64,000 bases of DNA, from NCBI GenBank assembly GCA_902518835.1, contig CABYHH010000002.1:1-64000 (forward strand). Reading direction: 5' to 3'. The notes below the pieces were generated by a model. It had not been told where the DNA came from, searched no databases, and was given only the letters and a program-made list of their open reading frames with translations. Below, piece after piece: positions 1 to 64,000 of the stretch (positions within the stretch are counted from its first letter, which is position 1; each line of letters starts with the position of its first letter). Position numbers and translations under genes: made by a program. This stretch comes from an uncultured Pelagibacteraceae bacterium. GTDB lineage: Bacteria; Pseudomonadota; Alphaproteobacteria; Pelagibacterales; Pelagibacteraceae.

Positions 1-1156
1 ATTAAGAGATAAAAATGTAGCACCTAGGTTAGTCCCAATAATACCTGACGAGGCTAGGACATTTGGCATGGAGGGTTTTTTTCAGAAAGTAGGAATTTAC
101 GCTCATGAGGGTCAAAAATATGAACCAGAAGACTCTGCTCAACTAAGCTCTTATCGAGAAGAGAAAAGTGGGCAAGTTTTAGAGGAAGGCATTACGGAAG
201 CAGGTGCAATGTCCTCTTGGATTGCTGCTGGTACATCCTACACAAATCATGACATAGAGATGATTCCCATTTATTTATTTTATTCAATGTTTGGTTTTCA
301 AAGAATAGGGGATTTTGCTTGGGCTGGTGCAGATAGTCAATCGAGGGGTTTTTTAATAGGGGCTACTGCTGGAAGGACTACATTAGCAGGGGAAGGACTT
401 CAGCATCAAGACGGTCACAGTCATTTACTGGCATCTACTATACCAAATTGTATTTCATATGATCCAACTTTTCATTATGAGCTTGCTGTCATTTTTAGAG
501 AAGGTCTAAGAAGAATGCACGAAAAAAATGAAAATATTTTTTATTATATAACTACCATGAATGAAAATTATTCTCACCCAGAAATGCCGAAGGATAAAAA
601 ATGTGAGGATGGCATTCTTAAGGGTATGTATAAAATAAAAGAATTCAATAAACATAAGAAAACAAAAATTCAATTTTTAGGTTCAGGTACAATTCTTAGA
701 GAAATGATTGCTGGGGCTGAAGTATTACAGAATGAATATAATATAGATAGCGAGGTTTGGAGCGTGACAAGTTTTAATGAACTAAGAAGGGAGGGTTTAG
801 AAACAGAAAGATATAATTTGTTAAATCCAGACAAAGAGCAAAAAATCTCATATGTTGAGCAATGTTTGGGTAAAAGTGAAGGTCCAATATTAGCAGCTTC
901 CGATTATATGAGAATGAATTCCGATCAAATAAGACCTTATATTAAAAAAAGTTTTTATTCATTGGGAACAGATGGTTTTGGAAGAAGCGATACGAGAAAA
1001 AATTTAAGAAAATTTTTTGAGGTAGATAAAGAACATATAGTTGCTTATGGTTTAAGTGTTTTAGCAAAAGAACAACTTTTAGCATCTAAATATGCAACTG
1101 AAGCAATTAGAAAGTATAAAATAGATCCAGACAAACCGATGCCAACTAAACTATAA
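1..1156 (+). CDS. aceE: Pyruvate dehydrogenase E1, homodimeric AceE type (C-terminal part)
   Basis: This is the C-terminal part of the thiamine-diphosphate-dependent E1 that decarboxylates pyruvate for acetyl-CoA synthesis. The ORF track starts it at an internal ATG (68), but the frame is open to the window edge and reads PIIPDEARTFGMEGFF, a signature of homodimeric AceE. LQHQDGHSHLLASTIPN and YYITTMNENY are further AceE signatures. About 385 residues of an expected ~890 are present, so the gene starts outside the window. The stop lies one base before the aceF start, so the two are co-transcribed. The identity is very secure; the window edge causes the truncation. Confidence 0.97.
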   Translation, partial: LRDKNVAPRLVPIIPDEARTFGMEGFFQKVGIYAHEGQKYEPEDSAQLSSYREEKSGQVLEEGITEAGAMSSWIAAGTSYTNHDIEMIPIYLFYSMFGFQRIGDFAWAGADSQSRGFLIGATAGRTTLAGEGLQHQDGHSHLLASTIPNCISYDPTFHYELAVIFREGLRRMHEKNENIFYYITTMNENYSHPEMPKDKKCEDGILKGMYKIKEFNKHKKTKIQFLGSGTILREMIAGAEVLQNEYNIDSEVWSVTSFNELRREGLETERYNLLNPDKEQKISYVEQCLGKSEGPILAASDYMRMNSDQIRPYIKKSFYSLGTDGFGRSDTRKNLRKFFEVDKEHIVAYGLSVLAKEQLLASKYATEAIRKYKIDPDKPMPTKL

Positions 1157-1157
1157 T

Positions 1158-2087
1158 ATGTCATTAAACGATTATTTATTGGTATCAGCCTCTCCTAAAG
1201 TAAGAAAATTTGCAAGAGAGCTAGGGGTTGACATAAATAAAGTCTCAGGAAGTGAAAGTCGAGGAAGGGTCACAGAGGAAGATGTAAAATCATTTGTTTT
1301 AAAAAAGTCAAATCAAAATAAAAATGAGGTTCAATTAAAAGAGAATGAAAAAATAGAAATTGAGTATTCACACACAGAGTTTGGCGAGGTCGAAATTAAA
1401 GACATACCAAGGGTTAAAAAACTTTCATCAAAATATTTGATGAACTCTTGGTCTAATATTCCTCATGTGACAAATCACGATGAGGCAGATATTACCGAAA
1501 TGGAAGAATTTAGAAGTTCACTTAAAGATATTTATACTGGTGAAAAAAAGAAAATTACCCCATTGGCATTTATAGTTAAGGCTCTTACCGCTTCGCTTAA
1601 AAAATTTCCAAACTTTAATTCCTCAATTGATGAAATTGAAAAAGGAAAAATGACTTTAAAAAAGTATTATCATATTGGTATAGCAGTAGATACGCCACAT
1701 GGTCTGATGGTTCCAAAATTAAGAAATGCAGACGACAAGAAAATTTCTTTTATAGGAAATGAATTAAAAAAGTTAAGTAATCAATGCAGGAATCTTAAGA
1801 TCGAAAAAAAAGAATTATTTGGAGGTTCAATGACCATTACAAGTCTTGGTGGAATTGGTGGTTCATTTTTTACTCCAATCATAAATTTTCCAGAGGTTGC
1901 TATTCTTGGAGTTGGTAAATCGGAAAAAAAACAAGTTTTTAAAGATGGTAAATTTGTTACTAGGGTTATGTTACCACTCTCATTATCTTATGATCATCGA
2001 ATTATTGATGGAGCCGAGGCAGCACGTTTTAATAATGATCTTAAGGAAAATTTAGGAAAAAACTTTGCATATAAACTAGCTTTTTAA
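1158..2087 (+). CDS. aceF: Dihydrolipoamide acetyltransferase (PDH E2) lacking a lipoyl domain
   Basis: This is the E2 acyltransferase of the pyruvate dehydrogenase complex. The 309-residue protein starts almost directly with the peripheral subunit-binding domain (about residues 9-47, SPKVRKFARELGVDINKVSG). A charged linker follows, then the catalytic domain (about 75-309) with the active-site motif SYDHRIIDGAE (His280, Asp284). Family members normally carry one to three N-terminal lipoyl domains with a DKA lysine motif. None is visible here, and there is no room for one because aceE ends one base upstream. The lipoyl group must come from another subunit, perhaps an E3 with a lipoyl domain (inference). 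The catalytic residues look intact. Confidence 0.93.
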   Translation: MSLNDYLLVSASPKVRKFARELGVDINKVSGSESRGRVTEEDVKSFVLKKSNQNKNEVQLKENEKIEIEYSHTEFGEVEIKDIPRVKKLSSKYLMNSWSNIPHVTNHDEADITEMEEFRSSLKDIYTGEKKKITPLAFIVKALTASLKKFPNFNSSIDEIEKGKMTLKKYYHIGIAVDTPHGLMVPKLRNADDKKISFIGNELKKLSNQCRNLKIEKKELFGGSMTITSLGGIGGSFFTPIINFPEVAILGVGKSEKKQVFKDGKFVTRVMLPLSLSYDHRIIDGAEAARFNNDLKENLGKNFAYKLAF

Positions 2088-2104
2088 AAAAAAAAGAGAT
2101 TATC

Positions 2105-3007
2105 ATGACAAGAACTATTTCATTATTAAGTGCTTTATTATGCACCTTCATTTGGGGCACAACTTTTATTGCACAAGATACTGGAATGGATGATATTGGT
2201 CCTTTTACTTTTAACTCAGTCCGATTTTTTGTAGGTTTTTTGGCAATCTTACCTTTTGCATTTTATTTTGAGTATGGAAAAGCTAAATTAGAATTAAGCT
2301 TAGATTTAAAAACCTTCTCTTTTTTTTCATTTTTAATTGGGTCTTCTCTTTTTTTAGGATCTGCCTTACAACAGGTAGCATTACTTTATACTGATGTCGC
2401 AAACGCGGCTTTTTTTACAATTTTCTATGTTCCACTTGTACCAATAATAATTTTTTTATTTGTAAAAAAATCAATTCATTGGAGTATCTGGCCATCAGTA
2501 ACTTTGTGTCTTGTTGGTGGATACTTATTAACAAATTTTTATGATGCCACCATAAGGTTAGGAGATGGACTTGTTATTTTGGGTGCTTTTTTTTGGAGTA
2601 CCCATATTATTTTTGTTGGTATTATTATAAAAAAATTTAATCTTCCATTAACTATTGGTGCTGTTCAAACATTAATAGTTGCATTTTTTTCTTTTATTGT
2701 AGGTTTTTTTTATGAAGAATTTATTTTACAAAATATAATGAATGAAATTGACTCAATTCTTTATGCAGGAATTCTGTCGGGGGGAATTGCATTTGTTTTA
2801 CAAATTTATGCACAACAAAATATTACCCCTGCCCCTGCTGCAATAATTTTTTCATTAGAGGGAGTTTTTGCAACTATAGCTGCGTGGTTTTTACTTGATC
2901 AAATTTTAGGTGTAAGCAACGTTTGGGGTTGTATATTTATTTTAGGTGGTGTTTTATTATCTCAATTACTTCCAATTTTAAAAAAGAAATCTAATAATAT
3001 ATTATGA
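2105..3007 (+). CDS. EamA/DMT family transporter, 10 membrane segments
   Basis: A 300-residue integral membrane protein of the drug/metabolite transporter superfamily. Two EamA repeats of about five hydrophobic helices each are visible, with the early LCTFIWGTTFIAQD stretch and a late APAAIIFSLEGVFATI helix typical of the second repeat. Members export amino acids, metabolites or drugs across the inner membrane; the substrate cannot be told from sequence. It follows aceF by 17 nt on the same strand and may share its transcript. Its 3' end overlaps the convergent uppP gene by 17 nt. Confidence 0.88.
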   Translation: MTRTISLLSALLCTFIWGTTFIAQDTGMDDIGPFTFNSVRFFVGFLAILPFAFYFEYGKAKLELSLDLKTFSFFSFLIGSSLFLGSALQQVALLYTDVANAAFFTIFYVPLVPIIIFLFVKKSIHWSIWPSVTLCLVGGYLLTNFYDATIRLGDGLVILGAFFWSTHIIFVGIIIKKFNLPLTIGAVQTLIVAFFSFIVGFFYEEFILQNIMNEIDSILYAGILSGGIAFVLQIYAQQNITPAPAAIIFSLEGVFATIAAWFLLDQILGVSNVWGCIFILGGVLLSQLLPILKKKSNNIL

Positions 3008-3758
3008 ACAATATAGTTATAGCTAATAATATTCTATAGATAACAAATAAATTTAAAGAAAATTTATTAATAAATATTAGAAAGTATTTTACTGTAAGAT
3101 AAGAAAATATAAATGATAAAATAATTGAAATAAAAATTAAAAAATTAAAATTTAATGATTGATTCAAAGCATCCTTAAGCCCTAGAAAACTAGCTCCTGC
3201 TAAAGCAGGAATAGATAATAAAAAAGAAATTTTACTTGAGTCAACCCGATTAAATTTTAAAAATCTTGCGGCAGTAATAGCTATACCTGCCCTACTAACA
3301 CCTGGTATCAAAGCAAGAATTTGAAAAAGACCTATTATAATTATTATTTTAACATTCAAATTCTTATTAATATTTTGATCTGTTTTTCTTTGATCAGAAA
3401 AAAAAAGGATAACCCCAAAAAATAACGTAGCAAATGCTATAATTTTTACATTTCTTAATAGATATATCAGTTCAGAAGAATGAAGTATGTAGCCGAAAAT
3501 AATCACTGGTAATGATCCAATGATAATTAATTTTAAAAGTTTTTTATTTTGACTGAAATCGAGTAAGTCTTTTTTGAAATAAAACAAAATCGCAAAAAGA
3601 GACCCGAGGTGTAGACTTATGTCAATTAATAAAGAGCTTGTTTTAAAGTTGTAAAAATTAGAAACTAAGATTAGGTGAGCGGAGGAGCTTATTGGAAGAA
3701 ATTCAGATATTCCTTGAATTGCAGACAGTATTAGAATTTCTATAAAATCTGTTAACAT
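2991..3758 (-). CDS. uppP: Undecaprenyl-diphosphatase UppP/BacA
   Basis: A 255-residue polytopic membrane phosphatase that converts undecaprenyl diphosphate to the monophosphate, recycling the lipid carrier for peptidoglycan and polysaccharide synthesis. Both family motifs are visible: the N-terminal QGISEFLPISSSAHL and the PGVSRAGIAITAARF stretch, a variant of the usual PGxSRSG. Length is near the usual 260-275. It is convergent with the EamA transporter (17-nt overlap) and divergent from gltD across about 180 nt. Confidence 0.95.
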   Translation of the reverse strand: MLTDFIEILILSAIQGISEFLPISSSAHLILVSNFYNFKTSSLLIDISLHLGSLFAILFYFKKDLLDFSQNKKLLKLIIIGSLPVIIFGYILHSSELIYLLRNVKIIAFATLFFGVILFFSDQRKTDQNINKNLNVKIIIIIGLFQILALIPGVSRAGIAITAARFLKFNRVDSSKISFLLSIPALAGASFLGLKDALNQSLNFNFLIFISIILSFIFSYLTVKYFLIFINKFSLNLFVIYRILLAITILFIIYY

Positions 3759-3913
3759 TTAATTGTCGTAACTCAAAAAATGTTCATTTTAAACAATTCG
3801 ATTAAATCATATTAGGTATGCAAAAAAAAAAATTACTAAATTTTTCGCCAAATATTGCTATATTTAGGTCATATATATTGACATAAATAATCCTTTTACT
3901 AAAAAAAATACTG

Positions 3914-3919
3914 TATAAT
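3914..3919 (+). promoter_or_regulatory. Possible -10 element for gltD-gltB
   Basis: A perfect TATAAT lies 22 nt before the gltD start. No good -35 box sits at 16-18 nt; a TTGACA occurs 30 nt upstream, which is too far for sigma-70 spacing. The position fits a short 5' leader. Confidence 0.35.
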
Positions 3920-3941
3920 CTAGCTTAGAAAACAATATCTT

Positions 3942-5381
3942 ATGACTGATAAAATGCTAAAATTCGTAAAAATAGGTCAACAAACACCACCTAAAAGAGA
4001 GATTAAAGACAGAAAAGATGATTTTAATGAAATTTATAATGAATTTATCACCAAAAAAGCTGAGGAGCAATCAAGCAGATGTTCCCAATGTGGAGTTCCT
4101 TTCTGTCAAGTTCATTGCCCACTAAGTAATAATATACCTGATTGGTTAAAATTAACTGCTGAAGGAAGATTAAAAGAGGCATATGAATTGTCACAAAGCA
4201 CAAATAATATGCCAGAAGTTTGTGGAAGAATTTGTCCACAAGACAGACTTTGTGAGGGAAACTGCGTTATTGAACAATCCGGACATGGAACCGTTACTAT
4301 TGGTTCAGTTGAAAAATACATAACAGATACCGCCTGGGAAAAAGGTTGGGTTAAACCGATTGAGGTAAAATTTGAAAAAAATCAAAGTGTTGGGATAATT
4401 GGAGCGGGGCCTGCAGGATTGGCCGCAGCAGAACAATTAAGAAAAAATGGTTATAAGATTACTGTTTATGATCGCTATGATCGTGCAGGTGGATTATTAA
4501 TTTATGGTATACCAAATTTTAAGCTAGAGAAACATGTTGTTGAAAGAAGAACTAAAATATTAGAGGAGGGTGGAATAGAGTTTGTCCATAATTTTGAGGT
4601 TGGTAAAGATGCAACTTTAGATCAATTAAGAAAAAAACATGATGCAATTTTAATTGCTACAGGAGTTTACAAATCAAGAGAAATAAATTTACCTGGAAAT
4701 GATTTAAATAACATTTTTCCTGCGATGGAGTTTCTAACTGCATCAAATAAAAAAGGCCTAGGTGATAAAGTAGAACTATTTGATAAAGGTATATTAAATG
4801 CTGAGGGCAAAGATGTAATTGTTATTGGTGGAGGTGATACAGCTATGGATTGTGTTAGAACCTCTGTTAGACAAAAAGCTAAATCTGTAAAATGTCTTTA
4901 TAGACGAGATAAAGTGAATATGCCTGGATCAGCTAGAGAAGTATCAAATGCCGAGGAAGAAGGTGTAGAATTTGTATGGCTCTCAAGTCCAAAAGAATTT
5001 AAAGGTAAAAATAAAGTTGAAAAAATAATTGTTGATCGTATTCAATTAGGTGAACCCGACGACTCAGGAAGAAGAAAACCCGAGATAAAAAAAGGATCCG
5101 AATTTGAGGTAAAAGCAGATTTGGTCATAAAAGCATTAGGTTTTGATCCAGAAAATCTTCCACAATTATTCGACGCACAAGAATTACAGGTTACAAAATG
5201 GGGAACTATTAAAACTGATTTTGATACTTTAGAAACTAATATTAAAGGTGTTTTTGCTGCTGGTGACATAGTTAGAGGTGCATCATTAGTTGTTTGGGCA
5301 ATAAAAGATGGAAGAGACGCAGCGATAGGTATTAAAAATTATCTTGAAAATATTGAAATTAAAAAAACGAAAGTAGCTTAG
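3942..5381 (+). CDS. gltD: Glutamate synthase (NADPH) small subunit
   Basis: This is the beta subunit of GOGAT, which passes NADPH electrons through FAD and Fe-S clusters to the large subunit so that 2-oxoglutarate and glutamine give two glutamates. N-terminal cysteine motifs for the 4Fe-4S clusters are visible (CSQCGVPFCQVHCPL and CGRICPQDRLCEGNC). They are followed by a GAGPAGLAAAEQL dinucleotide-binding motif and a second one, VIGGGDTAMDC. The 479-residue length is standard. Its TAG stop shares one base with the gltB start, so translation is probably coupled. The order gltD before gltB is the reverse of that in E. coli. Confidence 0.97.
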   Translation: MTDKMLKFVKIGQQTPPKREIKDRKDDFNEIYNEFITKKAEEQSSRCSQCGVPFCQVHCPLSNNIPDWLKLTAEGRLKEAYELSQSTNNMPEVCGRICPQDRLCEGNCVIEQSGHGTVTIGSVEKYITDTAWEKGWVKPIEVKFEKNQSVGIIGAGPAGLAAAEQLRKNGYKITVYDRYDRAGGLLIYGIPNFKLEKHVVERRTKILEEGGIEFVHNFEVGKDATLDQLRKKHDAILIATGVYKSREINLPGNDLNNIFPAMEFLTASNKKGLGDKVELFDKGILNAEGKDVIVIGGGDTAMDCVRTSVRQKAKSVKCLYRRDKVNMPGSAREVSNAEEEGVEFVWLSSPKEFKGKNKVEKIIVDRIQLGEPDDSGRRKPEIKKGSEFEVKADLVIKALGFDPENLPQLFDAQELQVTKWGTIKTDFDTLETNIKGVFAAGDIVRGASLVVWAIKDGRDAAIGIKNYLENIEIKKTKVA

Positions 5382-8300
5382 TGAAAAATTACAATAAAAA
5401 TTTTAAATTATTAAAGAAAAATCATATTTATTCTGAAGATATGGAACATGATGCCTGTGGAGTAGGACTAATAGCTTCGACGGAAGGAAAGAAATCTAGA
5501 TCTGTTGTTGATTATGGAATTGAAGCATTAAAAGCAGTTTGGCACAGAGGAGCTGTAGATGCTGATGGAAAAACAGGTGATGGAGCAGGAATACATTTAG
5601 AAATTCCTAAAGATTTCTTTATAGAAAAGGTTGAAGTTACCGGTCATGATTATGATAATTCTGAAATTTGTGTAGGAATGATTTTTCTCCCAAGAAATGA
5701 TTACTCAACCCAAGAAAGTTGTAAAACTATTGTTGAAAGTGAATTGACAAAAAATGATTTTAGCATTTACGGTTGGAGACAGGTTCCGGTAAACCCAAAA
5801 GTTTTGGGAGAAAAAGCTTTTCAAACGATGCCGGAAATCATTCAGGTATTATTTAGACCCAATGACCAAAATCTTTTGGATAAAGAACTGGAAAGAAAAA
5901 TATATGAAACTAGAAAAAGAATTGAAAATAAAGCTTTTGAAGCGTCGTTAAATAATTTTTACATATGCTCAATGAGCTCAAAATCAATTATTTATAAAGG
6001 GATGTTCCTAGCTGAGGCTATATCAGATTTTTATTTAGATTTATTGGACAAAAGATTTATTTCAAGGTACGCGATTTTTCATCAAAGATTCTCGACAAAT
6101 ACTGCGCCAAGTTGGAGCTTGGCTCAACCCTTTAGGGCTGTTGCACATAACGGGGAAATTAATACTTACAAAGGAAATAAAAATTGGATGAAAGTCCACG
6201 AGGAAGAGATGAACAGTCCGCTCTTCGAAAATATTGAGAATTTGAAGCCTGTAATACAAAAAGGAGTGTCCGACTCAGCTGCTTTAGACAATGTATTTGA
6301 GCTGCTGAATAAATCTGGTCAACCAGCCCCTTTAGCAAAATTGATGTTGATCCCAGATGCTTGGTCAAAAAAGAACAAAACTTTGCCCAAAAGTCATCAA
6401 CAACTTTTCAATTTTTTAAATAGCACCATGGAACCATGGGACGGACCAGCTGCAATCGCAGCTACTGATAATGAGTGGGTAATTGCAGCAAATGATAGAA
6501 ATGGATTAAGACCACTAAGATATGCAATTACAAAAGACAAATTACTTTTTGCAGGCTCGGAAACAGGTATGATTGAATTAAACGAAAAAAAAATTTTATC
6601 AAAAGGAAGATTGGGTCCAGGAGAAATTATTGGTGTAAGAATCGAGAAAGGAAAAGTTTTTTCAAACGATCAAATAAAAGATTTTTTAGCGAAAGAATAC
6701 AAACATTTTAATTCGCAGATAATAGATTTAGATGAAAAACTTATTATATCTAATGAAAAAAATAATTTTGAAGGAGAAGATCTAAGAAGAAGACAACATA
6801 CTTTTGGAATTAGTTTAGAAGATCTAGAATTAATCTTACATCCCATGGCAGAAGATGCAAAAGAAGCAACAGGATCAATGGGTGACGATACTCCTTTAGC
6901 TGTTCTGTCTGATAAATATAGACCATTATATCATTTCTTTAGGCAAAATTTCAGTCAGGTAACAAATCCTCCAATTGACTCATTGCGTGAAAATAAAGTT
7001 ATGAGCTTAAAAACCAGATTTGGAAATTTAGGTAATATTATTGATTTTGATACTCTTACCAAAGAAAATATTTATGTTTTAAATAGTCCAATATTATCAA
7101 ATTCACAATTTATTAAATTTATTAATTTTTTTGGTCAGAACTCTAAAACGATTGATTGCTCCTTTTCAAAGAATGAAACTTTGAGCATTGCTCTCGAAAG
7201 AATTCAAAGAGAGTCAGAAATTTCAGTTAGAAAAGGTGTTACCCAAATTATATTGAGTGATAAAGAAATTTCTTCTGAGAGGTTACCAATGCCAATGTTA
7301 TTATGTGTTGGTGCTATAAATTCTTTTTTAATCAATAGAAAGTTAAGAGGATATGTATCAATTAATGTTCAATCTGGTGAAGCCTTGGACACGCACTCAT
7401 TCGCGACGTTAATTGGTGTTGGTGCAACTACGGTAAACCCATATTTAGCTTTCGATAGTCTTTATCAAAGATACGAGAAAAAGTTGTTTGGACAATACAG
7501 TTTTGATGATTGTGTAGAGAGATATATTAAATCTGTTAATGCTGGTCTTCTTAAGATTATGTCAAAAATGGGTATTTCCGTGATAAGTTCTTATAGAGGC
7601 GGATGTAATTTTGAAACTGTAGGATTAAGCAGAACTATTGTAGATGACTATTTTCCAGGCGTAACATCTAAAATTTCTGGTATTGGACTTATAGGCATTG
7701 AAAAAAAAATTCGTCAAATTCATAAAGAGGCTTTTGAAAGTACAAATACAGTATTACCAATAGGAGGTATTTACAGATATAGAAAAAATGGTGAAACACA
7801 TCAATACCAAGGAAGGCTAATTCATTTATTGCAAAGCGCTGTAGGATCCAATTCATATTCTGCATATAAAAGATATGCTGAGGGAATATATAATTTACCG
7901 CCGATAAATTTAAGAGACTTAATTGATTTTAGAAAAAAAAAATTAGGATCATCAATAGATATTAAATATGTAGAGCCTGTAGAAAAAATTTTGAAAAGAT
8001 TTGGTAGTGGGAGTATGTCTCATGGTGCGCTATCTAAAGAAGCACATGAAACATTGGCAATAGGAATGAATCGTATAAAAGGTGCTTCATGTAGCGGTGA
8101 AGGTGGTGAAGATGAGAAAAGATTTAAAGTTTTAAATAATGGTGACAGCGCAAACTCAAGAGTAAAACAAATTGCATCTGCAAGATTTGGGGTAACTGTA
8201 AATTATTTAAATAACTGTAATGAAATAGAGATAAAAATAGCGCAAGGTGCAAAACCTGGTGAGGGTGGTCAACTTCCTGGATTTAAAGTAACTGATGAGA

Positions 8301-9886
8301 TAGCTAAATTAAGACATTCAACACCAGGAGTAACTTTGATTTCACCACCACCTCATCATGATATTTATTCAATAGAGGATTTAGCCCAATTAATTTATGA
8401 CTTAAAACAGATAAATCCTCATGCGCGAGTTGGGGTAAAATTAGTGGCATCATCTGGAGTTGGAACAATTGCTGCTGGAGTAGCTAAAGCAAAAGCGGAT
8501 ATTATTTTAATCTCAGGTCATAATGGTGGCACAGGTGCCACTCCTCAAACAAGCGTTAAATATGTTGGTATTCCTTGGGAGATGGGTCTCACTGAAGCCA
8601 ATCAAGTACTTACATTAAATAATTTAAGGCATAAGGTGACTTTAAGAACTGACGGTGGGATCAAAACTGGAAGAGATGTAGTCATAGCTGCAATGATGGG
8701 AGCTGAGGAATATGGTGTTGCAACTACAGCTTTGGTTGCTATGGGATGTATTATGGTCAGACAATGTCATTCAAATACATGTCCTGTTGGAGTTTGCACC
8801 CAAGATGAAAAATTAAGAGAGAAGTTTAATGGTACTCCAGATAAAGTGGTGAATTTATTTACTTTTATAGCATCGGAGGTCAGAGAAATTTTAGCTAAAA
8901 TAGGGTTTAAGTCTTTAAATGATATTATTGGAAGAACAGATTTGTTAATGCAAGTTAGCAAAGCTTCACCAAATTTAGATGATTTAGATTTAAATCCTTT
9001 ATTTGTTCAAGCAGATTCAGGAAATAATAAAAGGTATTGTGAAGATTTAAAGATCAATAATGTACCGGATACATTAGACCAAAAAATATGGCCTGAGATA
9101 GAAAGATCTTTAGATAGGAAAGAAAAAATAGATAAAGAATTTTTGATTAAAAATACCAATAGAGCAGTTGGAACTAGAATTTCCCATCATCTTTATAAAA
9201 AATATGGATATGAAAGTTTAAATGAAAATTTCTTAACACTTAATTTCAAAGGTTCTGCAGGACAATCATTCGGAGCTTTCTCTTGTAAGGGGTTAAAACT
9301 AGTTCTCAAAGGAGATGCCAACGATTATGTTGGTAAAGGATTGTCGGGAGCTACGATTTCTATCAGTTTACCTGATGAAAGTAATTTAATTTCAAACGAA
9401 AATACAATTATCGGAAATACAGTCTTATATGGAGCTACATCTGGAAAACTATATGCCGCTGGTCAGGCTGGAGATAGATTTGCCGTAAGAAACTCTGGTG
9501 CCATAACTGTTGTCGAAGGATGTGACTCTAATGGCTGTGAATACATGACAGGTGGTACTGCTGTTATTTTAGGAAATGTGGGTGATAACTTTGCGGCTGG
9601 TATGACAGGAGGAATGGCATTTATTTATGACAAATCAAATGTATTTGAAAGAAAAGTAAATCCAGAATCTGTTATTTGGCAAAATGTTGAAACTGATTTT
9701 TGGAAAAATTATTTAAAAAACTTAATCTTGGAACATTCAAACGAAACGAAATCTTTATTTTCACAAAACATAATTTCAAATTTTGATGATGAAATAAAAT
9801 ATTTTGTTCAAGTTTGTCCTAAAGAAATGGTAGATAAAATATCTAATCCCCTTTCTTTAAAATCTAAAGTTAAAAGAGTTAGTTAA
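5381..9886 (+). CDS. gltB: Glutamate synthase (NADPH) large subunit
   Basis: A 1501-residue alpha subunit of glutamate synthase. It begins with GTG overlapping the gltD stop. A short propeptide precedes the class II glutamine amidotransferase nucleophile, Cys26 in HDACGVGL. Next come the central domain, the FMN-binding synthase domain (GSGSMSHGALSKEAHE, SGHNGGTGATP) with the 3Fe-4S cysteines in MVRQCHSNTCPVGVC, and the C-terminal beta-helix GXGXG domain. All four domains appear intact and the length matches the family. The 3' end overlaps a convergent hydrolase gene by 8 nt. Confidence 0.97.
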   Translation: MKNYNKNFKLLKKNHIYSEDMEHDACGVGLIASTEGKKSRSVVDYGIEALKAVWHRGAVDADGKTGDGAGIHLEIPKDFFIEKVEVTGHDYDNSEICVGMIFLPRNDYSTQESCKTIVESELTKNDFSIYGWRQVPVNPKVLGEKAFQTMPEIIQVLFRPNDQNLLDKELERKIYETRKRIENKAFEASLNNFYICSMSSKSIIYKGMFLAEAISDFYLDLLDKRFISRYAIFHQRFSTNTAPSWSLAQPFRAVAHNGEINTYKGNKNWMKVHEEEMNSPLFENIENLKPVIQKGVSDSAALDNVFELLNKSGQPAPLAKLMLIPDAWSKKNKTLPKSHQQLFNFLNSTMEPWDGPAAIAATDNEWVIAANDRNGLRPLRYAITKDKLLFAGSETGMIELNEKKILSKGRLGPGEIIGVRIEKGKVFSNDQIKDFLAKEYKHFNSQIIDLDEKLIISNEKNNFEGEDLRRRQHTFGISLEDLELILHPMAEDAKEATGSMGDDTPLAVLSDKYRPLYHFFRQNFSQVTNPPIDSLRENKVMSLKTRFGNLGNIIDFDTLTKENIYVLNSPILSNSQFIKFINFFGQNSKTIDCSFSKNETLSIALERIQRESEISVRKGVTQIILSDKEISSERLPMPMLLCVGAINSFLINRKLRGYVSINVQSGEALDTHSFATLIGVGATTVNPYLAFDSLYQRYEKKLFGQYSFDDCVERYIKSVNAGLLKIMSKMGISVISSYRGGCNFETVGLSRTIVDDYFPGVTSKISGIGLIGIEKKIRQIHKEAFESTNTVLPIGGIYRYRKNGETHQYQGRLIHLLQSAVGSNSYSAYKRYAEGIYNLPPINLRDLIDFRKKKLGSSIDIKYVEPVEKILKRFGSGSMSHGALSKEAHETLAIGMNRIKGASCSGEGGEDEKRFKVLNNGDSANSRVKQIASARFGVTVNYLNNCNEIEIKIAQGAKPGEGGQLPGFKVTDEIAKLRHSTPGVTLISPPPHHDIYSIEDLAQLIYDLKQINPHARVGVKLVASSGVGTIAAGVAKAKADIILISGHNGGTGATPQTSVKYVGIPWEMGLTEANQVLTLNNLRHKVTLRTDGGIKTGRDVVIAAMMGAEEYGVATTALVAMGCIMVRQCHSNTCPVGVCTQDEKLREKFNGTPDKVVNLFTFIASEVREILAKIGFKSLNDIIGRTDLLMQVSKASPNLDDLDLNPLFVQADSGNNKRYCEDLKINNVPDTLDQKIWPEIERSLDRKEKIDKEFLIKNTNRAVGTRISHHLYKKYGYESLNENFLTLNFKGSAGQSFGAFSCKGLKLVLKGDANDYVGKGLSGATISISLPDESNLISNENTIIGNTVLYGATSGKLYAAGQAGDRFAVRNSGAITVVEGCDSNGCEYMTGGTAVILGNVGDNFAAGMTGGMAFIYDKSNVFERKVNPESVIWQNVETDFWKNYLKNLILEHSNETKSLFSQNIISNFDDEIKYFVQVCPKEMVDKISNPLSLKSKVKRVS

Positions 9887-10625
9887 TAATAAATTTAAGC
9901 TCTTTTTTTAATTTACGAAGATATTTTTGAGAGGATAAACTATGATTACCGTTCTTGATTATTATCAATTTTTTTTTCGCTTTACTAAAAATTTTTAAAA
10001 TTTTTCTGGAATATGAAATTGGTACAACTTCATCTTTTTGACCATGGACCATTGTGACCTTTATTTTTGAGTCAATTTTTTTGTTGAAAACTCTATTTTT
10101 TCTTCCATCTTTAATTAATTGAAGAGTTATAGGATATTTATAATCTCCGTGGTTTAAATGGTAAATTTTCTTTTTTATAAGTTCATCTTTGATTTTTTTT
10201 GTAAATTTTTTCCACATTAGATTTTCTAAAAATTCTGGAGCAGATCCGATTCCTAAAAAACCAACTATCTGTTTTTTAAATTTTTGAAATTGATTTAATG
10301 ATATCCAAGATCCCATACTTGAACCAACAAAAATAATCTTATTTTTATTTACAATTTTTTTTATAAGAATACTTGTATCCTCACTCCATTTTGTAATATT
10401 TCCATTAGTAAATTTACCAGATGATTTTCCATGACCTGTGTATTCTAAAGCTAAAAAACCCAAATTATTTTTTTTTGCGAAATTAAAAAAAGCCTTAGGC
10501 TTCGCTCCTTCTAAGTCTGACATAAATCCATGTAAAAAAACTATGTAAACACTATTATTTCTCATATGTTTTAAATATCGTATTCTTTTTGTTTTAGTGA
10601 TCTTAAAATAATTGAAGTTTGTCAT
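9879..10625 (-). CDS. Alpha/beta hydrolase (thioesterase/esterase-like)
   Basis: A 248-residue single-domain alpha/beta hydrolase. The FLHGFMSDLEG oxyanion region, the GHGKSSGKF stretch, the nucleophile elbow GSSMGSW, a late acid in VHGQKDEVVP and the histidine in NGNHSLS give a complete catalytic triad. The pattern resembles the ABHD10-like esterase/acyl-thioesterase group. No signal peptide is seen, so it is probably cytoplasmic. The substrate is unknown. It is divergent from the glycosyltransferase upstream and convergent with gltB. Confidence 0.82.
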   Translation of the reverse strand: MTNFNYFKITKTKRIRYLKHMRNNSVYIVFLHGFMSDLEGAKPKAFFNFAKKNNLGFLALEYTGHGKSSGKFTNGNITKWSEDTSILIKKIVNKNKIIFVGSSMGSWISLNQFQKFKKQIVGFLGIGSAPEFLENLMWKKFTKKIKDELIKKKIYHLNHGDYKYPITLQLIKDGRKNRVFNKKIDSKIKVTMVHGQKDEVVPISYSRKILKIFSKAKKKLIIIKNGNHSLSSQKYLRKLKKELKFIIN

Positions 10626-10666
10626 TAAAGTTTATTAGTTTTATCTATTATTATATAACTTATATT

Positions 10667-11821
10667 ATGACGTCTAATATAAAAGTTTTACAAGTAATAC
10701 CTAAATTGGGTTACGGGGGTGCTGAAACTGGTTGTTATGATATTGCACACTATCTTCCCGAAAATAATTGTAAATCTTTTATTGTAACGAGTGGGGGTGA
10801 ATTAATAAAATTTGTTGATAAAAAAAAAGTAAAGATAATTAGACTACCAGTTCACAGTAAAAATCCAATTTTAATATTATTTAACGCAATAATTTTGGTA
10901 GGTATAATCTTAATTTTTAATATATCAATTGTGCATGCTAGAAGTCGAGCACCTGCATGGTCATGTTTTTTAGCAACCAAGTTAACAAATAGAAAATTTG
11001 TAACTACTTTTCATGGAACTTATAACTTCAAGAGTAAATTTAAAAAATTTTATAATTCAATTATGTTAAGATCTGATTTAATAATTGCTGGATCAAATTT
11101 TATTTTTTCACATATCAAAGAAAATTATTCAGAGCTATTAAATATTAAAAAGAAGTTTTTAGTAATTTTTAGAGGAATAAATGTGGATTATTTTGATTGC
11201 ACTACTACTTTAGAAAATGACGAAAAAAAACTACTCAAAGATTGGCAAATTAATAAAGAAAAAAAAATTATTCTAATGCCAGGAAGACTTACTTCTTGGA
11301 AAGGACAACAACTATTTATAGAGGCAATAAATCTTGTTAAAGTAGAACTTGGTTATGAGGCTTTTCATGCTGTAATATTAGGTAATGACCAAGGAAGAGA
11401 TTTGTACAAAAAAAAATTAATACGCTTAACTGAGCAACATCGTTTAACTGATCAAATAAAATTTATAGATCACTGTAGAAATATGGCATTAGCCTATAAA
11501 ATTTCTGATATTGTTGTTTCTGCTTCAATCGAACCAGAAGCATTTGGAAGAGTTGCTGTAGAGGCACAATCTATGGAAAAAATTATAATTGCAAGTAATA
11601 TTGGTGGATCAAATGAGACAATCATCAATGATGAAACAGGATTACTTTTTGAGTCTGGTGATGCAATGTCTTTAAGTAAAAAAATCATACAAGCTTTAAC
11701 AATGGACGAATCGTCAACAAAATTAATGGGAAAAGAAGGGCGAAAAAACGTTATTAAAAAATTTAATGTTGAAAAAATGTGTTTTTCTACTTATTCAGAG
11801 TATAAAAGATTACTAAACTAG
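10667..11821 (+). CDS. Glycosyltransferase, GT4/GT1 (GT-B fold)
   Basis: A GT-B fold glycosyltransferase that transfers a sugar from a nucleotide-sugar donor to an envelope glycan or lipid. The N-terminal VIPKLGYGGAE glycine loop and the C-terminal donor-site EX7E motif (EPEAFGRVAVE) are both present. I choose ATG 10667 over the ORF-track start at 10619: the upstream 16 codons are hydrophobic and overlap the divergent gene, whereas typical GT4 proteins begin just before this beta-strand. That gives 384 residues. The stop abuts the thrS ATG, so it shares the thrS transcript. Confidence 0.85.
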   Translation: MTSNIKVLQVIPKLGYGGAETGCYDIAHYLPENNCKSFIVTSGGELIKFVDKKKVKIIRLPVHSKNPILILFNAIILVGIILIFNISIVHARSRAPAWSCFLATKLTNRKFVTTFHGTYNFKSKFKKFYNSIMLRSDLIIAGSNFIFSHIKENYSELLNIKKKFLVIFRGINVDYFDCTTTLENDEKKLLKDWQINKEKKIILMPGRLTSWKGQQLFIEAINLVKVELGYEAFHAVILGNDQGRDLYKKKLIRLTEQHRLTDQIKFIDHCRNMALAYKISDIVVSASIEPEAFGRVAVEAQSMEKIIIASNIGGSNETIINDETGLLFESGDAMSLSKKIIQALTMDESSTKLMGKEGRKNVIKKFNVEKMCFSTYSEYKRLLN

Positions 11822-13741
11822 ATGCCTATTATTACATTACCTGACGGAAAGAACTTAGATTTTTCTAAAGCTGTTACAGGATTAGAAATTGCAGAAAAAA
11901 TCAGCAAGTCGCTAGTTAAACAAGCTTTAATTATGAGTGTAGATGGAGAATTAAAAGATTTATATTTTACTATAAAAAAGGATTGTTCAGTAAAAATATT
12001 TACCTCCAAAGATCCTGAAGGATTAGAGGTGATTAGACACGATACAGCACATATTATGGCTATGGCGGTTCAAGAATTGTTTCCTGGTACTCAGGTAACA
12101 ATCGGACCAGTAATCGAAAATGGTTTTTATTATGATTTTGCCAGAAAGGAACCTTTTACAAGTAGTGATCTGGAAAAAATTGAAAAAAAAATGTTAGAGA
12201 TAATTGATAAGGATGTAGTAACAAAAAGAGAAGTTTGGGAAAGGAAAAAAGCAATCGATCATTTTAAGGAAATTGGTGAAAAATATAAGGCTGAAATAAT
12301 AGAAAGCATTCCAGAAAATGAGGAGCTCTCTATATATCATCATGGGGATACTTGGTATGATTTGTGTAGAGGCCCCCATCTTTTATCATCAGGTAAAATT
12401 GGCAAAGCTTTTAAGCTTACAAAAGTTGCAGGAGCTTATTGGCGTGGAGATTCTAAAAATGAAATGTTGCAGAGAATCTACGGAACAGGTTGGGCATCAC
12501 AAAAAGATTTGGATGATTATTTAATAAGAATACAAGAAGCTGAAAAAAGGGACCATAGAAAACTTGGTAAAGAAATGGATCTATTTCATTTTAGAGAAGA
12601 GAGTCCTGGATCCGTTTTTTGGCATGAAAAGGGATGGGCATTATTTCAAAAATTAACTAATTATATGAAGATGAAACAAAATACAGCTGGATATAAAGAG
12701 ATTAATACTCCAGAGGTTTTAGATAGGAGTTTGTGGGAAAAATCAGGTCATTGGGAAAAATTTGGAACAAATATGTACACATCAACGACACCAGATGAAA
12801 AGGTATTTGCTATTAAACCTATGAATTGTCCAGGTTGCGTTGAGGTCTTTAATCAAGGTCTTAAAAGTTATAAAGATTTACCATTAAAAATGTCTGAGTT
12901 TGGAAAGGTTCATCGCTATGAACCCTCAGGCGCGCTTCATGGTTTATTAAGAGTAAGAGCATTTACACAAGATGATGCACATATATTTTGTACTGAGGAT
13001 CAAATAACAGAAGAATGTTTAACAGTAACTAATCTTATCTTAGAAATTTATAAAGATCTTGGTTTCGAAAATGTTATTCTAAAATATTCTGACAGGCCAG
13101 AATTAAGAGTTGGAGATGATGGGGTATGGGATAAAGCAGAGGCAGCTTTATTAGAAGCAGTTAAAGCTACCAAGTTAGAATATACTATTAATAATGGGGA
13201 AGGTGCATTTTATGGACCTAAAATCGAGTTTGTTTTAAGGGATGCTATTGGAAGAGATTGGCAATGTGGTACTCTTCAGGTAGATTTTAATTTACCTGGA
13301 AGATTGGGTGCTTCATATGTAGACAAAGATGGAACCAAAAAAGTTCCAGTAATGTTACATAGAGCATTGTTTGGATCACTTGAAAGATTTATCGGAATTT
13401 TGATTGAAAATTATGCGGGAAAATTTCCATTTTGGATTTCTCCATTACAAATAGTCGTAATTCCAATTTCAGAAGATTTCGAAGATTATGCTATGGAGGT
13501 TTCAAAAAAGATAAAGTCAGCTGGCATGAGTGCAATTGTTGATTTAAAAAAACACAATTTGAATTATAAAATTAGAGATCATTCGCTAGCAAAAGTACCT
13601 CTTTTATTAATTTGTGGTAAAAAAGAAGTTGACAGTAACTCAGTAACCATTAGAAAATTGGATTCAAATAAACAAGAAAATATGGAACTGAATAAATTTT
13701 TAAAAACATTCTCTGCTTTAAATAAAGCACCCTCAAATTAA
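11822..13741 (+). CDS. thrS: Threonyl-tRNA synthetase
   Basis: A class II aminoacyl-tRNA synthetase charging tRNA-Thr. The order is an N-terminal TGS domain (about 1-60), the editing domain with the zinc-site histidines in RHDTAHIMAM, the catalytic core with motif 2 FGKVHRYEPSGALHGLLRVR and the zinc-ligand region KPMNCPGCVEVF, motif 3 around HRALFGSLERF, and the anticodon-binding C-terminus. The 639-residue length is normal. It starts directly after the glycosyltransferase stop and its own stop is followed at once by the infC GTG, so it heads the translation-gene operon. Confidence 0.98.
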   Translation: MPIITLPDGKNLDFSKAVTGLEIAEKISKSLVKQALIMSVDGELKDLYFTIKKDCSVKIFTSKDPEGLEVIRHDTAHIMAMAVQELFPGTQVTIGPVIENGFYYDFARKEPFTSSDLEKIEKKMLEIIDKDVVTKREVWERKKAIDHFKEIGEKYKAEIIESIPENEELSIYHHGDTWYDLCRGPHLLSSGKIGKAFKLTKVAGAYWRGDSKNEMLQRIYGTGWASQKDLDDYLIRIQEAEKRDHRKLGKEMDLFHFREESPGSVFWHEKGWALFQKLTNYMKMKQNTAGYKEINTPEVLDRSLWEKSGHWEKFGTNMYTSTTPDEKVFAIKPMNCPGCVEVFNQGLKSYKDLPLKMSEFGKVHRYEPSGALHGLLRVRAFTQDDAHIFCTEDQITEECLTVTNLILEIYKDLGFENVILKYSDRPELRVGDDGVWDKAEAALLEAVKATKLEYTINNGEGAFYGPKIEFVLRDAIGRDWQCGTLQVDFNLPGRLGASYVDKDGTKKVPVMLHRALFGSLERFIGILIENYAGKFPFWISPLQIVVIPISEDFEDYAMEVSKKIKSAGMSAIVDLKKHNLNYKIRDHSLAKVPLLLICGKKEVDSNSVTIRKLDSNKQENMELNKFLKTFSALNKAPSN

Positions 13742-14287
13742 GTGGCAAATTTGAAACAAAATTATTTCCAAAAGAGAACCAAAGATAGAGGTCCTAGATC
13801 CAATAATAGAATTTCGTCTCCAGAGGTTCAGGTTATTACAAATGATGGAGAGAATTTAGGAGTCCTAAATACAAATGAGGCTATATCAAAAGCTAAAAAC
13901 CAGGGCCTAGATTTAATTGAAATAGCACCTAATGCAAATCCGCCAGTTTGTAAGATTATGGATATGGGAAAATTTAAATATGACGCTCAGAAAAAGGCAA
14001 ATCTTGCAAAAAAAAAACAAAAAGTCATTTCTCTTAAAGAAATAAAAATGAGACCAGTCACAGAAACGCATGATTACGAATTTAAAGTAAAAAATGCTAA
14101 AAAATTTATTGCAAAAGGTGACAAGGTAAAATTTACAATCAGATTTAAAGGACGTGAGCTTCAACACTCTCATCTGGGCAATGCACTTATGACAAAGATT
14201 AAAGAAGATATGAAGGATATAGGTAAAGTAGAATTGCATCCAAAATTTGATGGAAAACAAATGATTATGGTAATTCAGCCAATATAA
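13742..14287 (+). CDS. infC: Translation initiation factor IF-3
   Basis: IF-3 binds the 30S subunit, keeps subunits apart and checks the start codon. The N-terminal domain (NNRISSPEVQVITNDGENLGV) and the C-terminal domain (VKFTIRFKGRELQHSHLG) are both intact in 181 residues. The GTG start immediately follows the thrS TAA. An atypical start codon is common in infC, where IF-3 controls its own translation. The order thrS-infC-rpmI-rplT is conserved across bacteria. Confidence 0.97.
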   Translation: MANLKQNYFQKRTKDRGPRSNNRISSPEVQVITNDGENLGVLNTNEAISKAKNQGLDLIEIAPNANPPVCKIMDMGKFKYDAQKKANLAKKKQKVISLKEIKMRPVTETHDYEFKVKNAKKFIAKGDKVKFTIRFKGRELQHSHLGNALMTKIKEDMKDIGKVELHPKFDGKQMIMVIQPI

Positions 14288-14339
14288 ACTTTAATTCTAG
14301 TTGTAAATTTTAATCATTCTTTGTATAAGTTCGTCCATT

Positions 14340-14546
14340 ATGCCGAAATTAAAAACAAAAAGCTCAGCAAAAAAAAGATTTAAAATATCAGCTAGGGGAA
14401 AAGTAATAATGGCACAGGCTGGTAAGAGACACGGGATGATTAAAAGATCAAATTCACAAATTAGAAAATTAAGAGGCACTACAACGATGTCTAAACAAGA
14501 CGGTAAAATTGTTAAATCGTACATGCCCTACAGTTTGAGAGGCTAA
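14340..14546 (+). CDS. rpmI: Ribosomal protein bL35
   Basis: A 68-residue basic large-subunit ribosomal protein. The start [20 protein letters not shown] is the family signature. It lies between infC and rplT, with a 1-nt gap to rplT. The 52-nt gap after infC shows no clear terminator, so the block is probably one operon. Confidence 0.97.
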
Positions 14547-14547
14547 T

Positions 14548-14904
14548 ATGGCAAGAGTTAAAAGAGGTGTCACTAGTAAAGCAAAACATAAAAAAGTCTT
14601 AAAAGCAGTAAAAGGTCAATGGGGCAGAAGAAAAAATACTATAAGGGCTGCCAGGCAAGCAATGGAAAAAGCCATGCAATATTCTTATAGAGACCGAAGA
14701 AACAAAAAAAGAGATTTCAAATCTCTATGGATACAAAGGATAAATGCTGGAGTAAGAGCTGAAGGTTTAACTTATTCTAAATTTATTAATGGTTTAAATA
14801 AATGTGGAATTAAAATCGATCGAAAAGTCCTTGCTGAGATCGCTTATGATAGTCCAGAAGCCTTTAAAACTATTGTTCAAAAAGCACAATCTGCTTTAAA
14901 CTAA
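14548..14904 (+). CDS. rplT: Ribosomal protein bL20
   Basis: A 118-residue 23S rRNA-binding protein needed early in 50S assembly; in many bacteria it also represses the rpmI-rplT mRNA. The N-terminal basic extension [19 protein letters not shown] and the [19 protein letters not shown] stretch are diagnostic. It follows rpmI by one base and precedes pheS by 43 nt. Confidence 0.98.
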
Positions 14905-14947
14905 TCTTCACTATTGTTTTTATTTCCTGAAGAAATAATCTGTTAAC

Positions 14948-16015
14948 ATGTCTGATCTAAAAAAAATAAAGGATGAATTTCTCACGAAACTTAAAGGGAA
15001 ATTAAATTTATCTGAAATTAATGAAATAAAATCTAATCTTTTTGGAAAAAATGGATTGATCTCATCGCAATTTAAAAAAATAGGATCGATTGCTAAAAAT
15101 GAAAGAAAAAAATTTGCATCAGATCTGAATAACATCAAAGATGAATTACAAAATTTGATAGATTACAAAATAAATGAAATTCAAAATGCAGAAATTAACG
15201 AAAAATTAGAAAAAGAAAAAATTGACGTTACCCTGCCGGAAAGATCTTTTGTGAGGGGAAAAATTCATCCTGTGTCACAAACAATCGACAAAATATCTTC
15301 TATATTTTCTGAAATAGGATTTAGCGTTGAAGAGGGCCCTGATGTTGAAAATGAATATAATAATTTCACAGCGTTGAATACTCCAGATAATCATCCAGCA
15401 AGAGATATGCATGACACATTTTATTTAGATGAAAAAAAAGAAAAATTATTACGAACTCATACTTCACCAGTTCAAATTAGAACAATGCTTAAGGATAAAC
15501 CTCCATTTAAAATTATTGCTCCGGGAAGAACTTACAGATCAGATAGTGACCAAACACATGCTCCAATGTTTCATCAGGTTGAGGGGCTTCATATAGATAA
15601 AAACATAAATATGGGCAACTTAAAAGGCTGTTTAAATTATTTTATTAAAGAATTTTTTGAAGTTGATAAAATTAAAATGAGATTTAGACCAAGTCACTTT
15701 CCTTTTACAGAACCTTCTGCTGAAGTCGATATTGGTTACAAAATTAAAGATGGAAAAATTATTATTGGTGAAGGTGATAAATGGCTTGAGATTTTAGGAT
15801 GTGGAATGGTTCATCCTAATGTACTTAAAAATGTAAAAGTTGATCCAATAAAATTTCAAGGTTATGCATTTGGGATGGGAATTGACAGATTAGCAATGCT
15901 CAAATATGGCATCAATGATCTTAGAGCTTTTTTTGATTGTGATTATAGATGGTTAAATCATTTTGGGTTTGATCCTTTGGATGTTCCAACAAATTATAGA
16001 GGCTTAAGTAGATGA
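14948..16015 (+). CDS. pheS: Phenylalanyl-tRNA synthetase alpha subunit
   Basis: The catalytic alpha subunit of the heterotetrameric class II PheRS. An N-terminal coiled coil (about 1-90) contacts tRNA. The class II core follows, with motif 2 [19 protein letters not shown] and motif 3 [15 protein letters not shown]. Length (355) is normal. The stop overlaps the pheT ATG by 4 nt, giving stoichiometric coupled translation. Confidence 0.98.
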
Positions 16016-18420
16016 AAATCACATTCGATTGGCTTAAAGATCACTTAAGTACAAATTTAAAGGAGGAAAAACTTTTAGAGCTCCTTACAAATATTGGCTT
16101 GGAGGTTGAGAGTGTTGAAAATCTATCATTAGGAAATGAATTATTTAAAGTAGCAAAGATTGTTAATACAGAAAAACACCCAAACGCTGATCGACTTAAA
16201 GTTTGTGATGTTAATGTTGGAGAAAAAGATTTAAAAAAAGTTGTGTGTGGAGCTAATAATGCAAGAAAGGGGTTGATTACAATATATGCTACACCTGGAG
16301 CAATTATCCCCAAAACCAAAATAAAACTAGTGGAAGCCAAAATAAGAGGGGTTACCTCAAAGGGAATGCTTTGCTCTGGGTCTGAACTGAATTTATCAGA
16401 TGAGAGTGATGGAATAATTGAATTACCAAAATCTAAATATGAGAAAAGTATTGGAAAGAGTTATTTTTCAAAATCTAAATCTAATTTTATAGATATATCA
16501 ATTACACCTAATAGACCAGATTGTCTTGGCGTAAGGGGAATAGCAAGAGATGTGGCGGCTTCTGGCTTTGGAAGATTAAAATATTTTAAGGAAAAAAAAA
16601 ATAAATCAAAAGCAAAACAAAACTTAAAAGTAAAAATTAATAAAGAAAAAAATCTGGGATGTAATACTTTTGGAAGTTGTTTAATTACTAATGTTAAAAA
16701 TATTGAAAGTCCCCAATGGTTAAAAGATAAATTAATTTCTATTGGCCAAAAACCAATTTCAGCAATAGTTGATATTACAAACTATATTATGATTGATATT
16801 AACCGTCCATTACACGCCTATGATGCTGATAAGATTGAAAAAGGGATTGTAGTTCGAAACTCTAAGTTAGGTGAAAAATTTACAGCTCTTGATAATAAAG
16901 TTTATAAATTAGAAAATGGCATGTGTGTGATAAGTGACAGTGAAGGTGTTTTAGGATTAGGTGGAATAATAGGAGGCATAAGATCAGGAACGAAATTTAA
17001 CACAAAAAATGTATTATTAGAGGCAGCATATTTTGATCCTAAATCTATAAGAAACACAGCGAAAAAATTAAATATTGATACAGATGCAAAATTTAGATTT
17101 GAGAGAGGTATTGACCCATTGTCTATCGAAGATGGCTTAAATAAAGCAGCATCTTTAATAAAAGAAATTTGCGGTGGTGAAATTAGTAAAATTGATATCC
17201 AAAAAACTGAAATTTATAAAAACAAAACTATTAAATTTGACCCCCACTTATTTGAACAAATAACTGGTTTTAAAATTTCTATTAAAGAAATTTTAAAAAT
17301 TTTAGAAGATCTTGGATTTGGAATTAAAAGAGATAAAAAGTTTTTAAAATTAATTATTCCATCATGGAGACCTGATATTTCACAAGGGGTAGATATTGTT
17401 GAAGAGCTGGTAAGAATTACTGGCTATGATAAGATTAAAACTGTAAATCCAATTAAGGAAAGAACTAAATCAACATTAACTAAATCTCAAAAACTTTTTC
17501 ATTTCTTACAAAGATCGATCGCATCCAAAGGTTATTTGGAGGTAATTACTTGGTCATTTACAGACTCAAATTATAATGATTTTTTTAAAGACAAAAATAA
17601 AGAAATTAAGATAATTAATCCTATAAGTTCCGAGTTGGGAGTTTTAAGAAATTCAATATATTCTAATTTAATTATGTATATGAGTAAAAATCTTGATAGA
17701 GGTTTCAAAGATTTATCAATATTTGAAATAGGCCCCATTTTTACGGGTTCTAATCCGGGTGAACAAAATACTGTAGTTTGTGGATTGTCAGCAGGTAAAA
17801 AATATAGATTATCTTGGATTGATAAAGAGAGGAATATAGACGTATATGATATAAAAAAAAATGTAGTCCAAAGTTTAGTTGAAGCTGGTTATAATTCTGA
17901 TAAGTTTTTTATAGATAGAGAAACACCCAATTACTATCACCCTGGTAAATCAGGTAGATTATTTTTAAATAGAGGAAAAGATCAAGTGGCAGCTTACTTT
18001 GGAGAAATTCATCCAAATATTTTAAAAAAGACAGATTTAAAAACAGAGTCTTTAATGGGGTTTGAGATTTTTATAGATAATTTAGAATTGCCTAAAAAAA
18101 CTTTAAATGATCAAAAAACAAAATTTATAGTTTCTGATTATCAAAAATCTGAGAGAGATTTTGCATTTATTGTTGATAAGGATGTAAGTTCACAAGATTT
18201 AATAAATGCTATTTCTAATGTTGATCAAAATTTGATTAGTAATATTAAAATTTTTGATGTTTATGAGGGTGAAAATATTCCTGAAAATCAAAAATCAATT
18301 GCAATAAGTGTATCAATCCAGTCATTTGAAAAAACATTAAACGATAGTGATTTAGAAAAAATTAATAAATCGATTATTGAAACTGTAGAAAACAAAACTG
18401 GTGCTAAAATTAGATCCTAA
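16012..18420 (+). CDS. pheT: Phenylalanyl-tRNA synthetase beta subunit
   Basis: An 802-residue beta subunit of PheRS. It shows the N-terminal OB-fold tRNA-binding domain ([15 protein letters not shown]), the B3/B4 editing domain ([16 protein letters not shown] nearby), B5 DNA-binding-like segments and the C-terminal ferredoxin-like anticodon-binding domain ([15 protein letters not shown]). It forms alpha2-beta2 with PheS and edits mischarged Tyr. It overlaps pheS by 4 nt and precedes lepA by 7 nt. Confidence 0.98.
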
Positions 18421-18427
18421 AAATTGA

Positions 18428-20236
18428 ATGAGCACTATTGATAATATAAGAAATTTCGCAATTATCGCTCATATTGATCATGGTAAATCAACAATAGCCG
18501 ATAGAATAATTCATAATTGTGGAGGTCTCACAGAAAGAGAGATGAAAGCTCAAGTACTCGACTCAATGGATATAGAAAGAGAGAGAGGAATAACTATAAA
18601 AGCTCAAACAGTTAAACTTAATTATAAAGCAAAAAATGGTAAAAATTATATTTTGAATATAATTGACACTCCTGGTCATGTAGATTTTAGCTATGAGGTA
18701 AGTAGATCTCTTTATGCTTGTGAGGGATCAATACTTATTGTTGATAGTACACAAGGGGTAGAAGCACAAACTTTAGCAAATGTTTATCAAGCTTTAGATA
18801 TAAATCATGAAATAATACCAGTGTTGAATAAAATAGACTTACCTGCATCAGATTTAGATAAAACAAAAAAACAAATCGAGGATGTAATTGGTATTGATAC
18901 TGAAAATGCAGTCCCATGTTCAGGAAAAACAGGCGAAGGAATTGAGGAAATATTAGAGCAAATTATAAATCAATTACCCGGTCCAAAAGGCAGTCAAATT
19001 GATGATTTAAAATGTTTATTAGTCGATAGTTGGTATGATACTTACCTAGGTGTAGTTATTTTAGTTCGAGTAATTAATGGAAAAATTACAAAAAATATGA
19101 AAGTAAAAATGCTTTCAACGAACCAGGATTATATCATAGAAAAAGTTGGAGTTTTTACACCAAAACCAAAAGATATAAATGAACTCAATACTGGAGAGAT
19201 TGGTTTTATTACAACTGGTATTAAAGTTTTATCAGAAACCAAAGTTGGAGATACTATATGTGACGCATCTAAGCCACCTGTTGAGGCTTTGCCTGGGTTC
19301 AAACCAAGTAAGCCAGTAGTATTTTGTGGATTATTTCCTGTTGATAGTTCTGAGTATCAAAAATTAAAAGATGGATTAGCAAAGTTACAGCTTAATGACT
19401 CAAGCTTTTCATTTGAGGCAGAGTCTTCATCAGCTTTAGGATTAGGATTTAGATGTGGATTTTTAGGATTACTACATCTCGAAATAATAACTGAGAGATT
19501 GGAAAGAGAATTTGATGTAAACTTATTAACAACTACTCCTGGTGTTGTATATAAAGTTAATTTGAACAATGGAGATATTCTCGATCTACAAAATCCCTCA
19601 AGTCTTCCAGATCCAACATCAATTAAACTTATTGAAGAGCCATGGATTAAAGCAACAGTTATTACACCCGATGAATATTTAGGATCGATTATAAAACTTT
19701 GTCAGGATAAAAGGGGAATTCAAACCAATCTCAGTTATTCGGGAAATAGAGCAGTTTTAAGTTATGAACTTCCATTAAATGAAGTAGTGTTTGATTTTAA
19801 TGATCGTATAAAATCAATGACAAGTGGTTATGCTAGTTTTGATTATGAGATAATTGGTTATAGAGAAGGTGAGTTAGTAAAGTTGGGAATTTTGGTAAAC
19901 GGTGAACCAGTTGATGCATTAGCAATGATGATTCATAAAGATTTTGCTCAAAAAACAGGCAGAGAAGTATGTGAGAAATTAAAAGATTTAATTCCTAGAC
20001 ATAATTTTATGATACCAGTACAGGCAGCGATAGGAGGCAAAATTATTGCTAGAGAAACCATAAAAGGATTTAAAAAGGATGTTTTAACCAAAATTCACGG
20101 TGGTGGAGCAACTGATAGAAAAAGGAAATTACTTGAAAAACAAAAAAAAGGTAAAGCAAGATCCAAACAATTTGGAAGAGTTGAGATACCTCAAGAGGCT
20201 TTTATTGGTGTACTTAAAATATCTAAAGAAAAATAA
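18428..20236 (+). CDS. lepA: Elongation factor 4 (LepA)
   Basis: A translational GTPase acting on the ribosome, implicated in back-translocation and 30S maturation. G1 is [14 protein letters not shown], followed by the switch sequence [13 protein letters not shown]3 [16 protein letters not shown] and G4 NKIDLPASD. The LepA-specific C-terminal domain ends with the conserved [20 protein letters not shown] region. The 602-residue length is typical. The stop lies only 2 nt before the mature 5' end of tRNA-Ser, so the tRNA is probably cut from the lepA transcript. Confidence 0.98.
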
Positions 20237-20238
20237 AT

Positions 20239-20328
20239 GGAGAGGTGGCCGAGTGGTTGAAGGCGCACGCTTGGAAAGCGTGTATAGGGGAAACTCTATC
20301 ATGGGTTCGAATCCCATTCTCTCCGCCA
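20239..20328 (+). tRNA. tRNA-Ser (anticodon GGA)
   Basis: A 90-nt class II tRNA. The 7-bp acceptor GGAGAGG pairs with TCTCTCC, the anticodon stem CACGC/GCGTG encloses TTGGAAA, a long variable arm follows, the T-loop is TTCGAAT, and CCA is encoded. The GGA anticodon reads UCC and UCU. It sits 2 nt after lepA; a minus-strand glycosyltransferase gene ends 8 nt downstream. Confidence 0.97.
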
Positions 20329-20336
20329 AAGAATTA

Positions 20337-21251
20337 TTATGTAATTGACTTTATAATTTTTTTAATAATTTTATCTGCTGATAGGCGATCAGCATTATAA
20401 TATTTATTTTTTTTGAAGATTATTTTACTTTCAGGTTTAGTATAAATAGGAAGATATATAGCGTGAACATTCTTTTTTAAAGATGATCCTAAACATATTG
20501 GCCCAGACTCATTTCCAATAACATGACTACAAGTCTCTATAGTGTTTATAATTTCAAATATTTTTTTTTTGTAAGTATAATGAATTTTATTTGAAAAAAG
20601 CAATTTTTTAGGAAAGTATGTAAGAAAATGTTTTTTATCTGGGCTAAAGTTAATATAGAGAATATTCTTTTTCATTAAAATTTTTATTATTTGCAAATAA
20701 TTATTTATAGGCCAATTGTTTTGATCATGGTGTGAGTCAATATTTATGAAGATTTTATTTTTGAATTCTTTTTTTATTTTTGGTTTTGTTAAAAAAAAAT
20801 TATTCACTTCAACGGGGAGTCTTAAGTCTTTAGTATATTTCATTAGCCTTTCTGAAATTGTTAGATGATTAAGAGATTTATCTTTATCAATTATAAGATT
20901 ACCAAGACCAAATATATATTTTTTTCTTGCGTTTGATAATAAAACTGGAATTGCTAATCTACGATAATTAGCTGTAAGAATTATTTTATCAACATTGAGT
21001 TTGTTTATTTTATTCTTAAATTCAACTATATTTTTTATTGTTTTTACAAAACCGTATCTATTATTATCAAAATCTATTATTTTTTTTACAAAATTTTCAT
21101 TTTTATATACTTCTCCAGCTTGATTTACTTTATTTGACAAAATAATTATTTTTTCCTTGTAGCTTTTATGAAGCGATCTCAGCAGGGGTAAATGATAAAT
21201 TAAATCTCCTATACCTCTTGCACCAATTATAACTAATAATTTTTTTTTCAT
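20337..21251 (-). CDS. Glycosyltransferase family 9 (heptosyltransferase-like)
   Basis: A 304-residue GT-B protein of the ADP-heptose:LPS heptosyltransferase family (GT9). Visible are the N-terminal GARGIGDLIYHLPLLRSL motif and the C-terminal CSHVIGNESGPICLGSSL donor-binding segment. It would add a sugar to lipopolysaccharide core or a related surface glycan at the inner membrane; donor and acceptor cannot be named. It is very AT- and Lys-rich. It is divergent from the FkbM-type gene (41-nt gap), and the pair sits between tRNA-Ser and gyrB, which looks like an exchangeable surface-glycan insert. Confidence 0.8.
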   Translation of the reverse strand: MKKKLLVIIGARGIGDLIYHLPLLRSLHKSYKEKIIILSNKVNQAGEVYKNENFVKKIIDFDNNRYGFVKTIKNIVEFKNKINKLNVDKIILTANYRRLAIPVLLSNARKKYIFGLGNLIIDKDKSLNHLTISERLMKYTKDLRLPVEVNNFFLTKPKIKKEFKNKIFINIDSHHDQNNWPINNYLQIIKILMKKNILYINFSPDKKHFLTYFPKKLLFSNKIHYTYKKKIFEIINTIETCSHVIGNESGPICLGSSLKKNVHAIYLPIYTKPESKIIFKKNKYYNADRLSADKIIKKIIKSIT

Positions 21252-21292
21252 TAATCTTAATAATACATTATAAATATCTATTATAATAAAAA

Positions 21293-22099
21293 ATGATTTT
21301 GAATTCTAAATATAATTTTCTGAAACCTTTCAAAGTAAAAAAATTGATAAGGTTTGGAAGAAATTTTGATGGTGGCTATTTAGTTTGCGCTGATGCTTTG
21401 AAAAGAATTGAAAATTTGATCACTCTAGGAGTCGGTGACGACATTTCATTTGAGATGGAAATTGAAAAAAAAACTTCAATTAAAAATGTATATTTATATG
21501 ATTTTACTGTAAGCCATCTTCTTTTTATTAGAATAATATTAAAGTATATTAGGAGAATTTTAACTTTTAGAACAAAATTCAATAACTTTACTTACAGTAT
21601 AAAAAATTACTTGGACTTTATTAAATTTTTAAAAAAAAAAAATGTCAAACTTCAAAAAAAAAGAGTAGTGAAAATATTAAAAGAAAAAATTGATACAAAC
21701 CTTGAGCTAATATTTTCAAAAACAGAAGGTGATAACAATTTATTGAAAATAGATATTGAAGGAAATGAATATGAAATAATAGATGATATTTTGATATTTA
21801 GTCAAAAGATTAAAATGATGGTAATTGAGTTTCATTGGATAAATATTGAAAAAAATAATTTTATTAATTCAGTAAATAAGTTAAAAAATAAATTCGATAT
21901 AATTCATATCCATCCAAACAACTATAGAGAAAAAAAAAATAATGAGGATTTTTTTGATGTGGTCGAAATGACCTTTGTTAACAAAGATATTAATATTTAT
22001 AATGAGGAATTTAGATATGATTTTCCTATTCCTGATTTAGATTATGAGTGTTTTCCAGATCATAAAAAGATTAAATTTTCTTTTTATAGAAATTCATAA
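21293..22099 (+). CDS. FkbM-like SAM-dependent methyltransferase
   Basis: A 268-residue protein. Its LLKIDIEGNEYEIIDD motif is the hallmark of FkbM-type methyltransferases, which often O-methylate sugars in surface glycans. An early GRNFDGGYLVC region and a LGVGDD stretch fit the SAM-binding fold. Substrate unknown. Its start is 41 nt from the divergent GT9 gene, suggesting a shared regulatory gap and a shared role in polysaccharide modification (inference). A TATAAT ends 5 nt before the ATG, so the leader may be extremely short. Confidence 0.7.
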   Translation: MILNSKYNFLKPFKVKKLIRFGRNFDGGYLVCADALKRIENLITLGVGDDISFEMEIEKKTSIKNVYLYDFTVSHLLFIRIILKYIRRILTFRTKFNNFTYSIKNYLDFIKFLKKKNVKLQKKRVVKILKEKIDTNLELIFSKTEGDNNLLKIDIEGNEYEIIDDILIFSQKIKMMVIEFHWINIEKNNFINSVNKLKNKFDIIHIHPNNYREKKNNEDFFDVVEMTFVNKDINIYNEEFRYDFPIPDLDYECFPDHKKIKFSFYRNS

Positions 22100-22158
22100 T
22101 TTTCCATACAATATTACTTTGAAATAATGATAATTTGCATAGGTTCTTAAAAAAAAAA

Positions 22159-22167
22159 TGATATAAT
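22159..22167 (+). promoter_or_regulatory. Extended -10 promoter of gyrB
   Basis: TGATATAAT matches the extended -10 consensus TGnTATAAT and lies 24 nt before the gyrB ATG. A TTGCAT is present upstream but 21 nt away, too far for a normal spacer, which fits reliance on the extended -10. Confidence 0.5.
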
Positions 22168-22188
22168 AAAATTTTCCGAAAAAAATAA

Positions 22189-24246
<2,058 letters not shown>

Positions 24247-24249
24247 GAG

Positions 24250-25530
24250 ATGAAGTTCTTTGAAACTTCAAAATATTACACTTTAAAGAAATCTACGTAT
24301 ATTACTCTTAGGTGGATAGCAATATTTGGTCAACTATTTTCAATCAATGTAGTATATTTTTATTTCAAATTTAATTTTGATTATTTTTATTCTACCTTAA
24401 TTATTTTAGTCGGGATATTAAGTAATTTTTATTTAATTTACATTTATCCAAAAACTCAAATCTCAGATAGAGCTGCATTATTATTTTTACTAATAGATAT
24501 ATTTCAACTTGCTGGGTTAATTTATTTAACAGGAGGAATACTTAATCCTTTTATTATTTTTTTAATAATACCAAGTGTCTTTTCATCATCTAATTTAGGT
24601 TTTAGATCTAATTTACTACTTGTTTTAACTACAATATTAACAATAATTTTTTTGACTTTTTTCTCTAAAAGTTTACCAGCACCATTAAATGATCATTTTC
24701 ATGTGAGTCCTTATTACGTTTATTCGATACCAGTATCATTAATAATAGCCTTGGTATTTTTGAATTATTTTGCAATTATTTTTGGCTCAGAGTCTAGACT
24801 GAGAAAAGATGCTTTAAATAAAATGGAGGAAATTATGGCTAAAGAGCACGAAATGCTATCATTAGGAGGACAGGCTGCGGCTGCTGCACATTCTCTAGGC
24901 ACTCCTTTATCAACAATCAAAATTATAAGTCAAGAGCTGATGAAGCAACTTAAAGATCAAAAAGATGTTATTCAGGATATTAAACTTTTGTCTAGTCAAG
25001 TTGAAAGATGTAATCAAATATTAAAAAGGTTGTCTTTAGATCCCAACCAAGAGGATGACTTTATAGATGAGGATATGACAATGCGAGATTATTTGAAAGA
25101 AATTATCTCCTCATTTCAAGAAACAAGTGAAAAAAATTTTATTTTTAATTTTGCGCAAGACTCAAATTCAAAAAAGATTACAAAGTCAATCGAAATCATT
25201 TACGGATTGAGAAACTTCGTTGGGAATGCTAACAAATTTAGCTCAAAAAAAATATTTATTACACTTAAAAGTGATAATGATTTTACTGAAATTATAATTG
25301 AGGATGATGGCAATGGTTTTCCAAATGATATAATTTCAAAAATAGGTGAGCCATATTTAAAATCTATAAAAAACTCAAATCCTAAAAAAGATGGACTAGG
25401 TTTAGGTTTATTCATTGGAAAAAATTTATTAGAAAAAAATTTTGCTATGATAAATTGCCAAAATTCTGAAATACGAACTGGTGCTGAGATAAAAATTAAA
25501 TGGAAAAATAAAGATTTATTTAAAATTTAA
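24250..25530 (+). CDS. regB: RegB/PrrB-type redox sensor histidine kinase
   Basis: A membrane sensor kinase of the RegBA system, which in alphaproteobacteria controls redox-dependent energy and carbon genes. About six hydrophobic segments fill residues 15-180 and include the quinone-binding heptapeptide GGILNPF (95-101). The H-box AAAAHSLGTPLST carries His214. The redox-active cysteine of RegB is represented by Cys254 in QVERCNQIL. The C-terminal HATPase domain has EDDGNGF and a GLGLGLFIGK lid. The cognate regulator RegA is not in the window. It lies 3 nt after gyrB and is convergent with cobT. Confidence 0.88.
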   Translation: MKFFETSKYYTLKKSTYITLRWIAIFGQLFSINVVYFYFKFNFDYFYSTLIILVGILSNFYLIYIYPKTQISDRAALLFLLIDIFQLAGLIYLTGGILNPFIIFLIIPSVFSSSNLGFRSNLLLVLTTILTIIFLTFFSKSLPAPLNDHFHVSPYYVYSIPVSLIIALVFLNYFAIIFGSESRLRKDALNKMEEIMAKEHEMLSLGGQAAAAAHSLGTPLSTIKIISQELMKQLKDQKDVIQDIKLLSSQVERCNQILKRLSLDPNQEDDFIDEDMTMRDYLKEIISSFQETSEKNFIFNFAQDSNSKKITKSIEIIYGLRNFVGNANKFSSKKIFITLKSDNDFTEIIIEDDGNGFPNDIISKIGEPYLKSIKNSNPKKDGLGLGLFIGKNLLEKNFAMINCQNSEIRTGAEIKIKWKNKDLFKI

Positions 25531-25531
25531 C

Positions 25532-27331
25532 TTAATGCATCTTTTTTTTTTTATCAAATAAAGTACTTAATTGTGATATCATAACATCTCCCAATTCATT
25601 TACATCGGATATTTTAATTGCACGATTATAATATCTTGATACATCATGACCAATACCTACAGCTAATATTTCGATTTCAGTTTTTTCCTCAATAAATTTT
25701 ACCATTTTTTTTAAATGTTTTTCTAAAAAATCACCTGAATTAACAGATAGAGTTGAGTCATCAACAGGTGCTCCATCTGAAATTACCATGAGTATTTTTC
25801 TTTGTTCCCTTCTTTTTTTTAATCTATTAAAAGCCCAAGAAATAGCCTCACCATCAATATTTTCTTTAAGTAATCCCTCTTTTAGCATCAAACCAAGATT
25901 ATTCTTAGATTGGCGCCAGTGACTATCTGCACTTTTGTAAATAATATGTCTAAGATCATTTAATCTACCTGGTAATTTTGATTTTCCACTAGTATTCCAA
26001 TTTTCTCTACTTTGTCCTCCTTTCCAATTTTTTGTAGTAAAACCAAGTATTTCGACTTTTACTGAACAACGCTCCAAAGTTCTTGATAAGATATCTGCAC
26101 AAATTGCTGCTATTGTTATAGGTCTGCCTCTCATAGATCCTGAGTTGTCTATTAATAGGGTTACAACAGTATCCTCAAATTCCAAATCTTTCTCTTTTTT
26201 AAAAGATAAAGAGTTATATGGATCCATAATTATTCTCGGTAATTTTGAGCTATCTAAAAGACCTTCATCTAAGTCAAATTCCCAAGATCTATTCTGTTTA
26301 GCTAATAATTGTCTTTGAAGTTTATTTGCAAGCTTAGTAATTATATCCTGAAAGTTTATTAATTGTTGATCTAAAGTTTTTCTCAGTTTTTCTGACTCTT
26401 CTGAATTTTCTAAATTTTCAGCCTTAATAATTTCATCATACTCAGTAGTGAAAATTTTATAATCAAGATCAATAGTATTCAAAGTTTTTTTTTGTATAAC
26501 TTGATCAATACCTCTCTCTTCAGAATTAGTATCCATTTGATCTTCATTTAGTTTATATTCATCAACACTAAACTCTGACTCCATGCTTGCGACTGACTCC
26601 TCATCTTTAGCTTGATCTTTATTATCTTCATTTTCAGCATTTTTGTCATCATTGAATGGATTATTTTGTTCGCTATCTTGATTCTCTTCTTTAGATTCGT
26701 TATTTTCCTCATTTTGGAATATATCCATTTCTTTAAAAATTTCTGTAAATTTTGAGGAATATTTGTTTTGATTTTCTAAGTTTTCTTTTAAAAAATTAAT
26801 ATGTTTATTGATTGAAATATCAAAATCTTTTTCCCAGTAACTTAACATTTTTTTTGCGAGTGAGTTAAGCTTTATACCGTGGAAGTTCTTAAGCATGTAT
26901 AATTCAAATGCCTCATTAATAGATACATCATCTTTGCTTTCTAGTTTCTCTTTTTTCTTGAGATTAATTACCCGATAATAATTTTCTTCAAAATTTTTTT
27001 GAATACCTTTGAGCATTTTTCCACCCAGTAATTCTACTCTTATTTTTTCTGTTAAAGAATACAGTGATTTACAAGACGAATTTAATGGTAAATTTTTTTT
27101 ATAAATGTTTTCGTCTGAAAATTTTTTTTTTAAAGCCAAGGTATCCGTATCTGCCCTAGCCTTTACAAAAGAGCTTTTGGTATTAAGGGTTTCAATTTCT
27201 GGAAAATTTGATTTTTTAATTAATTTATCTTTTTTATCAGCCTTTAAATCATCTGAGATTACTTTAAAAGTAGAATGTAGAGCTTGTTTAAACTTCTCTC
27301 TAAAATTAGAAACTTTACTGCTATTGCTCAT
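25532..27331 (-). CDS. cobT: Cobaltochelatase subunit CobT-like
   Basis: A 599-residue CobT family protein. It has a helical N-terminal half, an acidic low-complexity linker (Glu/Asp/Asn-rich, about residues 210-260), and a C-terminal von Willebrand A domain with the MIDAS motif DNSGSMRG. With CobS it forms the chaperone-like ATPase that drives cobalt insertion by CobN in aerobic cobalamin synthesis. CobN is absent from the window. Many alphaproteobacteria keep cobS-cobT in this context, so a role outside B12 synthesis is possible (inference). Its start directly abuts the cobS stop. Confidence 0.9.
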
Positions 27332-28306
27332 CTATAGCTGGATATTAGCAAGAGACTCTGGCAATTCCTCACCAAAACATCTTTGATAATATTCTGCAAT
27401 AATATTTTTTTCTATCTCGTCACATTTATTTAAAAAAGTAACTCTAAATGCATAACCAATATCTTTAAATATTTCTACATTTTCAGCCCAATGTAACACG
27501 GTCCTTGGACTCATCACTGTAGAGATGTCACCTGCTATAAATCCTTTTCTTGTTAATGTTGCGACCTTAATCATGTTAGCTATATCTTCTTTACCTTTTT
27601 GATTATTAAAATTTTTATTTTTTGCTAAAATAATTTCCATTTCTTTATCCAAGCTTAAATAGTTCAAAGTTGTCACTATATTCCACCTATCCATTTGACC
27701 TTGATTTATTTGCTGAGTGCCGTGATATAAGCCTGTTGTATCTCCAAGACCAATAGTGTTAGACGTAGCAAAAAGTCTAAAATACTTATTTTGTTTTATT
27801 ACTTTATTTTTGTCTAAAAGGGTAAAATTACCTTCTGTTTCAAGTACCCTTTGAATAACAAACATAACATCTGGTCTTCCAGCATCATATTCATCAAAAA
27901 CTAGAGCAATTGGATTTTGAATTGACCAAGGTAAAATGCCTTCATTGAATTTGGTTACTTGTTTTCCATCTTCCAAAACAATCGCATCTTTTCCAATTAG
28001 ATCAATTCTACTTATGTGACTATCAAGGTTTACTCTCACACAGGGCCAATTAAGTCGCGCTGCAATTTGTTCAATATGTGTTGATTTACCGGTTCCATGG
28101 TATCCTTGGATTAAAACCCTTTTATTAAAAGCAAACCCAGAAAGAATAGCTAGTGTGGTGTCTTTATCAAATTTGTAATTTTTATCTAACTCGGGAACAT
28201 ACTCACTTTTTTTTGAAAAAGCACTCAACTCCATATCAGAGTCAAAACCAAAAGTTTGTTTTATTGAAATTTTTATATCTGGTTGTATATTTAAATTATT
28301 TATCAA
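27332..28306 (-). CDS. cobS: Cobaltochelatase ATPase subunit CobS-like
   Basis: A 324-residue AAA+ ATPase (MoxR/CobS group). Walker A is [15 protein letters not shown] and Walker B is [13 protein letters not shown]; sensor-1 region [11 protein letters not shown] is present. It works with the MIDAS protein CobT as a paired ATPase/VWA machine. It overlaps the DnaJ-like gene upstream by 11 nt and its stop abuts cobT, so the three genes form one operon. Confidence 0.93.
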
Positions 28307-28823
28307 TTTTTTCTCTATATGTATTTTTTAATTGTGTATAAGCCAAAGTAATTAATTTAAGTTTTTCTTCAAATTTTTTATTACCTGAATTCATATCAGG
28401 GTGAAATTTTTTGACAAGGATTTTGAATTTTTCTTGTATTTTTAACCAATTTAACCCAACTGAAATTCCCAAAATTCCAAAAGCCTCTATATCTTTATGA
28501 TTAAATTTAAATTGACGCATGTGGTTATAATCACTCTTAAATTTGTTTTTATCAAGTTCATCTTTTAATGTGTTATTCCACAAAATTTTAAAAAAATTAT
28601 CTGAGGAGCTGAAGCTTTGAGTTGGTTTGTGCCAAGTCATATCCGATTTTAAAAAATTTATAACCTGATCATCGTTCATCCCAGAGAAATAATTCCAATT
28701 TTTATTAAATTCTTTTACATGCTTCAAACATAACATTCTAAATTTTCTACTATTATCTTTCTCAATTGGAGCTCTATATTCACCAGTTTCTTTACAATTT
28801 TTCCAGTCACAAATGTATTTCAT
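28296..28823 (-). CDS. J-domain protein (alphaproteobacterial cobS-linked type)
   Basis: A 175-residue protein with a C-terminal J-domain containing the HPD motif ([10 protein letters not shown]), which would stimulate a DnaK-type chaperone. The N-terminus carries CDWKNC...GEYRAP and a [18 protein letters not shown] segment. This combination is characteristic of the alphaproteobacterial DnaJ-like protein next to cobS and bolA. The client is unknown. It is divergent from bolA with only 21 nt between the start codons. Confidence 0.88.
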
Positions 28824-28844
28824 GATATATAATGAAATATATTT

Positions 28845-29105
28845 ATGGACATAAATAAATTAATTGCAAATATAAAAAAAAAAATAGAGAAAAATGTTCC
28901 TTTAGATTATATTAAAATAGAAGATAAATCTTTTATTCACAAAAATCATCCAGGCAATAAGGAAGGTAAATGTCATTTAAAAATTCTAATTAAATCTTCA
29001 AAGCTTAAAAAAATTAGCAGAATAGATAGTAATAAGATAATTTATAAATTATTAGATAATGAATTAAAAAAATCTATTCACTCTCTACAAATATTGATTG
29101 AGTAA
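28845..29105 (+). CDS. bolA: BolA family protein
   Basis: An 86-residue BolA-like protein with the KH-like alpha/beta fold, thought to act with monothiol glutaredoxins in Fe-S trafficking or regulation. The segment GKCHLKILIKSSKLKKISRIDSNK followed by a helix matches the family core. The start faces the J-domain gene across 21 nt. The 3' end overlaps the convergent aroB by 21 nt. Confidence 0.82.
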   Translation: MDINKLIANIKKKIEKNVPLDYIKIEDKSFIHKNHPGNKEGKCHLKILIKSSKLKKISRIDSNKIIYKLLDNELKKSIHSLQILIE

Positions 29106-30200
29106 TTTTTTTTTAAAAAATACTTTCAATTTATTTATGCTAAAACTGTTTCCTATTGAAGTTTTTCCAATTTTTTTTAATAAAATAAGATTTATCATAT
29201 TTGAATCATTTTTCTTATCTCTAGTCATGTAATATAAAATTTTATTTATATCTCTAGCCGAAAAATAATTATTTAAATCATAAGGTAATTTTGAATTTTT
29301 GATATGATTAACAATAGAGTTAAAGTCTTTTTTACGTAGATATTTATTTTCTAAGCTAAATTTTAAAGCTGAATATATTCCTAGAAAAACAGCTTCGCCG
29401 TGATTTAATTTTTTTGAGTAATCTAAAGATGCTTCATAGGAATGGCCAAATGTATGCCCAAAATTTAATATTTTTCTAATATTATTTTCTTTTTCATCTC
29501 TCTGGACTATTTGTTTTTTTATTTTACAACTTTCATAAATAGCCTTTTCAATATACGGAGATTTTAAATTTAAAATTTGAGATACATTTTTATCTAAATA
29601 TTTATAGAATTTTCTATTTAAAATTAAAGAATGTTTAAAAATTTCTGCATATCCGCAGACTAATTCTCTCTTAGGAAGAGATTTTAGAAAATTGGTATCA
29701 CTAATAACTAATTTTGGCTGATAAAAGCTTCCAATTAGATTCTTACCATAATGGGTATTAATACCAGTTTTTCCACCTATAGAAGAGTCGACTTGAGATA
29801 AAAGAGTTGTCGGAATATTTATAAACTGCAAGCCTCTTTTATAAATACTTGCTGCAAAACTAACAACATCCCCAGTAATGCCCCCTCCAATTGCAATTAT
29901 ACAATCAGATCTTGAAAAATTTTCTTTTAGCAGGGTATTGATAATTAAATCTACATTTTTTTGATTTTTATTTTTTTCATTTGCTACCATAAACCTTAGT
30001 GACAATTCCTTATTTCTAAAATTATCTTTTAATAATTTTATTATTCTTTTTGGAACTTTTTTATCAATTACCAACATACACTTTCTAAACTTGATTGAAT
30101 TTTTATTTATTATATTTGATAATTTTGCAATAATATTTGATCCAATTATTACATTATACCCACTAGAGTTTGTATTCACTTTTAAATTAATCTGATTCAT
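29085..30200 (-). CDS. aroB: 3-dehydroquinate synthase
   Basis: A 371-residue NAD- and zinc-dependent enzyme converting DAHP to 3-dehydroquinate in the shikimate pathway. Visible motifs are AIGGGITGDVVSFAASIYKRG, PTTLLSQVDSSIGGKTGIN and the metal-site HTFGHSYEA and HGEAVFLG. It overlaps aroK by 14 nt (aroK first), a common pairing of shikimate genes. Confidence 0.97.
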   Translation of the reverse strand: MNQINLKVNTNSSGYNVIIGSNIIAKLSNIINKNSIKFRKCMLVIDKKVPKRIIKLLKDNFRNKELSLRFMVANEKNKNQKNVDLIINTLLKENFSRSDCIIAIGGGITGDVVSFAASIYKRGLQFINIPTTLLSQVDSSIGGKTGINTHYGKNLIGSFYQPKLVISDTNFLKSLPKRELVCGYAEIFKHSLILNRKFYKYLDKNVSQILNLKSPYIEKAIYESCKIKKQIVQRDEKENNIRKILNFGHTFGHSYEASLDYSKKLNHGEAVFLGIYSALKFSLENKYLRKKDFNSIVNHIKNSKLPYDLNNYFSARDINKILYYMTRDKKNDSNMINLILLKKIGKTSIGNSFSINKLKVFFKKKLLNQYL

Positions 30201-30699
30201 GAATTTTTTTTATCTTATTAACAATTTGTTTTTTTGAAAGACCATCACAATTAATACTATATAGAGCTTTTGAGTAGATAATTGAACGTTTTTTTATTAG
30301 TTTCATTAATTCAATATTTGTTAAATTAAATGCGATTGGTCTTTTGGGGTTATTTTGTACTCGTTTTAAAATAGTTTCAGAATTCCATTTCAACCAAAAA
30401 GAATTATGATTTTTTAATATTTCATTTCTAACATTTTTATTTAGGAAAGTTCCTCCGCCTAAAGAAATAACAGAGTTTTTATTCTTTAATATCTGTAAGG
30501 TTATTTTTTCCTCAAATTCTCTAAAAAACTTTTCACCTTTATCTTGAAATATTTGAGGTATTTTCAGATTGAGTTTTTTTTCAATAACACGATCAGTATC
30601 AAAAAATTCTAAATTTAATTCTTTTGATATCAAAAAACCTATAGAGGACTTCCCCGAGCCCATCATACCTAAAAAAACAATGTTTTCTTTTGAATTCAT
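30187..30699 (-). CDS. aroK: Shikimate kinase
   Basis: A P-loop kinase phosphorylating shikimate. Walker A is GMMGSGKSSIG; DTDRVIE, FREFEEK and SLGGGTFL are the substrate-binding motifs. The ORF track starts 21 codons upstream; I choose the ATG at 30699 because family members begin just before the P-loop strand (ENIVFLG). This leaves a 57-nt divergent gap to the small plus-strand ORF. Length becomes 170 residues, which is normal. Confidence 0.95.
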   Translation of the reverse strand: MNSKENIVFLGMMGSGKSSIGFLISKELNLEFFDTDRVIEKKLNLKIPQIFQDKGEKFFREFEEKITLQILKNKNSVISLGGGTFLNKNVRNEILKNHNSFWLKWNSETILKRVQNNPKRPIAFNLTNIELMKLIKKRSIIYSKALYSINCDGLSKKQIVNKIKKIHESD

Positions 30700-30756
30700 A
30701 ATTTTCTTTATTGAAAAAACACAAATATGTCTTAATTTGAAAATAACTAAAACTAT

Positions 30757-30936
30757 ATGCAATTTATAAAAAAAACAAGTTCGAGAGTAAACTTTCTTGG
30801 GTTAATAATAAAATTAACTTTGGTTTTAGTTACAATTATAGGAATTGTTTTTTTATTGAATAAAATTGATTTTCCTGCGCCAATAAAAGAAATTGATAAG
30901 ATAATTCCTAATGAAAATTTTAAAATTATTAAATAA
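30757..30936 (+). CDS. Small single-pass membrane protein, unknown
   Basis: A 59-residue ORF below the track cut-off. A basic N-terminus (MQFIKKTSSRVNF) is followed by one strong hydrophobic helix (LTLVLVTIIGIVFLL) and a short polar tail with APIKEIDKIIP. It overlaps the next gene by 26 nt, which suggests coupling, and it fills the gap after divergent aroK. I do not recognise a family. The topology and position support a real gene. Confidence 0.6.
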   Translation: MQFIKKTSSRVNFLGLIIKLTLVLVTIIGIVFLLNKIDFPAPIKEIDKIIPNENFKIIK

Positions 30937-32680
30937 AAAGTTCTTTTTATCATCTTTATTTTGTTTATTTTTTAGTTTTATTTCCTTTGCTGAAAATCAA
31001 CCAGTCGATATTTGGAATATTGAAAATAAAGAAAATAATAATTCATTGAATAAAAATAAAAATGAGGATTTATCAATAGATGAGTCACCCTCAAAATTTA
31101 AAATTTTCGATATGCAAAAAAATAATGAGATGAATATTATTACTTCAGATCAAAATTTAAATTCAAAAGAAATAAAAATTTATGGTCTTTATGATCCTCA
31201 AACTTATGGACTTGATATGAGTATGTGGTTGAACTCTGACGGTGATCAGCTTAAAAGTATTTTTACAAAATTGAATAGAATAAGCTTATCAAAAGATGCA
31301 AGTGAAATCATGAATATTGTCTTATTAACAAATGCAGAGTCTCCACAAAGAAATATTACTAATGAAGAGTTTCTAAAATTTAGATCTGATTGGTTAGTTA
31401 AAAATTCTGATTTAGATCTAATTGAAGAATATCTTGTAAAAAACCAAGTATTCAATCTTCATCCGCAACTAACAAAGTATTTGGTAAATCAGTATCTATC
31501 CGAAGCCAACATAAAAAAATCTTGTGAAATATTTTCAAAAATACTGGATCCGTTAAAGGATGAATACCTTTCAAAATTTAGGATATATTGTTTAGTTTAC
31601 TCAGGTAAAGAAGAAGAGGCTCAACTTATTTTTGATTTAAAAAAAGAGTTAGGTTTTGATGAAGAGTATTTTGAAAGGAAGATGAATTTTTTCTTTGGTT
31701 ATAATACAAAAGTTGATACAGCAATATCGGAGAAAACTATTTTTGATTTTTATTTAGCTCACAAGTCAAATCCAGAATTTAACTTTGAACCAAATGATAA
31801 GACAAGTAAAATGATTTGGAAGTATCTGTCTTTCTCCGGTCTTTTAAAATCTGTCGAATTAATAGATATCTCGAAGCTAGACGAAATTTCAACTTTAGAG
31901 AAAGCTACACATAATAAAAACTATCCTGAAAAAGAATTATTTAAGATATATAAACGATTTCAATTTAATATAAATCAACTTTTAAACGCTGAACAATCTT
32001 ACAAGTCTTTGACTAATATTGAGGGAAGAGCATTACTTTATCAAAAAACTCTTTTGGAGTCCGACGTAATAAGAAAATTAAATTATTTAAAATTGTTAAA
32101 AAAATCTTTTAAAGATAATGACCTAGAAAACGCGTTTGATAATGAATTAAAAAAGTTTCTTGAAAAAATAGATCCTATGAAAATACCTGATAATTTAACT
32201 AGTTTTTATTACACAAATATTGAAATTAAAGATGACGATAAATTTGAGAAAAAATATAATAAAGATGTTTTGCATCAATCTAAGTTAATAAATTATTTTA
32301 ATGGTGATTATTCAAAATCAAAGATAGAGAAAGATGTGGAGAATTTTTTAAAAAAAATAAAAAAGAATAAGAAGTATTTTTTTTCTAAAAAAGATCAAAT
32401 ATTTTTAGAGTCTCTAAAGTATGATGGTATCGTGATCTCTGATAAATATGATGATTTATATGAAGTAAATAAATCTGAAATACCAACAGACATTCAGGTT
32501 ATGATTAATAATAATGAGAAAGCTGCTGCATTGTTAAGAATTATAGAGGTCATAGGTCAAGATAAATTAGAAAGAATTGATGAAGATACCATTTATTTTA
32601 TTATAGCTACACTTAATCAGCTAAATATAGATTTTTTGAGAAACAAAATTTTACTTAAAGTTCTTCCTTTAAAAGTTTAA
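30911..32680 (+). CDS. Predicted exported helical-repeat protein, unknown function
   Basis: A 589-residue protein with an N-terminal signal peptide (KKFFLSSLFCLFFSFISFA, cut near residue 28). A low-complexity Asn/Lys/Glu stretch follows, then a long all-helical body of TPR-like character, for example paired helices around KYLVNQYLSEANIKKSCEIF. It is probably periplasmic. No catalytic motif is seen and I do not recognise the family. It overlaps the small membrane-protein ORF upstream by 26 nt and precedes def by 23 nt, so it probably belongs to an envelope-plus-def/fmt operon. Confidence 0.75.
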   Translation: MKILKLLNKKFFLSSLFCLFFSFISFAENQPVDIWNIENKENNNSLNKNKNEDLSIDESPSKFKIFDMQKNNEMNIITSDQNLNSKEIKIYGLYDPQTYGLDMSMWLNSDGDQLKSIFTKLNRISLSKDASEIMNIVLLTNAESPQRNITNEEFLKFRSDWLVKNSDLDLIEEYLVKNQVFNLHPQLTKYLVNQYLSEANIKKSCEIFSKILDPLKDEYLSKFRIYCLVYSGKEEEAQLIFDLKKELGFDEEYFERKMNFFFGYNTKVDTAISEKTIFDFYLAHKSNPEFNFEPNDKTSKMIWKYLSFSGLLKSVELIDISKLDEISTLEKATHNKNYPEKELFKIYKRFQFNINQLLNAEQSYKSLTNIEGRALLYQKTLLESDVIRKLNYLKLLKKSFKDNDLENAFDNELKKFLEKIDPMKIPDNLTSFYYTNIEIKDDDKFEKKYNKDVLHQSKLINYFNGDYSKSKIEKDVENFLKKIKKNKKYFFSKKDQIFLESLKYDGIVISDKYDDLYEVNKSEIPTDIQVMINNNEKAAALLRIIEVIGQDKLERIDEDTIYFIIATLNQLNIDFLRNKILLKVLPLKV

Positions 32681-32703
32681 AAATTAGTTTATCTTTTTAA
32701 CTA

Positions 32704-33228
32704 ATGGGTATTAGAGATATCATTACTGTTCCGAATGAAGTTTTAAAAAAAGTTTCAGAGCCAATAGATAATTTTGGAATAAATGAAAAAAAACTTATTA
32801 ATGATCTATTTGATACAATGTATAAATTTAAAGGCATTGGTCTTGCAGCTGTTCAGGTTGGCATACTTAAACGTGTAATTGTAATTGATGTGTCTGAAAA
32901 AGATAAAAAAAAAGAGCCATTAAGCTTGATAAATCCTAAAATAAAAAATTTAAGTAAAAGAACATCAATTTATGAGGAGGGATGTTTATCTATACCAAAT
33001 ACCTTTATTGAAATTGAGAGACCTGAGGAATGCGAGGTTGAATATATCGATATAAACGGAAAACTGAAAATTTTAAAATGCGACGGTTTATTATCAACTT
33101 GTATACAACATGAAATAAATCATTTAGATGGTAAATTAATCATTGATCAATTATCAAAATTAAAAAGAGATCTCATTATCAAAAAAATTTCTAAGTCAAA
33201 AAAAAATCCAGATAGAGTAATAGTATAA
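32704..33228 (+). CDS. def: Peptide deformylase
   Basis: A 174-residue metalloenzyme removing the formyl group from nascent N-termini. All three motifs are present: GIGLAAVQVG (motif I), EEGCLSIP (motif II with the Cys ligand) and QHEINHLDG (motif III with two His ligands; HEINH replaces the usual HEIDH/HELDH). It shares one base with the fmt start, giving coupled synthesis of the formylation and deformylation enzymes. Confidence 0.97.
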   Translation: MGIRDIITVPNEVLKKVSEPIDNFGINEKKLINDLFDTMYKFKGIGLAAVQVGILKRVIVIDVSEKDKKKEPLSLINPKIKNLSKRTSIYEEGCLSIPNTFIEIERPEECEVEYIDINGKLKILKCDGLLSTCIQHEINHLDGKLIIDQLSKLKRDLIIKKISKSKKNPDRVIV

Positions 33229-34160
33229 TGTCAAAAAAAATCGTTTTTATGGGTACACCAATGTTTTCTGTGCCAATTTTAAAATCTTTATACATAGATG
33301 GATTTTCAATTAAGTGTGTATACACTCAGCCTTCACAAAAATCTCATAGAGGTCAAAAAATTAATAAATCACCCGTTCAAATTATATCGGAAACTTTAAA
33401 TATAAATTTTAGATCACCGCAAAGTCTAAAAAATAATATTGAAGAATACAATTTCTTTAAGTCAATTGATGCAGATGTTGCAATTGTTGTTGCTTATGGG
33501 CAAATAATTCCTAAAGAATTTTTAAGTTTAACTAAAAAAGGTTTTATTAATATTCATGCATCCATTCTACCCAAATGGAGAGGAGCAGCGCCCATACAAA
33601 GATCAATAATGAATTTGGACACTGAAACAGGAATAAGCATAATGAAAATAAATGAGAAATTAGACAGTGGACCTGTGTGTAATACATATAAGATTAATCT
33701 TAATCAAAATTTTAATTCAAAAGAAGTTTCAGAAAAGCTTTCTCTCTTAGCGGCAGATAAAATTATAGGAAATGTAAAAGATATCCTGGAGGGTCACTCA
33801 AAGTTTGTTGATCAAGATCATTCAAAAGCAACCTATGCCAAAAAAATTGAAAAAAAAGAGGGACAAATTAATTGGAATGACGATGCATTAAATATTATTG
33901 GTAAAATTAATGGCTTATATCCCTCACCAGGGGCTTTCTTCAATTTTAACTGCGAAAGATATAAAATCATAAAAGCTGAAATTGGAAATGGCACGGGCAA
34001 AAATGGTGAGGTTATATCAGACAATCTTGAAATAGTTTGTGGAAATAACAAATCGATCAAGATTATTGAAATCCAAAGAGAAGGAAAAAAAGTTCAAAAA
34101 GTTGAAGAGTTTATTCTTGGATCTCAAATTAAAAAAGGATCTTTGTTAACTAATGCTTAA
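33228..34160 (+). CDS. fmt: Methionyl-tRNA formyltransferase
   Basis: Formylates initiator Met-tRNA using 10-formyl-THF. The N-terminal catalytic domain has VAYGQIIPKEFL, the NIHASILPKWRGAAPIQRSI signature and a TGISIMKINEKLDSGP segment; a C-terminal OB-like domain follows. The 310-residue length is normal. It starts at the def stop and overlaps truA by 8 nt. Confidence 0.97.
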   Translation: MSKKIVFMGTPMFSVPILKSLYIDGFSIKCVYTQPSQKSHRGQKINKSPVQIISETLNINFRSPQSLKNNIEEYNFFKSIDADVAIVVAYGQIIPKEFLSLTKKGFINIHASILPKWRGAAPIQRSIMNLDTETGISIMKINEKLDSGPVCNTYKINLNQNFNSKEVSEKLSLLAADKIIGNVKDILEGHSKFVDQDHSKATYAKKIEKKEGQINWNDDALNIIGKINGLYPSPGAFFNFNCERYKIIKAEIGNGTGKNGEVISDNLEIVCGNNKSIKIIEIQREGKKVQKVEEFILGSQIKKGSLLTNA

Positions 34161-34893
34161 GTATCAGATATTAATTGAATATGTTGGAACTAATTTTAGA
34201 GGTTGGCAAGTGCAAAAAAAGGGCAAAACTATTCAAGGATTAATTCAAGATAAAATCTCACTGCTTTTAAAAGAAAAAATTAATCTTTTAGGTGCTGGCA
34301 GATTAGATAAAGGTGTTCATGCGATTGAACAATCTGCACATTTTGAATGCAAAACAAAAATAATAAATTTAAATAAATTTCTTAAATCCATAAACTTTTT
34401 TTTGAATAAAGATATGGTGACAATTTTAAAAATTAAAAAGCAAAATAAAGATTTTCATGCGAGATACTCAGCGAAAATGAGAATATACAGGTATGTAATA
34501 ATTAACCGTATAAGCGAATCAGTATTGGATCAAAATAGAAATTGGCATATCATTAATGATTTAGATATAGAAATGATGAAAAAAGCAGCAAAAAAATTAG
34601 TTGGCACAAATGATTTTTCTACTTTTAGAGCTGCCAGTTGTAGAGCGAAAAGTCCAATTAAGACTATGAAATCTGTAAAAATAAAATCAAAAAATAACAA
34701 GATAGAAATTGAGTTCCAATCCCAATCTTTTTTGCAACAACAAGTTCGTTCTATGGTGGGTTGTTTAAAATATGTAGGTGAAAAAAAATGGTCTTTAAAA
34801 AAATTCATTTTTGTAATGAATTCTAAGAAAAGAGCTTTGTGTGCACCACCTGCACCTCCCGAAGGGCTTTACTTAGTGAGAGTTATTTATTAA
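34153..34893 (+). CDS. truA: tRNA pseudouridine(38-40) synthase
   Basis: A 246-residue pseudouridine synthase acting on positions 38-40 of tRNAs. The catalytic aspartate is Asp52 in GAGRLDKGVHA. The family usually reads GRTDAGVHA, so Thr is replaced by Leu and Ala by Lys, but the aspartate is kept. FHARYSAKMRIYRY and the QSFLQQQVRSMVG region match the family. It overlaps fmt by 8 nt and the convergent SET gene by 11 nt. Confidence 0.95.
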   Translation: MLKYQILIEYVGTNFRGWQVQKKGKTIQGLIQDKISLLLKEKINLLGAGRLDKGVHAIEQSAHFECKTKIINLNKFLKSINFFLNKDMVTILKIKKQNKDFHARYSAKMRIYRYVIINRISESVLDQNRNWHIINDLDIEMMKKAAKKLVGTNDFSTFRAASCRAKSPIKTMKSVKIKSKNNKIEIEFQSQSFLQQQVRSMVGCLKYVGEKKWSLKKFIFVMNSKKRALCAPPAPPEGLYLVRVIY

Positions 34894-35359
34894 TTTTTTT
34901 ACTCATCGAAAATTTTTTATTAATTCGCCACCTAGACTCCTCTCTAACAATATAACCACAACAATTTTTTGAGCCACATTTACAAGGAAATTGTTTGTAG
35001 TCTTTATCAAAACCAAATCCATAATCACAAGTGAATTCTTCACCTTTTTTAATATCCCTTATAGCTGTAATCCAAATCTTAAGGCCTTTACCTTCATAAT
35101 CGCAGTTGTTATTACAACTGTGGTTTATAAGTCCAGCAGTATTCCAAGAAAAATCTCCATCTAGAGTATACTTTTTATTTAATGTGAATAAGTAAATAGG
35201 TTTTTGGTTATCAAATTTTTTTGATTCATCTACTTCTTTATTTGTAATAATTTTTCCAACATAATTGATTATTTTAGTTCCCTCCTTAATATCACGGTTA
35301 GCATAAAGTCCTCGTCCTTTGTTATCAATTTTAGATCTTTTAATTTTATAAAGTTTCAT
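34883..35359 (-). CDS. SET-domain protein (lysine methyltransferase-like)
   Basis: A 158-residue single SET domain with a post-SET zinc motif. The start GRGLYANRDIKEGTKI, the SAM/knot motif NHSCNNNCDYEG and GEEFTCDYGFGF are the conserved SET pieces. PCKCGSKNCCGYI supplies the post-SET cysteines. Such proteins methylate protein lysines; the bacterial target here is unknown. It is the last gene of the minus-strand argB-dapD-dapE-deacetylase run, 30 nt after the deacetylase-fold gene. Confidence 0.85.
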   Translation of the reverse strand: MKLYKIKRSKIDNKGRGLYANRDIKEGTKIINYVGKIITNKEVDESKKFDNQKPIYLFTLNKKYTLDGDFSWNTAGLINHSCNNNCDYEGKGLKIWITAIRDIKKGEEFTCDYGFGFDKDYKQFPCKCGSKNCCGYIVREESRWRINKKFSMSKKINK

Positions 35360-35389
35360 GGGAGTGAATTATTATTAACTAAGTTTAAG

Positions 35390-36313
35390 TCAATTGAATT
35401 CTATAAGAGCATTAATATGTTCATTAGCACTTTCAGCTAAAGCGTTTAAATCATATCCGCCTTCAAGTATAGAAACGACTTTACCTTCAGTAAATTTATT
35501 AGTAGCTTTTAGAGTTCTTTTAGTTATCTCATAAAAGTCTTTTGAACTCAGCTGGAATTGAGCTAACGGATCATCTTTGTGTGCATCAAAACCTGCTGAA
35601 AATAAGAGAAAATCTGGTTTATATTCTACCAACCTATCCAAAACTCTATTAAATGCGTTAAAGTATTGTTCTGAGTTTGTACCAGCAGGCAAAGGTATAT
35701 TTAAAGAATTATTAAAGTCACCCTTATCTTTTTCTGTTCCTCCTCCTGGATAAAAAGGATATTGGTGAGTAGATATGTATAAAGAATTTTTATTATTACG
35801 CATAACATCATAATTACCATTTCCCCAATGAACATCAAAATCTACGCAAGCAATTTTCTTATATTTGTATTTACTAATTAAATAATTGGTAGCTACCCCA
35901 GCGTTTGATATACAACAAAATCCCATCGCTTTATCCTTTTCTGCATGGTGTCCAGGAGGTCTTGCTAAGCAAAATGCGTTCTTGAATTCTTTATTTTCTA
36001 TTCCATCTATTGCTCTGATTGTTGAGCCAGCAGCATCAAATATTGCTCTTTTACTATCTGGTGATATCACGGTATCTCCATCAAGAAACTTTAGACCCTT
36101 TTGAGGAAAAGAACTTTTTAAGTTATCAATATATTCTTTTGAATGTGTCATTGCCAATATATCATCAGGCACACTAACTGGTTTTTCCCAAATAAGATCC
36201 TTTCTTTTTTTTAACTTTTCTTTTATTACAATTACTCTTTTAGGCTGTTCTGGGTGACCGTTACCTGTGTCGTGTTTTTCATAAGAGTCTGAGTTAATAA
36301 TCGCTGTATTCAC
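35390..36313 (-). CDS. Histone deacetylase-fold deacetylase (class II/AcuC-like)
   Basis: A 307-residue zinc hydrolase of the arginase/HDAC superfamily. Visible are ARPPGHHAEKDKAMGFC (catalytic His pair), the metal-site DFDVHWGNG, and SAGFDAHKDDPL. Bacterial members deacetylate acetylpolyamines, acetyl-lysine or small amides, so the substrate is open. It overlaps dapE by 4 nt (ATGA) and is followed by the SET gene, which places it in the lysine-biosynthesis operon. Confidence 0.9.
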   Translation of the reverse strand: MNTAIINSDSYEKHDTGNGHPEQPKRVIVIKEKLKKRKDLIWEKPVSVPDDILAMTHSKEYIDNLKSSFPQKGLKFLDGDTVISPDSKRAIFDAAGSTIRAIDGIENKEFKNAFCLARPPGHHAEKDKAMGFCCISNAGVATNYLISKYKYKKIACVDFDVHWGNGNYDVMRNNKNSLYISTHQYPFYPGGGTEKDKGDFNNSLNIPLPAGTNSEQYFNAFNRVLDRLVEYKPDFLLFSAGFDAHKDDPLAQFQLSSKDFYEITKRTLKATNKFTEGKVVSILEGGYDLNALAESANEHINALIEFN

Positions 36314-37467
36314 TTAAAATAATTTTTTAAAATACTTTCATAAATTTTGGTTAGATTTTTAAGATCTTTAAGAGATACTGCTTCATCAACTTTATGCATA
36401 GTTTTTCCAACTAAACCAAATTCAAGACCAGGACATATAGTTCTTATAAATCTTAAGTCTGAAGTTCCACCTGAAGTAGATAATTTTGGTTTCAATTTAG
36501 TTATCTTTTTAATAATATTTTGAATCATAAATGTAGTTTTATTGGGTTTTGTTAAAAAAGCTTCACCAGAAACTCTGTATTCAATTTTAAATTTTGATTT
36601 ATGTTTTTTGGTTATTCTTTTAAAGATTTTGTTGAGCCTTTTTTTTAGAGAGTAAGAAGAATGTTTGTTGTTAAATCTTATATTAAATGTTGCTTCAGCC
36701 GTTGTAGGAATAACATTATCTGCAGTATTATTTATATTAATTTTAGTAACTTCTAAGTTTGAAGGCTGAAAATCTTTAGTCCCTTTATCAAACTTAATTT
36801 CTTTTAATTCTTTTAAAATATTAATAATTATGGTCGAAGGATTATTTGCTCTAGAAGGATATGCGACATGGCCTTGGTGGCCGATTATATTCAATTTCCC
36901 AGTCAAACTTCCCCTGCGTCCGATTTTAATCATTTCACCTAATTTATTTGGATTAGTTGGCTCACCAACAAGACAAAAATTTATTTTCTCTTTTCTTTTT
37001 TTTAAATATTCTACAACTTTTTTAGTACCATTTATTGCATCTCCCTCTTCATCTCCAGTAATTAATAAACTAATTGATCCGTTAAATTTTTTATTTTTTA
37101 ATAAAAAAGTGCTTACAGCAGAAACAAAAGCTGCAACAGAACTTTTCATATCATTTGCACCTCTTCCAATTAAATGATTATTTTTTACAGATGGTTTAAA
37201 TGGATTTATCGTCCAATCTCTTATGTTACCTGGGGGAACAACATCTAGGTGACCTGCATAACAAAAATTAGGTCCTTTTGTTCCCAACCTTGCATATAAA
37301 TTTTTAACTGGTTTGAAATCTTTTTCTTTAAATTCAAGTAATTTTGTTTTGAAACCGAGTTTTTTCAATTTTTTTTCTAAAAATTTCATTACCCCAGCGT
37401 CTACTGGAGTAACAGATGGAAACCTAATTAGCTCTTTAGCTAATTGTAATTGATTAATCTTTTGCAT
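36310..37467 (-). CDS. dapE: Succinyl-diaminopimelate desuccinylase
   Basis: A 385-residue M20 metallopeptidase of the succinylase branch of lysine/DAP synthesis. The metal-site motifs are CYAGHLDVVPPG, GRGANDMKSSVAAF and ITGDEEGDAINGT. SGGTSDLRFI near the C-terminus is characteristic of DapE. It lies 2 nt after dapD in transcription order and overlaps the deacetylase start by 4 nt. Confidence 0.95.
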   Translation of the reverse strand: MQKINQLQLAKELIRFPSVTPVDAGVMKFLEKKLKKLGFKTKLLEFKEKDFKPVKNLYARLGTKGPNFCYAGHLDVVPPGNIRDWTINPFKPSVKNNHLIGRGANDMKSSVAAFVSAVSTFLLKNKKFNGSISLLITGDEEGDAINGTKKVVEYLKKRKEKINFCLVGEPTNPNKLGEMIKIGRRGSLTGKLNIIGHQGHVAYPSRANNPSTIIINILKELKEIKFDKGTKDFQPSNLEVTKININNTADNVIPTTAEATFNIRFNNKHSSYSLKKRLNKIFKRITKKHKSKFKIEYRVSGEAFLTKPNKTTFMIQNIIKKITKLKPKLSTSGGTSDLRFIRTICPGLEFGLVGKTMHKVDEAVSLKDLKNLTKIYESILKNYFK

Positions 37468-37469
37468 GT

Positions 37470-38297
37470 CTAATCTCTTAAAAGATCATTAATTGATGTC
37501 TTTGATCTAGTCTTTTCGTCTACTTGTTTGATTATTACTGCACAGCTTAGTGATGGTGCAGATGGACTCTTTTTATCAGGAAGAGAACCTGGAACAACAA
37601 CTGAGTATGGAGGAATTTTTCCATACGTGATCTCACCGGTTGATCTATTAACAATTTTTGTAGATTGTGTAATCAGCATTCCCATGCTCAACACAGAACC
37701 TTGTCCAACAATCACTCCCTCAACCACCTCAGACATTGCTCCTAAAAATACATTATCTTCTATTATTGTAGGTAATGCTTGAGCAGGTTCTAACACTCCT
37801 CCAACTCCTGACCCAGCAGATATATGACAATTTTCTCCAATCTGGCAACAACTACCAGCACGACTGAATGTATCCATCATTGTTTTAGCTCCGATGTAAG
37901 CACCAATGTTTATATAACATGGCATAAGAACAGCATCTTTACCTACGAATGATCCTTTTCTAACAGGTGAGTTTGGAACCATTCTAAAACCTGCTCTCTC
38001 ATGATCTTCTTTTGACCATCCTGCTGTTTTACCTTTTAGCAAATGAGACTTATCATACCAACTACTATAAGGCCCATTTAAATTTTCCATAGGATAAATT
38101 CTAAAGCTTAACATTATTGCTTTTTTTAAGTGTTGATGGGTTACCCATTCACCATTAATTTTTTCAGCAACACGAGATTTACCACTATCCAAATCACTTA
38201 TAACTTGGTTAATAGCATCCTTTAAAGATTGATCCGAATTTTGATTTATTTGATCTTTAACTTCCCAGGCATCATTAATAATTTTTTCTAAAGACAT
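37470..38297 (-). CDS. dapD: Tetrahydrodipicolinate N-succinyltransferase
   Basis: A 275-residue left-handed beta-helix acyltransferase that succinylates tetrahydrodipicolinate for DapC and DapE. The N-terminal helical domain is followed by hexapeptide repeats (YINIGAYIGAKTMMDTF, GSCCQIGENCHISAGSGVGG). FRMVPNSPVRKGSFVGKDAV is typical of DapD. It sits 3 nt after the HAD phosphatase gene, the usual alphaproteobacterial order. Confidence 0.97.
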   Translation of the reverse strand: MSLEKIINDAWEVKDQINQNSDQSLKDAINQVISDLDSGKSRVAEKINGEWVTHQHLKKAIMLSFRIYPMENLNGPYSSWYDKSHLLKGKTAGWSKEDHERAGFRMVPNSPVRKGSFVGKDAVLMPCYINIGAYIGAKTMMDTFSRAGSCCQIGENCHISAGSGVGGVLEPAQALPTIIEDNVFLGAMSEVVEGVIVGQGSVLSMGMLITQSTKIVNRSTGEITYGKIPPYSVVVPGSLPDKKSPSAPSLSCAVIIKQVDEKTRSKTSINDLLRD

Positions 38298-38300
38298 AAA

Positions 38301-38993
38301 CTAATTACTTTTTAATAGCCTTATTTCTTTTAGAAATAAAGATAGATTTTCAATTTTATGGGAAATATATTCTTTATCAGAGTCCATCTTTCCAAAATGT
38401 TCATCATTAATTAACCAAACAGTTGAACAGCCACGCTTATGTCCAATGCTAAGATTTTTTGCAATATCTTCGATGTAGATTGTTTCTTTAGGGTTAATTC
38501 CAAATTTTTTTGTCATTAAATCAAAAGTTTTTGCTTCAGGCTTTGGTACGTATTCTGCATCCTCAATATCGAATACTTTTTCTCTACCAAATAAGTCATA
38601 AATACCAAGATGAGTTAGAATATTTTTAGCATGTTCCGCGCTACCATTAGTAAAAATAAATTTTTCCATGTCCAATTGCTCAAGTTCATTTCTCATTATT
38701 ATATCTTTTTTCATAAATGATAAATCTATATTATGAACATACTTTAAAAATTCTTGTGGAGGAATGCCATGGTGAATCATTAGCCCGTTTAAACTAGTAT
38801 TATATTTATAAAAATAATTGGTTTGAAGTTCTTTTGCTTTTTTTTCATTTATTTTTAGTTTTTCAGATATGAATTTTGTCATACGATTTGAAACTTGCCC
38901 AAAAACTTTTTCCAAAGAGTAGTTGTTATGTTTTCCATAACAAACACCATCAAGATCTAAAAGTAGATATTTCATATTTTTAAAATTTTTCAT
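38301..38993 (-). CDS. HAD-superfamily pyrimidine 5'-nucleotidase-like phosphatase
   Basis: A 230-residue HAD hydrolase. Motif I is LLLDLDGVCY, with Asp nucleophile and general acid. Motif II lies in FIFTNGSAEHAKNIL, the motif III lysine in VPKPEAKTF and motif IV in IYIEDIAKN. This subfamily is annotated as pyrimidine 5'-nucleotidase and stands next to dapD in many alphaproteobacteria; the true substrate is not certain. It overlaps argB by 4 nt. An alternative ATG six codons in would start closer to motif I. Confidence 0.85.
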   Translation of the reverse strand: MKNFKNMKYLLLDLDGVCYGKHNNYSLEKVFGQVSNRMTKFISEKLKINEKKAKELQTNYFYKYNTSLNGLMIHHGIPPQEFLKYVHNIDLSFMKKDIIMRNELEQLDMEKFIFTNGSAEHAKNILTHLGIYDLFGREKVFDIEDAEYVPKPEAKTFDLMTKKFGINPKETIYIEDIAKNLSIGHKRGCSTVWLINDEHFGKMDSDKEYISHKIENLSLFLKEIRLLKSN

Positions 38994-39838
38994 TTTCTTA
39001 TTAAAGTTCCAGATCCTTTATCAGAAAATATTTCAAATAATACTGAGTGTTTTTTTCTTCCATCAATAATTCCAACAGCTGTTACCCCATTATTAATTGC
39101 ATCTAAGCATGTATTTATTTTAGGTATCATTCCCTCAGTAATAATTTCGTGATTTATCATTTCTATAATTTCTGAAGAAGAAATTTCTTCAATAAGTTTT
39201 TTATCTTTATCTAAAACACCCTCAACATTTGTCATTAACAATAATCTTCTAGATCTAAGAGATTTTGCTATCGCTCCTGCAGCTATATCGCCATTTATAT
39301 TATAAGATTGTTTATCTTTATCTAAACCTAGGGGAGAAATAATTGGAATAATTTTTTTTTTTATTAAGTTATCAATAAAATTAGTGTTTATTTTATTAGG
39401 TGTTCCAACAAAACCTAATTCCTTAACCTCAGGTATAACCTCTATTATATTATTATTTTTTGTATGTATTTCTACAGCAGGGCATTCATTTTTTTTCAAT
39501 GAGTTTACAATATCTTTATTAAAATCAATTAGCACTTTTTCAACAATATTTATAATTTTTTCATCTGTAACTCTTAAGCCATGAATGAATTTAGATATAA
39601 TCCCAGATTTATCTAGTTCCCTTTTTATTCTTGGCCCCCCTCCATGTACGACTACAATAGAAATTCCTAATTTATTTAAAATACAAATATCATAAATAAA
39701 GTTGTTAAAAATTTCCCTATCAATAAAAACATTTCCACCATATTTAATTACAATTAAATCATTTCTGTATTTATCTATGTATTTTGCGACTTCTTCTAAA
39801 GGTGGTCCGTATTTAGGAATTATTTCTTTTATATTCAT
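38990..39838 (-). CDS. argB: Acetylglutamate kinase
   Basis: A 282-residue amino-acid kinase for the second step of arginine synthesis. Motifs are VIKYGGNVF, VVHGGGPRIKRELDKSG and NINGDIAAGAIAKSL with LLMTNVEGVLD. It is 22 nt downstream of yidC in transcription order. In many alphaproteobacteria the GTPase gene yihA/ysxC lies between yidC and argB; it is missing here. Confidence 0.96.
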   Translation of the reverse strand: MNIKEIIPKYGPPLEEVAKYIDKYRNDLIVIKYGGNVFIDREIFNNFIYDICILNKLGISIVVVHGGGPRIKRELDKSGIISKFIHGLRVTDEKIINIVEKVLIDFNKDIVNSLKKNECPAVEIHTKNNNIIEVIPEVKELGFVGTPNKINTNFIDNLIKKKIIPIISPLGLDKDKQSYNINGDIAAGAIAKSLRSRRLLLMTNVEGVLDKDKKLIEEISSSEIIEMINHEIITEGMIPKINTCLDAINNGVTAVGIIDGRKKHSVLFEIFSDKGSGTLIRK

Positions 39839-39860
39839 TGATAAGTTTTTGTTATTTGAC

Positions 39861-41540
39861 TTATGTTAAAGTTTTAACTGTTGTTCTCTTCATGATAAAT
39901 ACTTGTTGAGCCATAGTTAAAATATTGTTTATAGTCCAATAAATTACAAGTCCACTAGGAAATGGTGCGAGTATAACAGTTAAGAATAGTGGAAAAAACA
40001 TAAAAATTTTAGCTTGCATAGGATCTGTAGGGGCAGGATTTAATTTTTGTTGAATCCACATCGAAACTCCCATGGCTACAGGCCATGCTCCTATCACAAG
40101 AAATGATGGCACATCGTAGGGCAACAGACCAAACAAGTTGAATAAACTTGTTGGGTCTCTTTCGCTTAAATCTTGTATCCAGCCATAAAATGGCATTTGT
40201 CTCATCTCTATGGTAACGAATAAAACTTTATATAGAGCAAAAAAAACAGGTATCTGAACAAGAATTGGAAGGCACCCGGACATTGGATTTACTTTTTCTT
40301 TTTTATAGAGTGCCATCATTGCCTGTTGAAGTTTCATTTTATCATCCTTGTGAAGATCTTTTAATCTTACCATTTCTGGCTGAAGTGCCTTCATTTTTGC
40401 CATGCTTCTAAATGAAAAATTTGCTAATGGAAAAAAAACTAGACGAATACAAATTGTTATTGCAATAATTGCTAAACCATAATTCCCAAATAATTTAAAG
40501 AAATAGTCAATTCCAAAAAAAAGAGGTTTAGTAATGAAATATAAGAATCCCCAATCTATTACTAAGTCAAACTTATCTATATTTAAAGACTCTGCATAAC
40601 CGTCTATAACATCTACTCTTTTGGCTGCTACTATAACTTGCAACTCCTCTTCAATTTTACTATTTCCATTTAATTCAAGTGGTTGAGTGGATATAAAATT
40701 AGCTCTAAATTTTTTTTTGTAATCAAAAGTTGTTTTAAATTCTTTATTTTTTGGTGGAATCAGTGATGTAATCCAATATTTATCCCCTATGCCCAACCAT
40801 CCCTTTTTGGCAGTTTTAGTGAACTTATTCTCTTCTATATCGTCGTAGTCTTCCTCAATAAGCTCATCATCTAAAGTAGCTATAAGCCCCTCATGAAGAA
40901 TATAAAAATTTGAAATTTCTGGTATCGAATTTCTTATGATTTGACCATAAGAGTAAAAGTCATATTTCATTTCTGTTGAGTTGATTACTCTTTGTTTAAT
41001 TGTAAACAAAAATTTATCATCTAACTTTATTTCTTTTTCAAATGTTATTCCTTGATCGTTAGTCCAAATTAATTTTATCGGTGACTGATTTGTTAATTCT
41101 TTATTTCCCATAATAGACCAAAGTGAGTCTGAATTTGGAACATCAATATTCTTATCTGTTGTTACAAAACCACTTTCAATTAAATACCCATCTTTTATGT
41201 TTCTAGGATTTAAAAGTACTACTTTTTCATTACTTTGAAGCTCAGTGTTATATTGTTTAAATGTTAAATCATCAATGCTAGCTCCTTTTAAAGATATTGA
41301 TCCAATTATACTTTGATTTTCAAATTTTATTCTTTGACTTTGCTTGATAGACTCTTCCCGAGAAATCTGAATTTGAGTTTCCTCTTGGCTTAGACTAGGT
41401 GCATCAGTGCTTCTTTCAACTATATTTTTTTCATTAAGGTTTTGATTTTTTGCGGACTGCTCAGGGATAAAGAATAAAGAATAAAGAACTATTACTGCAG
41501 AAGATAGTGCGATTGCTGCGATTACATTTTTGGTTTCCAT
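39861..41540 (-). CDS. yidC: Membrane protein insertase YidC
   Basis: A 559-residue inner-membrane insertase of the Oxa1/YidC family. An N-terminal anchor helix precedes a large periplasmic beta-domain (about 50-330). The conserved five-helix core contains LANFSFRSMAKMKALQPEM, the C1 loop, NPMSGCLPILVQIPVFFALY and FPSGLVIYWTINNILTM. It is translationally coupled to yidD (1-nt overlap) in the rpmH-rnpA-yidD-yidC operon. Confidence 0.97.
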   Translation of the reverse strand: METKNVIAAIALSSAVIVLYSLFFIPEQSAKNQNLNEKNIVERSTDAPSLSQEETQIQISREESIKQSQRIKFENQSIIGSISLKGASIDDLTFKQYNTELQSNEKVVLLNPRNIKDGYLIESGFVTTDKNIDVPNSDSLWSIMGNKELTNQSPIKLIWTNDQGITFEKEIKLDDKFLFTIKQRVINSTEMKYDFYSYGQIIRNSIPEISNFYILHEGLIATLDDELIEEDYDDIEENKFTKTAKKGWLGIGDKYWITSLIPPKNKEFKTTFDYKKKFRANFISTQPLELNGNSKIEEELQVIVAAKRVDVIDGYAESLNIDKFDLVIDWGFLYFITKPLFFGIDYFFKLFGNYGLAIIAITICIRLVFFPLANFSFRSMAKMKALQPEMVRLKDLHKDDKMKLQQAMMALYKKEKVNPMSGCLPILVQIPVFFALYKVLFVTIEMRQMPFYGWIQDLSERDPTSLFNLFGLLPYDVPSFLVIGAWPVAMGVSMWIQQKLNPAPTDPMQAKIFMFFPLFLTVILAPFPSGLVIYWTINNILTMAQQVFIMKRTTVKTLT

Positions 41541-41782
41541 TATTTTTTTATCTCCCCCTTTTTTTTAACTGGATCAAACCCACCATTACTCCAAGGATGA
41601 CACGATAAGATTCTTTTAAAACTTAAAAAAAGTCCTTTAAAAATACCAAATGTTTTTAAAGCCTCTATAGCGTAATCTGAGCAAGATGGTAGATATCTAC
41701 AAGAATTACCAAATAAAGGACTTACCAAAAATTTATAACATTTTATTATTTTTATTAAAAGATTGGTTAAAATATTCATCAT
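41540..41782 (-). CDS. yidD: Membrane insertion efficiency factor YidD
   Basis: An 80-residue cysteine-containing small protein that assists YidC. The signature CRYLPSCSDYAIEAL and the C-terminal SCHPWSNGGFDPV are conserved. It overlaps rnpA by 4 nt and yidC by 1 nt. Confidence 0.96.
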   Translation of the reverse strand: MMNILTNLLIKIIKCYKFLVSPLFGNSCRYLPSCSDYAIEALKTFGIFKGLFLSFKRILSCHPWSNGGFDPVKKKGEIKK

Positions 41783-42120
41783 CGTATTTTTTCTAGTTCT
41801 CGAAAAAGTGTTTCTTTCATTTTTTTAAATTCATTATTTAACATAGTTGGCTTAGCAATAACAAGGTATGAATATTTAAATTTTATCGAATTGATTTTAA
41901 CAGCTTCATTTATTATATTTTTTAATCTTCTTTTGATTTTATTTCTTTTTACAGCATTTCCAATTTTTTTTTTTGTAACAAAAGAAATATTTAATTTTTG
42001 TTTATTATTGTTAACTAAATAGCCAAAAAAAATTGTGACATATTGATTAGAAATTTTTTTCTTTTTTAGAAGAGTTTTAAATTCCTCATTTTTAGAAAGA
42101 GCAATTATTTTGCTTTTCAT
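41779..42120 (-). CDS. rnpA: Ribonuclease P protein component
   Basis: A 113-residue basic protein that binds the RNase P RNA and the 5' leader of pre-tRNAs. The RNR-type motif KRNKIKRRLKNIINEA and the FVTKKKIGNAVKRNK segment identify it. It starts 9 nt after rpmH in the conserved rpmH-rnpA pair. Confidence 0.94.
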   Translation of the reverse strand: MKSKIIALSKNEEFKTLLKKKKISNQYVTIFFGYLVNNNKQKLNISFVTKKKIGNAVKRNKIKRRLKNIINEAVKINSIKFKYSYLVIAKPTMLNNEFKKMKETLFRELEKIR

Positions 42121-42129
42121 TGAGTAAAC

Positions 42130-42291
42130 TCATTTTCTTTTTCTTTTTATACTTGAAGATACAGTCAGTTTTTTTCTTCCTCTAGCTCTTCTTCGTTTTA
42201 AAAGCTTTCGTCCACCCTTAGTTTTCATCTTAGATCTAAATCCATGAGTGCGACTTCGTTTTTTTCTAGATGGTTGGTATGTTCTTTTCAT
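42130..42291 (-). CDS. rpmH: Ribosomal protein bL34, C-terminally extended
   Basis: A 53-residue ORF too short for the track. [18 protein letters not shown] and [18 protein letters not shown] are the bL34 signature. The family is usually about 44-46 residues; here a Ser/Lys/Arg-rich tail of roughly 9 residues ([10 protein letters not shown]) is added before the TGA. It is the first gene of the rnpA-yidD-yidC operon and starts 32 nt downstream of a good sigma-70-like promoter. Confidence 0.96.
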
Positions 42292-42322
42292 AAATGTGGT
42301 CTATAAATATTAAATTTCGCTC

Positions 42323-42351
42323 TTTATAATAATTAAATATATAAATAGCAA
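42323..42351 (-). promoter_or_regulatory. Sigma-70-like promoter of rpmH-rnpA-yidD-yidC
   Basis: On the minus strand TTGCTA (-35) and TATAAA (-10) are separated by exactly 17 nt and end about 31 nt before the rpmH ATG. Each hexamer is close to consensus. This is the best-spaced promoter I found in the window. Confidence 0.6.
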
Positions 42352-42381
42352 ATAGAAGATTTTATAAATACGATAACAACA

Positions 42382-43104
42382 ATGCAAAAATCAAAAAAAA
42401 TTAAAATATTGATAGGTTTATCTTACCTTATTTTAATAAGTATATTTTTGTTTTTGTTTTTTTCAAAATTTAGTCTTCAAGAATTAACATCCTATGAATT
42501 TATCAAACAAAATAGATCGTATTTTATTGAATTAAAAAGTTCTAATTTATTTTTAGTACTCATAGCTTTTTTATCCTTTACTATATTATGGGTATTCCCT
42601 TTTCTGGGATTTGGATCACCAATTGCTCTTCTTGGTGGTTTTATTTTTGGAAAATGGATTGGAACAATTATAGTGGTATTTGGTTTAAGTATTGGTGCAA
42701 CCTTTTTATATATATTTGGTAATTATTTTCTAAAAGATCTTATTAGAGAAAAATTTTTAAATAAGTTTCAAAACCTTGAGAATAAATTTAAAAAATCTGA
42801 ATTTAATTACCTTTTAATTTATCGTTTCTTAGGAGGCATACCATGGCAAATCAGTTGCTTATTACCAACTCTTTTTAACGTAAGGACTTTAAATTTTTTC
42901 TTTGCTACGTTAATTGGAATTATACCCCAAATCTTTCTTGCTGTATCTATAGGGAGTGGACTTGAAATGATAATAGAGCAAAATTCTGAAGTTCCAAAAA
43001 TTATTGACATAATTTTTACCCCAAATATATATATTCCAATTATTGCTTTTTTTACTTTAGTTATTCTTACTATTTTTTTAAGAAAAATATTTTATAGAAA
43101 TTAA
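42382..43104 (+). CDS. TVP38/TMEM64 family membrane protein (VTT domain)
   Basis: A 240-residue polytopic protein of the SNARE-associated/VTT (DedA-like) superfamily. The core FLGFGSPIALLGGFIFGKWIGT and the YRFLGGIPWQISCLLPTLF re-entrant region match the TVP38 group. Related proteins scramble or transport lipids at the inner membrane; the precise role is unknown. It is divergent from rpmH and its stop is 3 nt from the 3' end of the minus-strand tRNA-Thr. Confidence 0.85.
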   Translation: MQKSKKIKILIGLSYLILISIFLFLFFSKFSLQELTSYEFIKQNRSYFIELKSSNLFLVLIAFLSFTILWVFPFLGFGSPIALLGGFIFGKWIGTIIVVFGLSIGATFLYIFGNYFLKDLIREKFLNKFQNLENKFKKSEFNYLLIYRFLGGIPWQISCLLPTLFNVRTLNFFFATLIGIIPQIFLAVSIGSGLEMIIEQNSEVPKIIDIIFTPNIYIPIIAFFTLVILTIFLRKIFYRN

Positions 43105-43107
43105 ATC

Positions 43108-43181
43108 TGGTGCTCCCACCCTGTACTGACCAGGGAATTAGTCCTTACCAAGGACTTGTTATACCATTTAACTACAGGAGC
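43108..43181 (-). tRNA. tRNA-Thr (anticodon GGT) with an odd T-loop
   Basis: A 74-nt tRNA. The acceptor GCTCCTG/TGGGAGC with A73 and encoded CCA keeps the threonine identity pairs G1-C72 and C2-G71. The D-arm has a three-pair stem. The anticodon stem AGTCC/GGACT encloses TTGGTAA. The T-stem CCCTG/CAGGG is perfect, but the loop reads GTCAGTA instead of the near-universal TTCRANY, so T54 and A58 are both missing. Everything else supports a functional tRNA. It is convergent with the TVP38 gene. Confidence 0.88.
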
Positions 43182-43279
43182 AATATATCAAATGTATTTT
43201 AAAGATAATAAAGCATTTTTTACAAAATAATGCCTTAATTTTTCTGATAATATGATTTATATCTACTTAAGGAAATTTT

Positions 43280-43480
43280 ATGGGTATTCATTACGATTAT
43301 AAATCTACAAGAAGTGCAAAATTAATGGAAAAACAGGCTAAGCGAGAGAAAAAATTAGCTGAAAGAAAAGCAAAAAGATTGGCCAAAGAAGGTCCTAAAA
43401 AAGACCAAGATAAATCGAAAATCTTGGATGCATCAAAACCAATCACACTAGATTTTCTGACTAATCCAGATAAAGAATGA
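43280..43480 (+). CDS. Small charged protein, unknown
   Basis: A 66-residue hydrophilic protein. The middle is a Lys/Glu/Ala-rich helix (about residues 16-38, EKQAKREKKLAERKAKRLAK), and the tail SKPITLDFLTNP is less charged. I do not recognise a family. It starts 98 nt after tRNA-Thr and its TGA overlaps the next small ORF (ATGA), so it heads a small operon reaching dcd. Confidence 0.65.
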   Translation: MGIHYDYKSTRSAKLMEKQAKREKKLAERKAKRLAKEGPKKDQDKSKILDASKPITLDFLTNPDKE

Positions 43481-43599
43481 TAATTAAAAAAGATAAAAAT
43501 GAGCGTCTCAGCCTAGCTTTAAAAAAAAATTTAAAAAAAAGAAAGTTATTTCAAAGAAAATTTCTAAAGAAAAAAAATAATGTCAGTCCTTTCCGATAA
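43477..43599 (+). CDS. Very small Lys/Arg-rich ORF overlapping dcd
   Basis: A 40-codon ORF below the track threshold ([18 protein letters not shown]..., about 45 percent Lys/Arg). It begins at an ATGA overlap with the preceding gene and runs 20 nt into dcd in another frame. Composition resembles a nucleic-acid-binding tail. The coupled start argues for translation, but A-rich sequence easily makes such ORFs by chance. Confidence 0.4.
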
Positions 43600-44134
43600 A
43601 TGGATAAGAAAAATGTCCAATGAAAAAGGTATGATAACACCTTTTGAAGAAAAACAAGTGAGAGGTGACAATATATCATTCGGTTTATCATCTTTTGGTT
43701 ATGATGCAAGAGTAGCTGATGAATTTAAAATTTTTACTAATGTTAATTCTGAAATTGTGGATCCTAAAAACTTTAAACCTACTAATTTTGTAACAAAAAA
43801 AACTTCGGAATGCATTATACCCCCAAATTCTTTTGTATTAGCGAGAACAATTGAAAAATTTAAAATACCTGATGATGTCCTTGTAGTTTGTTTAGGTAAG
43901 TCAACTTATGCAAGATGTGGTATAATAGTGAATGTAACTCCTCTCGAGCCAGGATGGGAGGGTTATGTAACCTTAGAATTTTCAAATACTACGCCATTAC
44001 CAGCAAAAATTTATGCAAATGAAGGAGTTGCTCAATTTATTTTCTTAAAAGGAAATGAAAAACCTGAGGTGACCTATGCTGATAGAGACGGAAAATATAT
44101 GGGCCAAACAGGTGTAACTTTACCTAAAGTATAA
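43580..44134 (+). CDS. dcd: dCTP deaminase
   Basis: A 184-residue trimeric deaminase supplying dUTP for thymidylate synthesis. Visible motifs are [13 protein letters not shown] near the N-terminus, [23 protein letters not shown] (catalytic Glu within LEPGWEG) and the C-terminal [14 protein letters not shown]. Length and motifs are standard. It precedes murA by 2 nt. Confidence 0.96.
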
Positions 44135-44136
44135 GT

Positions 44137-45390
44137 ATGCAAAAATTAGAGGTTTTTGGGCCAAATAAGCTCAAAGGGAAGATTGATATTTCGGGCTCTA
44201 AAAATGCTTCACTACCAATATTAGCTGCTACTTTATTATCAAATAGAAAAATTTATTTAAAAAATTTACCAAAAGTAAAAGATATAGAGACAATGATTAA
44301 TTTATTAAAGTCGTTGGGTTCAAAAATAAAATTTAAAAAAAAAATTTTGATAATAAACAATACAAAGCAAACTAATAAAATTGCATCTTATAAATTGATG
44401 AAAACAATGCGTGCAGGAATTTTAGTGCTGGGACCTTTGTTGGCAAAGTTTGGGCACGCAAAGGTATCATTACCAGGTGGGTGTGCTATCGGCACAAGAC
44501 CAATCGATATTCATCTTAAAAGTTTAGCAAAGCTTGGAGTTAAATATAAGATTGACCAAGGATATGTTCATGCTATGGCACCAAAAGGTTTAGTAGGAAC
44601 GAAAATACGTTTTTCAAAAATTTCAGTCGGTGCAACGGAAAATTTGATAATTGCTTCAAGCTTAGCCAAAGGAGTTACTATTTTAAAAAATTGTGCCTTA
44701 GAGCCAGAAATTAAAGATTTAGTAAATTTTCTTAACAAAGTTGGCTGTAACATAAAATGGATAGCAAAACGTTCAATAAAGATTAGTGGGGTAAAAGAAA
44801 TTAACGAAAATTCTTATTCAATCATGTTTGATAGAATTGAAGCTGGAACTTATCTGATTGCCGCAGCTATAACTGCAGGAAATTTAAGGATCAAAAATAT
44901 TAAATCAGACTTTTTGAAAACTGAGATAGATATATTAAAAAGGATCGGATCAAAGATTAAAGTAAAAAAAAATGAGATATATATTCGAGGTGCAAAAAAA
45001 ATAAAAAGTATCAATTTAAAAACAGCACCTTGGCCTGGTCTTGCAACAGATTTGCAAGCTCAAATGATGGTATTGCTATGTAAGGCAAATAAAAGTTCGG
45101 TGATACAAGAAAATATTTTTGAAAATAGATTTATGCATGTATCTGAACTTAATAGAATGGGAGCTAAAATTTCTATAAAAGGAAATAAGGCTCTAATTAA
45201 TGGAAACACTAAATTTGCCGCTGCAGAATTGATGGCAACAGATCTTAGAGCTTCTGTTTCACTTGTATTAGCCGCTTTGACTACAAAAGGTAGGTCTATA
45301 ATTAATAGGATTTACCACCTTGATAGAGGGTATGAAAGTATAGAAAAAAAATTAAGACGAGTAGGTGCTAAAATTAAAAGATTAAAATAA
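44137..45390 (+). CDS. murA: UDP-N-acetylglucosamine 1-carboxyvinyltransferase
   Basis: A 417-residue enzyme of the first committed step of peptidoglycan synthesis, transferring enolpyruvate from PEP. The fosfomycin-target cysteine is present as Cys116 in GGCAIGTRPIDIHL. ISGSKNASLPILAATLL and the late LDRGYESIEKKLRRVGA are further MurA signatures. It shares one base with the DUF2948 gene. Confidence 0.97.
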   Translation: MQKLEVFGPNKLKGKIDISGSKNASLPILAATLLSNRKIYLKNLPKVKDIETMINLLKSLGSKIKFKKKILIINNTKQTNKIASYKLMKTMRAGILVLGPLLAKFGHAKVSLPGGCAIGTRPIDIHLKSLAKLGVKYKIDQGYVHAMAPKGLVGTKIRFSKISVGATENLIIASSLAKGVTILKNCALEPEIKDLVNFLNKVGCNIKWIAKRSIKISGVKEINENSYSIMFDRIEAGTYLIAAAITAGNLRIKNIKSDFLKTEIDILKRIGSKIKVKKNEIYIRGAKKIKSINLKTAPWPGLATDLQAQMMVLLCKANKSSVIQENIFENRFMHVSELNRMGAKISIKGNKALINGNTKFAAAELMATDLRASVSLVLAALTTKGRSIINRIYHLDRGYESIEKKLRRVGAKIKRLK

Positions 45391-45785
45391 TGAAAAAAAA
45401 ATATTTAGCACAAATAATAGCGATGGATAATGAGGGTTTACAAATGATTTCTGCATGTAGTGCTGGTGCAAAGGTTAAAGTGGCTGATATAAAATATCTT
45501 GGATCAAATAAGGTTTTCCTATTATCAATGGAGAGAAATAAAATAGAAAAGAGCCAAATAAATAAAAAAGTAAGTAGTGTATGTAGGTTTGATTTTGTAG
45601 ATAAAGTAAAATCAAAAAATATCGATCAAAAAAATGAGAAATTTATATTAGAATTAATCGGTATTGATCAAATGAAGAATGGTAATAATTATGAAATTAA
45701 TCTTATTTTTAAGAATAATGCTCACATTACTTTAACTACAGAAACAATTGAAGTAAGACTTGAGGATCAAAATGAAATAAAATAA
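45390..45785 (+). CDS. DUF2948 family protein
   Basis: A 131-residue protein with the pattern of DUF2948: an early AMDNEGLQMISACSAGAKVKVADIKYL segment and a C-terminal ETIEVRLEDQNE. The family has no known function but is almost always between murA and hisD in alphaproteobacteria, as here (1-nt overlap with murA, 4-nt gap to hisD). No signal peptide or membrane segment is visible. Confidence 0.82.
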   Translation: MKKKYLAQIIAMDNEGLQMISACSAGAKVKVADIKYLGSNKVFLLSMERNKIEKSQINKKVSSVCRFDFVDKVKSKNIDQKNEKFILELIGIDQMKNGNNYEINLIFKNNAHITLTTETIEVRLEDQNEIK

Positions 45786-45789
45786 TTAG

Positions 45790-47079
45790 ATGCCAATGAA
45801 AATTTTAAGTAGTAAAAAAAAAAATTTTAATAAAATCCTTGATGGATTTCTTCAATTAAGAAAAGATAAGTTGAAATCAAGCAATGTAACTGTAACAAAA
45901 ATTATTAAAGATGTTAAAAAAAATGGTGACAATGCATTGTTAAAATATGAAAAAAAATTTAATCAAAATAAAATTATAAAACCTTCATTAAAAAAAATAT
46001 CTAAGGCAATTTCCAAACTTGATACAAAAGTAAAAAGAGCCATTGATTTAGCATATAGCCGAATTTATAAATTTCATTCATTACAAAAGTTTAAAAATAT
46101 TTCTTATGTAGATAAATTTAAAAATAAAATTGATTATAAATATTTACCACTTGAGTCAGTTGCGATATACGTTCCTGGCTCAACTATTTCATACCCGTCA
46201 AGTGTATTGATGAATGCAATTCCTGCAGTTGTTGCGGGTGTAAAAAGAATAGTTATGATAAATCCTGGTTTTAAGGGAAATCAAAGCGCAGCTGTGTTAT
46301 ATGCTGCTCAAAAATGTAAAATAAAAGAAATTTATTCAATAGGCGGTCCATCTGCTATTGCTGCAGTTGCATATGGAACAAAAAAAATCAAAAAAGTTAA
46401 TAAAATTGTTGGACCAGGGAACTCATATGTTGCTGCTGCTAAGAAAGAAGTTTTCGGGGATGTTGGTATAGAGGGAATGACTGCAGGTCCATCAGAAGTA
46501 ACTATAGTATGCGATAAATTTTCTGATCCTGAGTGGGTTGCAAGCGATCTTATTGGTCAAGCTGAGCATGATAATTTAGCACAGTGTATTTTAATTTCAA
46601 AAGACAAAAAGATAATAGAAAAAATAAAATTTGAAATTTATAAACAATTAAAAAAAATTCCCAGGATCTTGGTTGCTAAAAAAAGTTTAACTAATAATGG
46701 AATGATTATACATGTAACATCTAATAAAAAAATTGTTGAAATTATTAATCTCATTGCACCTGAGCATTTAGAACTAAATGTAAAAAATTATAAATCTTTA
46801 TTGCCCAAAATAAAAAATGCGGGTTCAATTTGTATGGGTAAATACGCAGTTATGGCTATGACGGATTATAATATTGGATCTAATCATATATTACCTACAA
46901 ATAGTTCTGCAAAATATTCAAGCGGTATAAGTGTGCATGAGTTTTATAAAAGAATTTCTTACATAAACTTATCAAAAAAGGGTATTGAAAGTCTTGGACC
47001 ATCAGTTATAACACTTGCAAATTATGAAGGGTTAGTTGCTCATGCAAAGTCCGTCCAAAAAAGAATTAGGAGAAAATAA
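45790..47079 (+). CDS. hisD: Histidinol dehydrogenase
   Basis: A 429-residue zinc-dependent enzyme catalysing the last two oxidations of histidine synthesis. Visible motifs are [65 protein letters not shown] and the active-site region IAPEHLELN. Other histidine genes in the window are hisZ and hisG, 2.4 kb downstream. A TTG-started infA follows by 2 nt. Confidence 0.97.
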
Positions 47080-47081
47080 AT

Positions 47082-47297
47082 TTGGCAAAACAAGATTTAC
47101 TTGAATTTAAAGGTAAGGTAATAGACTTACTTCCTAACGCCATGTTTAGAGTTGAGCTTGAGAATGGAGCAAAAGTTACCGCTCACACTGCTGGTAAGCT
47201 TAGAAAAAATAGAATAAGAGTTTTACAAGGAGATAATGTTACAGTAGAAATGACTCCTTATGACCTTACTAAAGGTAGGATTATCTTTAGAGGATAA
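47082..47297 (+). CDS. infA: Translation initiation factor IF-1
   Basis: A 71-residue OB-fold protein blocking the ribosomal A site during initiation. The sequence [19 protein letters not shown] and [20 protein letters not shown] is diagnostic. The start codon is TTG, 2 nt after the hisD stop; no ATG exists that would give the conserved N-terminus. The stop is 5 nt before the mature 5' end of tRNA-Phe. Confidence 0.97.
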
Positions 47298-47302
47298 TAT
47301 AC

Positions 47303-47379
47303 GGCCGAATAGCTCAGCCCGGTAGAGCAGCGCCCTGAAAAGGCGTGTGTCACAGGTTCAAATCCCGTTTCGGCCACCA
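47303..47379 (+). tRNA. tRNA-Phe (anticodon GAA)
   Basis: A 77-nt tRNA with acceptor GGCCGAA/TTCGGCC, D-arm GCTC/GAGC, anticodon loop CTGAAAA, T-loop TTCAAAT and encoded CCA. One A-C mismatch in the T-stem is visible. It lies 5 nt after infA and is probably processed from a hisD-infA transcript. Confidence 0.97.
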
Positions 47380-47455
47380 CATCTTTACATCTTGAAATTA
47401 AATGAAAAAAAAATTAATTTATTAGATAATAACAAGAAATATAAGGACGAGTAAA

Positions 47456-47668
47456 ATGACGACACTAAAGGGTACTTGTAAATGGTTCAATCTTCGCAAG
47501 GGCTTTGGTTTTCTTGAAAGAGATGACAAAGAAAAAGATTGTTTTGTACATATCACTGCACTTAAAGCTGCGGGGTTAAGAACATTACAAGAAGGAGAAA
47601 AATTAGAATTTACTACTGAGGATGGTCCTAAAGGCCCATCAGCAGTAAATCTTAAAAAGATAGATTAA
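47456..47668 (+). CDS. csp: Cold-shock domain protein
   Basis: A 70-residue cold-shock/OB-fold protein binding single-stranded RNA and DNA. The RNP1-like KGFGFLERDD and RNP2-like DCFVHITAL motifs are present; RNP1 ends in Leu-Glu-Arg rather than the usual Ile. The upstream AAGGA is a clear Shine-Dalgarno about 9 nt before the ATG. A hairpin follows the gene. Confidence 0.93.
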   Translation: MTTLKGTCKWFNLRKGFGFLERDDKEKDCFVHITALKAAGLRTLQEGEKLEFTTEDGPKGPSAVNLKKID

Positions 47669-47685
47669 TTTTCTAAAAATTCTTT

Positions 47686-47715
47686 GGACGTTTTACCTTA
47701 AAAAGTAGAACGTCC
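47686..47715 (+). terminator. Hairpin after csp, possible terminator
   Basis: GGACGTT and AACGTCC form a perfect 7-bp stem with a 16-nt loop, starting 18 nt after the csp stop. The downstream tract ATTTCTTTT is T-rich but interrupted, so termination may be weak. Confidence 0.45.
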
Positions 47716-47764
47716 ATTTCTTTTAAGGGTTGCATAATTTTTGTTTTTGTCTAAAAGATTGTTT

Positions 47765-47866
47765 ATGAATAAAATTGAGTTAAATATAATGACAATTAAA
47801 AGTACTTTAAGAAAAGTTCTTAAAGGAACTAGTAGAGTTGCGCACGCTCATTTCCATGCTGGCTAA
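47765..47866 (+). CDS. Short ORF with clustered His codons upstream of tRNA-His/hisS
   Basis: A 33-codon ORF (or 25 codons from the second ATG at 47789), too short for the track. It ends in VAHAHFHAG, with three His codons within five positions just before the stop. The stop codon lies in the loop of a stable hairpin. Downstream come tRNA-His, hisS, hisZ and hisG, so a histidine-sensing leader peptide is conceivable. Equally it may be a conserved small protein with its own terminator. No family is recognised. Confidence 0.4.
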   Translation: MNKIELNIMTIKSTLRKVLKGTSRVAHAHFHAG

Positions 47867-47875
47867 AGCTAGCAT
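47856..47875 (+). terminator. Hairpin overlapping the stop of the small His-containing ORF
   Basis: ATGCTGGC and GCTAGCAT pair over 8 bp (one G-U) around a TAAA loop and are followed by TTTAAT. It resembles a compact intrinsic terminator, with the stop codon in its loop. If active it would lie between the small ORF and tRNA-His. Confidence 0.45.
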
Positions 47876-47935
47876 TTAATCATTACATTATAATTTTAAA
47901 TTCACATAAAATAATATAAATATAATTAAGGATAG

Positions 47936-48009
47936 GCGCCCTTAGCATATGGGTAATGTTCCTGGTTGTGGTCCAGGCTAAAGTAGTTCGAGTCTACTAG
48001 GGCGTACCA
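47936..48009 (+). tRNA. tRNA-His (anticodon GTG), A73 type
   Basis: The acceptor GCGCCCT pairs with AGGGCGT (G1-T72 wobble). The anticodon stem CCTGG/CCAGG encloses TTGTGGT, the T-loop is TTCGAGT, and CCA is encoded. The discriminator is A73 rather than the usual C73; a G precedes position 1 in the DNA but could not pair with A73. A73 is a known derived state in a subset of Alphaproteobacteria. The hisS ATG begins 5 nt after the CCA. Confidence 0.95.
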
Positions 48010-48014
48010 AACAA

Positions 48015-49481
48015 ATGAAAAAAGATAAAAAACTAAATCCAGAGCTTGCTTTAGGATTTACAGATAGAAAAGGTGATGAATTATTAGTTAAAGATCGTTT
48101 AATTGAAATCATCAAAAAAAATTTTCAACTTTACGGATTCGAGCCTTTAGATACACCAGGATTTGAGCTGTCAGAGAATATTGGTAAATTTTTACCAGAT
48201 GAGGATAGACCAATGTCTGGAGTTTTTGGTTTTAAAGAAAAAAGCCAATGGTTATCATTAAGATATGATTTAACAGCCCCGCTTGCACGTTATGTATCAA
48301 GGAACTATAGAGATATTTCAAGACCTTTTAAAAGATACCAAATAGGAACTGTTTGGAGAAATGAAAAACCAGGCCCTGGAAGATATAGGGAATTTACACA
48401 AATTGATGCAGATATTGTTGGAACAAAAAATATTTATGCAGATGCTGAGCTATGCATGTTGATGGCAGATACCTTAATTAAATGTGGTTTAGAAAAAGAT
48501 AGGTTTATAATCAAGATTAATAATAGAAAAATATTTCAAGGAATTCTTGAATTTTTTGAAATAAAAGATCCAAAGCAAAGTTTAACTATACTTAGATCAA
48601 TTGATAAATTTCAAACTGTTGGAAAAAAAGGGGTATTAGAACTTTTAACAAAAGGAAGATTAGATAAATCTGGTGATTTCACTAAAGGGGCAAATTTAAA
48701 AAAAGAGATAGCCGAAGAGATTTTTGAATTATTATCTGCTGACTCAATTATAAGAGATAAAAAAACTGGCGTATGTAGACTATCAGCAGGTGACTCATTA
48801 TTTAAAATTGAGAACGATACGTATTTAGAGGGATTAAAAGAAGTTGATACTATTTTAAATTATTTGGGTGAAAATAAAGAGGTAAATATAATGAGCACAG
48901 ATTTATCATTTAAACAAGATATGATTAATTTTCAAATGGATCTATCCGTTGTAAGAGGTCTAGAATATTATACTGGCACAGTAATGGAGGCAGAGACAAC
49001 TGATACTTCATTTTGGAAATCATCAAGAGACGCAAATGCATTTAAAAAAATAAAATTGGGTTCACTTTCTGGTGGGGGCAGATTTGACAAACTTGTATCA
49101 AGGTTTTTAAATGATGACTATCCATCTGTGGGAATATCTATTGGTCTTGATAGAATTTTAATGCTTTTGAAAGATAAATATAAAGATCAAACATTAAAAA
49201 ATCCTATAATAATTTGTGTTTTCGACAAAAATTATTTTTCAAAATACAATGAAATTTTACAGACACTAAGATCAGCAAATATCAATTCTGAAATTTATAT
49301 TGGAGATGGAAATCTAAAATCTCAAATGAAATACGCAGATAAAAGAAATGCTCCAGCTGTAATTTTTTGTGGTGACAATGAAATTAAATCTGGAAAAATT
49401 ACACTAAAAAACTTGAAGTCTGGAGATGAAATTTCTTTAGAATTAAAAAATCTTACTAATGAAATCAAAAAAATTATCTAA
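48015..49481 (+). CDS. hisS: Histidyl-tRNA synthetase (alphaproteobacterial derived type)
   Basis: A 488-residue class II synthetase. Motif 2 reads PFKRYQIGTVWRNEKPGPGRY, the form found in alphaproteobacterial HisRS paired with A73 tRNA-His. The HisRS-specific VRGLEYYTGTVMEAE, the glycine-rich LSGGGRFDKLVSRF and the motif 3 segment SVGISIGLDRILML are present. It overlaps hisZ by 23 nt. Only 5 nt separate it from tRNA-His, so if the tRNA is cut from a common transcript the mRNA is left nearly leaderless. Confidence 0.95.
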   Translation: MKKDKKLNPELALGFTDRKGDELLVKDRLIEIIKKNFQLYGFEPLDTPGFELSENIGKFLPDEDRPMSGVFGFKEKSQWLSLRYDLTAPLARYVSRNYRDISRPFKRYQIGTVWRNEKPGPGRYREFTQIDADIVGTKNIYADAELCMLMADTLIKCGLEKDRFIIKINNRKIFQGILEFFEIKDPKQSLTILRSIDKFQTVGKKGVLELLTKGRLDKSGDFTKGANLKKEIAEEIFELLSADSIIRDKKTGVCRLSAGDSLFKIENDTYLEGLKEVDTILNYLGENKEVNIMSTDLSFKQDMINFQMDLSVVRGLEYYTGTVMEAETTDTSFWKSSRDANAFKKIKLGSLSGGGRFDKLVSRFLNDDYPSVGISIGLDRILMLLKDKYKDQTLKNPIIICVFDKNYFSKYNEILQTLRSANINSEIYIGDGNLKSQMKYADKRNAPAVIFCGDNEIKSGKITLKNLKSGDEISLELKNLTNEIKKII

Positions 49482-50520
49482 TAAAATCCTTAAAACTATT
49501 AAGTCTAGAGGATTTAAGTTTGTTGAATTACCTCCCGTTATAGAGGCTAGCCATATTCTTCAAAGATCAGGCGAAAATTTTAGAAAATATTTGTTCTCTT
49601 TCAATAATTCTGATGGTAAAGAATTTGCTTTAAATCCTGATCTAAGTCTTTCAGCTATATTGCATTTCGCAAAAAAGGATGTCAACAAAAGAGAAAAAAT
49701 TTTTTACTCAGGTAACGCTTTTAGAAAATCTTATAATAATAAAAAGACAGTTATTGACCAAATAGGAATAGAGATTTTTTCATCTAAAGATGAAAACAAA
49801 GATGACAAGGAAATAATTGATACCTCAATAAAGATGTTGAAAACTTCAGGATTTAAAAAAGCAACAATAAAAATTGGTAATTTTAAATTATTCGAACTTT
49901 TAATAAAAAAGCTACCGATCGTCACTAGGTGGCAAAATCGTCTTTTAAAATTTTATTGGAATGAAAAATATTTTTCGCAACTTTTAAAAAGATTAGAAAG
50001 CAATCTGGATATTGATCCTTTTGTAGTTTCTGCTGATCATAAAATTTATCTAAAAATGAAAAAGGATAATCCTAATAAGATGATTGCTGGAAGATCGTAT
50101 AAAGAAATACTTTCAAGGTACGAAAATAAACTACAAAATCCAAGAATAACAAAAACTGGAAAATATAGTGCAAAAGTTATTAAAGAATTTCTAAAAATCA
50201 AATCATCTTTAAAAGACGCACCAGAAAAATTAAATAAATTTTATAAAAAATATAATCTTAATATATTTGTTGGAAAAGATTTTTTTCCCGTAACTAATTT
50301 TAACCAAAATGATTTAAAGTATGAATTCTCAGCTTGTAATGGCAGAGGTAAAGAAGTTGAGTATTATGATTCATTCAATTTTTCAATAGATGTAAAATTA
50401 AAAAAAAAAACAAAGACTTATATTGCTGGAGGTAGATATAATAATATGGCACAAAAAAATCTTGGCTTAAAAAAAATACCGGCTGTAGGAGCTGCAATAA
50501 ATCTTGGAGTTTATGAGTAA
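49459..50520 (+). CDS. hisZ: ATP phosphoribosyltransferase regulatory subunit
   Basis: A 353-residue HisRS paralogue that lacks aminoacylation and forms the hetero-octameric ATP phosphoribosyltransferase with short HisG. The region SRGFKFVELPPVIEASHILQ and the C-terminal AGGRYNNMAQKNLG retain the HisRS-like fold. It overlaps hisS by 23 nt and hisG by 8 nt. Identity is supported by the adjacent short-form HisG, which needs HisZ. Confidence 0.88.
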   Translation: MKSKKLSNKILKTIKSRGFKFVELPPVIEASHILQRSGENFRKYLFSFNNSDGKEFALNPDLSLSAILHFAKKDVNKREKIFYSGNAFRKSYNNKKTVIDQIGIEIFSSKDENKDDKEIIDTSIKMLKTSGFKKATIKIGNFKLFELLIKKLPIVTRWQNRLLKFYWNEKYFSQLLKRLESNLDIDPFVVSADHKIYLKMKKDNPNKMIAGRSYKEILSRYENKLQNPRITKTGKYSAKVIKEFLKIKSSLKDAPEKLNKFYKKYNLNIFVGKDFFPVTNFNQNDLKYEFSACNGRGKEVEYYDSFNFSIDVKLKKKTKTYIAGGRYNNMAQKNLGLKKIPAVGAAINLGVYE

Positions 50521-51202
50521 AGAAATAATTAACATAGGATGTGTTTCTAAGGGTAGGTTAAAAATTCAATCTGAACAATTATTAAAAAGAAAAAAACTTA
50601 AAATTTTTTTTGACAGAGGTGATAGAGAATTAATTGGCAAAGTCAAAGGTCGTCCAGATATTTCTGTATCATTTATGCATGCAAGAGAAATATTAGATCA
50701 ATTATCTATTGGAAATTTGGATATTGGTATAAGTGGATTAGACCTTTTAAAAGATTCCGAAGCAAATGTTCAAAAAAATATCAAGATAGAAAAAAAGCTT
50801 AAATTTGGGTTTGCAAATTTGATTCTTGCTTGTAGGAAGGAATTCATTGACTTGTTTACCACTCTAGATCTTGATGAAGTTGCAGAAGATTATAAAAAAA
50901 AGAATAAATCTTTATTAAAAATTGGAACAAAATACCCAAATCTCACAAGAGAATTCCTTTATTCAAGAGGTGTTACCAACTTTACTATAGTTAAGTCACT
51001 CGGTAGTACAGAATTGATGTGTGCAATGAATACCGCACAACTTATATCCGATATTACAAGCTCTGGTGACACACTTAAGCAAAACAACCTTAGAATACTT
51101 AATGATGGAGAAATTCTAAAATCTCAAGCCTGTATATTTAGTTCAAAGAAAAGTAAGAAAAAAAAAGGATTAAAAAGTTTAATAAGATTACTTACCAAGT
51201 AA
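50513..51202 (+). CDS. hisG: ATP phosphoribosyltransferase, short form
   Basis: Catalyses the first step of histidine synthesis. The protein lacks the C-terminal ACT-like regulatory domain, as expected for HisZ-dependent enzymes. I choose ATG 50513 (229 residues) over the track start because MSKEIINIGCVSKGRLK is the usual N-terminus and it overlaps the hisZ stop by 8 nt. SIGNLDIGISGLDLL, KYPNLTREF and the LGSTELMCAM region match the family. It is the last core gene before the accessory region. Confidence 0.95.
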   Translation: MSKEIINIGCVSKGRLKIQSEQLLKRKKLKIFFDRGDRELIGKVKGRPDISVSFMHAREILDQLSIGNLDIGISGLDLLKDSEANVQKNIKIEKKLKFGFANLILACRKEFIDLFTTLDLDEVAEDYKKKNKSLLKIGTKYPNLTREFLYSRGVTNFTIVKSLGSTELMCAMNTAQLISDITSSGDTLKQNNLRILNDGEILKSQACIFSSKKSKKKKGLKSLIRLLTK

Positions 51203-51319
51203 TTTGTCTTTAAAGTAAATAAGAATAATCTTAATAATATCCAGGTTTCTTAATACAGCGTAGCACCCAATAATCAGCAAAAATATTAAAAAAATTTTAA
51301 ACATAAAAATTAAGTCCAT
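51188..51319 (-). CDS. Possible small membrane protein
   Basis: A 43-codon ORF on the minus strand overlapping the hisG 3' end by 15 nt. It has a single hydrophobic helix (MFKIFLIFLLIIGCYAVL) and a basic tail. No family is recognised. It follows the zinc-ribbon gene in the same direction, 29 nt away. It could be real or chance in AT-rich sequence. Confidence 0.3.
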   Translation of the reverse strand: MDLIFMFKIFLIFLLIIGCYAVLRNLDIIKIILIYFKDKLLGK

Positions 51320-51348
51320 AAAAAATTCTAATCAATTGATCAAAGTAT

Positions 51349-51717
51349 TCAATATTTATTTCGCCAATAGTACTCTTTACTTCTTATTGTATCGCATTCA
51401 GAACAATTACTTCTTTTTTTATTAGTCGAACCATATTTATCATTTGGAAACTCATCTAATGATTTAAATTTTTTACAAATTGAGCATTGCAATTTATCAT
51501 TTTTATATTTTTTTTGATTACCAACATTTTTGAATATTAAACCTTGTCTTTCGGTCTCTGACCTTGTTAATATTTTGATTTTGTTATTTTTTCCTTCTCC
51601 TCTAAGATCTTTTTTAGTCCAGGTTGGATGTTGGTTAATTATTTTTTGAATTTCTTCGTCACTTCTAGTAATCCATTGATTAGAGCCCTTTGGATTTCTA
51701 TTAAAATTTTTAACCAT
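51349..51717 (-). CDS. Small zinc-ribbon protein next to the C5 methyltransferase
   Basis: A 122-residue basic protein. Its C-terminal half holds two CxxC pairs (CSICKKFKSLDEF and CSECDTIRSKEYY). This knuckle commonly precedes HNH endonuclease domains, but the HNH catalytic residues themselves are not visible. The N-terminal half (NQWITRSDEEIQKIINQHP) is unfamiliar and mentions no known motif. It lies 5 nt after the methyltransferase in the same direction, so a role in target recognition or as a partner of the methyltransferase is an inference. Confidence 0.65.
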   Translation of the reverse strand: MVKNFNRNPKGSNQWITRSDEEIQKIINQHPTWTKKDLRGEGKNNKIKILTRSETERQGLIFKNVGNQKKYKNDKLQCSICKKFKSLDEFPNDKYGSTNKKRSNCSECDTIRSKEYYWRNKY

Positions 51718-51722
51718 AAATT

Positions 51723-52916
51723 TTAATCATTAAAATTAAATTTCATTTGTGGTCCTAATTCTTCTTTTCCTGTGAAGTATAAATCTTTACCTTTTGCCTT
51801 TATCATCCAGTCATGATGATATGAGATTAGTTTTTTATTTTCTTTTAGGGTCTTTTTGACTGCTTTCATTATTTTTTCTGCTCCTAATACAGGTACAGCC
51901 ATTCCAATTTGTCTTCTAACAGATTCTTTTCCCCCTACAAAATTGTAGGTGAATGGAAAAGTTTGTAAAGTTGCTCGCTCTCTATTAGTCAATGCTCTAT
52001 TTTCTTTATAATGATATACATGCGTTCCACCACCTCCACTTCCTGTGACAGTATAGGCAGGTTTAGAACTATCTAGTCTTTTATAGATGTGGCTCATTCT
52101 TGCTTTTTTAACTCCAGGAAGACCGTCTTCATCGTCACCTAAATCCCATACATTTTTACCTTCAGCTGTTTTTTTTAGTCTTCTTATAACTCTTTCATCA
52201 TGTTTAGTTTTTTCCGTATGTTCCATTCCATCAGGAATCTCATTCAAAGCTTCTTTACATGTCTTGAAAGGCCCTTTATTTTTTTCAGGTTTTTCAAAAT
52301 TAATTTTATTTTTCCTAAAATAATCTTCTCTAAAACCAACAAGTATAATTCTATGTCTTGTTTGAGGTATGCCGTATTCTTCAAATTTGTAATTATCTGC
52401 ATAAATCCTATATCCATGTTTAGAACAATTGGCTAAATCACCCATTATCTTTTTAAAATTTTGATAATTTTGGTTTTGAAGTTTTTCTTTATTAAAAACT
52501 TCTTTTACTAATACTTGTTCTGAAGAATTAAATTTAAGTTTTTTACTTAAAGAAGTAACATTTTCTGCAACAAAAAATTCTGGTTCAAAAAAGTTAAGAA
52601 CTTTACATGCATATCTATAAAGTCCTCCAAATTTCCCCTCCATTTTTTTGTTTTTTCCAACTAGACTAAAATCATTGCAGGGAAATCCAAATAAAAGACC
52701 ATTAATTTTTCCAAAATCTTTCTTTACTTTTTCGAGCCTTTTCGGCTTTGAAAAATCCTCTATTTTTTCATGAAAAGCCTCACATTTTTGATTATTTTTA
52801 AAGGTTTCACAAGAATCTTTATGAATATCAACTCCCCAAATATGCTTAAATCCTGCCCTTTTAGCTCCTTCAGCAAAACCTCCAGCTCCACAAAATAATT
52901 CAGCAATTTTTAACAT
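51723..52916 (-). CDS. DNA (cytosine-5) methyltransferase
   Basis: A 397-residue C5 DNA methyltransferase. Motif I is ELFCGAGGFAEGAKRAGF, motif IV GFPCNDFSLVG with nucleophile Cys80, motif VI FVAENVTS and motif VIII QTRHRIILVGF. The late motifs IX-X lie around NRERATLQTFPFTY and RRQIGMAVPV. The Asn after the catalytic Cys (PCN rather than PCQ) marks a subfamily often seen in defence loci. It would methylate host DNA at an unknown site. It is divergent from the ATPase-Vsr operon and is the likely protective component. Confidence 0.93.
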   Translation of the reverse strand: MLKIAELFCGAGGFAEGAKRAGFKHIWGVDIHKDSCETFKNNQKCEAFHEKIEDFSKPKRLEKVKKDFGKINGLLFGFPCNDFSLVGKNKKMEGKFGGLYRYACKVLNFFEPEFFVAENVTSLSKKLKFNSSEQVLVKEVFNKEKLQNQNYQNFKKIMGDLANCSKHGYRIYADNYKFEEYGIPQTRHRIILVGFREDYFRKNKINFEKPEKNKGPFKTCKEALNEIPDGMEHTEKTKHDERVIRRLKKTAEGKNVWDLGDDEDGLPGVKKARMSHIYKRLDSSKPAYTVTGSGGGGTHVYHYKENRALTNRERATLQTFPFTYNFVGGKESVRRQIGMAVPVLGAEKIMKAVKKTLKENKKLISYHHDWMIKAKGKDLYFTGKEELGPQMKFNFND

Positions 52917-53015
52917 AGAACTTGACTTTCTTGTTTATTTATTGTACTAAATACATATACTATTTATATATACTTTACAAATATATTTAAATAACTATAT
53001 ATTAAATAATTATTT

Positions 53016-53321
53016 ATGGAAATGAAAAAAATTGTTGATTTTAGAGGTCCAAGAAAAAAAACAAAAGGCTGGGGCCCAGAGAAAAAATTTAGAGAATTTG
53101 CGGCCATTAGAGTCCCAAAATTACTAAGAGCATTAAAAAATGTCCAAAACTTATCCACAGTTTACAATGAAAAAACTAAAATTGGCTACAGATATTCTGA
53201 TGCTGAAAGAAAGAAAATTTTAAAAGATGTTAAGGAAGCTTATCAAGCTATGATGAAGGCTTGGGAGAATGCAGGTAAAAAAATTAAAGAAAAAGAAAAA
53301 AAATCATATTGGGATGAATAA
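53016..53321 (+). CDS. 101-aa helical protein heading the defence operon, unknown
   Basis: A small basic protein of unknown family. The N-terminus (DFRGPRKKTKGWGPEKKF) is Arg/Lys/Gly-rich and could contact nucleic acid. The rest is predicted helical, with a conserved-looking YSDAERKKILKDVKEAYQAMM segment. It is the first plus-strand ORF after the 99-nt AT-rich divergent gap with the methyltransferase. It could be a regulator or accessory subunit; nothing in the sequence decides this. Confidence 0.6.
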   Translation: MEMKKIVDFRGPRKKTKGWGPEKKFREFAAIRVPKLLRALKNVQNLSTVYNEKTKIGYRYSDAERKKILKDVKEAYQAMMKAWENAGKKIKEKEKKSYWDE

Positions 53322-53565
53322 AATTAATAAATTTGACGAATTGATGCACATTAAAAAGAAGGGGTTATCATACACGGTATACAGCTATATCGATAGAACA
53401 TCAGGGATACCTCTTGCCAGCGTGCATCCTGGTTTTCTATTGCCCTCATGTTCAAAAGTTGTTTTAAGCATGTTAACTATGCAAACTTTAATGCGTGCAA
53501 AGCTACAGCTTTCTTTCTTTCTATGTAGCTTGTACGCGTTAAAAAATAACCACAAAGGAGTTTAA
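53314..53565 (+). CDS. Doubtful 83-codon ORF across the structured segment
   Basis: The frame from ATG 53314 is open to a TAA that abuts the ATG of the next gene. It overlaps the 101-aa gene by 8 nt. The first ~40 residues look protein-like, but the rest (KVVLSMLTMQTLMRAKLQ) coincides with several RNA hairpins and a local GC rise. It may be coding, or the segment may act as RNA. The track start 15 codons upstream is less likely. Confidence 0.25.
   Translation: MNKINKFDELMHIKKKGLSYTVYSYIDRTSGIPLASVHPGFLLPSCSKVVLSMLTMQTLMRAKLQLSFFLCSLYALKNNHKGV
53396..53539 (+). other. Structured, locally GC-rich segment (candidate ncRNA or leader)
   Basis: Three consecutive hairpins occur in 144 nt. The first pairs GAACATCAGGG with CCCTCATGTTC (10 of 11 pairs) around an inner CCAG/CTGG hairpin. 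The second involves AAAGTT/AACTTT with an inner GCAT/ATGC. The third is a 16-bp stem with one bulge (ATGCGTGCAAAGCTACA against TGTAGCTTGTACGCGT) and a CTTT-repeat loop. The first element is about half GC in an AT-rich region. A strong AAAGGAG site follows just before the 94-aa gene. No known RNA family was recognised. Confidence 0.5.
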
Positions 53566-53850
53566 ATGAAAAAAGATTATTTCCATTCTTGTTTACAGGA
53601 TAGATTGCAATACGCTCAAGAGTTTGCAAAAGATTACACAATATACCTACGAAGTGTTGAATTTACAAAAAAAGCAGAATCAGAGTTTTATAGAAATAAT
53701 AAGATATTATTTTTGTTAAACAAAATTCTTAATTTACCAACTAATACACTAAAATTTTTCAAAGTTTTAAAAAGCAGGTTTATTTTGAGCAAATGCCTAA
53801 ATGAAATTGAGGTGATCAAAAAAGAATTAAAGGCTTACGAGGAAAATTAA
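53566..53850 (+). CDS. 94-aa protein coupled to the GHKL ATPase, unknown
   Basis: A helical, charged protein with an N-terminal SCLQDRLQYAQEFAKDYTIYLR helix, a more hydrophobic middle (ILFLLNKILNLPTNTLKFF) and a Glu/Lys-rich C-terminal helix. No family is recognised. It has an unusually strong Shine-Dalgarno (AAAGGAG, 6 nt before ATG) and its stop shares a base with the ATPase start (TAATG), so it is made together with the ATPase. A role as partner or regulator of the ATPase is an inference. Confidence 0.6.
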   Translation: MKKDYFHSCLQDRLQYAQEFAKDYTIYLRSVEFTKKAESEFYRNNKILFLLNKILNLPTNTLKFFKVLKSRFILSKCLNEIEVIKKELKAYEEN

Positions 53851-55982
53851 TGCTAAAATTTATTCCTGATAAATACTCTGGTGGAAAAGTAATAGATCCA
53901 ACCCCACATCAAAAATTTGAAAAACCTGATAACTGTATTTTAGAGTGTGTTCAAAATGCAATTGATGCTGCTATCGAACAAAATAAAGAAAGGAAAACAA
54001 CTAAATTAAGTTTTCAATTCAAAATGATTAAAAAAGATGATTGTTCATTTTTTGATAAAAACTTTGAAAAACATCTTAATGAAAGAAGATATAACAAAAG
54101 AACAAATTTTACGTCTGATATTCCATGTTTAATTATGGAGGATTTTAATACAACTGGTATTACTGGGGATCCTGAAAAACTTGATGAGGAGACTGACTCA
54201 GGAGAGAGAAATAATTGGTATTATTTTCTACATGACTTTGGAGGTAAATCAAAACTTGAAGATCATACTAAAGGAGGAAGTGAAGGTGAAGGTATGCAAA
54301 CTTTCATGCTTAACTCAGGCATATCAACTTTTTTTGGTCTTTCAGTTGATTCTACGAACAATAATAGAGCTAGTATTTTTGGAATGTCTTATTTCGGTTC
54401 AAGAAAAGTTGATGGTTTAAGATATGGAGTTTTTGCTTCTTTTGGAAAAGAAAAAGAAATAGATGGAAACAAAGAATGTGTACCAGAAAACGATCCTACT
54501 AAAGTAAAAAATTTCATTACTCTTTTTGGTTTAAAAAGAGGCATTTCTGACTCAGGGACGAGTATTATTATTCCTTTTTATAATAGAGAAGAAATAGATG
54601 AAAAATTTATTATTCAGAAACTTTTAGATATTTACAGAGTTCCGATTTTTAGAAATCAACTTGAAGTTCAAGTAGGGAGTGTAACAATAAATCATGAAAC
54701 AATTCAAAAATTAGCGATAGATAATGAAGAAGGCCTTGCAAATAAAAGATTATGTGACGATTATTTTAATTTTTTATCTGAAATTAAAAACAGACCAGAC
54801 AGCACTAATACTTACGAATTAGTTTTTTATGATCAAGATGATTTAAAAAAACAAGACATAAGTTCATTTGATAAATTAGTTGAAGAGTTTAATTCATATA
54901 AACTATTGCAACTTCGAGTTAAATTCCAAATTAAAAAGTATCAACAAAATTCTAAAACAAGAACCATAGACTCTCATACTTATTATGATGTTTTTTTTAA
55001 GAAATATCCAGCAGCAGTGGATAACCTAAGAGAGACATTTAATGATTTTATTAGAGGGCCAATGCCACTATACAAAAGAAGAAATAAGCAGTGTACAATG
55101 TTTCATTTAGTAGATGTGCAAGATAAACATGTTGCCCTTTTGTTTAAACACGCAGAACAAGCTAACCATTCAGAAATTAGTGCTGATAACTGGAAATTAA
55201 AAGAAGATTATAAAGGTTTTAGAAAGATAATTCTTTTATCAAGAAATATAACCACAAAAATTTATAGACTTATCACCCTTGAGAATACCGAAGAAGATTT
55301 TGAGGCTACTCAGGATCTTTTTAAAATCAACGAAGAAGGTTTTGGTCAAAATGAGGAAGATGAGGATCTAGGAGTTGATGAAGAAAACAAAGAAGAAAAA
55401 GAAAATAAAGACAAATCAAAAACAAAAGTTACTCATATTATTGTTCCACCAATATTTAAAGGATTAAAGAAATATGAAGTGTCTCAGAATAACGAAAAAG
55501 ATGGCACTATAACATACAAATTAAAAGGAATTTCTTATGATAAAAATAAAATTAAAGAGTCAATTGAAAAAGCACAGAATTATTTGGAAGAAACAAAAAA
55601 AATAGATATTACAAAATACACAGATGAACTAGGTAAGAAACAACTAGATCTAATGCAAACAACCATCGCAAAGTATGAAAAAAGGATAATCGAATACCAA
55701 AATTTTTTGACTGATGGCTGTACATTTTTTCCAAGAAGAATTGTGATCGAAGCAGCTTATGATTCCGAGGGGTTATCAAATCCTTTTAAAAGATACAGTA
55801 TCAGAGATTTTGATTTTTCTGATGAAGAATTCAAAATAAATATGAAAAATGTCAAAGGTATAGAAAAAAATTATAATCAAATTGTTTTTTTTGTTCACGA
55901 TCCAAAATTTGAATTTAGTGTAAATGGTTTTGGTGAAGGAATTGAAGATATAAGATGGAGAGATAGAAATTATAGCTTATAA
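53850..55982 (+). CDS. GHKL (MORC/MutL-like) ATPase of a defence locus
   Basis: A 710-residue protein whose N-terminal ~240 residues form a Bergerat-fold ATPase. The N-box is ECVQNAIDA (Glu32, Asn36, Asp39), the G1-like motif EDFNTTGITGD (Asp98, Gly103) and the glycine-rich ATP lid KGGSEGEGMQTF (141-152). The EDFxTTGLTGD pattern marks the MORC/MutL-like group associated with restriction-modification loci (described by Iyer, Abhiman and Aravind, 2008). The C-terminal part has an acidic Glu/Asp/Lys-rich linker (about 500-530) and further alpha/beta segments of unknown fold. It is likely the dimerising, ATP-gated core of the system. It overlaps the 94-aa gene by 1 nt and is 2 nt before the 284-aa gene. 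Confidence 0.82.
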   Translation: MLKFIPDKYSGGKVIDPTPHQKFEKPDNCILECVQNAIDAAIEQNKERKTTKLSFQFKMIKKDDCSFFDKNFEKHLNERRYNKRTNFTSDIPCLIMEDFNTTGITGDPEKLDEETDSGERNNWYYFLHDFGGKSKLEDHTKGGSEGEGMQTFMLNSGISTFFGLSVDSTNNNRASIFGMSYFGSRKVDGLRYGVFASFGKEKEIDGNKECVPENDPTKVKNFITLFGLKRGISDSGTSIIIPFYNREEIDEKFIIQKLLDIYRVPIFRNQLEVQVGSVTINHETIQKLAIDNEEGLANKRLCDDYFNFLSEIKNRPDSTNTYELVFYDQDDLKKQDISSFDKLVEEFNSYKLLQLRVKFQIKKYQQNSKTRTIDSHTYYDVFFKKYPAAVDNLRETFNDFIRGPMPLYKRRNKQCTMFHLVDVQDKHVALLFKHAEQANHSEISADNWKLKEDYKGFRKIILLSRNITTKIYRLITLENTEEDFEATQDLFKINEEGFGQNEEDEDLGVDEENKEEKENKDKSKTKVTHIIVPPIFKGLKKYEVSQNNEKDGTITYKLKGISYDKNKIKESIEKAQNYLEETKKIDITKYTDELGKKQLDLMQTTIAKYEKRIIEYQNFLTDGCTFFPRRIVIEAAYDSEGLSNPFKRYSIRDFDFSDEEFKINMKNVKGIEKNYNQIVFFVHDPKFEFSVNGFGEGIEDIRWRDRNYSL

Positions 55983-55984
55983 AT

Positions 55985-56839
55985 ATGACACAAGTAGTAT
56001 CTAACAGAACAGGAAGAGAAAAGATAATTACCGCCGAAGGTGAGAATACTGAATTTTCAGTAGAAGTTAAAAAACAAAAAAATTTACTAAGAGTGAGATC
56101 TTCTATAAAATTAAGCAAAGATCACAATTTTAAAGATTATTATAAAATTTTTCTACAAGCTTATGAGTCAGGAGGAATAGCTAAAGAGCCTTGGTCTTTA
56201 GGTACCGTTGGTGATACAGGAGAATTTGAATTTAGTATTGATAATATTAGTTACGATACATTATTATTTAGATTAAAAATTATAGATAGTTCTAATTTTG
56301 TAAAAGGATATGCAGAAGAAATAAGACCTAACGTAGAAAGTAGTGGGAAGGATAAAAGATCAAATGATTCAGAAATTTCAAACACACTCCTTCCTATAAG
56401 AGAAACAGATAAAATTTCATTACCATTTGCTGTTGAAATGAGTCCGGATAGTAAACCTATTTTGTTGGTAAAAAGTAAGTTAAATTTAAAAGAGCAGTTT
56501 AAGCACGATATTAAAACAAAAGTTTTTATTTATACTTCTGTAATAAAACAAATCTTAACAATTTATCTATCAGATAATAATTTTAAAAATTGTTATGAAA
56601 AAAAAAGGTTTATCAATAAAGTCATAAGCAATACTGGAACAGATCCAGATCTTGTAGAAATTCCTAATTATTTTGATGAAAATAATAATATCAATCAAGA
56701 AGCACTAGATTGGATAGATAATATTACATCTGAATGTTTAAATAATCCTGTGGAGTTTAAAGGTAAAAAAATTAATTACATAACTGTTTTTGAAAAATAT
56801 TGCAGAGAAGAAAGGTTTGACGAAGAAGATGAAGATTAG
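55985..56839 (+). CDS. 284-aa orphan protein in the ATPase-Vsr operon
   Basis: The N-terminal ~110 residues are rich in beta-strand-like alternation (KIITAEGENTEFSVEVKKQ, TLLFRLKIIDSSNF). A Ser/Asp/Lys linker follows, then an alpha-helical C-terminal part with VFIYTSVIKQILTIYLSD and a very acidic end (FDEEDED). No catalytic motif or known family is recognised. The position directly after the GHKL ATPase and an 11-nt overlap with the DUF6339-like gene indicate a structural or adaptor subunit (inference). Confidence 0.65.
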   Translation: MTQVVSNRTGREKIITAEGENTEFSVEVKKQKNLLRVRSSIKLSKDHNFKDYYKIFLQAYESGGIAKEPWSLGTVGDTGEFEFSIDNISYDTLLFRLKIIDSSNFVKGYAEEIRPNVESSGKDKRSNDSEISNTLLPIRETDKISLPFAVEMSPDSKPILLVKSKLNLKEQFKHDIKTKVFIYTSVIKQILTIYLSDNNFKNCYEKKRFINKVISNTGTDPDLVEIPNYFDENNNINQEALDWIDNITSECLNNPVEFKGKKINYITVFEKYCREERFDEEDED

Positions 56840-57617
56840 AAAGTTTAATTCAGAGGGTCATAATAAATGGGTAGAATTATATAATGAGTTATTTGTAGAG
56901 ATAAAAAGAATTTCCAAAGGATCAAAAATTTCTCCAGAGGATATTAAGAAGGGGTACAACAAACACTTTAAAGAAAAATATGAATTAATAAAAAATTCAA
57001 ATGATTTTTCTGAAGAATTGTCAAATAGTAAAGATTTTAAAGTTAAAAATTTCGATAACTCTTATGAATTAGCAAAAAGCATCAATATTGCTTTATCAGA
57101 GTATAACTTTTATGAAATAGATAGATCAGAAATTTGGGATTGGATTGCGATGATCTTATTTGATCAAATTTTTGTTCCAGGAAAAATCAGGGGAGCTTCT
57201 CCATATAGATATGTTGTAAATATAAACGATTTTTTTACTAGTTTTAGACATTTAATAAGAGGTCCTTGTTGGGCAGAAAATCAGTTTAAAGAAAATTCTA
57301 AGATTTTTACACATACAAAGCCATATCAGCAAAATGACTGGCTAGAGCAATTTATTAAAGTTTCTTTTTTAAGAGAAATGAAAGTTATGGGACAAGTTTG
57401 TTCAGAATTATATTTCGACTATAAAAAAAATGAGGCAATTCAAGGAACTAGTAAAGCTCCAGGTAATGACCCTGATAAGCCAGGAATTTTTCCTAGATTA
57501 AGAAATAAATTATCACAATTTAATAAAGTAAAATATTTATGGGGAATGAGTGCAGAAGAAATAATCAAGATGCTACCTAAGGAGTTTAATAATTACAAAA
57601 AGAATATTACAAAATGA
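56829..57617 (+). CDS. DUF6339-like protein of the defence operon
   Basis: I choose ATG 56829, which gives 262 residues and an 11-nt overlap with the previous gene, over the track start 13 codons upstream. The central motif EIWDWIAMILFDQ (about 101-113), followed by RGASPYRYVV and FRHLIRGPCW (139-148), has the W-x-W...FDQ...RY...RHLxxGP pattern I associate with DUF6339. Members occur beside GHKL ATPases, C5 methyltransferases and Vsr nucleases. The activity is unknown. The family assignment is from memory of the motif and needs a profile search. Confidence 0.6.
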   Translation: MKIRKFNSEGHNKWVELYNELFVEIKRISKGSKISPEDIKKGYNKHFKEKYELIKNSNDFSEELSNSKDFKVKNFDNSYELAKSINIALSEYNFYEIDRSEIWDWIAMILFDQIFVPGKIRGASPYRYVVNINDFFTSFRHLIRGPCWAENQFKENSKIFTHTKPYQQNDWLEQFIKVSFLREMKVMGQVCSELYFDYKKNEAIQGTSKAPGNDPDKPGIFPRLRNKLSQFNKVKYLWGMSAEEIIKMLPKEFNNYKKNITK

Positions 57618-58093
57618 ATTCAACTTTTGATTTATTAATAAAAAATTTAGAAACTTCTCATAAGGATAGACTTCTGTGGTTTCAAAAAAATAAGAATGAA
57701 GAATTTAATGGATGGTTACCTAGTTATGATGAAGATAAACTTTTAGCCACTAAGGCAAAAGGTATTTATAAACCAAAAGAATTAAAATATGCTTTAAGTA
57801 TTAGAATGACAAAAGATGGCCCTTATGAAGATAAAATTGAAAATAAAGAAGAAAATAAAGTATTTACAATAAAATATTTTCAAGAAAATAAAAATATTAG
57901 AGAAAGAGATACAGAGTATACAAACCTAGGATTAAAAAAATGTATGATTGATAATGTACCTATTGGAATTATCAAACAATTAGAAAAAAAACCAAATAGT
58001 AAGTACCAAGTAATTGGAACTGGAATAATAAAAAAATGGGAAAATGGATATTATCATATAAATGTTTTTGATGCCCAGGGAGAAATTGGATGA
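57614..58093 (+). CDS. Small SRA/PUA-like protein, possible modified-base reader
   Basis: A 159-residue protein with KAKGIYKPKELKYALSIR (47-64), a DGPYEDK stretch, and a C-terminal VIGTGIIKKWENGYYHINV strand pair. This GIYKP...YALSIR pattern resembles SRA/YDG-type (PUA-superfamily) domains of modification-dependent restriction enzymes, which bind methylated bases. No nuclease motif is present, so it would be a stand-alone reader. It overlaps its neighbours by 4 nt on both sides. The domain call is tentative; DUF would be the fallback. Confidence 0.5.
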   Translation: MNSTFDLLIKNLETSHKDRLLWFQKNKNEEFNGWLPSYDEDKLLATKAKGIYKPKELKYALSIRMTKDGPYEDKIENKEENKVFTIKYFQENKNIRERDTEYTNLGLKKCMIDNVPIGIIKQLEKKPNSKYQVIGTGIIKKWENGYYHINVFDAQGEIG

Positions 58094-58458
58094 GCATTTC
58101 AAAAAATACCAAACCAGAAAAATTAATTAGATCTAAACTATATAAAAATGGTTATAGATTTAGAATTCATGTAAAAAAACTTCCTGGTAAACCAGATATT
58201 GTTCTGCATAAACATAAAACAATTCTAAATGTTCATGGTTGCTATTGGCATTATCATGGCTGCGCTCATAGCAATGTGCCAAAGACAAAAACTCAATATT
58301 GGATAGAAAGATTAGAACTTAATAAGAAAAGGGATTTTGTTAATAAAAATAAATTAATAAAATTAGGTTGGAAAGTCATTGATGTATGGGAGTGTACTTT
58401 AAAAGGAAAGAATATTGATAAAACTTTTAACACTCTGGAACGTCTAATCATTGCCTAA
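58090..58458 (+). CDS. vsr: Vsr-family (very short patch repair) endonuclease
   Basis: A 122-residue Vsr-type endonuclease. All key pieces are visible: NTKPE with Glu10, LPGKPDIVL with the metal-binding Asp36, VHGCYWHYHGC with His49 and the second His region, and GWKVIDVWECTL. Classical Vsr nicks T:G mismatches from 5-methylcytosine deamination next to Dcm sites; in GHKL-ATPase loci it is thought to serve as the DNA-cleaving effector. It is a little shorter than E. coli Vsr at the N-terminus. It starts by ATGA overlap with the SRA-like gene. Confidence 0.92.
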   Translation: MSISKNTKPEKLIRSKLYKNGYRFRIHVKKLPGKPDIVLHKHKTILNVHGCYWHYHGCAHSNVPKTKTQYWIERLELNKKRDFVNKNKLIKLGWKVIDVWECTLKGKNIDKTFNTLERLIIA

Positions 58459-58474
58459 AGATATATATCAAATA

Positions 58475-58741
58475 ATGGATAAAAGTTACTTAATGGAGCT
58501 GAAACTATCAGAATTAAAATCAGAAAATCAAAAAGAAGTTTTCTTTAGATATTTATCTATCGCTGAGCATTATATTTCAACTGAAAATGAAAAGGAGGCT
58601 GAGAAGATTTTAAAAAATTTGGGCTATAATAAAAAAACCATCAAGTCATTCATAAAAACAGTTCAAAATCATGTTGCTTCAGAATTTCAAGACATGAAAG
58701 AAATTATGATGGGTAAGGTTCCAAAAAGGTTATTAAACTAA
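58475..58741 (+). CDS. Small helical protein after vsr, unknown
   Basis: The track begins at a TTG (58451, overlapping vsr by 8 nt); ATG 58475 gives an 88-residue protein and looks more natural, though the coupled TTG start is possible. The sequence is mostly helical and charged (SIAEHYISTENEKEAEKILKNL) with a basic C-terminus. No family is recognised. It shares one base with the next ORF, so it continues the operon. Confidence 0.5.
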   Translation: MDKSYLMELKLSELKSENQKEVFFRYLSIAEHYISTENEKEAEKILKNLGYNKKTIKSFIKTVQNHVASEFQDMKEIMMGKVPKRLLN

Positions 58742-58950
58742 TGCTAATTTTTAATTACAAATCCAAAAAAGAGCTCAAACAGAATATTGGAAAACCTCTT
58801 AATTATACCGAAACAAGTATATTTGGACCTGAGTATAAGGAAAGTGGAGTGTTAGTTGGTAGCAACAGACCTTATTCAACTGAGAATAAAGGACGTGAAT
58901 TTTTTGCAGAGGTAATAATAAAAAATAACATAATCGTAAAAGTAAATTGA
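58741..58950 (+). CDS. 69-aa protein, unknown
   Basis: A compact alpha/beta-looking protein (NYKSKKELKQNIGKPLNYTE, GREFFAEVIIKNNIIVKV). No membrane segment or known motif. It overlaps the preceding gene by 1 nt (TAATG) and ends 42 nt before rmuC. It may be the last gene of the defence operon or an unrelated host gene. Confidence 0.55.
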   Translation: MLIFNYKSKKELKQNIGKPLNYTETSIFGPEYKESGVLVGSNRPYSTENKGREFFAEVIIKNNIIVKVN

Positions 58951-58970
58951 AAAAAACTTTAAATATAATC

Positions 58971-58978
58971 AAGGAGGT
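58971..58978 (+). promoter_or_regulatory. Strong but distant Shine-Dalgarno of rmuC
   Basis: AAGGAGGT is a full anti-SD match, rare in this window, but lies 14 nt before the ATG at 58993. An in-frame ATA at 58984 would have better spacing, so either the RBS works at long range or a non-standard start is used. Confidence 0.5.
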
Positions 58979-58992
58979 ATAACATACGAATC

Positions 58993-60090
58993 ATGGATAC
59001 AATTTTAATAATAATTTTAGGTTTATTGCTTATAGCAACATTAGCAATTCTTTATTTGAACATTAAGTCTAAAACTAAAAAAGAAGATGAAAATAAAGAG
59101 GCTGAAGAAATAGCTAATTTAAATGCAGAAATTGTAAAACTCAAAGATAGCTTAAATGCTACAATCAATACCTCATTAAGTTCTATGTCTACTTCGTTTA
59201 ATGCCTTATCAACTGGTGTTACAAAAGACATGACTGAGGCTTTAACTAAGGTTGATGAAAAGGTTGGAAATTTTAATCAACAGGTTCAATTGCTAAATCA
59301 AAGCCAAGAAGGTATTACAAAAATACTTGCTGGTGTTAAGAAATATGGTGTTTTAGCAGAGAGCAGCCTTGATGCGCTTATGAGGGATTTATTACCCGCA
59401 TCTCAATTTATGACTAATGTGAAGATGAAAGAGGATACTAGTGAGAATGTGGAATTTGCTATCAAACTTCAAGGAGATGTTTTGGTCCCAGTGGACTCTC
59501 ATTTTCCGGTAGAAAAATTTAAAGCAATTACTGATGCACATGAGGCAGATGATAAAAAAGCAGTTGCTGATGCTAGAGCAAAATTGGCAAGCGCTTTTAA
59601 GTTGAAAGCAAAAAGCGTTAATGAGAAGTATATAGTACCACCAAAAACAACTGATTTTGCCATTGTTTATGCAGCCTCAGAAAGTCTTTACAGAGAATTA
59701 ACCGAGTATCAAGATCCAAGTACAAAAGAATTACTCACTCAAGAATTGATGAGAAAATATAAAATTGTTATTTGTGGTCCTAATACCCTGTCAGCTTATT
59801 TACAATCTTTACACATGGGTTTTCAATCATTGAAAGTTCAAAAAGGCGCAGTGGAAATTTATAACCATTTAAAAACAATCAGCACAAGATTTGCTAAACA
59901 TTTTGACAATGTAATAGTTTTAAGAAAAAAACTAGATGAAGCAATGAGTGTTGTTGATAAGTTTGGAACTGACGCAAGATCAATTACAAGAACTTTAGAA
60001 AATATTAAAGATCCCGAGCAAGTTGAAAAAGCCATACTAACGGAGAACGTTGAGAATTTTGTTGAGAGAAATAAACAAGTTAAAAAATAA
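58993..60090 (+). CDS. rmuC: DNA recombination protein RmuC
   Basis: A 365-residue RmuC family protein: an N-terminal membrane anchor (TILIIILGLLLIATLAILYL), a coiled-coil region (about 30-110) and a C-terminal nuclease-like domain. VPVDSHFPVEKFKAI corresponds to the family IDxKFP motif and IVPPKTTDFAIVY to the conserved PxxxDFxxxF region. RmuC limits recombination at inverted repeats and is proposed to be a membrane-tethered nuclease. It is shorter than E. coli RmuC (475). It begins the DNA-processing trio with the two downstream nucleases. Confidence 0.85.
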   Translation: MDTILIIILGLLLIATLAILYLNIKSKTKKEDENKEAEEIANLNAEIVKLKDSLNATINTSLSSMSTSFNALSTGVTKDMTEALTKVDEKVGNFNQQVQLLNQSQEGITKILAGVKKYGVLAESSLDALMRDLLPASQFMTNVKMKEDTSENVEFAIKLQGDVLVPVDSHFPVEKFKAITDAHEADDKKAVADARAKLASAFKLKAKSVNEKYIVPPKTTDFAIVYAASESLYRELTEYQDPSTKELLTQELMRKYKIVICGPNTLSAYLQSLHMGFQSLKVQKGAVEIYNHLKTISTRFAKHFDNVIVLRKKLDEAMSVVDKFGTDARSITRTLENIKDPEQVEKAILTENVENFVERNKQVKK

Positions 60091-60127
60091 TTTCTTTTTT
60101 CACATATTACCGACTATAAGAAATCAC

Positions 60128-60814
60128 ATGCGCTGGAATAAGAAATACAATTATCCATCAAGTTCAAGGGCTACCGAAGATGGAATAAGAAGATATGTTT
60201 TAGGAGAGGCAAAATTACCAAGTGTAACGTCAATACTTGATGCAACAAAGTCAGAGGAGGATAAAGCAGCGTTAGCAAATTGGCGAGAAAGAACTGGCCA
60301 TAAAGAGGCTGAAGCTATTACAAAAGCGGCCAGTAGTAGAGGTTCTCAGATGCACAGCTATTTAGAATCTTTTCTTTTAGGAAGAGAAAATTTAAGTTTC
60401 TTTGAAGATAGTGAACAATATAAAAAAATGGCAAAAGAAATAATTGACAAAGGTTTAACAAACAGATTAGAGGAAATATATGGTGTGGAATGTACAATGC
60501 ATTACCCTGAAAAATATGCAGGAACAGCAGATTGCGTTGGTGTTTATGAGGGAAAAGAAACTATTATTGATTTCAAACAATCCAATAAACCAAAAAAAGC
60601 TGAATATATAGACTCTTGGTTTTTACAAACTGCTGCTTATTCTTTAGCACACAATGTTGTTTATAATTCAAATATCAACGCTTGCGTTGTTCTTGTATGC
60701 ACTGTAGATAATTTGTTTCAAGAGTTTAAAATTCAAGGACCTGAATTAGTAACTTATCAAAATTTATTTCTTGGAAGACTTAAAAAATTTAATGAACTTA
60801 CAAATTTGGAGTAG
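60128..60814 (+). CDS. RecB-like PD-(D/E)XK nuclease (phage-exonuclease-like)
   Basis: I choose ATG 60128 (228 residues) because the track start lies inside rmuC and adds an unrelated segment. The nuclease core is visible: GSQMHSYLE (His76), AGTADCVGVY (Asp135) and ETIIDFKQSNK (Asp148, Lys150), followed by the QTAAYSLAHN helix typical of RecB/lambda-exo-type enzymes. Similar stand-alone nucleases occur in marine phages, so a viral origin is possible. It is 8 nt before the ExoI-like gene. Confidence 0.78.
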   Translation: MRWNKKYNYPSSSRATEDGIRRYVLGEAKLPSVTSILDATKSEEDKAALANWRERTGHKEAEAITKAASSRGSQMHSYLESFLLGRENLSFFEDSEQYKKMAKEIIDKGLTNRLEEIYGVECTMHYPEKYAGTADCVGVYEGKETIIDFKQSNKPKKAEYIDSWFLQTAAYSLAHNVVYNSNINACVVLVCTVDNLFQEFKIQGPELVTYQNLFLGRLKKFNELTNLE

Positions 60815-60822
60815 TGTAAATA

Positions 60823-62259
60823 ATGGATAAAATAGTAATTTATGATACCGAAACAACCAATAGTACTATTTGGGGATCAATAATTGAAGTAGGTGCTGTT
60901 GTTGTTGATAAAAATCTTAAAGAGATTGGAAAATTAAATATCAGAGGCAGAATGCCAGAAGGAGAGGTGCCCAGTGCAAAGGCCTTACTTGTTAATTCAA
61001 CTAGCATTGATTTACTTACCAAAGGCAATTATTCACATTACGATTTTTTAGGTGCTGTTGAAAATTTTTTCACAAAGTGTGCTCCCGCAGTATTTATGGG
61101 TTGGTCAAATTTAAATTTTGATCGAAGAATGTTCCACTTTAATTTTTTTAAGGGTAATCGGTATCCTTATGCTACCCACTCATCGCCCAATAGTGAACAT
61201 GATGGTTTGCACATAGCTAGAGCAGCCCAAACATTAAACTCAGAGACCCTAAAAACAGAGCTAACCGAAGCAGGTAATCCAAGTCTTGCTTTGGAATCTT
61301 TGTCTAGAATGCAAGGTTTTGACACTTCAGCTAGCCATACAGCCTATGTTGATGCACAGAATTCACTGAAGGTTTTAAGAATTATAAAAGACAAACATAA
61401 AGAAAATTGGGATACGTTTTTAAAGACATCAACAAAGACTAGCGTTGAAACATTTTTAAAAAATGAAGGTATTTACTCAGTATTTGAAAATGTGAAGGGT
61501 AGAAATATGATGTATCTTACTGGCACTCTTCATCCAAATCATTGCTTTCATCCATCTTATGCATCTTGGGGATATGTTTGGGATTTAAGAAGGGATCCAG
61601 AACCATTATTAAACTTAACGGTAAATCAATTAAGAGATGTACTAAAAAAATATAGTCCTAAGGCTTTGAGAGTTTTAAAAACTAATAAAGCTCCAGTAAT
61701 TTTAGACAAACAATTCGCTATTAAACAGAAACCTTATTCAGATTTAGATTTAGTAACAATTCAAAAAAGAGCAAAACTTGTTAGAGAAAATGAGAATTTT
61801 TGTAAGAATATTCAAGTTATAAATAGAGAAGCTGCAGAGGAAAAGGAGCAAACAAAAACTCAAGAAGATTTATTACCAGAGGAAACTCTTTATGAGAAAT
61901 TTATTCCAAACAGAGATACATCATTATTTAAAACATGGCACAGTTCGTCATGGGAAGATAAATTAAGAATGTTAGATAAATTTACAGATAAAAGATGTAG
62001 TTGGTTTGGACAAAAAATTATTTATCAAGAAGCTCCTCAAATTTTGCCACCTGATTTATATAAAAATATTAAAAGTGAAATCGCAAGACGGATTCTAAGT
62101 AAAAACAAAGAAAAATGGCAAACTGTTAATATGGCATATACTGAAATTGATTATTTAAGAGATCAAGCTTCAAATAGAGATGATGAAAAAGAATTAAAAA
62201 AATTAGATGAAATTAATGAATTTATTATGTCGATTGAGAAAAAATATGAAATTACCTAG
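60823..62259 (+). CDS. sbcB: Exodeoxyribonuclease I-like 3'-5' exonuclease
   Basis: A 478-residue DnaQ-fold exonuclease of the length of E. coli ExoI (475). The DEDDh residues are in YDTETTN (Asp8, Glu10), SNLNFDRRMF and SHTAYVDAQNSLKVL. The C-terminal half (HPNHCFHPSYASWGYVWDLR, PLLNLTVNQLRDVL) corresponds to the ExoI SH3-like and helical domains that clamp ssDNA. It would degrade single-stranded DNA 3' to 5'. It follows the PD-(D/E)XK gene, consistent with a joint role in processing DNA ends. Confidence 0.82.
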   Translation: MDKIVIYDTETTNSTIWGSIIEVGAVVVDKNLKEIGKLNIRGRMPEGEVPSAKALLVNSTSIDLLTKGNYSHYDFLGAVENFFTKCAPAVFMGWSNLNFDRRMFHFNFFKGNRYPYATHSSPNSEHDGLHIARAAQTLNSETLKTELTEAGNPSLALESLSRMQGFDTSASHTAYVDAQNSLKVLRIIKDKHKENWDTFLKTSTKTSVETFLKNEGIYSVFENVKGRNMMYLTGTLHPNHCFHPSYASWGYVWDLRRDPEPLLNLTVNQLRDVLKKYSPKALRVLKTNKAPVILDKQFAIKQKPYSDLDLVTIQKRAKLVRENENFCKNIQVINREAAEEKEQTKTQEDLLPEETLYEKFIPNRDTSLFKTWHSSSWEDKLRMLDKFTDKRCSWFGQKIIYQEAPQILPPDLYKNIKSEIARRILSKNKEKWQTVNMAYTEIDYLRDQASNRDDEKELKKLDEINEFIMSIEKKYEIT

Positions 62260-62293
62260 TTGACTTTAAGATACTAATTTATAGAAAGTATTA

Positions 62294-62611
62294 ATGTTAG
62301 TAGATTTTAAAGATGAAGATTTTGATAGTAAAATCAAAAATGAGGATATTTCAGTAATTCAATTTAGTGCTGCTTGGTGTGGACCTTGCAAAACTCTAAA
62401 ACCTGTAATGGATAAATTAGCCGAGGAATATAAGGACAAAGCAGGTTTTTATTATGCTGATATTGAGGATGGTGGAATAAACACTGGTAGTGCAGCAGGT
62501 ATTAGAGGTGTTCCGACCGTGATTATATATAAAAAAGGTGTAGAGGTAGATAGAAAAGTTGGTGGTGTTCCGGAAAGCCATATGAAAGAATTTTTAGAAA
62601 AAAATATCTAA
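62294..62611 (+). CDS. trxA: Thioredoxin
   Basis: A 105-residue cytoplasmic thioredoxin. The redox motif is WCGPCK (Cys29, Cys32) and the cis-proline lies in RGVPTVIIYK. The segment YYADIEDGGINTGSAAGIRG takes the place of the usual VDVDEN... loop and is a little variant. The 3' end overlaps convergent folC by 4 nt. Confidence 0.94.
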   Translation: MLVDFKDEDFDSKIKNEDISVIQFSAAWCGPCKTLKPVMDKLAEEYKDKAGFYYADIEDGGINTGSAAGIRGVPTVIIYKKGVEVDRKVGGVPESHMKEFLEKNI

Positions 62612-63873
62612 TTTAAGTCTAAAATTTCAGAACAAAGATATAAAGATCCAGTAACAAGCAAAAGATCTCCTTTATCTAAATTAATACCTTTTATAGCTTC
62701 TTCGATACTTTCTTTATAGTCAACATTCGGAATATTGTTAAACTTTTCTTTTAGTTGTATCCCACTAATTGCACCAGATTGCTTCTTTATATCTACAGTT
62801 GTTAAAGAGGCAATATTCTCAAAGTGACTAATATATTTTTTGTGTTCCTTGTTTTTCATCATACCAATAATAATATGTTTTTTACAATCTAAGCTTCTAA
62901 GATATTCATTTAAAACTCTTGCGCCATCTTCATTATGATCTCCTGATATCAAAAATAAATTATCTTTTACTAAATTTTTTAATTTACCTGATTTAATTTC
63001 CTGAAGTCTTGCAATATTCTCAATTTTTTGAATACCCTTTTTGATATGATGGTCTTTAATATCAAGATCTAGAATTCGTAAAGTTGCTATTGCTGATGAA
63101 ATATTTTCTTTTTGATATTGACCTAAAACATTAGGCTCTGGTAACTTTAATCTACCGAATTTATCTTCATAATAAAAAAAATTGTTATCTTCATCCGAGA
63201 ATGAAAAATCCTTATTAAAGTAATATTTATCAGATTGATTTGTATCAATAGTTTTTTTTATTTTTTTCAATGTTGAAATAGGATGTTGTCTTGCAATTAT
63301 GAGATTTGAGTCTAAAAGATTTGAAGTTTTTTCATAAATAATTTTATCAATTGATCTTTGATTTGCTGGAAGCCAGTCCAAGTGATCTATTGAAATAGAA
63401 GTTATTATACTTGCTAGATTATTTTTTAAGATATTTGTTGCATCAAACCTATGAAATAAACCTGCTTCGATTAAATTGATGTTATTTGGATATTGTGCTG
63501 CCTTATAAAAGAAACAAGCTGTTAAAATTTCAAAAAATGTAATTGGTTTATTATTATTGATTTTTTCGACCTCTAAAAAAAGGGAGGCCAATTCGTCGTC
63601 ATTTAATTGTTTGTTATTAAAAACAAACCTCTCATTTATTTTCTGAATATGTGGACTGGTATAAACGTTACATTTTTTTCCTGCTTCTTTTAAAATTGAA
63701 TAACAAGCTTGAATAGTAGAGTTCTTACCGTTTGTACCAACAACACTTATGGCTTTTATTTTATCTTGAGGATTACCAAGTTTTTCGCAAAGATGATTTA
63801 TTCGATCTAAGCTTAGATCGATTTCTTTTTTATGCAATTTTAGAAAGCGACTGAGTATTTCCTGTATTTTCAT
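62608..63873 (-). CDS. folC: Folylpolyglutamate/dihydrofolate synthase
   Basis: A 421-residue Mur-ligase-fold enzyme adding glutamate to folates and making dihydrofolate. The P-loop reads VVGTNGKNSTIQA, with Asn where most have Gly (GTNGKGST). YTSPHIQKINERF, SIDHLDWL and SGDHNEDGARVLNEYL are further signatures. It overlaps the accD 3' end by about 44 nt, an accD-folC order common in proteobacteria. Confidence 0.95.
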   Translation of the reverse strand: MKIQEILSRFLKLHKKEIDLSLDRINHLCEKLGNPQDKIKAISVVGTNGKNSTIQACYSILKEAGKKCNVYTSPHIQKINERFVFNNKQLNDDELASLFLEVEKINNNKPITFFEILTACFFYKAAQYPNNINLIEAGLFHRFDATNILKNNLASIITSISIDHLDWLPANQRSIDKIIYEKTSNLLDSNLIIARQHPISTLKKIKKTIDTNQSDKYYFNKDFSFSDEDNNFFYYEDKFGRLKLPEPNVLGQYQKENISSAIATLRILDLDIKDHHIKKGIQKIENIARLQEIKSGKLKNLVKDNLFLISGDHNEDGARVLNEYLRSLDCKKHIIIGMMKNKEHKKYISHFENIASLTTVDIKKQSGAISGIQLKEKFNNIPNVDYKESIEEAIKGINLDKGDLLLVTGSLYLCSEILDLN

Positions 63874-64000
63874 CTTGTTCAGTGCTTATATCAGAGTTTT
63901 TATTTAACAATATTGATAATAAGGTTCCAATTTTTTTAGTAAGGTCTTTTCTATCAACAATTAAATCTACAAAGCCAGTTTTTTTAACGTAACTACTTTT
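63830..64000 (-). CDS. accD: Acetyl-CoA carboxylase carboxyltransferase beta (C-terminus only)
   Basis: Fifty-six C-terminal codons enter from the window edge on the minus strand and end at 63830. The sequence KKTGFVDLIVDRKDLTKKIG matches the C-terminal segment of AccD (GFVDxIVxRxxL). AccD pairs with AccA to carboxylate acetyl-CoA in fatty-acid synthesis. The stop lies inside folC, a 44-nt overlap, longer than most overlaps in this window. Most of the gene is outside. Confidence 0.88.
   Translation of the reverse strand, partial: KSSYVKKTGFVDLIVDRKDLTKKIGTLLSILLNKNSDISTEQDENTGNTQSLSKIA

Follow-up and report, generated by a model that had tools for sequence, protein, structure and literature searches.

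Organization of the operon

The locus lies in a window (the whole stretch of DNA analysed, 64,000 nt) with a GC content of 29%, which belongs to a SAR11 genome of approximately 1.0 Mb in 42 contigs. Starting from a divergent C5-methylase gene (dcm), the operon consists of a small gene, an RNA element, the S94 gene, a GHKL ATPase gene, the genes of two further proteins, an SRA-like gene, and a Vsr gene. The protein genes are as follows.

51723-52916, − strand: C5-cytosine methyltransferase (dcm), divergent; Pfam PF00145, E = 2e-57
53016-53321, + strand: first small operon gene (S101), 101 aa; homologues 75-79% identical in L012 and L026
53566-53850, + strand: S94, 94-aa gene, helical hairpin; AlphaFold pLDDT 93, helices 2-41 and 57-93
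53850-55982, + strand: GHKL/paraMORC-type ATPase, 710 aa; PADLOC PDC-M33A, E = 1.2e-15
55985-56839, + strand: 284-aa protein, hypervariable cassette; 19-54% identity between loci
56832-57617, + strand: 261-aa protein, hypervariable cassette; 23-62% identity between loci
57614-58093, + strand: 159-aa protein, weak SRA-like match; Pfam SAD_SRA, E = 0.006, below cut-off
58090-58458, + strand: Vsr-family endonuclease; Pfam PF03852, E = 9e-21; TIGR00632 above cut-off

Judged from these predicted products, the host operon is a paraMORC-type restriction-modification arrangement, in which a GHKL ATPase with an S5-type domain is combined with a C5-methylase and a Vsr nuclease. The Foldseek matches of the ATPase (model pLDDT of 60 overall) were TRAP1/Hsp90, topoisomerase VI, and GyrB, which point to a GHKL plus S5-type domain. 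In the available part of Iyer et al. (2008, PMC2292703), paraMORC/MORC-type restriction-modification operons are described with the same three components, that is, the GHKL+S5 ATPase, the C5-methylase, and the Vsr-family nuclease, and Candidatus Pelagibacter is included in the neighbourhood figure. No RNA is mentioned in that part of the paper; the present operon has the S94 family and the RNA as extra components, and no SFII helicase is adjacent to it.

The ATG of S94 at 53566 is preceded by AAAGGAG, the strong Shine-Dalgarno sequence already recognised in the earlier note on this DNA. S94 shows 72-89% identity among the loci with a type A RNA (see below) and about 30% identity to the 108-aa gene (S108) of the type B loci. 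A structure search with S94 gave coiled-coil hairpins only: a ROP variant at an E value of 2.5 was not significant, and no RNA-binding fold was recognisable. The position of S101 is occupied by other small genes in the remaining copies of the operon.

Several other genes were seen around the locus. A small HNH/endonuclease-VII-like protein is encoded behind the methylase gene (51349-51717, − strand); it is also found in L023 and not in the other loci compared. The defence operon is followed by RmuC-like, PD-(D/E)xK-like, and exonuclease-I-like genes (58993-62259; translations inspected by eye), and genes like these flank the locus in L011, L013, and L015. In L015, a stand-alone second member of the S94 family (1686-2027, − strand; 113 aa, 31% identical) adjoins the exonuclease-like gene.

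Structure and distribution of the RNA element

The earlier note described three adjacent hairpins at 53396-53539, and the folding of this segment bore them out: the minimum free energy was -44.6 kcal/mol (z = -5.28), and none of 200 shuffled sequences was as stable. On refolding, the last hairpin had 16 pairs with one bulge, as described. The GC-rich patch is also present, with 28 G or C among the 55 nt of 53396-53450. The z values of four folds, including that of the window hairpins, were all below the shuffles (-5.3, -3.1, -3.2, and -5.8).

The extent of the element is different from that proposed. The 12 Pelagibacter copies including that of the window can be aligned without gaps over 209 nt (53338-53546); the conserved element starts about 60 nt upstream of the hairpins and ends near 53546. 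Its parts are listed below.

53338-53546, + strand: whole structured RNA element, type A; ungapped alignment of 12 copies, covariance model R1
53343-53349, + strand: 5' strand of P1 (GATGCAC), pairs with 53422-53428 (GTGCATC); pseudoknot helix, 100% paired in 15 copies
53359-53365, + strand: 5' strand of P2 (AAGGGGT), pairs with 53409-53415 (ACCTCTT); pseudoknot helix
53375-53392, + strand: SL0 hairpin (CGGUR...YAUCG); 5 pairs, all kept, one compensatory
53396-53453, + strand: stem 1 (hairpin 1 of the earlier note); strands 53396-53408 with 53442-53453
53416-53433, + strand: inner hairpin (GCCAG/CUGGU); paired in all 15 copies, 7 of 8 loop bases form P1
53468-53482, + strand: hairpin 2 (GCAUG:UAUGC); window copy only, the other 11 type A copies read GCAAG...UAUGC
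53486-53544, + strand: H3, 3' hairpin (hairpin 3 of the earlier note); consensus of 21 pairs with one bulge, type A only

The core is composed of five helices, to which the long 3' hairpin is added. The stem 1 loop contains the inner hairpin together with the 3' strands of P2 and P1; the upstream strands of these two helices pair with them and form a pseudoknot with hairpin 1. This pseudoknot was missed when the region was seen as a chain of hairpins, since the 5' sides of both helices are outside 53396-53539. Within that chain, hairpin 1 is conserved, hairpin 3 is kept in type A, and hairpin 2 is a feature of the window copy only. In H3, 98% of the cells are paired in the 12 copies; the hairpin is absent in type B. 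An alternative 5' hairpin (5-33) given by RNAalifold was set aside, as by eye it is not kept in type B.

Two more Pelagibacter copies, with 81-84% identity, came from a family-wide DNA search. When genome contigs were scanned with the pattern of one conserved loop, 11 loci were obtained, all in Pelagibacteraceae and including both of these copies. With the covariance model R1, diverged copies were found in three genomes of another Pelagibacteraceae genus at E values of about 1e-12. In total there are 15 copies: 12 distinct type A copies in Pelagibacter and three type B copies in this second genus. According to R1, the RNA is present in 9 of 399 genomes of the genus (approximately 2%), as a single copy in each. 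No further true copy was found in a search of the order and the second genus, where the weak matches had no core; L038 and L039 (another family) and L044 (second genus) were rejected for this reason. Every copy found is in the sense orientation and in the same kind of operon only. The Rfam search suggested in the earlier note returned no family: there was nothing relevant in Rfam 15, either at the gathering score or in E-value mode. Searches of phage, plasmid, and viral collections with the RNA, the ATPase, and S94 gave nothing relevant, one of them yielding only short weak matches.

Covariation and strand

Most of the helix sequences differ between types A and B, with pairing retained, and compensatory changes are found in every core helix. 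Stem 1 is replaced in type B by a different 12-bp helix; eight of its pairs are changed on both sides, compared with 1.0 ± 0.9 in the null. The inner hairpin is changed from GCCAG:CUGGU in type A to GCCAU:RUGGU in type B (GC to UA/UG). P1 is changed from GAUGCAC:GUGCAUC to GAUGCAA:UUGCAUC (C-G to A-U). For P2, the consensus is AAGRGGU:ACCUCUU, with six of the seven pairs kept in all copies and two compensatory pairs in type B; between the types, AAGAGGU:ACCUCU (A) becomes GGAAGA:UCUUCU (B).

Over the whole structure, 95% of the cells are paired and 16 pairs are changed on both sides, and none of 500 shuffles was as high. When the structure was slid along the alignment as a control, 28-49% of the cells were paired in the 12 copies and 31-48% in the 15 copies. 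In the tree-aware null, in which the tree was kept and the substitutions were moved (2000 simulations), 2.5 ± 1.4 double-change pairs were obtained in the core (maximum 7), against the 13 observed, several of which have their double changes on the one branch between types A and B; the paired cells were 63% in this null and 94% in the observation. A covariation check on homologous loci, there by R-scape, was proposed in the earlier note; the present tree-aware comparison speaks for conserved pairing. P1 and P2 were outside the model that made the alignment. Taken alone, their 13 pairs are 100% paired with three double changes, P1 having one varying pair only, and none of 5000 simulations reached both values.

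There are 75 G-U cells and 15 A-C cells, which means that the + strand is the functional one. An antisense RNA was rejected on the same ground, since the G-U pairs fall on the + strand. From this comparative evidence, it is concluded that 53338-53546 encodes a + strand structured RNA that is absent from Rfam 15. Of the readings offered in the earlier note, a regulatory leader or a small RNA component is supported as a class, in view of the compensatory stems and the restriction to one kind of operon.

Variation of the operon across loci

The dcm, Vsr, and S94 genes and the RNA stay alike across loci, whereas the ATPase and the 284-aa and 261-aa proteins are swapped. This has the appearance of cassette swapping at a fixed site (53850-57617 and the counterparts in L011, L012, L013, L015, L017, and L020-L027). 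The identity of the swapped cassette is about 20-43% among type A loci, compared with mostly 76-89% for dcm and 88-96% for Vsr.

The RNA itself is not fixed with respect to S94. It is upstream of S94 in type A and downstream of the S94 homologue in type B, and in L012, where S94 is absent, it is directly before the ATPase. At every locus with the ATPase in view, the RNA is upstream of the ATPase (15 loci, with differing ATPases). Given this variable position, the RNA does not belong as a leader to any single gene, and the assignment to the 94-aa gene in the earlier note was too narrow.

In a genus sample, all six genomes with the ATPase family are among the RNA-positive genomes of the R1 search. 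The exception is L014 of the same genus: the protein system is present, the RNA and S94/S108 are both missing, and no RNA was detected even with the search filters off. An unrelated small open frame (L014 3700-3866) was seen at the site of the RNA and S94.

Possible role of the RNA

The reading that we prefer, with a probability of roughly one half, is a cis-acting regulatory RNA that would control the downstream ATPase-nuclease genes. An open frame runs through the element.

53317-53565, + strand: open frame overlapping the element, 82 codons and a stop; uninterrupted in every copy, no protein-level constraint

There is no U-tract and no terminator prediction 3' of H3 (the sole + strand terminator prediction is within the inner hairpin), which suggests that the RNA is embedded in the mRNA. 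This, together with the open frame, favours control in cis. The RNA would be co-transcribed with the operon; from its place after the first small gene and before the ATPase-nuclease genes, it would set the output of the downstream, potentially dangerous part. It might fold or unfold on the passage or binding of a ribosome or of an operon protein. Ribosomes finishing the first gene would be let through, so that polarity is avoided; the peptide itself would be irrelevant. The open frame might be explained by this passage of ribosomes after the first gene. Three observations are against control in cis. The next gene is not constant, being S94, the ATPase, or different ATPases; the RNA is missing from the protein system of L014; and by eye, no helix sequestering the Shine-Dalgarno sequence was seen.

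RNA antitoxins and RNA cofactors bind protein partners. Processing of the operon mRNA into a trans-acting or scaffold RNA, which binds S94 or the ATPase complex, is a serious but less probable alternative. It is favoured by the freedom of position, as the RNA keeps no fixed downstream neighbour (upstream of S94, downstream of its homologue, or beside the ATPase), and by the joint absence of the RNA and S94/S108 from L014. The strict co-occurrence with the defence system, the large pseudoknotted core, and the small helical hairpin of S94 also fit it. However, neither a terminator nor a promoter of its own stands out, tandem units are absent, S94 has no recognisable RNA-binding fold, L012 carries the RNA without S94, and the frame is kept open. 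A somewhat more doubtful possibility is that the RNA is a working component of the system, such as a cofactor, an RNA antitoxin, or a sensor of the ATPase-nuclease complex, perhaps bound to S94.

It is improbable that the open frame is primarily a small protein gene, the hairpins in its coding sequence being regulatory or incidental. In all 15 copies the frame is open, and it fills the space between the flanking genes: its start often overlaps the preceding stop, and its stop adjoins the next start. The length is about 73-83 aa in type A and 50-58 aa in type B, and the net indel between the types is divisible by three. Among 107 inferred substitutions no stop was gained, compared with 4.4 expected (P = 0.013). 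These points would suit a gene. On the other hand, the dN/dS of the frame was 0.54-0.64 in the three-genome comparison, compared with 0.08-0.2 in dcm, Vsr, S94, and S101; for G308-G382 it was 0.47. The dS of the frame (0.3) is low beside those of dcm (0.7-1.4) and S101 (1.3), which means that the nucleotides are held rather than the amino acids. By BLOSUM score, the amino acid substitutions are not conservative beyond chance expectation (P = 0.99), and the codon score was -0.27 bits, resembling a wrong frame, compared with 0.25 ± 0.11 in real genes, on codon statistics drawn from the 64,000-nt window. The product has no family match. The high dN/dS and the non-coding codon usage thus argue that the frame is not an ordinary gene. 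Most changes within the 83-codon frame are non-synonymous, with the stems kept, the reverse of codon-wise conservation with broken stems, which that note had named as speaking against a structured RNA. Selection seems to act at the RNA level; ribosomes may pass through the frame, and translation through the element is perhaps tolerated or needed. Programmed frameshifting was dropped, as inspection of the A-rich run by eye showed no conserved slippery heptamer in the frame concerned.

The remnant of a mobile-element end, MITE-like or a repeat, can be practically dismissed: a GC-rich palindromic stretch amid AT-rich DNA in few genomes would suit it, but each genome has one copy at the same fixed place, target duplication is absent, the phage, plasmid, and viral collections gave none, and the helices change with compensation.

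Comparison with known systems

Defence by CRISPR, retron, DRT, type III toxin-antitoxin, and AbiF systems is known to involve RNA, and translational control by a pseudoknot plus a leader ORF is known in IncI repY/repZ. The proposed control in cis resembles the IncI case in that an open frame overlaps a pseudoknot upstream of the controlled gene, while there is no homology and no antisense RNA was seen here.

The RNAs of type III toxin-antitoxin systems (ToxIN, PMC5772629) and the AbiF RNA RCd22 (PMC12373285) are likewise co-transcribed structured (pseudoknot) RNAs adjoining a defence gene. Unlike these, the present RNA has no tandem units and no terminator between the RNA and the gene. No ToxN/CptN/TenpN-type ribonuclease or Abi_2 homologue is adjacent; the helical hairpin S94 shows no match of this kind.

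GC-rich structured RNAs have been described in the AT-rich genome of Ca. Pelagibacter ubique (Meyer et al. 2009, PMC2704228), and one of these motifs, two stems in series, is between rnhB1 and a DNA methylase gene. The present element is similar in being a GC-rich structured RNA in an AT-rich SAR11 genome with a methylase nearby. It differs from the rnhB1/methylase motif in its pseudoknot and in its place, a defence operon near hisG, and it has no Rfam match. A literature search, which covered few subscription papers, gave no report of an RNA in C5-methylase, paraMORC, or Vsr systems.

Taken together, the defence operon is of a known kind and carries a structured RNA that is new and whose function we infer from sequence comparison. 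The helices are short and exactly defined, and are suited to mutation. The strict association of a conserved RNA with such an operon in abundant ocean bacteria suggests that these systems are RNA-controlled or RNA-assisted. If the RNA is a working component, this would be RNA-dependent restriction-like immunity of a type not described before.
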